DNA of 40,223 nucleotides from Arenicellales bacterium (lineage in GTDB: Bacteria; Pseudomonadota; Gammaproteobacteria; BMS3Bbin11): contig JARFQI010000071.1 of NCBI GenBank assembly GCA_029287855.1, positions 1 to 40,223 on the forward strand. Reading direction: 5' to 3'. The notes under the pieces were generated by a model. It had not been told where the DNA came from. It saw only the letters and a list, made by a program, of their open reading frames with translations, and ran no database searches. Positions 1 to 40,223 of the stretch are shown here, in pieces. Each line of letters starts with the position of its first letter. The stretch's first letter is position 1. The translations under genes and the position numbers were made by a program.

Positions 1-1
1 A

Positions 2-7
2 TAGAAT
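2..7 (+). promoter_or_regulatory. Possible -10 element of the tRNA-Gly gene
   Basis: The hexamer TAGAAT lies 11 bases before the first base of the tRNA. It matches the sigma-70 -10 consensus at five of six positions. The -35 box would lie outside the window, so the promoter cannot be confirmed. Confidence 0.35.
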
Positions 8-18
8 CTCCTGATCAG

Positions 19-92
19 GCGGGTGTCGTATAATGGCATTACCTCAGCTTCCCAAGCTGAAGACGTGGGTTCGATTCCCATCACCCGCTCCA
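19..92 (+). tRNA. tRNA-Gly (anticodon CCC)
   Basis: The acceptor arms GCGGGTG and CACCCGC pair perfectly, and the anticodon stem TCAGC/GCTGA encloses the loop TTCCCAA. This gives anticodon CCC, which reads GGG glycine codons. The T-arm contains GTTCGAT. The discriminator base T is followed by an encoded CCA end at 90-92, as is usual in gammaproteobacteria. The gene converges on slyD across a spacer of about 110 bases with no clear terminator. Confidence 0.97.
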
Positions 93-203
93 TCTCGCAC
101 TACTGGAATGCCATCTTATAATTTGAGTCTAACCGGCACAGTTAATGCTGAACCGGTCTAACTGCTTTCATCATGCCATCTTTGTTAGTAGATACTGCAT
201 AGC

Positions 204-674
204 CTAGTGAACATGACCATGGGAAATTTCTTCTTCAGTCGCCTCTCTCACGCTAACGATTTCAACATCAAAGTTCAGCACTACACCAGCGAGTGGGTGA
301 TTTGCATCAACGGTGACCTGCTCGCCATCCACTTTCGTTACGACGATATGCTGCACCGACCCATCTGATGTCTGCGCTTCAAACGACATACCTACTTCAA
401 CTGATTCCACACCCTGGAATGCCGCTTTATCAACAGTCTGCGTCAATTCCGGCATTACTTCCCCATAACCCTCAGCAGGTTCAACGGTCACTTGCTGAGT
501 ATCTCCTTCAACTTTTCCCACCAGCGCTTTTTCCAGGCCAGGTATGATATTTCCCGCACCGTGCAAATATGTCAGCGGCTCAGAGCCTTCTGAGCTATCC
601 AGCACATTCCCTTCAATATCTGTAAGCTTATAATGCATACTGACCACTAAATTATCACCAATCAACAAAGACAT
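204..674 (-). CDS. slyD: FKBP-type peptidyl-prolyl cis-trans isomerase, SlyD family
   Basis: This 156-residue cytoplasmic protein should catalyse cis-trans isomerisation of prolyl bonds and act as a chaperone. The FKBP half is split by an insert-in-flap domain, as in SlyD: the N-terminal part has GNVLDSSEGSEPL and LHGAGNIIPGLE, the flap insert covers about residues 70-125, and the fold closes near residue 145. The metal-binding tail is very short (HGHVH) compared with the His/Cys-rich tail of E. coli SlyD, so its nickel role is probably reduced. A good ribosome site (AAGGAG) sits 6 bases before the ATG. The gene is alone on its strand and converges on tRNA-Gly. Confidence 0.93.
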   Translation of the reverse strand: MSLLIGDNLVVSMHYKLTDIEGNVLDSSEGSEPLTYLHGAGNIIPGLEKALVGKVEGDTQQVTVEPAEGYGEVMPELTQTVDKAAFQGVESVEVGMSFEAQTSDGSVQHIVVTKVDGEQVTVDANHPLAGVVLNFDVEIVSVREATEEEISHGHVH

Positions 675-1079
675 AGCTACTCCTTCTGTTTAATAAGACA
701 TTCATATGTAATAGTAAAATAACCTTAAATTTCGTGTACTTAGCCCGAAACCTTTTACTCAGGATTAGCTACCGACAAAATTTGACCAACATTATACGGG
801 CTAGTATGTATAAAATTCTATTGTATTTTATTCTTTTGGACGCGCACGGACGGCCATGCCGATGCCCGATCTATAGATTTCTCACAGTTTACATGCCTGC
901 TTTACCTGAAATATCCCTGGATCGAATATCTCGCGCGCAGGTGAAAATTGTTTAACAGGTTAAGCTATAAGTCTGCATGTCAAATCAGTCATTAGTATGC
1001 TTGCCTGAATCTATCATTTCCGTATACCCTTGTTAAATAAACCCTACTCAACTTTGATAACAGCCAACAGAGCCAGCAG
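675..1079. other. Intergenic region between slyD and the OMP gene
   Basis: This 405-base spacer separates two divergent genes and should hold the promoters of both. No coding sequence is convincing here. TTGACC at 782-787 followed 17 bases later by TATGTA at 805-810 is a possible plus-strand promoter with a weak -10. TTGCCT at 1001-1006 and TATACC at 1023-1028, 16 bases apart, could serve the outer-membrane protein gene. Neither is strong. Confidence 0.4.
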
Positions 1080-1622
1080 ATGAAACTCACATACCCAATA
1101 ATCCTGTCACTTACTATTTCTCTACTAACATTCCCTCTGGCCTCACATGCCGGCGCTGAAAGCGGTGTATACCTTGGCGCAGGCATTGGAAATTCAACCA
1201 TAGACGGTGCCATTGGCGACGATACTTTTGATCTTGACACTAATGGCTACAAGCTAATACTTGGATACAATTTCGGCATAGTACCTCTGATTGATTTAGC
1301 TATTGAAGGTGCCTATGTGGATATGGGTGATGAGAAAGTTGGTGACCTCACTTTTTCGCAAACTTCATTTAATGGCTTCGGTCTTCTCGGCTTCAGTTTT
1401 GGTCCAGTCGGTCTGTTTGCCAAAGCGGGTGTAGCAGCCTGGGATACTGAAAGACAAATTGGTAATTTAAAGACAACACTGTCTGGCACTGACCCGGTCT
1501 ACGGCATTGGTGCGCGCGTACAGATTTTCAAAGTAAGCGGAAGAATTGAATACGAGTATTATGACCAGAGTGACTTTGATGACGTCTATATGACGTCAAT
1601 CAGCCTTCTCTACACTTTCTAG
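1080..1622 (+). CDS. Small outer-membrane beta-barrel protein
   Basis: The 180-residue product begins with a clear signal peptide of about 24 residues (positive MK start, hydrophobic core, cut after SHA). The mature part has alternating polar and hydrophobic strands rich in Gly, Tyr and Phe, with YLGAGIG near the mature N-terminus. It ends in LLYTF, the terminal aromatic residue expected for insertion by the BAM machinery. Length and pattern fit the OmpA-like/opacity-type 8-stranded barrels (outer membrane protein beta-barrel domain). No ligand or exact role can be inferred. The gene is monocistronic or possibly cotranscribed with the next one 59 bases downstream, which is also exported. Confidence 0.8.
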   Translation: MKLTYPIILSLTISLLTFPLASHAGAESGVYLGAGIGNSTIDGAIGDDTFDLDTNGYKLILGYNFGIVPLIDLAIEGAYVDMGDEKVGDLTFSQTSFNGFGLLGFSFGPVGLFAKAGVAAWDTERQIGNLKTTLSGTDPVYGIGARVQIFKVSGRIEYEYYDQSDFDDVYMTSISLLYTF

Positions 1623-1681
1623 CTGTTGTTTAAATTCATAACTACCTGGTAATTGGCTCATCATGACCAGGGGACAGGAAG

Positions 1682-2290
1682 ATGTATCTAGCATCAATGT
1701 TAATAAATAAGGCGCACCTGGCATTTCTTGCCATTTTATTGTTATTGATTACACACTCTTCTTTAGCAGCAGAGATGCTACAGATGGAGTTTTGGGAAGA
1801 AGATAACGTCTATCATTTACGTTCAGCCAGCATTATAAATGCTCCTCCTGAGCTTATCATCAGCACACTGCTCGATTACAATAACTTCTACAGGCTGTCA
1901 GGGGGGATAAAGGAAACCCGCTATCTTGAGCCTGACCCCGATGGCGTACCAGTAGCATTAACAGTAATAGAAAGCTGTGTATTGTTTTTCTGTAAACAGC
2001 TTATAAAAACAGAGCGTGTACTGCACCCATCAAACAATGAGGTCATTCTTGAGGCTGATCCCACACGCAGTGATTTCAAATTTATGCACAGCCGCTGGAG
2101 CGTAAGAGAGATTGGTGGGTCTACTGTTCTCAGTTATGACATGGATATGCAAGCTGACTTCTGGATACCGCCATTGATAGGAGCATGGGCAATCAAACAC
2201 AAGCTCTATAGCTCAGCTATGAACATGGCGCAACGCATGGAAATGATGGCAAGAACTGGCACGCCATTGAATAAATTTAAAATTCAGTAG
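1682..2290 (+). CDS. Exported SRPBCC (START-like) fold protein
   Basis: The 202-residue product has a hydrophobic signal segment near residues 8-29 and is probably periplasmic. The rest resembles the SRPBCC/polyketide cyclase-like lipid-binding fold: a strand-rich start with SIINAPPELI, then LLDYNNFYRLSGGI (the usual V-x-D-x-x-x-Y/W region), a middle strand with two close cysteines (SCVLFFC), and a long C-terminal helix with MAQRMEMMA. Proteins of this type bind small hydrophobic ligands; the ligand is unknown here. The start at 1682 has AGGAAG directly upstream. A second ATG at 1700 would give a shorter and equally acceptable signal peptide. Confidence 0.68.
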   Translation: MYLASMLINKAHLAFLAILLLLITHSSLAAEMLQMEFWEEDNVYHLRSASIINAPPELIISTLLDYNNFYRLSGGIKETRYLEPDPDGVPVALTVIESCVLFFCKQLIKTERVLHPSNNEVILEADPTRSDFKFMHSRWSVREIGGSTVLSYDMDMQADFWIPPLIGAWAIKHKLYSSAMNMAQRMEMMARTGTPLNKFKIQ

Positions 2291-2327
2291 TTACAAAAAA
2301 TGCTTCATTTTATTTTGTGCACTAGGC

Positions 2328-2333
2328 TATACT
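2328..2333 (+). promoter_or_regulatory. Possible -10 box before the PhoH-like gene
   Basis: TATACT lies 69 bases before the PhoH-like start. TTCATT sits upstream with an 18-base spacer. A tiny open frame of five codons (ATG at 2359, preceded by GAGAGGTGCA) lies in the leader. This is a weak call based only on box similarity. Confidence 0.28.
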
Positions 2334-2401
2334 GAGATCAATCACCCAGAGAGGTGCAATGATTACGATGTCCTAATACCAAGCAGGAAGGAGTAGCCTA
2401 G

Positions 2402-3805
2402 ATGGAAAAGATTCAGCAAGTTTCCACCGACATATCAGAACAACCTATTCTCTACATCCTCGACACCAACGTACTAATACACGACCCTTCAGCCATTCTG
2501 GAATTTGAAGAACATCATGTCATCATACCAATGACTGTTCTCGAAGAACTCGATAACCTTAAAAGTGGAAGGCAGGCGATCGCTGCCGACTGCCGACAGG
2601 CAATACGCGGCATCGATGAAATTCTAGGCCGTGCATCCCCTGAAGAAATTGAAAACGGCATACCGATACGACGTGGAGACAAGGGTCCCTGCCGCGGAAG
2701 CCTGTCTATTTTAATGACTCATACTGCTGAGAATATTGAAATACTGCCAAAACATATCAACGACAACAAAATTATCAATGATATCTGCCTGTTAAAACAG
2801 AGCCGGCCCGACCAGCGCACCGTGCTGGTCACCAAAGACATAAACATGCGACTTAAGGCCAGGGGCTGCGGCATCGAGTCAGAGGATTACCATAGCGATC
2901 AGCTGGTCTCAGATATTAACCTTCTGGATGCCGGCTATCTTGAATTTGAGGGCAGTTTCTGGGATCACATTGATAACGTTGAAACTGAACAGCAGTCAGG
3001 GCGCACCTTGCACAAAATTGCAAGACAGCAACCGGTACAGGAAATCTATCCGAACAATTTCATTATCGACGAACAGGGGATGATTGCGCGTGCCGTCGAG
3101 GTTAACGAAAATAGCATCACCCTGCTGCATATGGAGCATGCCCGGTTTTTACAGCAGGAAGCATGGGGACTGCGGCCCAGAGACATTTACCAGGCGATGG
3201 CATTAAATCTCCTGCTCGACCCTGATATCCATCTCGTTAGTCTGACTGGCTCTGCCGGCTCAGGAAAAACCATCCTGGCTCTGGCTGCCGCAATTGAAAT
3301 GACTGTCGCAACCAAAATGTATCGTCGCATTATCGTTACACGCAGCACCCAGGGACTGGACGAAGACATCGGCTTCCTTCCCGGAACCGAAGAGGAAAAG
3401 ATGGAGCCCTGGTTAGGAGCTATCACCGACAACCTGGAAGCACTTCATTATGATGACGAAGACACTGATGGCAGTATCGACTATATCCTTAAAAAAGTAC
3501 CTCTACATTTCAAGTCCCTGAACTACATACGAGGCCGCAGTTTCCAGCACAGCTTGATACTCATTGATGAATCACAGAACCTGACACCGCACCAGATTAA
3601 AACAATTGTCACTCGCGCCGGGACCGGATCAAAGGTTATTTGCCTGGGTAATTTATCCCAGATCGACACCCCCTATCTCAGTGCCACTAGCTCTGGCCTG
3701 ACCTATCTGACAGAGCGATTCAAGGATTTTAGCCATGGCGGAAGCATACAGCTGCAGGGAGTGCCGCGCTCACTGCTGGCGGAATATGCTGAAACAAACA
3801 TGTAG
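2402..3805 (+). CDS. PhoH family protein with N-terminal PIN domain
   Basis: This 467-residue cytoplasmic protein joins a PIN-type RNase domain (about residues 15-150, starting LYILDTNVLIHDP with metal ligand D21) to a PhoH P-loop ATPase (about 240-460). The Walker A motif GSAGSGKT is at residues 283-290, and Walker B is LILIDESQN. The architecture matches the YlaK/PhoH2-type proteins, in which the PIN domain acts as a ribonuclease and the PhoH domain as an ATPase/helicase. Length is normal for the family and the catalytic residues look intact. The start is supported by AAGGAG 11 bases upstream. No toxin-antitoxin partner gene lies directly upstream. Confidence 0.92.
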   Translation: MEKIQQVSTDISEQPILYILDTNVLIHDPSAILEFEEHHVIIPMTVLEELDNLKSGRQAIAADCRQAIRGIDEILGRASPEEIENGIPIRRGDKGPCRGSLSILMTHTAENIEILPKHINDNKIINDICLLKQSRPDQRTVLVTKDINMRLKARGCGIESEDYHSDQLVSDINLLDAGYLEFEGSFWDHIDNVETEQQSGRTLHKIARQQPVQEIYPNNFIIDEQGMIARAVEVNENSITLLHMEHARFLQQEAWGLRPRDIYQAMALNLLLDPDIHLVSLTGSAGSGKTILALAAAIEMTVATKMYRRIIVTRSTQGLDEDIGFLPGTEEEKMEPWLGAITDNLEALHYDDEDTDGSIDYILKKVPLHFKSLNYIRGRSFQHSLILIDESQNLTPHQIKTIVTRAGTGSKVICLGNLSQIDTPYLSATSSGLTYLTERFKDFSHGGSIQLQGVPRSLLAEYAETNM

Positions 3806-4200
3806 CTGGCTGCACTAATCGCCACATCTAGAAAATGCCTGGATAAACAGGAAAGATTGACATTTAATTTATTATTATCAAAAGGTTAATTGTGATTCGC
3901 GGCTATTTATAACGAACAAAAGCAGTACTGGGTGATGAAAATAACTAAATATCGCAATACTACTTAAGTGTCCTGGTTTGCTATATCTATAAACCTGGAA
4001 TACCTGATAATCACAGGTTATATATTTCTTCATACACCCCCACTTTCATTTTATAGTTCTGATAATGTAGTACCATGAATCCACTAATTTGCTTTTGATG
4101 CCTGAATCCTTACGAATCGGTATCTGTACATGTGTGCTTCTTCGGTGTAATTTACGCATAAATAAAAAGCTCTATTACCAAATCAAATATTGAGAATGTA
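3806..4200. other. Intergenic region, 395 bases
   Basis: AT-rich spacer between two plus-strand genes. A perfect TTGACA occurs at 3857-3862, but no -10 box sits at a usable distance. I see no terminator with a T-run, no RNA gene and no convincing small gene. Confidence 0.45.
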
Positions 4201-4992
4201 ATGTTTTTCAACCCAAGGGATGAACTGAATAAAGAATTGAGGGACAGGCTGATAGAACTGTCGGATGAATTTCTGTACGGCGAAGACGGCCTTATGGCAA
4301 GTGCTATTGGGAAATGGATCACCTATCACATGCTGTTCACCAGTGATGAACCCTCAGAAGACAGTAGTTCAGATGAAGGCATGGAAGTAGAGCATATAGA
4401 AAGTATCGAAGATTTTCTCAATAGCGTCTCAGGAAGCCATCACTGGAAACAGCTGGAATCCATTAGCCTGGAATCCAAATCTGAATGGATAAAACAGGCA
4501 TTGAAGCAGATCATTAACGGTGAAGTGGAAGTTGATAATGAACTACGTCGCTATGTCAGCAGCATCGTCGACCAGGATAAACTGGTTCGATATATTAACG
4601 AAGATATCGAAAACCACACAGCAGCGCGTAAACAATGGCTGGAAACATATATCCAGCAACCTGTAATGCCTGTAATCATGAAATATCAAAGCGTTGCTTC
4701 TAGCCTGGATTCTCATGAACAAAAGAAAAAAGAAGACCAGAAAAATTTGATCAACCAGGCGGAAGAGGCAAACGTTCGCGTTAAAAATGCATTGAAGAAC
4801 TACGGCAATCTAGAGCAGCGCTATGATATAGATACCGTTGACGCTATCCTTGATATGCTGGAAGAAGTTGTCAAGGAAGACAATATCAGCGAAAACGATG
4901 TCGCAAACTTTGTCCTGATGAATGCCCCGCGCTTTGATGAGGATGTTCGTTATTTGCTGACAACACGATTTCCTGTTTCACAGGATACTTAG
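4201..4992 (+). CDS. Hypothetical acidic protein, 263 residues
   Basis: I do not recognise the family. The product has no signal peptide or membrane segment and is probably cytoplasmic. It is strongly acidic in residues 48-70 (SDEPSEDSSSDEGMEVEHIE). It is predicted helical for most of its length, with a likely coiled-coil stretch at about 165-205 (HEQKKKEDQKNLINQAEE and the following residues). The compositional pattern and unbroken frame argue for a real gene. Upstream spacing gives only a weak ribosome site (TTGAGAATGTA before the ATG). It stands alone between two long AT-rich spacers. Confidence 0.72.
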   Translation: MFFNPRDELNKELRDRLIELSDEFLYGEDGLMASAIGKWITYHMLFTSDEPSEDSSSDEGMEVEHIESIEDFLNSVSGSHHWKQLESISLESKSEWIKQALKQIINGEVEVDNELRRYVSSIVDQDKLVRYINEDIENHTAARKQWLETYIQQPVMPVIMKYQSVASSLDSHEQKKKEDQKNLINQAEEANVRVKNALKNYGNLEQRYDIDTVDAILDMLEEVVKEDNISENDVANFVLMNAPRFDEDVRYLLTTRFPVSQDT

Positions 4993-5442
4993 TGCATTAG
5001 TAATTCTCCCGCTACTGAACTGTGCAATGAATATCTCCAGGGATGGTCATAATATGCAGTGACACCCTTATTGATAATCTAATCCTGTTGATAATCTAAT
5101 CCTGGCTAATATTCTAAGCATATATTACCGTTAATCCGAGTTGTTGTAATTCCTTCCTGATTGCTGCTTAACCTGTTTCTAACTTACTATAATTACGTAC
5201 TATTTTGCTAACTAGTGGTGTTTCACGTATCCTTCATCTGGTATCGTTTAGATAGCGTTAGAAAAATACATAATAACTATGACTTTACCTACACTAGGAA
5301 CATTTAATATCACTGTCAGATAATTTAACACTAATGAAAATAAGTGGATGTAAGTTATTGAATTGTATTAGTGGTATAGATATTGCAGGACAATCCCCAG
5401 TACAATGCTATTCAACGAATAACTACAACGAATAATTACAAA
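4993..5442. other. AT-rich intergenic region, 450 bases
   Basis: The spacer holds no convincing gene or terminator. It contains the exact 17-base tandem duplication listed separately and presumably the promoter of the downstream kinase gene, which I cannot place. Confidence 0.45.
5071..5104 (+). repeat. Perfect 17-bp tandem duplication
   Basis: The unit TTGATAATCTAATCCTG occurs twice head to tail (5071-5087 and 5088-5104) with no mismatch. It lies in the AT-rich spacer before the kinase gene. It may be a doubled regulatory site or a replication-slippage product. Confidence 0.9.
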
Positions 5443-6912
5443 ATGCCTATTCCGCCAACTGTAAAAGTTCTTCTCATCGACGACAAGCCGTATGATGGGC
5501 AGCTGGCCGCCCTGGTTTTACATCACCAGATACCTCATGCTGAGATTACAGTCATTGATGATGCAATAGAATTTGCAGAACATTTGGCGTTGGGGGAATT
5601 TAACCTGGTCATTACCGAAAGGCACCTAAGCTGGGCAGAAGGTGATCGTATTCTTGACAGCATCAAACGCCTGCATCCAAATTGCCCTGTAATATATTTT
5701 TCTGCAGAGAAAACCCCAATAAGTCAAAGTCAAATGGGAAACAGCCAGCCTGACGACCAGATAAAAAAAGGCAGTGCTGGATTCCTTCATCTACCAATAA
5801 GCGTAAGCCAGTTATTGCAGCCTAGTGAGAAAACCGAAAATAAAAGTAGTACATCCAGTCCACTCTTAGACCGCATGCCAGTCGGAGTTTTCTCTCTCGG
5901 TCGTGATGGTCGCCTGAACTGCCTAAATTCATCCTGCAGCAAGATTTTCAAGCTAGCTGATCGAAATGAACCCGGTGATACTCTATTACAGGATCTGCTT
6001 GTTGATGACACAACGCGTTCAATTATTAGCCGTGTATTACAACAGGGAGAAGCTATAAGTGATCTTGATGCTCAATTGCTCCAAACGGAAGAGACCCCTT
6101 GCTGGATACGCCTCAACTTATGGCCAATTGAGAAGTCGGATGATAGCACGCATCAATTCGAAGGCAGTGTGACTGATATTTCTTCCTTCAAGAATGCAGT
6201 TTCCAATCTATCACGCAATGCAGCCGAACTCAGTCGCTCTAATGCTGACCTGGAAAAATTTGCTTATGTCACATCACATGACTTGCAGGAGCCACTAAGC
6301 TACATATCACGCTATGCAAATTTATTGCAAGAACGTGGAGACCTTGATGATGACTCAGAGCGCTTCATGGAGCATATTCTTGATAGTAGCAAGCGCCTGC
6401 AATCTATGGTTGATGACATACTTGAATATTCACGCGTCGGGACACAGGGCGATGAATTTGACCTGGTAGATTTTGGCGAACTAGCAGATTCCGCAGCCAG
6501 GAATCTGGATAAATCTTTCAAGGAAAAACATGCAATATATAAACGCGGAGACCTCCCTGTTTTACGCGCAGATGGCCGACAGATTAAGCAGTTATTCCAG
6601 AATTTACTTTCAAATGCGCTTAAATTTTCAGGAGATAAACCGCCCAGGATTTTAGTGACAGCTAGAGAGAAACCCGAGCATTGGGAGTTCTCGGTACAAG
6701 ACAACGGCATCGGCCTGGAAAAGGAAGACCGAAAACGAATCTTTGATATGTTCCAACGCTTGCACACAAACGAGAAATATCCAGGAACTGGCATTGGACT
6801 GGCCGTCTGTCGTAGCATAGTTGAACGACACGGCGGTACCATAAGAGTGAAATCCGTCCCTGGCAAGGGATCAATTTTTGCCTTCACAATTCGGCACAAA
6901 ACCTCATCCTGA
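5443..6912 (+). CDS. Hybrid histidine kinase: degenerate receiver, PAS, HisKA, HATPase
   Basis: A soluble sensor kinase of 489 residues from the ATG chosen here; a TTG at 5383 would add 20. Numbering from that TTG: an N-terminal receiver-like domain (27-145) keeps the acidic pair LIDD (33-34) but has Glu at 79 where the phospho-accepting Asp belongs. The conserved Lys of the K-P pair is replaced by Leu (FLHLP, 134-138). A PAS domain follows (about 160-270), then HisKA with the H-box YVTSHDLQEP (His299). The ATPase has N-box NLLSNALKF, G1 DNGIG and G2 GTGIGLAV. All catalytic motifs of the kinase look intact, so it should autophosphorylate and pass phosphate to a separate receiver. The next gene, which carries an intact receiver, is the obvious candidate partner. 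Confidence 0.9.
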   Translation: MPIPPTVKVLLIDDKPYDGQLAALVLHHQIPHAEITVIDDAIEFAEHLALGEFNLVITERHLSWAEGDRILDSIKRLHPNCPVIYFSAEKTPISQSQMGNSQPDDQIKKGSAGFLHLPISVSQLLQPSEKTENKSSTSSPLLDRMPVGVFSLGRDGRLNCLNSSCSKIFKLADRNEPGDTLLQDLLVDDTTRSIISRVLQQGEAISDLDAQLLQTEETPCWIRLNLWPIEKSDDSTHQFEGSVTDISSFKNAVSNLSRNAAELSRSNADLEKFAYVTSHDLQEPLSYISRYANLLQERGDLDDDSERFMEHILDSSKRLQSMVDDILEYSRVGTQGDEFDLVDFGELADSAARNLDKSFKEKHAIYKRGDLPVLRADGRQIKQLFQNLLSNALKFSGDKPPRILVTAREKPEHWEFSVQDNGIGLEKEDRKRIFDMFQRLHTNEKYPGTGIGLAVCRSIVERHGGTIRVKSVPGKGSIFAFTIRHKTSS

Positions 6913-6937
6913 GGCAAAATATGACGAGAAGTCGCGC

Positions 6938-9064
6938 ATGAGTAGCGAATACACTACTGAGCTATCTGTACTGCTGATTGAAGACCAGCCAGCGGAAGTT
7001 GATTATATTCGCGAAATACTGTCTCAGGTTCAGAGTTGCAGCTTTTCAATTACCCATAGAGACCTGCTGCAAGACGGCCTTGAATTACTTGAAGATACCC
7101 ACTTCGATGTTCTGCTTCTCGATCTGTGCCTGCCCGATAGTACAGGTTACGTCACTTTTACACAGGCACATAAGGCCTTCCCATCCGTGCCAATAATTCT
7201 CATCACTAACATAAACGATGAAAACCTGGCTGTTCGCGCTGTCCGAGAGGGAGCTCAAGATTATCTTATCAAGCGAAAGATGGATAGCGAGTTACTTTCC
7301 CGCTCTATACGATATGCCATCGAACGACAGAATGCAGAAGAGGCGTTACGTATCAGCGAAGAACGTTATACATTAGCTATGTGTGGTGCTAATGATGGTA
7401 TCTGGGACTGGGACCTGAATCGAGGAGATGTCTATTATTCAGAACGTTGGCAAAGCATCCTGGGCTTTAATGATAAATTACCCCCCAACATCAATACCTG
7501 GACAGATCGCATACACCCGGATGACAAAGCAGATTTCAACCGCGCGCTCGAGAACCATTTAGCTGGTAATTCCGCCCATTTCTCGCATGAATACCGAATT
7601 CTTACAAAAGATTCCGGATATATATGGGTATTGAGTCGTGGTATAGCAGTGATGGACCATAGTGGCCATAGCATGCGCATGGCCGGCTCCATCACGGACA
7701 TCAGCCCACGCAAACGTGCCGAAGAACAATTGATCCACGATGCTCTACACGACAATCTCACTGGCCTGCCAAACCGCAATCTGATAATTGATCGACTCGA
7801 CCATGCCATTGAACGTATTCGTGGCCGAGGGGCACATTCTATCGAATTTGCTGTACTTTTTCTTGATCTTGACCGATTCAAGAACATTAACGATAGCCTT
7901 GGACATAGCGTCGGTGATGAACTACTCGTTGTGATTGCCAATAAATTGAGTGAAATCGTTCGCCCGGGCGATACGGTTGCACGACTAGGGGGTGATGAGT
8001 TCGCAATACTACTACCTGAAGTCAATACCCTTTCAATGGTCACCCATATAGCAGACCGGGTGCTATCAGAATGCGCCATGCCTGTAGAAATCAACGGCCA
8101 CGAGATTTGCACCACTGTCAGCATTGGTATTGCTCTGGGAACTGAGCGCTATACCTCATCTCACGAAGTGCTGCGTGATGCTGACATAGCCATGTACTGG
8201 GCTAAATCTGAAGGCAAAGCATGCTATGAAATTTTTGATCGAGAAATGCATAGTCGTGTGGTCAAACTACAGCGGCTTGAACTGGAGTTACGCCAGGCTG
8301 TAGAAAAAAGTGAGTTTGTAATCCACTATCAACCGATTGTGTCGTTGACGAATAACAGCATGGTAGGATTTGAAGCCCTGATACGGTGGAATCATCCGGT
8401 ACGGGGCCTGGTACCGCCAATGGAATTCATTAGTACAGCTGAGGAAACTGGCCTTATTGTTCCACTGGGGTGGTGGACCTTGAGAGAGGCATGCGCACAA
8501 GCGAAACAATGGCAGGATAAGTTCCCTTCTGATCAGCCTCTTTCGATTAGTGTCAACATCTCAGGCAAGCTCTTCAATCAACCTGATATGATGTCGAATT
8601 TACGCAACATTCTTCAAGAAACTGGACTCCCCCCCACCAGTCTACGCCTGGAGATTACTGAAAGCGTCCTCCTGGATCATGCAGACGTATCTGTATCCAA
8701 GCTCGCTGAAATGCGAAATCTCGGAGTTGGTCTGCATGTAGATGATTTTGGCACTGGCTATTCCTCGCTAAGTTATCTACAAAAATTCAATTACGACACA
8801 CTCAAGATTGATCGCTCTTTTGTTAACCAAATGGATCTCAATAATGGTTCGAGCGCCATCGTGCAGTCGATAATTACACTTGGCAAGCTGCTAAATATGA
8901 ATATCATTGCCGAAGGCGTAGAAAGTCGTGAACAGCTAAAAAGACTAAGGGAACTAGAGTGCCCGCAGGTACAGGGATTTCTGTTCTCAAAACCGATAGA
9001 TTCAAAAGCCGCCACACATCTTCTAGGTTCCCCGGTTCAGTATTCCAGCACCTATGTCATGTAG
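6938..9064 (+). CDS. Receiver-PAS-GGDEF-EAL cyclic-di-GMP protein
   Basis: This 708-residue protein makes and/or breaks down cyclic-di-GMP under control of phosphorylation. Domains: a receiver (about 8-130) with acceptor Asp62 in LLLDLCLPDS; a PAS/PAC domain (about 145-270); a GGDEF domain with intact GGDEF at 351-355 and an I-site RPGD at 342-345 with the canonical five-residue spacing; and an EAL domain with EAL at 479-481, plus DDFGTGYSS and later motifs. Both catalytic domains therefore look active, with product feedback on the cyclase. The ATG at 6938 has GAGAAG upstream and begins 25 bases after the kinase stop. A TTG at 6878 would overlap the kinase. The pair is probably one operon. 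Confidence 0.93.
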   Translation: MSSEYTTELSVLLIEDQPAEVDYIREILSQVQSCSFSITHRDLLQDGLELLEDTHFDVLLLDLCLPDSTGYVTFTQAHKAFPSVPIILITNINDENLAVRAVREGAQDYLIKRKMDSELLSRSIRYAIERQNAEEALRISEERYTLAMCGANDGIWDWDLNRGDVYYSERWQSILGFNDKLPPNINTWTDRIHPDDKADFNRALENHLAGNSAHFSHEYRILTKDSGYIWVLSRGIAVMDHSGHSMRMAGSITDISPRKRAEEQLIHDALHDNLTGLPNRNLIIDRLDHAIERIRGRGAHSIEFAVLFLDLDRFKNINDSLGHSVGDELLVVIANKLSEIVRPGDTVARLGGDEFAILLPEVNTLSMVTHIADRVLSECAMPVEINGHEICTTVSIGIALGTERYTSSHEVLRDADIAMYWAKSEGKACYEIFDREMHSRVVKLQRLELELRQAVEKSEFVIHYQPIVSLTNNSMVGFEALIRWNHPVRGLVPPMEFISTAEETGLIVPLGWWTLREACAQAKQWQDKFPSDQPLSISVNISGKLFNQPDMMSNLRNILQETGLPPTSLRLEITESVLLDHADVSVSKLAEMRNLGVGLHVDDFGTGYSSLSYLQKFNYDTLKIDRSFVNQMDLNNGSSAIVQSIITLGKLLNMNIIAEGVESREQLKRLRELECPQVQGFLFSKPIDSKAATHLLGSPVQYSSTYVM

Positions 9065-9160
9065 CCATGACTTCTAATTGCTAATATAGACACCGCTACT
9101 GTAAATCTAGACAGGTAATACAAACACTAATAATTAACTGTAAGGTTATCTAGTGACTGC

Positions 9161-10201
9161 ATGGACTTCGCTGACAAACTCCTAGAATGGTACGAACATC
9201 ATGGCCGCCACGATCTTCCATGGCAGGTACGTGGCGATCCTTATCCAGTCTGGATTTCCGAAATAATGTTACAGCAGACGCAGGTAACAACGGTGATTCC
9301 TTATTACGAACGTTTTATCAGTCAATTTCCATCCCTGCAGGACCTCGCTGCTGCAAATCTCGACCAGGTGTTACACCTGTGGAGCGGACTCGGCTATTAC
9401 GCACGTGCCAGGAACCTGCATAAGACCGCCAAAATCATTACAGAACAGTACAGCGGCAACTTTCCAGAGGAAATCTCTGAACTGGTTGCTCTACCGGGTA
9501 TCGGCACATCGACAGCAGGAGCAATACTTGCTCAGAGCCTGGGGCAACGCCATCCAATACTCGATGGCAACGTAAAACGCGTGCTGGCTCGCTATTATTG
9601 TATTGAAGGATGGCCCGGCCACCGTGAAACAGAAAAACGACTCTGGCAGCTGAGTGATCACAACACGCCATCTACAAAAATTACTGATTATACTCAGGCG
9701 ATAATGGATTTGGGTGCTACCATCTGCAAACGCGGTAACCCCGATTGTCCAAATTGCCCCGTCTCAGGTGATTGCCAGGCTTTTCTATTAGACAAAGTAA
9801 ATGCTTACCCACATAAACGAAGGAAAAAGACCTTACCAGTTAAAACCACGACTTTTCTGTTACTCAAAAACGAACAGGGCGAAGTTTACCTGACTCAAAG
9901 ACCGCCAACCGGGATTTGGGGAGGCCTTTGGTGTTTGCCCGAACAAAGCCAGAATTCAAAGAATAAATGGAATCTTGAACATCTGTCTGTTGATATCCTC
10001 ACTGGTGAAGCCTTACCCGTTATCCGCCACACCTTTAGTCACTATCATCTCGATTTCACCGTGATACCCGCATCAGTAGAGGGGGATCACTCCTCAGGAA
10101 TCATGGAGAGTACACCAACAGTCTGGTATAACCCTGCCCAACCGAGCCAACTTGGATTGGCCGCCCCGATTAAAAAAATTATCCACGCATCAGAGGTGTA
10201 G
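9161..10201 (+). CDS. mutY: A/G-specific adenine DNA glycosylase MutY
   Basis: MutY removes adenine mispaired with 8-oxoguanine or guanine. The 346-residue product has the catalytic Glu34 (SEIMLQQTQV), the helix-hairpin-helix LPGIGTSTAG (111-120), Asp135 in the HPILDGNVKR segment, and four cysteines spaced C189-X6-C196-X2-C199-X5-C205 for the [4Fe-4S] cluster. The C-terminal NUDIX-like 8-oxoG recognition domain starts near residue 225, with WGGLWCLPE. It is full length for the family. It is followed after one base by yggX, the usual gammaproteobacterial arrangement. The ATG has only a weak ribosome site. Confidence 0.96.
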   Translation: MDFADKLLEWYEHHGRHDLPWQVRGDPYPVWISEIMLQQTQVTTVIPYYERFISQFPSLQDLAAANLDQVLHLWSGLGYYARARNLHKTAKIITEQYSGNFPEEISELVALPGIGTSTAGAILAQSLGQRHPILDGNVKRVLARYYCIEGWPGHRETEKRLWQLSDHNTPSTKITDYTQAIMDLGATICKRGNPDCPNCPVSGDCQAFLLDKVNAYPHKRRKKTLPVKTTTFLLLKNEQGEVYLTQRPPTGIWGGLWCLPEQSQNSKNKWNLEHLSVDILTGEALPVIRHTFSHYHLDFTVIPASVEGDHSSGIMESTPTVWYNPAQPSQLGLAAPIKKIIHASEV

Positions 10202-10202
10202 T

Positions 10203-10475
10203 ATGACGAAAATGGTAAATTGTGTAGTTCTTGGCAAGGAAGCCGAAGGCCTTGAACGCAGCCCCTATCCAGGAGAACTCGGTGAGAGGATCCTGCAGAA
10301 TGTATCACAGGAAGGCTGGCAGAAATGGATGCAGCATCAGACCATACTGATTAACGAAAATCAGCTCGCGCTTTTCAAACCTGAAGCACGTAAATTCCTC
10401 GAGGAAGAGATGGAAAAATTCTTTTTCAAAGGCGGTTCACAGGTACCCGAAGGCTTTGTCGCTCCGACAAAATAA
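10203..10475 (+). CDS. yggX: Probable Fe(2+)-trafficking protein YggX
   Basis: This 90-residue cytoplasmic protein belongs to the YggX family, which protects iron-sulfur clusters and is thought to handle ferrous iron. Family landmarks are the single Cys near the N-terminus (NCVVLGKEAEGL), YPGELGERI, WMQHQTILINE, and the EEEMEKFFF helix. The start is placed at the ATG one base after the mutY stop, with AGAGGTG just upstream inside mutY. A further ATG at 10212 is possible. Coupling to mutY, whose product carries an iron-sulfur cluster, fits an oxidative-damage role. Confidence 0.95.
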   Translation: MTKMVNCVVLGKEAEGLERSPYPGELGERILQNVSQEGWQKWMQHQTILINENQLALFKPEARKFLEEEMEKFFFKGGSQVPEGFVAPTK

Positions 10476-10493
10476 AGACACTGAAAATCCCCT

Positions 10494-10522
10494 TTTACAA
10501 TCGACGCCAGCGCGCTTATAAT
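10494..10522 (+). promoter_or_regulatory. Sigma-70 promoter of tRNA-Phe
   Basis: TTTACA at 10494-10499 and a perfect TATAAT at 10517-10522 are separated by 17 bases. The sequence right after the -10 is GC-rich (TCCGCCC), the kind of discriminator seen in stringently controlled stable-RNA promoters. Transcription would begin about 12 bases before the mature tRNA. Confidence 0.8.
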
Positions 10523-10541
10523 TCCGCCCTCTTCTCGATGT

Positions 10542-10617
10542 GGCCAGGTAGCTCAGTCGGTAGAGCAGGGGATTGAAAATCCCCGTGTCGGCAGTTCGAT
10601 TCTGTCCCTGGCCACCA
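10542..10617 (+). tRNA. tRNA-Phe (anticodon GAA)
   Basis: Acceptor arms GGCCAGG and CCTGGCC pair perfectly. The anticodon arm GGGGA-TTGAAAA-TCCCC gives anticodon GAA. The D-arm has GCTCAGTCGGTAGAGC and the T-arm has GTTCGAT. The discriminator A is followed by an encoded CCA at 10615-10617. Confidence 0.98.
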
Positions 10618-10715
10618 TTTCTAATTCCTGTGCACATTCAGGAAAACACCGTAACACCACTTCTTTGCTTAACATTGAAGCGCCTAAGGACAACAATTTG
10701 GCGCGTTATGTCGTG

Positions 10716-10952
10716 ATGAATTCAATAATCAGCGATATATTGACTTCTACTCCCCACGACAGACCAAAAAAGATGAAAAACACGATTGAAGCCAACTTAC
10801 ATGCGGAAATTGATTTCTGGCGTTCATTGATAGAAGAATGGAAAAAAACACATAACGAGCCAGTCAATTCCAGAATTGAAGAAGCCCTGGCACTGGCGGA
10901 ATATAAGCTAAAGCAGCATCAAATGACGAACACAAACATGCGCCTTCATTAG
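10716..10952 (+). CDS. Small helical hypothetical protein
   Basis: I do not recognise this product. The open frame can begin at TTG 10665, ATG 10716 or ATG 10773, and none has a good ribosome site, so the start is uncertain. The most protein-like part is the C-terminal 50 residues: charged and helical, with two tryptophans (DFWRSLIEEWKK) followed by RIEEALALAEYKLKQ. No signal peptide or membrane segment is visible. It follows tRNA-Phe on the same strand and could be read from that transcript. It may be a real small gene or a chance frame. Confidence 0.42.
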   Translation: MNSIISDILTSTPHDRPKKMKNTIEANLHAEIDFWRSLIEEWKKTHNEPVNSRIEEALALAEYKLKQHQMTNTNMRLH

Positions 10953-11090
10953 ATATTAACACTCTTCTAATTAGCTAGCTGTTTGACGATTCGAAAAGCC
11001 GCACGAAGATACGAAGTCTGATTCTTTCTTCATTTTCCCGATAGACACACTATTCGGATTACCCATGGACCTGCCGCATCAAGACCAGAA

Positions 11091-11357
11091 TCACTGTTCC
11101 ATTTCAAAAGTACGGTTTGCACCTGTATCAATGTCATAGAGTTCTATCTGTACTGTTTTACCAAACCCATAGACAGAGGTAACCTCTGCTGTACGGTATT
11201 CTTCTTTGCTGTAATCGTAGTAGGTAATTTCTTTCCCCGGGGTAGCCAAGCTGCGGCTACTGAGCATGATATTTGTGCCCTGTTCAGTGTCCTGACCAAC
11301 CCATGCGAACACAAGCGTTGGCAAAAGTAATAAAATTAAAAACGAAAATACTCTCAT
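11091..11357 (-). CDS. Small secreted protein, DUF5334-like
   Basis: The 88-residue product has a clean signal peptide (about residues 1-18, ending LVFA) and a mature part of about 70 residues starting WVGQDTEQG. Repeated YDY/YDIDTG motifs (YYDYSKEEYRTAEV, ELYDIDTGANRTFEME) give two similar short strands. From memory this matches the DUF5334 pattern (export signal, W-x-G-x-D-x-x-x-G, then D-Y repeats); the assignment was not tested. It should be periplasmic with unknown function. AGAGGGTATAACA before the ATG gives a good ribosome site. Confidence 0.72.
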   Translation of the reverse strand: MRVFSFLILLLLPTLVFAWVGQDTEQGTNIMLSSRSLATPGKEITYYDYSKEEYRTAEVTSVYGFGKTVQIELYDIDTGANRTFEMEQ

Positions 11358-11654
11358 TGTTATACCCTCTATTAGTGACAGCAGGATGACTGTTTACTGA
11401 ATTATTATTGTTTTTGATTTGCTTATCTGCCGTTAATTTAAATGTAGCAAGTATCTAGTGTTTTACAATGACATTAATTATATTTTCATAAATAATTTAC
11501 ATATATCTCATTTAAATCAGAAGGTTGCGATATTTATTTTTCTTATTAAGAGCTTCATTTTATTTCAGTTTCGGGGTAAACGCAGTCATATAATTGTCTT
11601 TTCATTATCCACAATCAGCTATGAATATTATCTAAAATTTTTCGATTCGCCTGT
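11358..11654. other. AT-rich spacer, 297 bases
   Basis: This region lies between the start of the DUF5334-like gene and the end of pgl, both on the minus strand. It is strongly AT-rich. No gene or RNA is visible; it should contain the promoter of the DUF5334-like gene. Confidence 0.4.
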
Positions 11655-12335
11655 TTAATCGGATTTACCGGGCAGCGCCTGTCTATCGATTACCACTTCT
11701 GAATTACCAATGGAATTCATCATAGCCACTGGCAGTAGTTCACCCTGTTGCCAGCGGGATACCGCAACGGCCTTATCCTTCCCTGTAATGAGGAATAATA
11801 GCTGTCGACATTGTCCCAAAATTTCCGCACTTAGACTGACTCTCTGTGCTGGCAACTTTGGTGCATCAAAAATGGGCAGGACTGTTTTTCCTGATATGTG
11901 GGCCTGGCCCGGAAACAAACTCGCCGTATGGCCATCTTCTCCCATACCTAGCAACACCATATCGAAGGGCGGAACGCCTTCAAGCAATGCAGCATATTGC
12001 TTTGCTGCTTTTGCAGGTCCTGCTTCTGCCGGTATCACGTGTATCTGTGATGCAGGTATGCCTACCTTGCTAAACAGTGTTTTATCTGCCATAAAACTAT
12101 TGCGGTCTGGATGATCTATCGGCAGGCAACGCTCGTCACCAAACCAGACATGCCAATGCTCCCAGTCACAGCTAGCCATTGCCAGCAATGCGTAGGTCCT
12201 CGCTGGTGTATTACCACCAGCGAGAACGATATGAAATTCACCCCGTGCTGCAATCGCCAGCTTCGATGCCTGCACGATACGATCACGAGCAGTACTTGCT
12301 ACTGCATCAGGATTTTCCAGTACAGTCCATTTCAT
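11655..12335 (-). CDS. pgl: 6-phosphogluconolactonase (DevB/SOL type)
   Basis: This enzyme hydrolyses 6-phosphogluconolactone to 6-phosphogluconate, between the Zwf and Gnd steps of the oxidative pentose phosphate pathway. The product is about 226 residues, normal for bacterial DevB-type enzymes. Family motifs are VLAGGNTPARTYALL, HVWFGDERCLP (with Asp and Arg for substrate binding), and LLGMGEDGHTASLFPG. The start is set at an ATG; a TTG two codons earlier (12341) is equally open. It is read divergently from the CMD/Rieske gene and is separated from gnd-zwf by about 1.5 kb, so it is not in one operon with them. Confidence 0.92.
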   Translation of the reverse strand: MKWTVLENPDAVASTARDRIVQASKLAIAARGEFHIVLAGGNTPARTYALLAMASCDWEHWHVWFGDERCLPIDHPDRNSFMADKTLFSKVGIPASQIHVIPAEAGPAKAAKQYAALLEGVPPFDMVLLGMGEDGHTASLFPGQAHISGKTVLPIFDAPKLPAQRVSLSAEILGQCRQLLFLITGKDKAVAVSRWQQGELLPVAMMNSIGNSEVVIDRQALPGKSD

Positions 12336-12502
12336 ACTCAATATTGCAACCCGATTTAATTAATTGCCATTTACCATGTAATCATTGCACAAATACATAA
12401 ACATCTGCGTACCAATCTATTAAAATACCCTATATCTTTTAAATACGGTAGACGGGACTCCCTTGATCACCTCTACTGTTTTCATATAACCCGGAGATAC
12501 TA

Positions 12503-13129
12503 ATGAGTGATGCTCTAAATTACCTGATTGCTGCCCGTCCTGATGCAGTTCTGCCCTACTTCAAGATGCTTAAAGAGGCGGGAAAACATCTCGATACCCG
12601 TACACGTGACCTGATCTCGGTAATAACCAAGGTTGACGCACAGACTGAAGGCGGCTTTCGCCAGTACCTGACACGTGCGTTGCGTAACGGTGCCAGCGCC
12701 AATGAAATCCTAGATGCCCTGTTCATGGCATTTCCTACCCTAGGTTTTGCCAAGATTGTCTGGGCAACAGAAATACTGCTGGACATGGATATACCGGAGT
12801 TTCATCCTGATAACCTGGATGCTGTTCCGGAATGGCATTCGATCGGGCCTGTTGATGAGTTTGCTTCCGGCGAAATCAGCTACCGTGAATGTGGTGGCCG
12901 CAACCTGTATATATATCGAGACGGTGATGAGTTCCGTGTTTACGACAGCCGCTGTCCGCACCAGGTGACTAACATACCGCATCTGGCACTGGATGGCACA
13001 AAATTGACCTGTCCCAAACACCATTGGGTGTTTGAAGTCACCACCGGTGAATGCACAGACGTCGGTAATCGTCCTCTAAACGAATTCAAACACGAAATCA
13101 AAGACGGCGAGTTGAAGGTTTTCTGGTAA
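12503..13129 (+). CDS. CMD-like domain fused to a Rieske [2Fe-2S] domain
   Basis: The 208-residue protein has two parts. Residues 10-90 look like the all-helical carboxymuconolactone decarboxylase (AhpD-like) fold (RTRDLISVITKV, then ALRNGASANEILDALFMAF), but without the CXXC redox pair of AhpD. Residues 110-208 form a complete Rieske-type ferredoxin domain with ligands C151-P-H153 and C170-P-K-H173. Rieske ferredoxins of this kind pass electrons to oxygenases; the helical part may bind a partner or substrate. No oxygenase gene is adjacent, so the partner is unknown. CCCGGAG upstream is a usable ribosome site. It is read divergently from pgl and converges on the HdeD-like gene. Confidence 0.82.
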   Translation: MSDALNYLIAARPDAVLPYFKMLKEAGKHLDTRTRDLISVITKVDAQTEGGFRQYLTRALRNGASANEILDALFMAFPTLGFAKIVWATEILLDMDIPEFHPDNLDAVPEWHSIGPVDEFASGEISYRECGGRNLYIYRDGDEFRVYDSRCPHQVTNIPHLALDGTKLTCPKHHWVFEVTTGECTDVGNRPLNEFKHEIKDGELKVFW

Positions 13130-13146
13130 ATAAATATCAGAAACGA

Positions 13147-13208
13147 GACTAAGGATAAAGGAAGAATGGAAACACAAATCTAAGTCTTTTTGTCTTTAGT
13201 CCTTAGTC
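13147..13208. repeat. Inverted repeat between convergent genes
   Basis: GACTAAGGATAAAG (13147-13160) and CTTTAGTCCTTAGTC (13194-13208) are reverse complements apart from one extra base, separated by 33 bases. They lie between the ends of the CMD/Rieske gene and the HdeD-like gene. A role in ending or stabilising both transcripts is plausible, but there is no flanking T-run of a classic intrinsic terminator. Confidence 0.6.
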
Positions 13209-13219
13209 GAAGATTTCCC

Positions 13220-13783
13220 CTAGAGCTGGTTGTCACCGCTACGTCGATTTTTCGCAGCCAGCGCTAGCATAATCATTCCCCAGCCATTGAAAATCAGTTC
13301 AATGGCTACAAACATGCCGATCACCCATAAACCGGACTCCGGCCAGTTATTCAAAATCATAATGCCAAGAACAATAGCTGCAATACCGCTGATCAGGGTC
13401 CATATCCACCCGGCTACCCCCTTAAGTTGAAAGGCCATAATAATCCGCACTATACCTACTGCAATTAAAGCCCATGCAATAAACAGTGTCAGCGTTGTCG
13501 ATGCAAGCAGCGGATTCTTCACCATGATGAAACCAACAGCGACATAAAGCAGGGCAATAAGTATCTTCCCTATAAGTGACCAGCCTTTAAACCGGAATGC
13601 ATCGACGAGTTGAAAGCCACCGCCAATTAAGATCAAAAATCCGAAGAATGTTACTGTCGTCAGAGTCAGGGCAAACGTTGCCCCGATACCTATCGTCCCG
13701 AGGATTACCATCAAAATACCAATAGCAAGTATCCAGCCCCATTTCTTGCCAATTTCGTTCATTGCCACTGTTTCTAAACTCAT
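13220..13783 (-). CDS. HdeD family (DUF308) inner-membrane protein
   Basis: The 187-residue product has six predicted membrane helices arranged as repeated pairs, each with small-residue motifs such as LGTIGIGATFAL and AIVLGIMIL. Both length and pattern match HdeD, the acid-resistance membrane protein of enterics and its many homologues of unknown role. A family-typical charged linker (DAFRFKGW) follows helix 2. The ATG has AGGGAG upstream. It lies 70 bases downstream of zwf on the same strand and may be cotranscribed with gnd-zwf. A function in this organism cannot be stated. Confidence 0.88.
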   Translation of the reverse strand: MSLETVAMNEIGKKWGWILAIGILMVILGTIGIGATFALTLTTVTFFGFLILIGGGFQLVDAFRFKGWSLIGKILIALLYVAVGFIMVKNPLLASTTLTLFIAWALIAVGIVRIIMAFQLKGVAGWIWTLISGIAAIVLGIMILNNWPESGLWVIGMFVAIELIFNGWGMIMLALAAKNRRSGDNQL

Positions 13784-13853
13784 TATGTAGCTCCCTGTAT
13801 TTTATTGAATCATGTAAGCTACTATTAGCAGCCACATGATATTTTGAACTTCA

Positions 13854-15356
13854 TTATGACACCGGGTCCATAGTTTGTCGCCATTGTGTAGCAGTCTTAT
13901 CAAAGATGGCCCTGCTCTCTGGTGGCCCCCAGCTTCCAGCTGAATATTTATCCACTGGTGTATCTTCCTTTGACCAGGCATCAATCACAGGGTCAACCAC
14001 TCTCCAGGCGTATTCAACTTCATCGTTGCGAAGAAAAAGAGATCTATCGCCACGCAGCACATCAAGCAATAAATCTTCGTAAGCATCAACACGCGCATCA
14101 CCCTCATCCAGTAATGAAGCATTGAGGCTAATCTGGCGAATCTGCATCTCCAACCCCGGCTCTTTGACCGTTACTTCCATACGCACACAATTACTGGGCT
14201 GGATACCCAGCACTAACCAGTTTGGTTTCATACCGTTCCTGCTCACATCTCGAAATAACTGCTGTGGCGGATGCCGGAAACAGATAGAAATCATCGACTG
14301 GCGCTGTGCCATACGCTTGCCGGTACGCAGGTAGAAAGGCACTCCTCTCCATCGCCAGTTATCGATATATAGCTTCAATGCGGCAAAAGTTTCCGTAGTA
14401 CTGTTAGCAGGAACATCCTGCTCTTCAAGGTAGCCTATGACTTCTTCATTACCAATGACACCCGCTGTATACTGCGCGCGATATGCCCGCGTTTGAAAAT
14501 CCTCTTTGGTAATCGGGCGAATAGATTTCAACACCTTGACCTTCTCATCACGCAGATCTTCTGCATCCATTGTTGCCGGGGGTTCCATAGCAACCAGTGT
14601 CAATAATTGAAGCAAATGGCTCTGTATCATGTCGCGCATAGCGCCACTACTATCGTAATACGCGGCTCGTGTACCTACACCCGCTGTTTCCGAGTGCGTA
14701 ATCTGCACATGATCAATGTAATTGCGGTTCCATAACGGCTCAAGCATGGTGTTGGCAAAGCGAAACACATTTACATTTTGTACCGTACCTTTACCGAGGT
14801 AATGATCAATACGATAGATCTGGTGTTCAGTTAAATATCGGCTAATACTGGCCTGCAGGACTCGTGCACTACTCAAATCGTAGCCAAAAGGCTTTTCAAT
14901 AACTACACGGCGCCAGTTTTCTGTCTCCTGTAATAGATCACACTCACCTAGCCCCTCGATTACCAGGCCGAATTCCGCTGGCCTGATCGCCATGTAGAAA
15001 GCGATATTCGAAGAAAGTCTTGCAGATGATATCTCTGACTCCAGGTAATTCTTCAATGATGACCATATATCCGGCTCACTGTAATCTACTTTGAAGTAAT
15101 CCAGGCGGAGCGCAAACCGTTTAAATACATCCGCATCGAAACGTTCTCCTGCACTTGATTCAACCCAGTTTTGTACTTCAGCAATACATTTAGCCTTATT
15201 CCAGTCACGTCGGCCGGTCGCCAGTATTTTTGTCTCAGGATGTAACTGGCCAGCCTTGTCCAGCAGGTACAATGCCGGCATTAACTTAATCTTTGAAAGA
15301 TTACCCGTGGCACCAAATATCACCAGTGTTGCCTGCTCGCGCTTAGTCGAACTCAT
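13854..15356 (-). CDS. zwf: Glucose-6-phosphate 1-dehydrogenase
   Basis: This enzyme oxidises glucose 6-phosphate to 6-phosphogluconolactone with NAD(P)+, the first oxidative pentose phosphate step. The 500-residue length is typical. The N-terminal dinucleotide fold has GATGNLSKIKLMPALY (a variant of GASGDLA). The active-site motif RIDHYLGKGTVQN contains the catalytic His and substrate Lys, and EKPFGYDL matches the family coenzyme/substrate segment. It starts 3 bases after the gnd stop, so gnd-zwf are translationally close and presumably one operon. Confidence 0.97.
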   Translation of the reverse strand: MSSTKREQATLVIFGATGNLSKIKLMPALYLLDKAGQLHPETKILATGRRDWNKAKCIAEVQNWVESSAGERFDADVFKRFALRLDYFKVDYSEPDIWSSLKNYLESEISSARLSSNIAFYMAIRPAEFGLVIEGLGECDLLQETENWRRVVIEKPFGYDLSSARVLQASISRYLTEHQIYRIDHYLGKGTVQNVNVFRFANTMLEPLWNRNYIDHVQITHSETAGVGTRAAYYDSSGAMRDMIQSHLLQLLTLVAMEPPATMDAEDLRDEKVKVLKSIRPITKEDFQTRAYRAQYTAGVIGNEEVIGYLEEQDVPANSTTETFAALKLYIDNWRWRGVPFYLRTGKRMAQRQSMISICFRHPPQQLFRDVSRNGMKPNWLVLGIQPSNCVRMEVTVKEPGLEMQIRQISLNASLLDEGDARVDAYEDLLLDVLRGDRSLFLRNDEVEYAWRVVDPVIDAWSKEDTPVDKYSAGSWGPPESRAIFDKTATQWRQTMDPVS

Positions 15357-15359
15357 TCA

Positions 15360-16808
15360 TCAAACCTCATATCGGCCGGACGATACATCACCCCCCTCAC
15401 CGGTCCAGTCAGTATGAAAAAATTCTCCGCGTGGGCGATCTATACGCTCATATGTGTGGGCACCGAAATAGTCCCGCTGTGCCTGTATCAGGTTGGCAGG
15501 TAAGTGACCACGTCGATAACCGTCAAAAAAAGCAAGTGCCGATGACATCGCAGGCAAAGGAATGGACAGTTCGATCCCCAACTTTACGGCTTCTCTCCAA
15601 CCCGCTTCAGATATTTTAATTTCACTTATAAAGAACTTATCGAGCAACAGGTTTTCAAGATTTTCATTTTCATCATAGGCCTGCCTGATATTGCCGAGAA
15701 AACGACTTCGAATGATACATCCTCCCCGCCACATCAAGGCAATATCACCAAAATTCAATCGCCATCCATATTCAATTGCAGCATCTCGCATCAACATATA
15801 GCCCTGGGCATAGGAAATAATCTTCGATGCGTAGAGTGCATCATGGATAAACTGGATCACCTGTTCCCTGTCGCCATCAAAAATGGCATGTGAACTCGAA
15901 AGCAGAGTATCTGCACGCACACGTTCATCCTTGATTGCGGATAAACAACGTGCAAACACTGCTTCACCAATCAAAGTCAACGGTACACCGAGCTGCAGTG
16001 CACTGATGCCGGCCCATTTCCCCGTGCCTTTCTGTCCTGCCGCATCAAGGATGCTGTCAAGCAGAGGCTTACCTTCGTCATCTCGAAAAGCAAGAATATT
16101 TGCGGTGATTTCTATCAGATATGAATCCAGTACCCCTTCATTCCATGCTGCAAAGGTTTTCTGGATTTCGTCTACAGTCATACCAAGTCCTGATCGCATC
16201 AGGTGGTAGGCTTCAGCAATTAATTGCATATCGCCATATTCGATTCCATTATGAACCATTTTCACATAGTGGCCGGAACCTGCCGGCCCCACCCACTGAC
16301 AGCAAGGTTCACCATCAACTTTTGCTGAAATGGCCTGCAATACCTCTTTGACTGCTGGCCAGGCGCTTTCATCGCCACCTGGCATAATAGAAGGTCCATG
16401 CCGCGCGCCTTCTTCTCCGCCGGAGATACCTGCACCAATAAAATGAATTCCCTCTTTTAACAGTTCCTGATATCGACGATTGCTATCAGTAAAGCGGGAG
16501 TTACCGCCATCAATAAGAACGTCTCCCTTGTCCAATAGTGGTAAAAGGCGGCCAATCAAATCGTCTACCGGTTTGCCGGCACGAATCATCATAATGATCT
16601 TACGCGGAGCTTCCAGAGACGAAACAAAGCCCTCGAGAGAGCCATGGCCGGTAATATCTGAAGAATCTGCCGGTCCTTCTAAAAAATCTACAAGTTTGCT
16701 TGCCGTGCGATTATGTACCGACACTTTATAGCCGTGATCGTGTAAATTTAGTGCAAGATTCTGCCCCATTACGGCAAGACCAATTAGTCCAATATCTGCT
16801 TGTGGCAT
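15360..16808 (-). CDS. gnd: 6-phosphogluconate dehydrogenase, decarboxylating
   Basis: This enzyme converts 6-phosphogluconate to ribulose 5-phosphate and CO2, normally with NADP+. At 482 residues it is the long, E. coli-like form. Visible motifs are the nucleotide-binding GLAVMGQNLALN, the substrate loop ISGGEEGARHGPSIMPGG, and the signature GSGHYVKMVHNGIEYGDMQ with the catalytic Lys. The C-terminal region has RGGCIIRSRFL and the tail with FHTDWTG. An ideal ribosome site (AGGAGG, 7 bases before the ATG) marks the start. It is first in the gnd-zwf pair and divergent from the propeller gene. Confidence 0.97.
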   Translation of the reverse strand: MPQADIGLIGLAVMGQNLALNLHDHGYKVSVHNRTASKLVDFLEGPADSSDITGHGSLEGFVSSLEAPRKIIMMIRAGKPVDDLIGRLLPLLDKGDVLIDGGNSRFTDSNRRYQELLKEGIHFIGAGISGGEEGARHGPSIMPGGDESAWPAVKEVLQAISAKVDGEPCCQWVGPAGSGHYVKMVHNGIEYGDMQLIAEAYHLMRSGLGMTVDEIQKTFAAWNEGVLDSYLIEITANILAFRDDEGKPLLDSILDAAGQKGTGKWAGISALQLGVPLTLIGEAVFARCLSAIKDERVRADTLLSSSHAIFDGDREQVIQFIHDALYASKIISYAQGYMLMRDAAIEYGWRLNFGDIALMWRGGCIIRSRFLGNIRQAYDENENLENLLLDKFFISEIKISEAGWREAVKLGIELSIPLPAMSSALAFFDGYRRGHLPANLIQAQRDYFGAHTYERIDRPRGEFFHTDWTGEGGDVSSGRYEV

Positions 16809-17039
16809 TCCAATCCTCCTGTTACAAGTTCATCTATGGCAACTATTTATACTAGATATTGCCAGTGTTTTAGTTCAAACATGAGAACAATGTTAAAATC
16901 TAACATGATCCATCGCGTGACGGCTTAAATCCGAAAAAAAATTTGTTTGAAACCATAGCGCCGGTTATTGAATGTGTGAGATTATTTCATTATTAAATAC
17001 TGATATACACTTCAGTCGGACTAAACATGGGCTTCTAAG

Positions 17040-18020
17040 ATGAAAAATATTAATACAGCTACTCTATTTCTTATTACGTTATTAGTTTCTTCTACTAGCT
17101 GGGCAGTTGCACCACCGCTCGGTGAATGGGAACTATTATTTGAGAATGATGACGGCCGCGCTGTTGCTCTTGATGTTTATCATGAAACGCCTGTCATTAT
17201 AGATGTAAAAGGCCACATGTATTTTGTGAATAAAGAAATAGGTGAAGAACCCAGCGGTGAATGGTTTAGCGAAGTCTACGAAAGCTGGCAAAGGGTCCCT
17301 GGCGGTGGTGAAGCTATGGATATCAGCATAGACGGTGACGGAGTGCCCTGGGTTGTCGGTATAAACAGCCATAAAGTTTATCACCTGGATGGCCCGATAG
17401 AAGGTGACCTTTCTGCGAATTCACATCATGGCTGGATCGAGCATCCTGGCAACGCCAAAGCAAGACGCATATCAGTTTCAAAGACCAATGGAACACCTTA
17501 TATCATTGGTGCGTTTAGTGGCATAGTCTTCAAGGGAACTGGCACTGGATGGACCGCACTATCTGCCACACTCCTTGATAGTCAGGGACAAAACTTGAAC
17601 ACACCTTTAAATGCGATAGACCTTTTTGCAGAATCCTACAATGCCGGTGATAGTGAGAACCCGGATTTGCGAGACCTTGTCTTTGCGATTAACCAGGATA
17701 AAAGAGTCTTTCTATTTGTCCCTGAACAGGATGCATGGCTGGAGTTGCCCGGTGATGCCAGGGCCGTGTCAGTCGTTTCCTCCGGAAAACTGGTTTATAT
17801 AATAGGTGAAGATGCCAAATTTTACGGCCTTGATCTAACTACCGATAAAACATGGACACCTGCCGGACCAGGAACAGGCAAGGACCTCGCCTTCAGCCAG
17901 ATTGATACTTTCCAGCCATTCGTTAGCCAGAACGGCAATATAGCGCCTTCTTCGAGCCATCGCCATGTCTGGACCATAGGTGAAAAAGGTCAGGTATACA
18001 GAGCATTTGTCGCCTACTAG
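17040..18020 (+). CDS. Secreted beta-propeller protein with tectonin-like repeats
   Basis: The 326-residue product starts with a signal peptide of about 22 residues (cut after SWA) and should be periplasmic or extracellular. The mature part consists of about six similar blades of 40-45 residues. Each has an A-x-D/x-I-S strand, a short D-G-x-P turn, and a closing W-V-V-G or Y-I-I-G strand, for example MDISIDGDGVPWVVG, RISVSKTNGTPYIIG and AVSVVSSGKLVYIIG. This is the pattern of tectonin/TECPR beta-propellers, which often bind sugars or surfaces. No catalytic residues can be assigned. The gene stands alone, divergent from gnd. Confidence 0.75.
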   Translation: MKNINTATLFLITLLVSSTSWAVAPPLGEWELLFENDDGRAVALDVYHETPVIIDVKGHMYFVNKEIGEEPSGEWFSEVYESWQRVPGGGEAMDISIDGDGVPWVVGINSHKVYHLDGPIEGDLSANSHHGWIEHPGNAKARRISVSKTNGTPYIIGAFSGIVFKGTGTGWTALSATLLDSQGQNLNTPLNAIDLFAESYNAGDSENPDLRDLVFAINQDKRVFLFVPEQDAWLELPGDARAVSVVSSGKLVYIIGEDAKFYGLDLTTDKTWTPAGPGTGKDLAFSQIDTFQPFVSQNGNIAPSSSHRHVWTIGEKGQVYRAFVAY

Positions 18021-18197
18021 AGATTCAATGAAACAGCAGGAGACTAAATTACAGCACATGTGAACTGAGGTTTAACACAAATTCATTTCAGGCAGCCACT
18101 GAAATCACTGTAACTCGCATTAACTGTAGCCAGATTTAACCAGCTGCTAAATAGGTGGTTTTTTCATACTAACTGAACAGATGCCACTCAAAATATT

Positions 18198-18230
18198 TAA
18201 TTAACTTACTCATATTCAATAAGTTAATTA
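18198..18230. repeat. Perfect 11-bp inverted repeat
   Basis: TAATTAACTTA (18198-18208) and TAAGTTAATTA (18220-18230) are exact reverse complements with an 11-base spacer. The 22-base arm-centre distance, about two helical turns, suits a dimeric DNA-binding protein. No T-run follows, so a terminator is less likely. Confidence 0.6.
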
Positions 18231-18284
18231 TTTACACATAGAAACACACCTGCCGACATCGAGACGCCAGGGGGTAAAAACGTT

Positions 18285-18298
18285 GCCAATCTATTGGC
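18285..18298. repeat. Short palindrome GCCAAT-CT-ATTGGC
   Basis: Two exact 6-base arms separated by two bases, about 190 bases before the lipoprotein gene. It could be an operator half-site pair or chance. Confidence 0.35.
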
Positions 18299-18487
18299 GT
18301 GAATAGTCAAGCTTCGCTGGTCATTTGAAAGTAGACTTATCGCTGAATTGGACTGCTTTTGCCGTTAAGAATTTTTATATTTACTGTATAAATGTAGTAT
18401 TGACTGGATATGTTAGAATAATCGGCTAGCCTATAAAGAGAAGCATTTTTTCGAGCAACAATTCCAACCAAACACCAGAGATCACGA

Positions 18488-19402
18488 ATGAGATTTAAAC
18501 GCGGATATAAAACATCACTTTTTGTTGTCACAACGATCGTTGCCGGTGCTCTGCTGGCATCGGGATGTGTCTCTGTGCCAGAACAGACACAAATCGTAAA
18601 TAAAGAGCTGGATGAAGACCGCTCTATAAGTGAAAGCAGCTGCGATATCAACCGCGCCAGTCTTTATTCTTATAAGCAGCAAGATAGAGCACACGAACTG
18701 GATTCAAGCAATATCACACTGTTGAACTGGAATATCTATAAAGGACAAAAAAAGAACTGGTCCACCGACTTCCGTGAACTAAGCAATGATAAAGACCTGG
18801 TGATCATTCAGGAAGCACAACTGACCTCCGAGGTAAAAGAAACGCTTAAAAAACAAAGCATACACTGGACGTTGAACACCGGTTTTTTTGTTAATGATGA
18901 AGCTACCGGGGTACTCACTGGATCCAGAGTTAAGCCTGTATCAAGCTGTGGACTGAGAACTACTGAGCCGTTCCTGCGCCTGCCTAAAACAGTCCTGGTG
19001 AATAAATATGAACTATCGGGCACTGATGAAAAACTGCTGGTTGCCAATATCCATAGTATCAATTTCACACTAGGCACCGAAGTTTACAGTGAACAAATCA
19101 ATGCTCTCACTGCAGCGATTGCTCAGCATCGCGGTCCAGTTATCGTTGCCGGTGATTTCAACAGCTGGAGTGATAAGCGAAAAGAGATTGTAAACGCCAT
19201 GGTTCAGGAGCTTTCACTAAAGGCCGTCACCTACAAAAGCAGCAACAGGGTCACCATATTTGGTAATGAAATAGATCATGTCTTTTACCGTGGCCTGGAA
19301 AGCCTGTCCAGCGAGGCACAGAAAGTGACCTCATCGGACCACAACCCGATCAAGGTGACATTCAGGGCACTGCCTGCCGAACAAAAGCTAGCCTTGAACT
19401 AG
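18488..19402 (+). CDS. Lipoprotein of the endonuclease/exonuclease/phosphatase family
   Basis: The 304-residue product has a lipoprotein signal with lipobox LASGC, giving acylated Cys27, so it should be anchored in the cell envelope. Residues 75-295 carry the EEP fold in the expected order: LLNWNIYKG (first metal-site Asn), IIQEAQ (catalytic Glu), NIHSINF (His), VAGDFNSW (Asp and Asn), IDHVFYRG, and SSDHNPIKV (the final Asp-His pair). All catalytic positions look present. Members cut phosphodiester bonds in nucleic acids, inositol lipids or sphingolipids; the substrate here is unknown. An extracytoplasmic site argues against DNA repair. Confidence 0.87.
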   Translation: MRFKRGYKTSLFVVTTIVAGALLASGCVSVPEQTQIVNKELDEDRSISESSCDINRASLYSYKQQDRAHELDSSNITLLNWNIYKGQKKNWSTDFRELSNDKDLVIIQEAQLTSEVKETLKKQSIHWTLNTGFFVNDEATGVLTGSRVKPVSSCGLRTTEPFLRLPKTVLVNKYELSGTDEKLLVANIHSINFTLGTEVYSEQINALTAAIAQHRGPVIVAGDFNSWSDKRKEIVNAMVQELSLKAVTYKSSNRVTIFGNEIDHVFYRGLESLSSEAQKVTSSDHNPIKVTFRALPAEQKLALN

Positions 19403-19410
19403 AGATTTGA

Positions 19411-19590
19411 CTACATCGTTACGCTTATTTTTCCAGATAGCCCGCTAAAACGTAGCAGCTGAAACAATGATCTTTTAGCTGCCCTGGCAACGATTAGGTA
19501 AAGTATACATCTCAGCACAGGTTTTTCCCGGCGATATTTTTCCTGGGACCACTCTGCCATCGTGTAGAAACCCTCTTTGGTTCTAGGCAT
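19411..19590 (-). pseudogene. Unrecognised minus-strand open frame, probable gene remnant
   Basis: The frame is open from 19638 to the stop at 19411, about 75 codons. Its only ATG (19590) has no ribosome site, and the protein-like sequence continues upstream of it (ENTASYEDVASTFG). It reads like a real protein C-terminus (FYTMAEWSQEKYRREKP, then a basic, hydrophobic end). I do not recognise it. Its stop lies 8 bases beyond the end of the lipoprotein gene. Neighbouring remnants make decay of a longer gene the simplest reading. Confidence 0.35.
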
Positions 19591-19723
19591 ACCAAAGGTA
19601 CTCGCAACATCCTCATAACTGGCCGTGTTTTCAGGCAGTCATTGTGTTTAGTGAAAGTCTTGATATCAATAATATATCTCGAAGAAAAATTCGGTTACGA
19701 AGCTTCAATCCACCCAACCACAA

Positions 19724-19780
19724 TCAATGATTCATTGCTGTAATTTCCTGGTTCAGTGCGCTGTTAACGGCTGAAGATAG
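19724..19780 (-). pseudogene. Possible bacterioferritin N-terminal remnant
   Basis: A short frame encodes VNSALNQEITAMNH and then a TGA. This matches the bacterioferritin start region, where L-N-x-x-L-x-x-E-L-T-A-I-N-Q-Y contains a ferroxidase Glu. Only about 14 residues support the call. It gains weight because a bfd-like remnant lies just upstream on the same strand, the order seen in E. coli. No continuous bacterioferritin follows. Confidence 0.3.
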
Positions 19781-19924
19781 AAGCCATATTTTATCTAGCT
19801 TTTTACGAACAACGGAGTAAGCCAGGTAATTTTCCTCTTTCTACATCGAGATGGGTGGGCGCCCTGGTTCCAAAAGCGAGTGCCTTATCATATCTGTTCA
19901 ATACTAACGCCTCTCTGTATCCGG

Positions 19925-20123
19925 CAGGGCGATGATATTCAAGCGACAGGGCGGGGGCCGTGTGCATAATCACAACCGTGAAAAACAACAACACACAGGC
20001 TCCGCAGCACCTGCCTGAGACCATTCTTCGAAGGATATTATTGTCCCCATAGGCAGTGATTGATTCTTCTCTGCCACACTGGCAGATATTGCATGCGTTA
20101 GAATTACAAACAACGATGAACAT
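19925..20123 (-). pseudogene. Broken bfd-like gene (bacterioferritin-associated ferredoxin)
   Basis: Intact Bfd is a [2Fe-2S] ferredoxin of about 65 residues that helps release iron from bacterioferritin. Here MFIVVCN (from ATG 20123) resembles the Bfd start M-x-x-C-x-C-N with the first Cys lost. One frame over, LTHAISASVAEKN and later SFEEWSQAG fit the middle of Bfd. Back in the first frame, GRCCGACV fits the C-terminal C-G-x-C pair. Two compensating frameshifts are thus needed, and there is no ribosome site. The single-frame alternative is a 106-residue Cys-rich protein that matches nothing I know. Confidence 0.45.
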
Positions 20124-20296
20124 GAAGTGAGTCTGAATTTCTTCAATTTGGGAACATACAAAAATTTTCTCGTCTATGGTTCCTACTGCTTATTAAATGG
20201 AATTAAAAGGCTCGATATTTATGATTGGGTCTGACAAACTGAATATTCTTCCGAAATTTTCCTTTTATTTAGAAAATAGAACGCCCTGACATCAAG

Positions 20297-22807
20297 ATGA
20301 CATCTGGAAAAATATTTACTATCGTCTTCAGGGTTATTGTGATTCCTGTCGTACTGATCGGCACACTTGTTGCGGTATTATCATATGCCAATATTTCCGT
20401 ACCTCTAGAGGTAGCACGAAAACAGTTCGTTTCAAAAGCCACAGACGCAGTAGGGCATGATGTCCGTATAGATGGCGAGGTGCGCCTCGCTATCAGCTTT
20501 TTCCCAACCCTCGTCGTCGATCAAATTCATATCAGCAATGCTCCACAATGGTCAGCAAAAGACATCCTCAGAATTGGCGAAGCCCGTGTGCAGCTTGCCC
20601 TGCTGCCAATATTATCAGGCAGATTTGAATTTGTTGAAATTTCAGCTTCAGCAGTTCAGGTAAATCTGGAGCAGGCAAGCGATGGAAGCCAAAACTGGGC
20701 GACTCTATTCAAATCAAACAGCAAAACTGAACAGCCCGATGGTAGCTCAGTGAATAAAAGCGCAACATACCGTAATTCAGAACAAGAGAAAGGACGTGTA
20801 TGGATCGAAGAATTCAGTTTATCTGATATCAATGTTCACTACATAGATGAAACTCTCAATAGAGACTTCAACAACAGCATTGATAAACTGGTGATATACA
20901 CACATGAGAAGGATCACCTGACTGCAAGTATTCAAGGTAATACTGAAGATATTCCTTACTTTTTTACAGCCAAATCTGATCTACTCCGGAACCTGATCAG
21001 TCAAAAGCCCTGGAATATGGAACTACAGGGACGGATTGCAGATAAACCTGTAACTCTTGATATACAACTTGAGTTTGGCAAATCCCTTGATGGTACCATC
21101 AGCTTGAATGCACAGGAAGTGGACGCCGGAAAGACACTATCCTGGCTCGGTTTAGTTGATGGCCTTGAGGCGTTTAGTCACACCCTGGTACTCAATGCTG
21201 AACTAAAGGGTGGAACCCTGAAAGGAGTCCTTGATCAATCAACTTTCAAAATTAGCATGAAGGAGGGGTATTGGAACCTGCAGAATCCGTCGCATGAAGC
21301 AAGTCGCAAAATCACATATTCAACAGCGTCACTGTTTGCTGAGCCAGGTAAGCCCATCAAGCTGGAATTTTCCGGTAAAATCGATAATGAATCCCTGCTA
21401 CTGGAACTAACGTCAAACAAACTCGGCGAGTTTTTCAGCGCACAGGATAAAATTCATTTAAATCTAAATGCCGACTTCACACATACGACGATAACCCTCG
21501 ATGGAGATATTGACCTGCCGGTTAGTCGCGAGACATTCAGGACTGATCTGGTTGTTAATGGAAAAAGTCTCGATAAATGGAAGAGATTACTGCAAGCGGA
21601 TATCCCTCCTTTCGGACCGTACCATCTGAGTGGAAAATTCAGCGTAGACGCAAAAGGTTTTCGTGTAAACAATCTGAAGACGACTATTGGCAGCAGCGAC
21701 CTTAGCGGTGAAATATTCATTTCTACCGAAAATGAGAATACACACTGGGATTTAGATCTTGTCAGCCAGAATTTCCAGATCGATGATTTCAGTGTTGAAG
21801 GTTTTTCATTAATCCCCGAGGGCAATATTCTGCTGAGAACTCCAGAAACACCTGTACCGAAAAATGTCATGAAGGAGAAACGGCAAAAAGCATCGAGACA
21901 AAGCTTCCAGGTGTCTCAAAATTATCCCGGCCTTGATGTTAATTTACAGCTCAAAGCCAACAAAGTTCTCTCCGGCAATGATCAACTTGGAGGGGGGAAA
22001 CTTCAACTTCGTGGAGATGAAAACTCTTTGTTTATTGATACCTTTCATCTAGACCTTGCCGGCGGAGCGATTGATGGTGGTCTCGAGCTGCAGTTACATG
22101 ATCAGGGTATAAAAGGGCGGCTCAAATTAAATATGGATAAATTTAACTATGGCATAGTGTATAGACATTTTTATCCTGACTCTCCTGCTGATGGCCTAAT
22201 AAGCACAAGAGTAGACCTTCATCTAGCAGGTCGTAATTTCAAACATGGCCTTGAGCATGCGAGTGGCATAATTGATTTAGCATTCTGGCCTGAGAATATA
22301 GATGCCAGCGTGATCAACCTTTGGGCTGTTAATCTGTTTCTTGCTATCCTGCCAGAACTGAACAAGAAACAATCCAAATTTAACTGCGGTGTAGCACTGC
22401 TTGACATCAAAGACGGGAATCTATCTGAGGAATTGTTATTAGTCGATACCAGTAAAATTTGGATGCAGGGGAATCTTAAGATTAATTTTCAGAAGGAAGA
22501 AGTATCACTATCGCTGTTTCCAAAAGCGAAAAAAGCCAGGTTATTTGGATTGCAGGCGCCTATTCGCATTAAAGGTAACTTCACTGACCTTGGTCTATCT
22601 ATAAAACCCTACGATATAGTGTCTTCTTACATTGCATTTATGGCCAGCCCTTTAACCGCTCCCTTCCAACGCATCTTTAGTAAAAAAATTCCAGAGGACG
22701 CTAGCAGTCTATGTGGTGAACTTCTGGATCGCGATCATCTAAAAGAGGTTTTGGAGGAGATGAGCAAAAAAAGTCCCAGTTTAGACGAAATGTATAACAA
22801 TGATTGA
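20297..22807 (+). CDS. AsmA family protein
   Basis: This 836-residue protein has one N-terminal membrane helix (about residues 9-30), with the rest in the periplasm. Directly after it comes the AsmA N-terminal segment (VGHDVRIDGEVRLAISFFPTLVV, here given in part as RLAISFFPTLVVDQIHISNA). Long strand-rich repeats follow. The C-terminal AsmA_2 part has NLWAVNLFLAILPE and FNCGVALLDIKDG. AsmA relatives are bridge-like proteins in the envelope linked to phospholipid and LPS transport to the outer membrane. Length is in the normal range. The ribosome site before the ATG is weak. It stands alone and converges on acs. Confidence 0.92.
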   Translation: MTSGKIFTIVFRVIVIPVVLIGTLVAVLSYANISVPLEVARKQFVSKATDAVGHDVRIDGEVRLAISFFPTLVVDQIHISNAPQWSAKDILRIGEARVQLALLPILSGRFEFVEISASAVQVNLEQASDGSQNWATLFKSNSKTEQPDGSSVNKSATYRNSEQEKGRVWIEEFSLSDINVHYIDETLNRDFNNSIDKLVIYTHEKDHLTASIQGNTEDIPYFFTAKSDLLRNLISQKPWNMELQGRIADKPVTLDIQLEFGKSLDGTISLNAQEVDAGKTLSWLGLVDGLEAFSHTLVLNAELKGGTLKGVLDQSTFKISMKEGYWNLQNPSHEASRKITYSTASLFAEPGKPIKLEFSGKIDNESLLLELTSNKLGEFFSAQDKIHLNLNADFTHTTITLDGDIDLPVSRETFRTDLVVNGKSLDKWKRLLQADIPPFGPYHLSGKFSVDAKGFRVNNLKTTIGSSDLSGEIFISTENENTHWDLDLVSQNFQIDDFSVEGFSLIPEGNILLRTPETPVPKNVMKEKRQKASRQSFQVSQNYPGLDVNLQLKANKVLSGNDQLGGGKLQLRGDENSLFIDTFHLDLAGGAIDGGLELQLHDQGIKGRLKLNMDKFNYGIVYRHFYPDSPADGLISTRVDLHLAGRNFKHGLEHASGIIDLAFWPENIDASVINLWAVNLFLAILPELNKKQSKFNCGVALLDIKDGNLSEELLLVDTSKIWMQGNLKINFQKEEVSLSLFPKAKKARLFGLQAPIRIKGNFTDLGLSIKPYDIVSSYIAFMASPLTAPFQRIFSKKIPEDASSLCGELLDRDHLKEVLEEMSKKSPSLDEMYNND

Positions 22808-22897
22808 GTTATCTGTAGTTGCTTTTATTGTTGATATTTTCACCCTTTATGGGTGAACCCAGTGTTCATACGCTGGCACAATACAGAAAAAATAATA

Positions 22898-22991
22898 GAC
22901 TTACGCAACAAGGAGAAAAACTTAAAAGAAATCAAATCTCAAAAAAAAGGCCCCGCCGATCAAGGGCGAGGCTGTTATTTATGCGTAAGTC
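22898..22991. repeat. 10-bp inverted repeat flanking the acs terminator
   Basis: GACTTACGCA (22898-22907) and TGCGTAAGTC (22982-22991) are exact reverse complements, 74 bases apart. They enclose the intrinsic terminator of acs. Both outer ends are flanked by ATA, which could be a 3-base target duplication of a very small insertion-like element, or chance. The pair could also close the acs 3' end into a long stem. Confidence 0.55.
22941..22972 (-). terminator. Intrinsic terminator of acs
   Basis: Read on the minus strand, GCCTCGCC pairs with GGCGGGGC (one T-G wobble) around a 7-base loop, followed by a run of eight T. It lies about 30 bases after the acs stop codon. Confidence 0.88.
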
Positions 22992-23003
22992 ATAAAAAGA
23001 TAA

Positions 23004-24941
23004 TTACTTATTAGCCCTGTTCTCGACCAGGTGATCGACTACCGCCGGATCCGCTAATGTGGATGTATCGCCCAGGTTCTCTATCTCATTTTCTGCAACT
23101 TTACGCAGAATACGACGCATAATTTTTCCTGAGCGTGTTTTTGGCAGCCCCGGAGCCCATTGCAGAATATCAATAGTTGCTATCGGCCCGATTTCCTTAC
23201 GCACGAACACTACCAGCTCTTTCTTCAGATCATCAGACTCTTCAACCCCTGCCATAAGTGTTACATAGGCATAAATACCCTGGCCCTTGATGTCATGTGG
23301 ATATCCAACAACGGCGGCTTCAGCGACACTGCTGTGCAGAACCAGTGCTGATTCTATTTCTGCTGTACCAAGACGATGGCCGGAAACATTCAACACATCA
23401 TCAACACGGCCCGTTATCCAGTAATAACCATCCGCATCGCGGCGGCAACCGTCACCGGTGAAATAATAGCCCGGATAGGTAGTGAAATACGTATCAATAA
23501 ACCGCTGGTGATCACCATAGAGTGTACGCATCATACTTGGCCATGGTGCTTTCATCACCAGGTTACCAGAGCATTCGCCTTCCAAAACATTGCCCTGCTC
23601 ATCAACGATCTCAGGCTGGACACCGAAGAACGGCTTCGTAGCCGAACCGGGTTTCATATCTATCGCACCGGGTAGAGGGGTAATCAGATGCCCGCCTGTT
23701 TCAGTTTGCCACCAGGTATCAACAATCGGGCAGCGGGAATCACCAACCACATGGTAATACCATTCCCAGGCTTCCGGATTGATCGGTTCACCTACTGTTC
23801 CAAGCAACTTCAGACTGCTACGGGAAGTTGTCTTGACAAGTTCTTCACCGGAACGCATCAAGGCACGTATTGCCGTTGGTGCAGTATAGAATTGATTGAC
23901 CTGGTGCTTGTCGATCACCTGCCAGAATCGAGATGCATCCGGGTAGGTGGGAATACCTTCAAACATCAATGTCGTCGCACCATTCGCCAGTGGCCCATAG
24001 ACAATATAAGTATGACCTGTTACCCAGCCAATATCGGCGGTACACCAGTAAATATCACCATCATGATAATCAAAAACATATTTGTGCGTCATTGCTGCAA
24101 ACAGTAAATAGCCGCCGGTAGTATGTAGCACACCTTTTGGTTTACCGGTCGATCCAGATGTATACAGAATGAATAGAGGATCTTCAGCATCCATCTCTTC
24201 TGGGGGGCAATCTGTAGATGCTTCGGCCATCATTTCTTCGTACCAGACGTCCCTGCCTTCCTGCCAGGCAACATCACCACCAGTGCGCCGGACCACAACA
24301 CAGGTCTTGACGTTTGGGCACTCTGACAATGCCTTATCCGCATTGACTTTCAATGCTACAGACTTGCCACCACGCACGCCTTCATCAGCGGTGATAACTG
24401 TTTGGCAGTCAGAATCAAGTATGCGATCACGTAGCGAATCTGGTGAGAAACCACCAAATACAATGGAGTGTACTGCACCGATACGTGTACAGGCGAGCAT
24501 CGCAACCGCCGCTTCAGTAATCATAGGCATGTAGATGCAGACACGATCTCCCTTTTTAACACCACGCGACTTCAGCACATTGGAGAATTTACAGACATCT
24601 TCATATAGTTCGCGATAGGTAACCTTTTTATCCACTTCAGGATTATCCGCCTCCCACAGCAATGCCACCTGATCACCTCGTGTTTCTAAATGGCGATCCA
24701 GACAATTGTAGGAAACATTCAGCTTACCGCCTTCAAACCAGCGTATATCACCTTTTGTAAAATCAAATTCCTGAACCTTGCTCCAGGGCTTCATCCAGTC
24801 GAGGAATTCGTTTGCCTGATCTGCCCAGAATCCATCGGGGTCTTCAATCGATCGTTTATACATGGCCTCATACATCTCACTGGTGATGTGGGCATTTTTG
24901 GCAAATTCTTCGGGAACTGGGTATATTTTAGATTCAGACAT
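23004..24941 (-). CDS. acs: Acetyl-CoA synthetase
   Basis: This AMP-forming enzyme converts acetate, ATP and CoA to acetyl-CoA in the cytoplasm. The 645-residue length is typical. Visible motifs are the phosphate-binding loop [18 protein letters not shown], the acetate/AMP pocket [19 protein letters not shown], and [18 protein letters not shown]. The C-terminal [11 protein letters not shown] contains Lys606, the site that is reversibly acetylated in known Acs enzymes. AAGGAG sits 7 bases before the ATG. It lies next to, and on the same strand as, the exonuclease/CBS genes and the ActP-like symporter, so the neighbourhood is an acetate-use block. Confidence 0.97.
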
Positions 24942-25060
24942 GGTGATCTCCTTTGGGACTGTTTTATTATTCAGTGTGGCTCTAGTTATTCATCTAATCT
25001 ATTCGATGTTGCTTGAACTTGCCGAGTGTGTCAAAGGCTGATAGCAATAAAAATGAAAAT

Positions 25061-25747
25061 TTACGATAAAAACTGCTTCAGAGGCAAATTCTGACTACTA
25101 TCCATGTGCCCTATCTGAGCCTGTAACAACTCTGCAGTAGCAATTGCATCACTCAAAGCATTATGCGCCTGGTACATTGGTAAACCATAGCGTTTTCGCA
25201 GATTGAAAAGGCGAAGATCACCCTGTTCTATCTCCTTGTTTCGCCGCTCAAGCCATTGCTTTGCTATCCTCATCGTATCAATAACAGGAAAACGTGGACT
25301 TACTCCGTACAACTTCTGGCAGGCCTGGGTTAAAAAAGTAAGTTCTATCTTTGCATGATGGGCAACCATTATCTTGCCTGCAAGAGCATGCAGCAGGTTG
25401 CCCACCACCTCATCGAGTGGCAGGCCAGCGGAAACGTCATCATCGGTTATTTTATGGATGACTACACTTTGCTCTGTCAGTGATCCGCCGAGCTTTACCA
25501 GTTCATGGCGGGCCGTTGAAAGCTGAATCATGCCATCTTCGATAGCAACATAACCAGCGCTAACAATATGATCCTTGCTCGCATCGAGCCCGCTTGTTTC
25601 AAAATCCAGTGATAACAGAGGCACTGCATGAATATCCCTGCTTCGATCAATCAGCGGGGCTGATAGATACTCACTGATGGCGCCTTCCGGTGCGGCTTCA
25701 AGCATCTTCCTGCGCCTCGATTCTGCACTAAAAAGAAAGTCAAACAT
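25061..25747 (-). CDS. DnaQ-like DEDDh 3'-5' exonuclease
   Basis: The 228-residue protein carries the DEDDh exonuclease fold: ExoI motif LLSLDFETSGLD with Asp48 and Glu50, ExoII in IMVAHHAKIELTFL, and ExoIII HNALSDAIATAEL with the His and last Asp. It resembles the epsilon subunit of DNA polymerase III, but the short N-terminal helix region and gene context are those of the family linked to cNMP/CBS/DUF294 proteins. Its ATG shares one base with the stop codon of the upstream gene, so the two are translationally coupled. The biological substrate is unknown. Confidence 0.9.
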   Translation of the reverse strand: MFDFLFSAESRRRKMLEAAPEGAISEYLSAPLIDRSRDIHAVPLLSLDFETSGLDASKDHIVSAGYVAIEDGMIQLSTARHELVKLGGSLTEQSVVIHKITDDDVSAGLPLDEVVGNLLHALAGKIMVAHHAKIELTFLTQACQKLYGVSPRFPVIDTMRIAKQWLERRNKEIEQGDLRLFNLRKRYGLPMYQAHNALSDAIATAELLQAQIGHMDSSQNLPLKQFLS

Positions 25748-27609
25748 CAGCCTATACGATCCGCATGGTAACGCTGAGACAGTGATTCCTGCATCGTCTG
25801 AATGACCTTGAACGCATCTCTTAAGTGCGCCCGCTCAAGCCTCGACAATTGTTTCGGAGATAAAAAATTATCCGCTTTTTCTCCTTTTTTGATTTGTGCC
25901 GCCTGGTGCTCGATTCTTAGCTCGCCGATAAACTCATAGGCATCAAGAAGATTCGCAGCCCCATCCTTACTTAAAGATGGAGTCCCGGCAGCCTGTTTAA
26001 GGCGATCAATGGTACTCACCGCGGTAAGCCCTTCTGCCAGCGCATAAATCCTGGCCAGGTCTATAATTGGCACAATGCCGTTATGTTTCAGATCCAGTGT
26101 ATGTTTGTGTTCACCGTCGTCAATTAAGACAAAATCACGGAAGAATCCTAGCGGGGTCCTATGATGTAAAGCATTAACAGTCATCAGTGCAAGAAACAGC
26201 TGATTGTTTTTTGTCAGTTTGGATATTTTTTTCTGAATTTTGGTCAGTAGTTTTTTTTCTCCGTAAATCACACGGATGTCAAAGAAAATACTCGATAACA
26301 TTAGTGATTTTGGCTTCGGAGTATTGATCCACTTAGTAAAATAACCGGTCCAGACCTCTTGCGTCTGGCACCATTCCGGATTCATCGCCATGGCGTTGCC
26401 AGGACAATAAATAAAGCCACAGGCATCCAGACCGCCGCAAACATATTCAGCGAGTTGACTGAACCACCCGGCATCCTCAGGCTTCATCTCATTCGAGATG
26501 ATCAGGCCATTATCCTGGTCTGAATGAGAAGACTGCTCACGCCGGGCCTGTGACCCTGCTGCAACCCAGGCAAAGGGGACCGGCGCCGGTCCAAATTTCA
26601 TTTCTGCTAACTCAATCAGTCGTCGTGTGATTGCACTGCTGACAGCCGTTACCGCCCTGCCAACATGCTCCGCAGACCCTCCTGTGCTGACAATCTGCAA
26701 CTGCAGGTCAGGAATCATCTTACTGACTTCTGCTAAAGCTTCAACCGTCTCGGCACGACTTATTGAGCGGGTGATATGAACGGCATTTTTTCCCTCCTGC
26801 CGGATCAGGTCGGTTGCCGTAACAATACCCATAGGTTTTCCATCATCAATGACAGGTAGATGGTGAAAATTCTTGCGCGTCATCACCATCAGCGCATCAA
26901 ATGCCAGTGAATTGCTGCTCATGTGTATCGGATCAGCAGTCATGATGGCACTTACCAGAGAGTCAGGTGACAGTCCCTTTGCCAGGCAACGCGATCTAAT
27001 ATCGCGGTCAGTAATGATTCCTGCAAGTTTTCCTGCATCTGTAATAAGCAATGACGAAACGCCTTCTTCAGTCATTTTAACCGCCGCTTCATAAATTGAT
27101 GAATCATGCTCAATATCGATAATGTCTTCGCTTAATAGCTGACTCAACGGTGTGTTCATAAGCGTAGCGGTCTGTGACGCCTTTTGCTGTGAACTCCTTA
27201 CTGCATCATTCAATCTTCTATGGGGAGTATCTTTAAGAAATGCGACTACCTCAGGGTGCTTTGCAACGATATCAAACAGCACGCTGCAGGGAACAGAATA
27301 AACCAGGGTATCTTCTGTGGTCCTGGCTTCGAAAGTATTACGCCCTTCGTCTACACAGAAAGTGGTACATAATTCACCTTCAGTCAGCATGCCGTAGAGT
27401 TCATTGCCTGCGGTATAGAGTGACACTGAACCCTGCCGGATAACAAATAAAGATGAAGGGCTTTCGGTATCTACCGGCAGGGCGTTGCCTCTTCTTATAT
27501 ATCGAATCCCAATTTTACGCACAAGACTATTCAAAGCCTCTTCCGACAGTAAATCAAACGGTGGAACCTCTGCAAGGAAATCACGAATTTCCTGTAACTC
27601 TATTTCCAT
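25747..27609 (-). CDS. cNMP-binding, CBS and DUF294 nucleotidyltransferase-like signalling protein
   Basis: The 620-residue cytoplasmic protein has an N-terminal cyclic-nucleotide-binding domain (about 15-125), a pair of CBS domains (about 150-275; GVSSLLITDAGKLAGIITDRD and a second copy ending MGIVTATDLIR), a DUF294 nucleotidyltransferase domain (about 290-440), and a DUF294 C-terminal helical domain to residue 610. The transferase has GSQARREQ and SDQDNGLI, matching the G-S-x-A-R-x-E and D-x-D metal pattern of GlnD-like enzymes. It may modify a protein in response to nucleotide signals. Synteny with acetate transport and Acs suggests that pathway. The stop overlaps the exonuclease start (TGATG), and its own ATG overlaps the stop of the upstream gene (TAATG). 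Confidence 0.92.
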   Translation of the reverse strand: MEIELQEIRDFLAEVPPFDLLSEEALNSLVRKIGIRYIRRGNALPVDTESPSSLFVIRQGSVSLYTAGNELYGMLTEGELCTTFCVDEGRNTFEARTTEDTLVYSVPCSVLFDIVAKHPEVVAFLKDTPHRRLNDAVRSSQQKASQTATLMNTPLSQLLSEDIIDIEHDSSIYEAAVKMTEEGVSSLLITDAGKLAGIITDRDIRSRCLAKGLSPDSLVSAIMTADPIHMSSNSLAFDALMVMTRKNFHHLPVIDDGKPMGIVTATDLIRQEGKNAVHITRSISRAETVEALAEVSKMIPDLQLQIVSTGGSAEHVGRAVTAVSSAITRRLIELAEMKFGPAPVPFAWVAAGSQARREQSSHSDQDNGLIISNEMKPEDAGWFSQLAEYVCGGLDACGFIYCPGNAMAMNPEWCQTQEVWTGYFTKWINTPKPKSLMLSSIFFDIRVIYGEKKLLTKIQKKISKLTKNNQLFLALMTVNALHHRTPLGFFRDFVLIDDGEHKHTLDLKHNGIVPIIDLARIYALAEGLTAVSTIDRLKQAAGTPSLSKDGAANLLDAYEFIGELRIEHQAAQIKKGEKADNFLSPKQLSRLERAHLRDAFKVIQTMQESLSQRYHADRIG

Positions 27610-28085
27610 TAATTAGCCCCCCATGGCCCGGAATGTGATATTGGGAATTCTGCATAATACCTTTTCTGGTCTGTTTCCAATGCAATACGTATTAACAATT
27701 GATCATCGGCTTTAAGATTACTCAGCTGCCTGAGAGGTGCTATCCAGTGAGAAGAATCTGTAACTCTTTGCATCACCATACCTTGAGTTACTCTATCCGA
27801 TTGTGCAAGACCCATTGTTACACCGTCGAGATCACGATTTGAATCAATAAAAAAATGCCTGTCATCGGATTTCAAAGTAATCACCAGCCCGTCTTTTTTC
27901 AACATACAGGGCTCTTCTGGCATCCTGCAGTCTGACGCGAGTTTTAATTCATGGGCAACAGTGTTTTGCGCCTCAGAAGTCAGCAGTTCCTCTTCTTTAG
28001 ACGACTGGTAGAAATCAGCGGCGATAAAACCACCAATGAGTAAAAATGGAGCGATGATGGTTGCGGCTTTAATATGGGGTGTCAT
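27609..28085 (-). CDS. Hypothetical membrane-anchored protein
   Basis: I do not recognise this 158-residue protein. It has one N-terminal hydrophobic segment (about residues 7-25, IIAPFLLIGGFIAADFY) that should anchor it in the inner membrane with the rest in the periplasm. Two cysteines 7 residues apart (CRMPEEPC) could form a disulfide. The mature part is soluble, with mixed strands. Its TAA overlaps the ATG of the cNMP/CBS/DUF294 gene, so the three genes down to the exonuclease form one coupled unit. It might supply a membrane signal to that unit; this is only inferred from position. Confidence 0.78.
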   Translation of the reverse strand: MTPHIKAATIIAPFLLIGGFIAADFYQSSKEEELLTSEAQNTVAHELKLASDCRMPEEPCMLKKDGLVITLKSDDRHFFIDSNRDLDGVTMGLAQSDRVTQGMVMQRVTDSSHWIAPLRQLSNLKADDQLLIRIALETDQKRYYAEFPISHSGPWGAN

Positions 28086-28099
28086 GGAATAACGCTTTA

Positions 28100-28120
28100 A
28101 GTTTTAAGTTTTAAGTTTTT
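28100..28120 (+). repeat. Heptamer tandem repeat AGTTTT(A/T), three copies
   Basis: The units AGTTTTA, AGTTTTA and AGTTTTT follow each other without gaps, 15 bases upstream of the anchored-protein gene. A related two-copy array (AGTTTTC) occurs after cyaY. The repeated spacing of seven bases is unlikely to be ordinary AT-richness. Confidence 0.7.
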
Positions 28121-28121
28121 C

Positions 28122-28143
28122 ATGCTTCATATAGCTGAAGCAT
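28122..28143. repeat. 8-bp inverted repeat beside the heptamer array
   Basis: ATGCTTCA and TGAAGCAT are perfect reverse complements around a 6-base loop. It lies in the leader of the anchored-protein operon and could be an operator or hairpin. Confidence 0.5.
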
Positions 28144-28147
28144 AAAT

Positions 28148-28175
28148 GAAAAAGGCTCCCGAATGGGAGCCTTTT
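28148..28175 (-). terminator. Intrinsic terminator of the symporter operon
   Basis: A perfect 11-base stem (AAAAGGCTCCC with GGGAGCCTTTT) closes a 4-base loop, with a T-run on the minus strand. It lies 18 bases after the symporter stop codon and could work in both directions. Confidence 0.93.
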
Positions 28176-28192
28176 AATATCAACCGGGTAAA

Positions 28193-29974
28193 TTAATGTC
28201 CGGTTGCAGAGCCTGACCCAATAGGGACACGAATGTCTTCTACCAGATGCTGAATATGCTCTGGGGGTGGTGCTGTCATCTTTGACACAATAATTGCTAC
28301 GGTAAAGTTGACTACGGCACCTACTGCACCAAAGGCATTTGGTGAAATACCAAAGAACCAGTTAGCTCCCATGTCACCAAGGAAATCGGTGCCTGGGATA
28401 AACATGATGCCTTTGTGCTGGAACACATAGAGCATGGTTACACTAATGCCGGAAATCATTCCCCAGATTGCACCTGCACGGTTCATCTTCTTATTGAAGA
28501 TACCCATCATCAGGGCAGGGAAGATCGATGCAGCGGCGAGACCAAATGCAATGGCCACTGTTCCTGCGGCAAAATCTGGTGGATGCAGTCCGAAGTAACC
28601 CGCCATCCCGATAGCGCCTGCCATCGCAATTCGACCTGCCATCAATTCACTTTTCTCTGAGATAGATGGCATAAAGATACCCTTCAGCAGATCATGTGAG
28701 ATTGATGATGCAATGGCCAGCAACAAACCAGCAGCTGTTGATAGCGCTGCAGCAAGTCCACCGGCAACGACCAGAGCGATTACCCAGTTTGGTAGTTTGG
28801 CAATTTCCGGATTGGCAAGTACCATGATGTCACGGTCAACCTTGACCATTTCATTACCTTTCCAGCCAAATGACTCTGCCTTGGCAGCAAACTCTTCGTT
28901 TTTGTCATTATAATACTGGATCCTGCCGTCACCGTTTTTATCTTCATACTGCAGCAAACCGGTCGTTTCCCAGTTTTTCATCCACTGCGGACGTGCTTCG
29001 TAGCTGAGGTTTCCTTCAGGCGTACCAACTTCGCCTACCTGGATGGTTTCCATCAGGTTCAGACGAGCCATGGCGCCAACAGCTGGAGCAGTCGTATAAA
29101 GAATCGCAATAAAGACAAGCGCCCAGCCTGCAGTAGAACGGGCATCTTTTACTTTAGGAACGGTAAAGAAACGCATAATGACATGTGGCAGGCCGGCGGT
29201 ACCGATCATCAGTGTCAGGGTATAGACAAACATATTCAGTTTGCTGCCCATTACCTGCGTCGTGTACTGCTTAAAGCCAAGGTCAGTGACTACCAGGTCC
29301 AGCTTGTCCAGCATAGACATCGAACCATCTACCATATTAGAGCCAAGTCCGATCTGTGGCAATGCCACACCGGTCAAATGCATGGAAATAAATACAGCCG
29401 GAACTGTATAGGCAAAAATAAGGATGACGTACTGTGCTATCTGCGTATAGGTGATACCTTTCATGCCACCCATCACAGAATAGATGAAGACGATACCCAT
29501 ACCAATGTATAGGCCGGTGTCATAATCCGTTTCAAGGAAACGTGAAAAGGCAACGCCAATACCTTTCATCTGGCCGATAACATATGTTATCGATGCAAGA
29601 ATCAGACAGATAACGGCAACCACGCGTGCAGTTCTGGAATAGTAACGTTCTCCAATAAACTCCGGCACTGTGAACTTTCCGAATTTCCGCAAATATGGTG
29701 CTAGCAACATGGCCAGCAGTACATAGCCGCCGGTCCAGCCCATCAGGAATACAGATGCGCCATATCCATTGAAGGCGATGAGTCCTGCCATGGAAATAAA
29801 TGATGCGGCGGACATCCAGTCAGCTGCTGTGGCCATACCGTTTGCAACAGGATGAACACCCTTGCCTGCCACATAAAACTCACCGGTAGTGGCCGCTCTT
29901 GCCCAGAAGGCAATGCCGATATACACCGCAAAGGTGAATCCGACAACCGTGTAGGTTAATGTTTGAAGATCCAT
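28193..29974 (-). CDS. Sodium:solute symporter large subunit, VC_2705/ActP-like
   Basis: The 593-residue inner-membrane protein belongs to the SSS family, with about 13 membrane helices and the family motif region GGMKGITYTQIAQY. Pairing with a DUF4212 small subunit puts it in the VC_2705-type subfamily; the neighbouring acs makes acetate or a similar short carboxylate the likely substrate. An unusual hydrophilic loop near residues 330-375 holds DKNGDGRIQYYN (345-356), which fits the first nine positions of an EF-hand calcium loop but ends in Asn then Asp rather than Glu. The start lies 9 bases after the DUF4212 gene, with AAGGGGG upstream. Confidence 0.93.
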   Translation of the reverse strand: MDLQTLTYTVVGFTFAVYIGIAFWARAATTGEFYVAGKGVHPVANGMATAADWMSAASFISMAGLIAFNGYGASVFLMGWTGGYVLLAMLLAPYLRKFGKFTVPEFIGERYYSRTARVVAVICLILASITYVIGQMKGIGVAFSRFLETDYDTGLYIGMGIVFIYSVMGGMKGITYTQIAQYVILIFAYTVPAVFISMHLTGVALPQIGLGSNMVDGSMSMLDKLDLVVTDLGFKQYTTQVMGSKLNMFVYTLTLMIGTAGLPHVIMRFFTVPKVKDARSTAGWALVFIAILYTTAPAVGAMARLNLMETIQVGEVGTPEGNLSYEARPQWMKNWETTGLLQYEDKNGDGRIQYYNDKNEEFAAKAESFGWKGNEMVKVDRDIMVLANPEIAKLPNWVIALVVAGGLAAALSTAAGLLLAIASSISHDLLKGIFMPSISEKSELMAGRIAMAGAIGMAGYFGLHPPDFAAGTVAIAFGLAAASIFPALMMGIFNKKMNRAGAIWGMISGISVTMLYVFQHKGIMFIPGTDFLGDMGANWFFGISPNAFGAVGAVVNFTVAIIVSKMTAPPPEHIQHLVEDIRVPIGSGSATGH

Positions 29975-29983
29975 AATGCCCCC

Positions 29984-30235
29984 TTAACCTTCTTCTACGT
30001 TGAATTTCTTATCGAGCTGATTCATACGCCAGGCGTAGAAGAAGATCAAAAAGACAAACGTGTATATCGAACCCTGTTGTGCAAACCAGAAACCCAGTTT
30101 ATAACCACCCAGGCTGATGTTATTCAATGGTTCAGCTAGAATGATGCCGAACCCGAATGACACAATGAACCAGACGACAAGACATCCGGCAACCAGGCTT
30201 ATATTAGCCTTCCAGTACGCCTCTCTATCACTCAT
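29984..30235 (-). CDS. Symporter small subunit (DUF4212)
   Basis: This 83-residue membrane protein has two helices (about 12-34 and 48-70) and the family start MSDREAYWKANISLV. It ends in the basic-aromatic motif YAWRMNQLDKKF. Such proteins always precede an SSS symporter and are taken as its small subunit. The start at 30235 is chosen for the family N-terminus and the GAGAGGG ribosome site; an open frame reaches further upstream to 30292 without support. Confidence 0.93.
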   Translation of the reverse strand: MSDREAYWKANISLVAGCLVVWFIVSFGFGIILAEPLNNISLGGYKLGFWFAQQGSIYTFVFLIFFYAWRMNQLDKKFNVEEG

Positions 30236-30586
30236 AATATTATCCCTCTCTTGGTGCAGATGTTGTAAATACAGTAGTAAAAACTGTATCAAATAATAAA
30301 GATTATTTTTTATTAATCCTGTTTTACAGGATCAGCCGATTATAACTACTTATACCCAAATAACAATTGAAAATACGAATGAGTTAGCACCCTGAAATTT
30401 TCTGGGTTATGCCATCAGCAGAATCAAGTCGCTGAAAAAGCGCCTTGATATTACGTGCCACGTCTTATTCTACACAGCCACTTGAGACTTAATAATAGCA
30501 GGCGTAACCTGCACTCATCGAAAACTATAGTCACGCTTAATTAGTGAATCTGAAAACAACTTTTCACTCATGGCAACGGACAGAAA
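30236..30586. other. Intergenic region, 351 bases
   Basis: This stretch should contain the promoter of the symporter operon. A small hairpin ATCCTG-TTTTA-CAGGAT (30316-30332) is the only structure I noticed. No gene or RNA is supported. Confidence 0.4.
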
Positions 30587-31106
30587 GCACTACTAAAGCT
30601 GGTTCCGACTAGAATGCCATGTGATTCAAGCCTCGAGGAAATCATCAGGGCAATGCAGATTTTTCATGTTTAAACTGGTGAAATCTTGTTTATTCAGAGC
30701 GGTAATGAATCAGAAGCGGTTTATCTACTCCAAGGTGCAGTAGAATAACTTCCGGCAACCAGACTGGACCACGAGTTATCACATCAAATAACAATATGGC
30801 CCGCTATGCAATAGCTCAGTTAAAACCACCCATTCTACTACCAACAACACCCTCTACCACTACACGGAGTGACTATAATATCCTTGATCATATTGCCTTG
30901 ATGGACGATGGCAGTGTTATCAAAGTCATCGAGATGAATGCCGATGAAGATGCGGAGTAGGTGTTTAATCTCCTTTCTTCGCCCACTTTTGCCAAATTAC
31001 CACCAGCGAATGCTAATCAAACGTTAGCGCGTATGGTGAAATAGATGTTAAGGCGAACATGCTCATCATCACAATTCCGCTCCAGCTCATCTCTTTGACT
31101 CACTAG
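30587..31106 (+). pseudogene. Decayed gene for a protein with two cNMP-binding domains
   Basis: Three plus-strand frames must be joined to read the protein. The first segment gives LLKLVP, LEEIIRAMQIFHV, a stop (TAA 30671-30673), then TGEILFIQSGNE and AVYLLQGAVE: a textbook cyclic-nucleotide-binding beta-roll start. A different frame carries ARYAIAQLKPP, then a TAG (30958-30960) where a Trp would be expected, then LLSSPTFAKLPPANANQTL and an ARM, the start of a second cNMP domain. A third frame adds EIDVKANMLIIT. Two in-frame stops, two frameshifts and no start signal make it clearly dead. Living relatives are two-cNMP-domain proteins, sometimes with rhodanese or other partners. Confidence 0.72.
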
Positions 31107-31307
31107 GCGCATTTATATCAACGCTGCAGAATTACAGTTATCAACACCAGCAAATAGCTGTAGAAAGCATTTATAGTTCTTATTTGCTATCATAGGCGGA
31201 TGAACTCCCGCCAAATTACAAAGTATAGATAGTGTAGAGTTCATGGCCGTGGTGACTGACGAAGGCACCACATCTCCTAAAAATCCGAAATAACAGGAGG
31301 TCTTTTG

Positions 31308-31775
31308 ATGAAAAGACTTACACATTTGTTTGCAGCAGCAGTGATTGTCAGTGGTCTTACCCTGGTGCCTGTCGCTGATTCAGAAGCATGGTTCAATATG
31401 AATGGGCCATGGAATAACGGCTCTGGCTGGGGCGGCGGCCCGTGGAATAGTGGCTATGGTGGTGGCCCCTGGGGCGGCGGCCCGTGGAATAGTGGCTATG
31501 GTGGTGGCCCCTGGGGCGGCGGCGCACCATGGAATAGCGGCTGGGGCGGTGGACCTAACTGGGGTGGTGGTGGAATGCCGTGGAACAGCGGTTATGGTGG
31601 AAATCGCTACTACGGCGGTGCCCCTTACTACGGTGGCGGTGCTCCTTACTACGGTGGCGACTACGGTGGCGGCGCACCTTATTACGGCGGATACCCGAAC
31701 TACGGTGGAGATGTACCCGCTCCTGCTCCTGCACCTGAAGATCCTAAATACCCGGCTGTGACGCCTGTAGAGTAA
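31308..31775 (+). CDS. Secreted Gly/Trp/Tyr-rich repeat protein, sulfur-globule-protein-like
   Basis: The 155-residue product has a signal peptide of about 26 residues (ending DSEA before WFNMNGPW). It is followed by low-complexity repeats of Gly with Trp, Tyr, Pro, Asn and Ser: WGGGPWNSGYGGGP occurs twice exactly, followed by APYYGGG-type units and a Pro-rich acidic tail. The composition and export signal resemble the structural sulfur globule proteins of purple and other sulfur bacteria (Gly/Tyr-rich, exported), but Gly-rich secreted proteins of other types look similar. AGGAGG 7 bases upstream of the ATG predicts strong translation, and a strong terminator follows, as expected for an abundant structural protein. 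Confidence 0.75.
   Translation: MKRLTHLFAAAVIVSGLTLVPVADSEAWFNMNGPWNNGSGWGGGPWNSGYGGGPWGGGPWNSGYGGGPWGGGAPWNSGWGGGPNWGGGGMPWNSGYGGNRYYGGAPYYGGGAPYYGGDYGGGAPYYGGYPNYGGDVPAPAPAPEDPKYPAVTPVE
31428..31511 (+). repeat. Perfect 42-bp tandem duplication inside the Gly-rich gene
   Basis: Units 31428-31469 and 31470-31511 are identical and each encodes 14 residues. A third, diverged copy follows. Identity at synonymous positions suggests a recent duplication. Confidence 0.92.
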
Positions 31776-31806
31776 TTCCGCCTAAACAGGAACAAAGTAG
31801 CAACAA

Positions 31807-31834
31807 AAAGGGTCGCAAAATGCGGCCCTTTTTT
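31807..31834 (+). terminator. Bidirectional intrinsic terminator
   Basis: AAAGGGTCGCA pairs with TGCGGCCCTTT (one T-G wobble) around a 3-base loop, followed by a run of six T on the plus strand and preceded by five A. It ends the Gly-rich gene and probably also the TolC-like gene arriving from the other side. Confidence 0.93.
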
Positions 31835-31892
31835 CTGCTTTAGTGATCGCCTTGAAACATTCCGGTCAGCCCTTGAAATCTGAAGGCTTTAT

Positions 31893-33233
31893 TCATTCCA
31901 ACCAGCTATTAACGACCTCCAGGTCATTTACACTGAGGTTTCCTGCAACAAGTTTAAGCTGCAGGGTGCTGAGCATGAACTGATACTTTGCTTGTATGTA
32001 ATCTCTCTCCGAACCGTATAGATCACGCACAGCATCCAGCACTTCAACATTTGTATTGACGCCTGCCTGAAAGCCTTCACGCTTCGCTTCAACCGTACTG
32101 TTGCCTGCCTTTACCGCACTCTTCAGGGCCTGCAGACGACTGATGCCGCTTTTTAATGCCTGGTAGGCGGACCGTGATTGTCTGTCAACATTACGTCTTA
32201 TGCCCTCCTGATCTTGCAGCGCCGCCTGGTATAGTGCCCTGGCCTCTTTTGTCCCGGCGACGACACCCCAGCCCTGGATCAGAGGTATGCCAAGCTGCAA
32301 TCCGACGTCTGTATTTTCAGAAACCCGGCCTGAACCGCTCAGACTTCCATCAGCATCAATATTTGAGTGCCTAGCGACCAGGTCCAGCGTCGGCAGATGA
32401 CCTGCCTTTATACGGGCAACCTCTCTATCCGCAATTTCAACAGTTCGCTGCGCTGCCAGATAGTCCAGATTATTATTTAGCGAAGTCTCCACCCAGTAAT
32501 CAAGGTTGTCCGGCGACGGCGGGTCAAGGGGCGGTTTATCTTTCGCAATCACCTTTAACTCGCCGGGTTCTTGTCCGGTAAGTTCTTTTAAAGCAACCAG
32601 TGCATCGCGTAGAGAGAAATCAGCTTCAATGACGTTAGTCACTGCCAGACTATATCTAGATTCAGTGGCATAAAGGTTTGTTACCGTACCCAGCCCCACA
32701 TTCAGACGCTCTTTATCCAGTTCCAGTTGCTCAGCCAGGGCGTTTTTCTCAGCCTCAGAAACCCTGAGATTCTCCTGTGCGACCAGTGCCAGACCATAGA
32801 CACTAGCAACGCGATAAATTAATTCCTGCGTAGCCGCACTGAGGTCAAAAGCCGCCTTCTCGACATTAATTTTTGCCTGTTGATAGACTTGCCATGCGGG
32901 GGCGTCAAATAATGCCTGGCTAAATTCAACTGACCAGCTTTCAATATTGAAATCCGCTTCGCCATCCAGGCCAGGAATATCATCATTGCTGCTATTTTTC
33001 TGGTTTCGTCTATTGGTTCCTGCATCCGCACCAAGAAATGGCAGAAGCCCCGCTCTACCGACACCAAGGCGGGCATTTTCAGCATCATAAATATTAATTG
33101 CAGCTCTGTATTTCGGGTCCTGTTCGGCCGCCAGCTGATAGGTCGACATAATGTCATCAGACCAGGCATTTAGAGAGGCGAGCATAAGCGCCGGCAACAT
33201 CATCCTGCAGCCTATAATCCTTCTTTTTTTCAT
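31893..33233 (-). CDS. TolC family outer-membrane channel protein
   Basis: The 446-residue product has a signal peptide (about residues 1-25) and the TolC opening motif STYQLAAEQDPKYRAA. Two homologous halves of long helices and barrel strands follow, with YRVASVYGLALVAQENL at the end of the first repeat and a similar YQALKSGISRLQALKSAV in the second. The late motif GVNTNVEVLDAVRDLYGSE (here split) is diagnostic for type I secretion/efflux TolC proteins. It would form the outer-membrane exit duct for a secretion or efflux pump. No inner-membrane pump or adaptor gene is next to it. Length is normal. Confidence 0.93.
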   Translation of the reverse strand: MKKRRIIGCRMMLPALMLASLNAWSDDIMSTYQLAAEQDPKYRAAINIYDAENARLGVGRAGLLPFLGADAGTNRRNQKNSSNDDIPGLDGEADFNIESWSVEFSQALFDAPAWQVYQQAKINVEKAAFDLSAATQELIYRVASVYGLALVAQENLRVSEAEKNALAEQLELDKERLNVGLGTVTNLYATESRYSLAVTNVIEADFSLRDALVALKELTGQEPGELKVIAKDKPPLDPPSPDNLDYWVETSLNNNLDYLAAQRTVEIADREVARIKAGHLPTLDLVARHSNIDADGSLSGSGRVSENTDVGLQLGIPLIQGWGVVAGTKEARALYQAALQDQEGIRRNVDRQSRSAYQALKSGISRLQALKSAVKAGNSTVEAKREGFQAGVNTNVEVLDAVRDLYGSERDYIQAKYQFMLSTLQLKLVAGNLSVNDLEVVNSWLE

Positions 33234-33405
33234 AGTGTTACAACCTGATCAAATTGAGTTTTTCTTAATCTGAAATCAATATATTTCTAGTTCGGGTGAT
33301 TTTAAAAGCCCGCCCCGGGAATCGCGTACCTGGTAGCGGCTAATCAACACGGTGTAATAGTAAACATTATTTCCATCGAAATGATAGCATCTGATTGCGT
33401 GGATA

Positions 33406-34224
33406 TCATAAAGGATAAACCGGGTGAGGCTTCTGCTCATCATAAAAGGGCATTACACCTGGGATCAAAGAATCCAGCCGTTCAATTCTCTTGCCTGAAG
33501 ACGGATGTGTACTGAGAAAATCAAACGACGAGCCTCCGGATTCCTTATTCATTTTTTGCCAGAGAGTTACTGCTGCATGAGGGTTATAACCCGCCTTTGC
33601 TGCCAGCTCCAGGCCAATCTGGTCTGCTTCAGATTCTGCTGTTCGGCTATTTGGTAAAGTGATTGCGACTAATGCAGCAGCTGATGCGCCGGTTGCAATA
33701 TTTTGGTTATCTGTTGCCACCGCGACTGCAAGAACGCCCAGTGAAGATGCCATGGCAACAGACATCTTCTCAGCAGTATGCTTCGCCAGGGCATGTGCTA
33801 TTTCATGAGCGAGCACCTGTGCCAGTTCATCATCCGTCGGTTTTATTTTTTCTACCAGACCTGTGTATAAAGCCATCCGGCCACCAGCCATTGACCAGGC
33901 ATTGACTGTTTTCGGGTCATCGATAACTTTCATGCTCCATTTCCAGTTCCTGGTATCCGGCCGCATAATGAGGGCTTCGTAGATCAGGCGGCCAGTGATT
34001 TCGTTTACCCGACCAATTAATGCCTGATCCTTTGATAACTGGCCCTTTTGAGCATACTCATTCATTGTCTGCGCATAGGCTTGTGCAGACTGGGCAATTG
34101 CTGACTCCTCTGAGATTATCAACAGCTGGCTGCGGCCGGTCGGGGAAGTAGTACAACCAGCCTGCATAAAAGCCAACAATAAAGGCACGAATAATATTAA
34201 AACTCTATTACGGTTTTGCATCAT
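33406..34224 (-). CDS. M48 family metalloprotease lipoprotein
   Basis: The 272-residue product has a lipobox (MQAGC, acylated Cys24) and a zinc peptidase domain of the M48 (LoiP/YcaL-like) group. The zinc motif HEIAH lies at 140-144 and the third ligand Glu197 is in AESEAD. Conserved NAWSMAGGRMALYTG precedes the active site, and FLSTHPSSGKRIERL closes the domain. Such lipoproteins degrade misfolded outer-membrane proteins in the periplasm. Its ATG overlaps the TAA of the secretin-like gene (TAATG), so it is last in the lptM-lysA-secretin-like-M48 run. Confidence 0.93.
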   Translation of the reverse strand: MMQNRNRVLILFVPLLLAFMQAGCTTSPTGRSQLLIISEESAIAQSAQAYAQTMNEYAQKGQLSKDQALIGRVNEITGRLIYEALIMRPDTRNWKWSMKVIDDPKTVNAWSMAGGRMALYTGLVEKIKPTDDELAQVLAHEIAHALAKHTAEKMSVAMASSLGVLAVAVATDNQNIATGASAAALVAITLPNSRTAESEADQIGLELAAKAGYNPHAAVTLWQKMNKESGGSSFDFLSTHPSSGKRIERLDSLIPGVMPFYDEQKPHPVYPL

Positions 34225-35126
34225 TATTTATCCTGAGTTTTTTCAACCCTGACTGAAATAGTCATTGAGGCACTTTCCTGCTGCCTTGATAACACAGCAA
34301 TACCCCGATTTGTGTTAGCCCCGGATTGATCTATATTGCCAATCACCATCCATTCTCCAAGCTTCCCGCTAACTGAAGTATTAATATTTGATACCGCAAC
34401 AGTCGGTTGAGGGTGATAACCGCTAATTTTCAAATTATTATGCTGGCGACTGACTGTGTTCATCTCCAGAAAAACCTCATCACCATTCAGTCGTGGTATA
34501 GCATAAAAGCCAGTAACCGCTGGGTAAAACTCCGTATTGCCATAACGATATAGACCTCCTGGTCCTGCGATAGCGCCACGATTCCTGACAGGTATTATCT
34601 CGCCAGTTGATATATATGCCTCACGCCCCTCGAGCACCAGCACCTGCTGTGTTATATTTTCTTCAGCTGCACGCGCATGTGATTTCATATTAATCGACAG
34701 GTACTGCTTGTCCAGATGCTGATCATCATCTCTACTGCCCACGGCGGCATCACCATTATTGATGGCAATATTACCGGTGCGTCCCTGAACTGACACTGAA
34801 CCCTGTTGCCCGGTGCGGCTTTGTCCTCGCCGAACACTGATCAGAAGACGGACAGGAGACCTGTCCAGTTTGCCAAGTACGCTACGTATATCTGCCAGTT
34901 GGCGTGGCGTTGCAGTGACTACAAGCTGCCCCTGCATACCGGTAACTGAACCCGATGGTTTAACCAGTGGTCTGACTAGTGGAATGACCTCGTTGATTGA
35001 CCGATAACCGAGAGGTATAACTTCTGTTACCAGTTGCTGTGCACTGGTGACAGGCAATGTGGCAAGGTTGAAGAAAAGCAGCAGGGAAAACCACCTTAAA
35101 TGCGAAGACACCTCAAGCCCCCTCAC
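34224..35126 (-). CDS. Exported secretin N-domain (NolW-like) protein
   Basis: The 300-residue product starts with GTG in the four-base overlap GTGA with the lysA stop. After a signal peptide (about 1-29) it has one secretin N-type domain (about 30-100: VIPLGYRSINEVIPLVRPL and VTATPRQLADIRSVLGKLD). The C-terminal half is strand-rich (about 150-300) with VLVLEGREAYISTGEIIPV, which resembles the start of a secretin barrel domain but is too short for a full secretin channel. It is probably periplasmic. A direct role in type II secretion or type IV pili cannot be claimed, as no such genes are nearby. Confidence 0.8.
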   Translation of the reverse strand: MRGLEVSSHLRWFSLLLFFNLATLPVTSAQQLVTEVIPLGYRSINEVIPLVRPLVKPSGSVTGMQGQLVVTATPRQLADIRSVLGKLDRSPVRLLISVRRGQSRTGQQGSVSVQGRTGNIAINNGDAAVGSRDDDQHLDKQYLSINMKSHARAAEENITQQVLVLEGREAYISTGEIIPVRNRGAIAGPGGLYRYGNTEFYPAVTGFYAIPRLNGDEVFLEMNTVSRQHNNLKISGYHPQPTVAVSNINTSVSGKLGEWMVIGNIDQSGANTNRGIAVLSRQQESASMTISVRVEKTQDK

Positions 35127-36388
35127 TCATCGGGTAATAGTGATTCCATAGCCATCAGGTCATCCATATTTTCACGCCGACGAACGATATGGAAAACTTC
35201 CCCATCCACCATCACCTCTGGTGGACGGGGACGGGTATTGTAGTTTGAACTCATACTAAAACCATAGGCACCAGATGATCTGATCGCCAACAGGTCACCT
35301 TCCTGCAGTGTTAATTCTCGCTGCCTGGCCAAAGTATCGCCTGTTTCACATACCGGGCCAACGATGTCCCATACTTTTGAATCACCACTTTTACGCGGTA
35401 CCACAGCGACAACCTCCTGCCAGGCATCATAAAGCGCTGGACGCATCAGGTCATTCATTGCGGCATCGACAATAGCGAAATGGTGGCCCGGTGTTTTTTT
35501 CAGATACTCAACGCGTGTCAATAGCACACCGGCATTGCCCGCTATGGCACGCCCTGGCTCGAGAATTAGAGTCAACTCAGACATCTTTCTTTGTTGCAGT
35601 CGCTGACGTAGCGCAAAGACATATTCATCTGGCATCGGTGGTGTTTCATCGTGATAGGCAATTCCAAGTCCGCCGCCAATATCGATATGCTTCAGTTTTA
35701 CTCGTGCTGCTTCCAGCTTCTTTACGAGGTCAAGAACTCTATCCAGTGCTTCCAGTAGCGGGGACATATCAGTTAACTGTGAACCGATATGGCAATCAAT
35801 ACCGACAAGATCAAGCATAGGGTATTCTTTCTGAGCCATTGCGTAGAGCTCATAGGCCTCTTCGACAGGAATACCAAACTTGTTTTCTTTCAGCCCGGTT
35901 GAGATGTAGGGATGTGTTTTCGGATCGACATCAGGATTTACACGCAATGAAACGGGTGCACGTATCCCCATCTGCTCGGATATACTGGCAATTCGCTCCA
36001 GTTCCTCTGCTGATTCTACATTAAAGCACTTGATACCAGCCTGCAGTCCAGTCCGAATTTCTGCTGTCGTTTTTCCTACACCAGAAAAAACCACTCGCTC
36101 CGGGTCGCCGCCAGCGCGGATGACCCGCTCCAGCTCGCCTCCAGAAACAATATCAAAACCAGCGCCCAGCCTTGCCAGCACATTTAGCACGGCAAGGTTT
36201 GAATTGGCTTTTACCGCATAACAGACCAGGTGCGGAGTGCCATCTAGTGCATTTTCAAAGGCCTGATAATGCCGACTCAGGGTTGCCCTCGAATAGACAT
36301 AGGCTGGAGTACCGACATTTTCTGCTATTTCTGCAAGGGGTATGGACTCAGCATGTAATTGCCCGTGCAGATAAGAAAAATGATCCAT
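35123..36388 (-). CDS. lysA: Diaminopimelate decarboxylase
   Basis: This PLP-dependent enzyme converts meso-diaminopimelate to L-lysine and CO2, the last lysine step. The 421-residue length is normal. The PLP lysine is Lys60 in CYAVKANSN. Other family sites are GSQL after the HI pair, the phosphate loop GGGLGI, EPGRAI, and the catalytic GPVCETGD. It starts 8 bases after lptM, the widespread gammaproteobacterial order, and its stop overlaps the next start. Confidence 0.97.
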   Translation of the reverse strand: MDHFSYLHGQLHAESIPLAEIAENVGTPAYVYSRATLSRHYQAFENALDGTPHLVCYAVKANSNLAVLNVLARLGAGFDIVSGGELERVIRAGGDPERVVFSGVGKTTAEIRTGLQAGIKCFNVESAEELERIASISEQMGIRAPVSLRVNPDVDPKTHPYISTGLKENKFGIPVEEAYELYAMAQKEYPMLDLVGIDCHIGSQLTDMSPLLEALDRVLDLVKKLEAARVKLKHIDIGGGLGIAYHDETPPMPDEYVFALRQRLQQRKMSELTLILEPGRAIAGNAGVLLTRVEYLKKTPGHHFAIVDAAMNDLMRPALYDAWQEVVAVVPRKSGDSKVWDIVGPVCETGDTLARQRELTLQEGDLLAIRSSGAYGFSMSSNYNTRPRPPEVMVDGEVFHIVRRRENMDDLMAMESLLPDE

Positions 36389-36396
36389 GTATTTTG

Positions 36397-36588
36397 CTAA
36401 TCCTTAGCCTCTGGCTTAACTTCTTTTTCTGTGTTTTCTTGTGTTTTGTCAGCGTCTGCTTCTTCTGCAGGCTCAGCAACTACAGCGGGCGCTGGTTCTT
36501 TTTCCAGATACAGAGGGCCTTTTTGCCCACATGCTGATAACAAAAACAGCCCAGCTAGCAAGAATAACCCTGCAAATCGTATTTTCAT
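36397..36588 (-). CDS. lptM: LPS translocon maturation chaperone LptM (YifL-like lipoprotein)
   Basis: This 63-residue lipoprotein has lipobox LSAC (acylated Cys20) followed by GQKGPLYL, the hallmark of the LptM/YifL family, which helps mature the LptD channel of lipopolysaccharide export. The rest is a low-complexity acidic Ala/Glu/Lys/Pro tail. The start at 36588 has GGAG 8 bases upstream; an in-frame extension to 36624 has no support. It lies just before lysA and divergent from cyaY, the classical arrangement. Confidence 0.92.
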   Translation of the reverse strand: MKIRFAGLFLLAGLFLLSACGQKGPLYLEKEPAPAVVAEPAEEADADKTQENTEKEVKPEAKD

Positions 36589-36701
36589 CAGAAACTCCAG
36601 AATAGTAGAATTCGTGTTTAACAACCCGCACTGCTTTGCACGGGGGTGGATTTTGGCGCTAAGTATAACCCGTGAAAGAAAGTTTCAACACTGGAAAAAA
36701 G

Positions 36702-37028
36702 ATGACAAAAGATAACAATAACGAGGCTTTCAGAAGAACCCTTGAACAACTGGAAGAGTTGCTTGACGAGAGTGACGCCGATATTGACTATGACACCGTC
36801 AGTGACATTCTCACTATCGAGTTTGAAAACGGCAGCAAGATCATCATCAACTATCAAAGTGCCAATGGTCAATTATGGCTGGCTGCGCGCAGCGGCGGTT
36901 TTCATTATGACTATGATGGAGAAAGTGATTGCTGGAAAAATGATCGCAGCGGTGCGGATCTGTTTGATGAACTTTCCAGTCTGGCGACAGAACAGGCAGA
37001 TGAAGAGATAGCCTTAAACCGGAGTTAA
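36702..37028 (+). CDS. cyaY: Frataxin homologue CyaY
   Basis: The 108-residue protein is the bacterial frataxin, which binds iron and adjusts the activity of the Isc cysteine desulfurase in iron-sulfur cluster assembly. The acidic first helix (EQLEELLDESDADIDYD) is the iron-binding surface. ILTIEFENGSKIIINYQ and QLWLAARSGGFHYDY are the family strands with the conserved Trp. DRSG and LFDELSSLA complete the fold. The ATG at 36702 is chosen; a GTG at 36672 would extend the product by 10 residues. It is divergent from lptM-lysA. Confidence 0.95.
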   Translation: MTKDNNNEAFRRTLEQLEELLDESDADIDYDTVSDILTIEFENGSKIIINYQSANGQLWLAARSGGFHYDYDGESDCWKNDRSGADLFDELSSLATEQADEEIALNRS

Positions 37029-37044
37029 GTTTTCAGTTTTCAGT
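37028..37044 (+). repeat. Heptamer tandem repeat AGTTTTC, two copies
   Basis: Two exact copies plus three bases of a third begin at the last base of the cyaY stop codon. The unit differs by one base from the AGTTTTA array at 28100-28120. Confidence 0.6.
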
Positions 37045-37219
37045 AGGATTATCATTGAATTGAATACCTGATTATTTGTCACTTTGTTTACTATTCTGAT
37101 ACCTGCATGCTTGCAGGCTTACCAGTCGTTAACAGCTCAGAATCATTAAAGACATGAACTACAGGTGAATTGTCTGAATTCGCCCGGCACAATAGTCACT
37201 GCTAACGAGTTTAACAATA

Positions 37220-38611
37220 TCAATTGCTCGCCATTTGCTTGCGCACTTTTCTGATAGCTGCCAGCACCTGGTCTGGTGCAGTTCCACCCAGGTGGTCACG
37301 CGCACGAACTGAGCCTTCGAGAGTCAACACATTGTATACGTCACCATCTATTTCACCGCTGAACTGCTGCAGACTCTGAAGCGGCATATCGGACAGATCA
37401 CATCCCGCCTGTTCTGCTGCCTGGACTGCTTTGCCTACAATTTCATGCGCGTCACGAAACGGAATGTCTTTCCGTACCAGGTAATCTGCAAGATCAGTAG
37501 CAGTTGAGAAACCACTGCTGGCAGCGCGATACATGGCGCCCGAATTTACTGTCAGTTGAGGAATCATGCCAGCAAAAACACGAACTGCGGCGGTCGCTGT
37601 ATCCAGGCTATCGAACAGTGGCTCCTTGTCTTCCTGATTATCGCGATTATAGGCCAATGGCTGGCCTTTCATAATCATAAAGAGCGCCATTAAATTGCCA
37701 ATCACGCGTCCGCTTTTACCTCGTGTAAGCTCAGCTACGTCGGGATTTTTCTTTTGCGGCATAATAGACGAACCCGTGCAGTAGGTATCGCTGATATCAA
37801 TAAAAGAAAATTGTGCAGATGACCAGATGATGAGCTCTTCAGACATGCGGGAGAGGTGAATCATGATAATGGCAGCCGACGACATAAACTCCATAGCAAA
37901 ATCACGATCAGAAACAGCATCAAGTGAATTTGCTGCAGGCGCGTCGAAACCAAGCAACTCAGCAGTGTAGTTACGATCAACAGGAAATGTTGTTCCTGCC
38001 AACGCGGCCGCACCAAGCGGCATTATGTTCATTCGATCACGGCAATCCGACAGGCGACCCAGATCACGCCTGAGCATTTCTACCCATGCCATCATGTGAT
38101 GGCCAAATGTAACTGGCTGGGCCACCTGAAGATGTGTAAAGCCGGGCATGATGGTATCGTATTCTGCCTCAGCAAGATCGAGTAGAGACAGTATCAGAGT
38201 CTTTAGCTCTGCACTCAGCCTGTCCACCCCCTGTCGCAGATAAAGGCGTATATCAGTAGCCACCTGGTCGTTACGAGAACGCCCGGTATGCAACTTCTTT
38301 CCGACATCACCAATGCTTTCTGTCAGGCGCGCCTCAATATTCATATGTACGTCTTCAAGAGTGCGGGACCAGCTAAAATCTCCTCGTAGAATATCGTCAT
38401 GTATCTGATCGAGGCCAGTGATAATGGCGTCACTCTCGGATGCAGTCAGCACACCGACCCTGGCCAGCATTCTGGCATGTGCCTTGGATCCCTGTATATC
38501 GACATCATACAAACGCTGGTCAAAAGATACTGATTCTGTATATTCCTCAACCAGCTGATCTGTTGCCGCTGTAAAGCGACCCTTCCAGGGTTTTTCTTGT
38601 TTACCTGTCAT
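37220..38611 (-). CDS. argH: Argininosuccinate lyase
   Basis: This enzyme splits argininosuccinate into arginine and fumarate, the last arginine step. The 463-residue tetrameric enzyme shows the fumarase-superfamily signature [16 protein letters not shown] on the mobile loop with the catalytic Ser, the early [12 protein letters not shown], and [15 protein letters not shown] with the active-site His. The start has only a moderate ribosome site (CAGAGGAAACGG). It is divergent from an AlgZ/FimS-like kinase gene, as in Pseudomonas and relatives. Confidence 0.97.
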
Positions 38612-38742
38612 TTCTATCCGTTTCCTCTGAAGATCACCGGATTATAACGGCACAGAGAGCATCATTAAATCCATCAGACCGTTCATCATGATATATCAAC
38701 CGCTAGTCTGGCATATCTGGCTGCCCCCATTTAACTGACTAG

Positions 38743-38846
38743 ATTTAAGGTGAGCATTAACCTTGATCTGGTCTGTTCCCCTCATCAAGCTATACCCCAA
38801 ATCTATAACAGACCAGACCCTACCCCCTTTACAAGGGGGTTTTTTA
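38743..38846 (+). ncRNA. Candidate structured small RNA 1 (C-rich loop)
   Basis: The predicted transcript has three parts. A 5' hairpin pairs 38745-38751 with 38760-38766. An 11-bp perfect stem pairs 38767-38777 with 38807-38817 and encloses a 29-base loop containing CCCTCATC and TATACCCC. A terminator (CCCCCTT-TAC-AAGGGGG at 38823-38839, then T6) closes it. No good open frame is present and no promoter is obvious. A further C-rich structure just upstream (CTAGTC 38703-38708 with GACTAG 38737-38742, 28-base loop) may belong to the same RNA. Confidence 0.42.
38822..38845 (+). terminator. Intrinsic terminator with no gene upstream
   Basis: ACCCCCTT and AAGGGGGT form a perfect 8-bp stem with a 3-base loop, followed by six T. 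It reads on the plus strand, while the only gene upstream (argH) is on the minus strand. It therefore ends an unannotated plus-strand transcript. Confidence 0.85.
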
Positions 38847-39006
38847 ATAATAAATAACCAGTGATTTGGATATACCACATGAATATACAGAACCCGGGGG
38901 CTAATCACACGTCAACGGTCAATTACAATAAAGAATAAATAGAAAGAAACTGGATTGTTCAGGTAAAAATACGTGTTGATGAACAGAATAAAGATTAATT
39001 ATTTCG

Positions 39007-39036
39007 ATTGTTTACTTGCAAAACGGTGTAAACAAT
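39007..39036. repeat. 9-bp inverted repeat ATTGTTTAC / GTAAACAAT
   Basis: The two arms (39007-39015 and 39028-39036) are exact reverse complements with a 12-base spacer, in the region between argH and the AlgZ-like gene. The 21-base centre distance fits a two-turn operator. Confidence 0.55.
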
Positions 39037-39182
39037 GACAAAAAAAGAGACAGCAATGACTGTTTTTCCAGTAATATACCAATATACGAAAGACAAACCT
39101 GTCATAAGACCATTCGTCTGCCCGATTCACCCTGTGATCAGCAAGTTTTTTATACCAGTGCCTCCTGTGGTAATATCGTCAC

Positions 39183-39287
39183 CGTTAGTAAATAGCACTA
39201 ACATCCTGGTCCAGCAACCCTCATCTGATACACCCCCGACTACTGGACTAGAAGATTCAGACCCCTTGTTTTCAAGGGGTTTTTTTT
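39183..39287 (+). ncRNA. Candidate structured small RNA 2 (C-rich loop)
   Basis: This has the same plan as candidate 1. A 5' hairpin pairs GTTAGT (39184-39189) with ACTAAC (39197-39202). A 9-bp stem pairs 39206-39214 with 39243-39251 (one G-T pair) and holds a 28-base loop with CCCTCATC and ACCCCC. A terminator closes it. TAATAT at 39171-39176 could be the -10 box, with a poor -35. The transcript would end 64 bases before the AlgZ-like ATG, so it could instead be an attenuated leader. Confidence 0.42.
39261..39287 (+). terminator. Strong intrinsic terminator before the AlgZ-like gene
   Basis: ACCCCTTG and CAAGGGGT form a perfect 8-bp stem around TTTT, followed by eight T. It lies 64 bases upstream of the kinase start. 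It must end a short upstream transcript or act as an attenuator of the kinase gene. Confidence 0.93.
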
Positions 39288-39350
39288 ATCGCTACTGCTA
39301 TCATGTTCATTGCCACACCTGAAGTCGATCTTTATGGTCGAGACACTCGA

Positions 39351-40223
39351 ATGAGCAAGAAACAAGCTAAAGCGACAGAGACAATAACGCCTCCTGACTA
39401 CACAACTTCTGTAACGGGTATCCTGTTGCTCGCAGCATTACTGACCAGCCTGGTCATAACTGCGGCTCGGTACAACACATGGAACAGCAGTATTATCCCT
39501 GACTTCAGTGCGCTGCTGGCTGCGAGCATTCTGATTGCAGTATCAGATGCACTGGTACTAAAACTTTTCAATCCAATCCTTAAATCGCGGCCACTCATCA
39601 TCAACCTGATCGCTGCTTATTTGCTGCTAATGTCAACCACATTTATTATTGGCTATGGCCTTTATAACCTTGTTGTTGACAATTGGTCATTTAAGATATC
39701 AGGCGACTGGGCAAAGATTTCACCAATGCAGGTTTTCATTATTGCCAGCATAAGCTATTTTATAGTGTTAATGGTTCTATTACAGAAATCAAAAACCAGC
39801 GCCATCAGAAAATCATTTCAGACCGCCAATCTACAGGCCCTGCAGTCACGTATACGGCCACATTTTATGTTTAACAGCATGAATAGCATTGCCGGGCTAA
39901 TAAGAAACAATCCTGAGATGGCCGAGCATGCATTGCAGGACCTGGCTGACCTGATTCGTGTACTGATGGCCGATGTTCGTAATCTGGTCCCGTTGGTAGC
40001 CGAAATAGAAACATCAAAACAGTATCTGAAAATTGAAAAACTCCGCCTCGGTGACAGGCTCAGCGTACAATGGCATTTAAAACATATACCAGAAAATTGT
40101 TTCGTGCCATCGTTGATTCTGCAGCCACTGCTGGAAAATGCTGTTTATCACGGTATTGAGCCCAGTTTTGGCGGTGGCGTTATTGATATAGACATGCGAG
40201 CTGACAAAGACACGGTAAAGGTC
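39351..40223 (+). CDS. AlgZ/FimS-like sensor histidine kinase (LytS type), 3' end outside window
   Basis: The visible 291 residues show four hydrophobic segments (about 22-40, 52-72, 82-106, 124-145) and then the LytS/AlgZ-type kinase core. The phospho-accepting region is RIRPHFMFNSMNSI with His171. The start of the ATPase domain is LILQPLLENAVYHGIEP. This inner-membrane kinase type works with a LytTR response regulator (AlgR-like), which should lie just downstream. Position next to divergent argH matches the fimS/algZ locus of Pseudomonas. The ATG at 39351 is used; an in-frame ATG at 39303 would add 16 residues. Neither has a clear ribosome site. Confidence 0.9.
   Translation, partial: MSKKQAKATETITPPDYTTSVTGILLLAALLTSLVITAARYNTWNSSIIPDFSALLAASILIAVSDALVLKLFNPILKSRPLIINLIAAYLLLMSTTFIIGYGLYNLVVDNWSFKISGDWAKISPMQVFIIASISYFIVLMVLLQKSKTSAIRKSFQTANLQALQSRIRPHFMFNSMNSIAGLIRNNPEMAEHALQDLADLIRVLMADVRNLVPLVAEIETSKQYLKIEKLRLGDRLSVQWHLKHIPENCFVPSLILQPLLENAVYHGIEPSFGGGVIDIDMRADKDTVKV

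What the first reader, a model, noticed from the sequence alone, without database searches (positions are those of the whole stretch)
31308..31775. Gly/Trp/Tyr-rich exported repeat protein, candidate sulfur globule or surface protein
It has a strong ribosome site, a signal peptide, exact 14-residue repeats and a strong terminator, indicating a highly expressed structural protein. Composition resembles sulfur globule proteins, which would imply intracellular periplasm-derived sulfur storage. The high Trp content of the first half is less usual for that group.
Basis: partly seen in the sequence, partly recalled or inferred. Interest (0 to 1): 0.5.

Follow-up and report, generated by a model that had tools for sequence, protein, structure and literature searches.

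The report
Likely sulfur-globule coat protein, tryptophan-rich
This gene encodes a small exported glycine-, tryptophan- and tyrosine-rich repeat protein that most likely helps coat sulfur storage granules in an uncultured sulfur-oxidising bacterium; it is a variant of a known kind of protein rather than something fundamentally new.

Summary
In detail: window 31308-31775 (+) encodes a 155-residue protein with an AGGAGGT ribosome site, a signal peptide, a perfect 42-bp/14-residue repeat and a strong terminator. The source genome (2.33 Mb draft, 91% complete; a same-genus genome is labelled an Arenicellales MAG) encodes SoxB. One contig ends at a dsrN-dsrR-like pair, so dsrAB, absent from the draft but present in relatives, probably lie in an assembly gap. 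A protein passing Pfam's cut-off for PF17228, Sulphur globule protein, is also encoded. The window protein has homologues in all 7 genus genomes and the 1 other family genome searched. A profile built from it found 10 genomes outside the model in a 369-genome class sample; all 10 carry soxB or dsrA, and 5 are reached through Pfam SGP members. The window protein itself is not a PF17228 member, and sequence similarity outside the genus is weak. Best reading: a Trp-rich envelope protein of periplasmic sulfur globules, working with an SgpA/B-type partner. Localisation and function are inferred, not shown. New variant of a known kind.

The parts
31308..31775 (+). Gly/Pro/Tyr/Trp-rich exported repeat protein, 155 aa (P0001), candidate sulfur globule envelope protein
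   Evidence: homologues in 7 of 7 genus genomes, own included
31308..31388 (+). signal peptide (residues 1-27), predicted cleavage SEA|W
   Evidence: read by eye; conserved alignment; no signal-peptide program was used
31427..31523 (+). 42-bp perfect tandem repeat, 2.3 copies (14 residues)
31607..31659 (+). 21-bp imperfect tandem repeat (YYGGAPYYGGGAPYYGG)
31295..31301 (+). ribosome binding site AGGAGGT
   Evidence: AGGAGGT in 4 of 7 genus sequences, AAGGAGA in 3
31183..31194 (+). candidate extended -10 promoter element (TTTGCTATCATA), kept as TTTGnTATnnTA in 7 of 7 genus sequences
   Evidence: read by eye; not reported by the sigma-70 scan
31805..31833 (+). intrinsic terminator

Best explanation
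P0001 is exported to the periplasm by the Sec route, cleaved before Trp28, and there serves as a structural subunit of the protein envelope around stored zero-valent sulfur globules in a chemotrophic sulfur oxidiser of the Arenicellales. It would act together with the SgpA/B-type protein (PF17228) encoded on contig C86. Regularly spaced Gly, Pro and aromatic residues would give a flexible, sticky coat that binds the hydrophobic sulfur surface and its partners. Sulfur deposited by Sox (and perhaps by sulfide oxidation, not searched for here) would later be fed to the rDsr pathway. Shown here: gene, signal-peptide-like N-terminus, repeats, translation and termination signals, conservation, soxB and an SGP-family protein in the same genome, co-occurrence with sulfur genes across genomes. 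Inferred: export, localisation on globules, envelope function, partner, dsrAB in the gap.
For: SoxB in the genome. dsrN-dsrR-like genes at the very end of contig C40, where the related G002 dsr cluster continues. PF17228 protein on C86, 51.3 bits against cut-off 26.7. Among the candidates found by the A2 profile and tested, PF17228 is passed in 5 of the 8 genomes of the family (G000, G002, G004, G005, G007). P0001 homologue in 7 of 7 genus and 1 of 1 other family genomes, with conserved neighbours. The A1 profile finds 10 genomes not used in the model: soxB in 9, dsrA in 9, either in 10 of 10, against 162 of 369 overall. 6 of the 13 non-genus places are PF17228 members above cut-off. Features named in print for this class: cleavable signal peptide, regularly spaced prolines, no conserved domain (PMC7356093 section 18; PMC10386293 passages); Trp as first mature residue and own terminator as in SgpD (PMC10386293 passages).
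Against: P0001 and the other 8 members of A1 match no Pfam family at E up to 1, so PF17228 does not recognise them. A model of 11 mature SGP proteins does not lift the 8 P0001-family members clear of their own shuffles: 1 to 104 of 200 shuffles score as well (P0001: 12 of 200). The P0001-family model has low composition-corrected scores on relatives (best 34.9, 16.3, 15.7, 12.2 bits, the other 15 under 10 and 8 of them negative) and does not single out the genome's own SGP (12 of 200 shuffles as good); convergence of Gly-rich repeats is possible. dsrA, dsrB, DsrH (PF04077) and soxC are not found in the draft. No SGP candidate turned up in G001 or G006, and the G003 candidate tested is below cut-off. 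Two genus genomes have soxC, and SoxCD-bearing organisms need not store sulfur from thiosulfate (recalled). No observation of globules in this organism is known to me. No sulfur gene was recognised in the window around it (by eye for most genes).
Confidence: 0.66

Rival explanations
1. A cell-surface or matrix protein (biofilm, sheath, adhesion) whose Gly/Trp/Tyr repeats give cohesion outside the outer membrane, in an organism that also happens to oxidise sulfur.
For: Signal peptide, low complexity, repeat number that varies between species, as in many surface proteins (recalled); a TolC-family gene lies next door, convergent.
Against: All 15 genomes matched by the profile in the 369-genome sample have soxB or dsrA, and 6 of 13 non-genus matches are Pfam SGP members. 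No anchor, lipobox or sorting domain seen (by eye; no Pfam match). No tolC match between P0001 and the M48 gene in the stretches of G004, G002 and G006, so that neighbour is not a fixed partner.
Confidence: 0.18
2. A protein that binds or nucleates extracellular sulfur (globules excreted or deposited on the outside), rather than coating periplasmic globules.
For: The same sulfur gene set would be expected; the sequence does not tell periplasm from outside.
Against: The Pfam SGP partner and the dsr genes point to internal storage by analogy with Chromatiaceae (PMC3368242 and PMC10386293 passages).
Confidence: 0.1
3. A convergent low-complexity exported protein of other use (metal binding, envelope stress), with similarity to SGP due only to Gly-rich composition.
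For: Weak composition-corrected scores; the SGP model does not pick P0001.
Against: Residue order matters: the P0001 model scores 15 of 19 relatives above all 200 of their shuffles. The mature chain has no Cys or His and 2 Met, which makes metal binding unlikely.
Confidence: 0.06

Closest known systems
PF17228 Sulphur globule protein (SgpA/SgpB type)
   Same: Small exported proteins, signal peptide ending before W or F, Gly/Asn/Tyr/Trp repeats, Pro-rich tail; the P0001-derived profile retrieves members; one member in the same genome. That SgpA and SgpB belong to this Pfam family is recalled.
   Different: P0001 lacks the GD-x-GD-x-F-x-M-S-F-x-G-rich core common in the SGP members aligned here (by eye) and does not match the Pfam model.
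SgpC of Allochromatium vinosum (Alvin_1325)
   Same: A second kind of small envelope protein beside SgpA/B (PMC10386293 passages).
   Different: No SgpC sequence could be fetched, so homology is untested, and whether SgpC is in PF17228 was not tested; P0001 is larger (mature 12.9 kDa).
SgpD of A. vinosum (Alvin_2515)
   Same: Own terminator and transcription unit, Trp at the mature N-terminus, regularly spaced Pro (PMC10386293 passages).
   Different: SgpD is predicted to have two long helices; P0001 shows only the signal-peptide helix in a low-confidence single-sequence model. Sequences not compared.
Beggiatoa leptomitoformis 15-kDa envelope protein ALG67575.1
   Same: Signal peptide, regularly spaced prolines, no conserved domain (PMC7356093 section 18).
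   Different: Sequence not compared.

Membership tests
PF17228 Sulphur globule protein | Score over the Pfam gathering cut-off (26.7 bits) | tested here: not met
   0 Pfam families at E up to 1 for P0001 and for all 9 A1 members
PF17228 Sulphur globule protein | GDxxGDxxFxMSFxG-rich core (motif read by eye from SGP-type sequences) | tested here: not met
   absent from P0001
Sulfur globule envelope proteins (functional class) | Cleavable N-terminal export signal | tested here: met
   read by eye, conserved in the genus; no prediction program used, cleavage not shown
Sulfur globule envelope proteins (functional class) | Repetitive sequence with regularly spaced prolines/aromatics, no conserved domain | tested here: met
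Sulfur globule envelope proteins (functional class) | Encoded in a sulfur-oxidising genome (sox, dsr) | tested here: met
   SoxB; dsrN-dsrR-like contig end, dsrAB in relatives; dsrAB not in the draft itself
Sulfur globule envelope proteins (functional class) | Physically present in the envelope of sulfur globules | not testable with these tools
   needs proteomics or microscopy
SgpC | Sequence homology to Alvin_1325 | not testable with these tools
   no named A. vinosum sequence was reached; the one genome-contig scan returned an Arenicellales MAG and a Sulfuritalea MAG

The most novel reading that the evidence does not exclude
P0001 founds a separate, Trp-rich (PWNxGYGGG / APYYGGG) family of sulfur globule envelope proteins, outside Pfam SGP, used with an SgpA/B-type partner by uncultured Arenicellales sulfur oxidisers, with looser relatives in scattered other gammaproteobacteria, so that a sulfur-storing lifestyle can be read from genomes in a group where I found no description of it.
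Probability: 0.43. Interest if true: 0.42.

Novelty: new variant of a known kind. Interest (0 to 1): 0.33.

Why it matters
If true, it gives a sequence marker for sulfur storage that Pfam and NCBIfam do not cover, predicts intracellular sulfur globules in an uncultured Arenicellales genus, and offers a simple repeat chemistry (PWNxGYGGG and APYYGGG) for asking how globule coats assemble. No paper in the held open-access library holds both 'Arenicellales' and 'sulfur globule'; other wordings and other literature were not searched.

Tried and rejected
Pfam and NCBIfam on P0001: nothing. Plasmid collection by protein with P0001 and with the genome's SGP protein (L061): no match. Structure prediction of P0001 alone: mean pLDDT 49.1, only the signal-peptide helix, uninformative. 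Rfam on 30250-31900: one sub-threshold 'Prion_pknot' match (25.4 bits against 39, E 0.055) on the repeat itself, taken as chance. Sigma-70 scan: nothing above shuffles. TolC neighbour as functional partner: rejected, no tolC match in that place in three genus genomes. A genome lacking Dsr altogether: thought unlikely because contig C40 (17155 b) breaks one base beyond the start codon of the dsrN-like gene; a real loss of dsrAB remains possible. A conserved upstream mini-ORF: looked for by eye, frame not kept. Two paper searches with broad terms gave mostly unrelated papers, one gave none.

Full report
What is there. Window 31308-31775 (+) encodes a 155-residue protein. An AGGAGGT ribosome site lies at 31295-31301. 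The first 27 residues read as a signal peptide ending SEA before Trp28 (by eye). The mature 128 residues are 35% Gly, 15% Pro, 12% Tyr, 8.6% Trp and 8.6% Asn, with no Cys. The first half is built of GGGPWNSGY-like units, including a perfect 42-bp repeat (2.3 copies, 100% match), and the second half of APYYGGG-like units. The tail is VPAPAPAPEDPKYPAVTPVE. A strong intrinsic terminator follows (fold z -4.24, 0 of 200 shuffles as stable). Upstream, an extended -10-like element TTTGnTATnnTA is kept in 7 of 7 genus sequences (by eye), which would give a leader of about 108 nt; the sigma-70 scan did not report it. The gene looks like a one-gene unit between a VC_2705-type sodium/solute symporter pair and tolC, all on the other strand.

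Conservation. P0001 alone finds homologues (E up to 0.01) in 9 of 95 genomes: the 7 genus genomes searched (own included), the 1 other genome of the family, and G041 of another family. The genus sequences share the signal peptide and the mature start WFNM, while repeat number and type vary. In five genus relatives (G001, G002, G003, G004, G006) P0001 lies with acs or actP on one side and M48, the secretin-like gene, lysA and cyaY on the other (argH too where the contig reaches); tolC lies between P0001 and M48 in G001 and G003 but not in G002, G004 and G006. In G005 and G007 only tolC (and M48 in G007) was recovered beside it.

Sulfur metabolism of the organism. SoxB is present at 872.5 bits against a cut-off of 550, beside pilT/pilU-like genes (named by eye). 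DsrA, DsrB, DsrH (PF04077) and SoxC were not found in the draft. However, dsrA is in the 3 other genus genomes of the class sample (G001, G002, G004), and dsrB is over the cut-off in G002, G004, G005 and G007 of the family. The G002 dsr cluster has dsrA, B, E, F, H, C and K over their cut-offs, a DsrL-like protein by position, and DsrJ- and DsrP-like proteins below their cut-offs. The stretch after it matches the last bases of contig C40 of the window genome. C40 ends one base beyond the start codon of a 461-aa CobB-type protein, the DsrN position, followed by an IscA-like protein, the DsrR position. The A. vinosum order is dsrABEFHCMKLJOPNRS (PMC3368242 passages). The simplest reading is that dsrAB lie in an assembly gap. 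On the other flank, contig C58 matches part of the G002 stretch but no match continues into the cluster. SoxC is over the cut-off in G002 and G004 only, of the 9 genomes asked.

Link to sulfur globule proteins. The A1 profile (P0001, six genus homologues, G007 and G041) was run over 369 genomes of the class: 15 match at E up to 1e-5. Five of these (G000, G001, G002, G004, G041) were in the model; the other 10 are G022, G140, G143, G193, G210, G213, G223, G250, G297 and G347. SoxB (E up to 1e-140) is in 140 of 369, DsrA (E up to 1e-90) in 117 of 369, either in 162. Of the 10 independent genomes, 9 have SoxB (not G213), 9 DsrA (not G140; partial, below the cut-off, in G193 and G213) and 10 at least one. 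With G041 included and the genus excluded, 11 of 11 against 158 of 365 gives Fisher p 8e-5. This test treats genomes as independent, which they are not. Of the 13 non-genus places, 6 are PF17228 members over Pfam's cut-off and 7 match no Pfam family. The 6 genomes that hold a Pfam-unmatched place all carry soxB or dsrA (p 0.006).

The window genome itself encodes a PF17228 protein on contig C86 (177 aa, 51.3 bits against 26.7) and a weaker relative on C114 (21.4 bits, below cut-off). Proteins over the cut-off are also in G002 (27.2), G004 (29.7), G005 (41.2) and G007 (41.6); second candidates in G002 and G004 and the G003 candidate tested fall below it. None was found in G001 or G006 by the A2 profile, and one G003 candidate (L062) was not assessed.

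How far the homology goes. With signal peptides removed and composition correction on, a model of the mature P0001 family (8 sequences) scores 15 of 19 relatives above all 200 of their shuffles. Scores are low: 34.9 for G223, 16.3 for G210, 15.7 for L031 of G041, 12.2 for G140, the other 15 under 10, 8 of them negative. The genome's own SGP is not singled out (12 of 200 shuffles as good). The reverse model, from 11 SGP proteins, does not recognise P0001 (12 of 200) or its close homologues (1 to 104 of 200). So P0001 shares the SGP style, signal peptide and N-terminal repeat pattern, but is not a PF17228 member, and common descent with SGP is unproven.

Mechanism. Sulfur globule proteins of A. 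vinosum are exported hydrophobic proteins that coat periplasmic globules; [quoted passage not shown] In Beggiatoa leptomitoformis a transposon in the envelope-protein gene goes with loss of sulfur storage and lithotrophy, and thiosulfate raises its expression tenfold (PMC7356093, section 18 and passages). Sulfur globule proteins are also followed as storage markers in the Riftia symbiont (PMC7787665 passages), and small globules in Thiorhodovibrio have been put down to a lack of sgpC (PMC10609205 passages). By analogy P0001 is inferred to be one envelope subunit working with the C86 SGP. G041 shows a similar pairing of a P0001-like small protein (L031) with PF17228 proteins; likeness to SgpC is by size and composition only.

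Verdict. It is a new variant of a known kind. Function remains to be shown. On rechecking the calls I lowered the main confidence and the novel-case probability slightly, because the reverse SGP model fails for all eight P0001-family members and not for P0001 alone.

Noticed in passing
window 30590-31041 (+): Decayed remnant, with in-frame stops and a change of frame, of a 348-356 aa protein with cNMP-binding (PF00027) and rhodanese (PF00581) domains. It is intact directly upstream of the P0001 homologue in G004 (L019:4621-5667) and beside the symporter small subunit in G006 (L025:2793-3863).
   Followed up: partly
window 23004-30292 (-): Acetyl-CoA synthetase-like and exonuclease-like genes (named by eye), a CBS/DUF294 nucleotidyltransferase, and a VC_2705-type sodium/solute symporter with its small subunit: perhaps an acetate-uptake block, suggesting mixotrophy.
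   Followed up: no
G000:C114:920-1618 (L072): A 232-aa ORF (start uncertain) with an SGP-like core (GDFEFDMKIKFKAKGKGNG), 21.4 bits to PF17228, below cut-off, beside metal-type ABC transport genes (named by eye).
   Followed up: partly
L069:5926-6339: Sulfuritalea MAG: 137-aa GGGPWGGDAPWDR repeat protein with a signal-peptide-like start, lying between two nifE/nifN-like genes (by eye) on the other strand; no Pfam match.
   Followed up: no
G004:C97 and G004:C76: A same-genus genome carries two dsrAB sets; G002 and G004 also carry soxC together with dsr.
   Followed up: no
G041 (unnamed, contig of 3446950 b): Five strong SGP-type matches plus one P0001-like protein and one weak match in one genome; two of the five SGP-type stretches hold a stop codon.
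   Followed up: no
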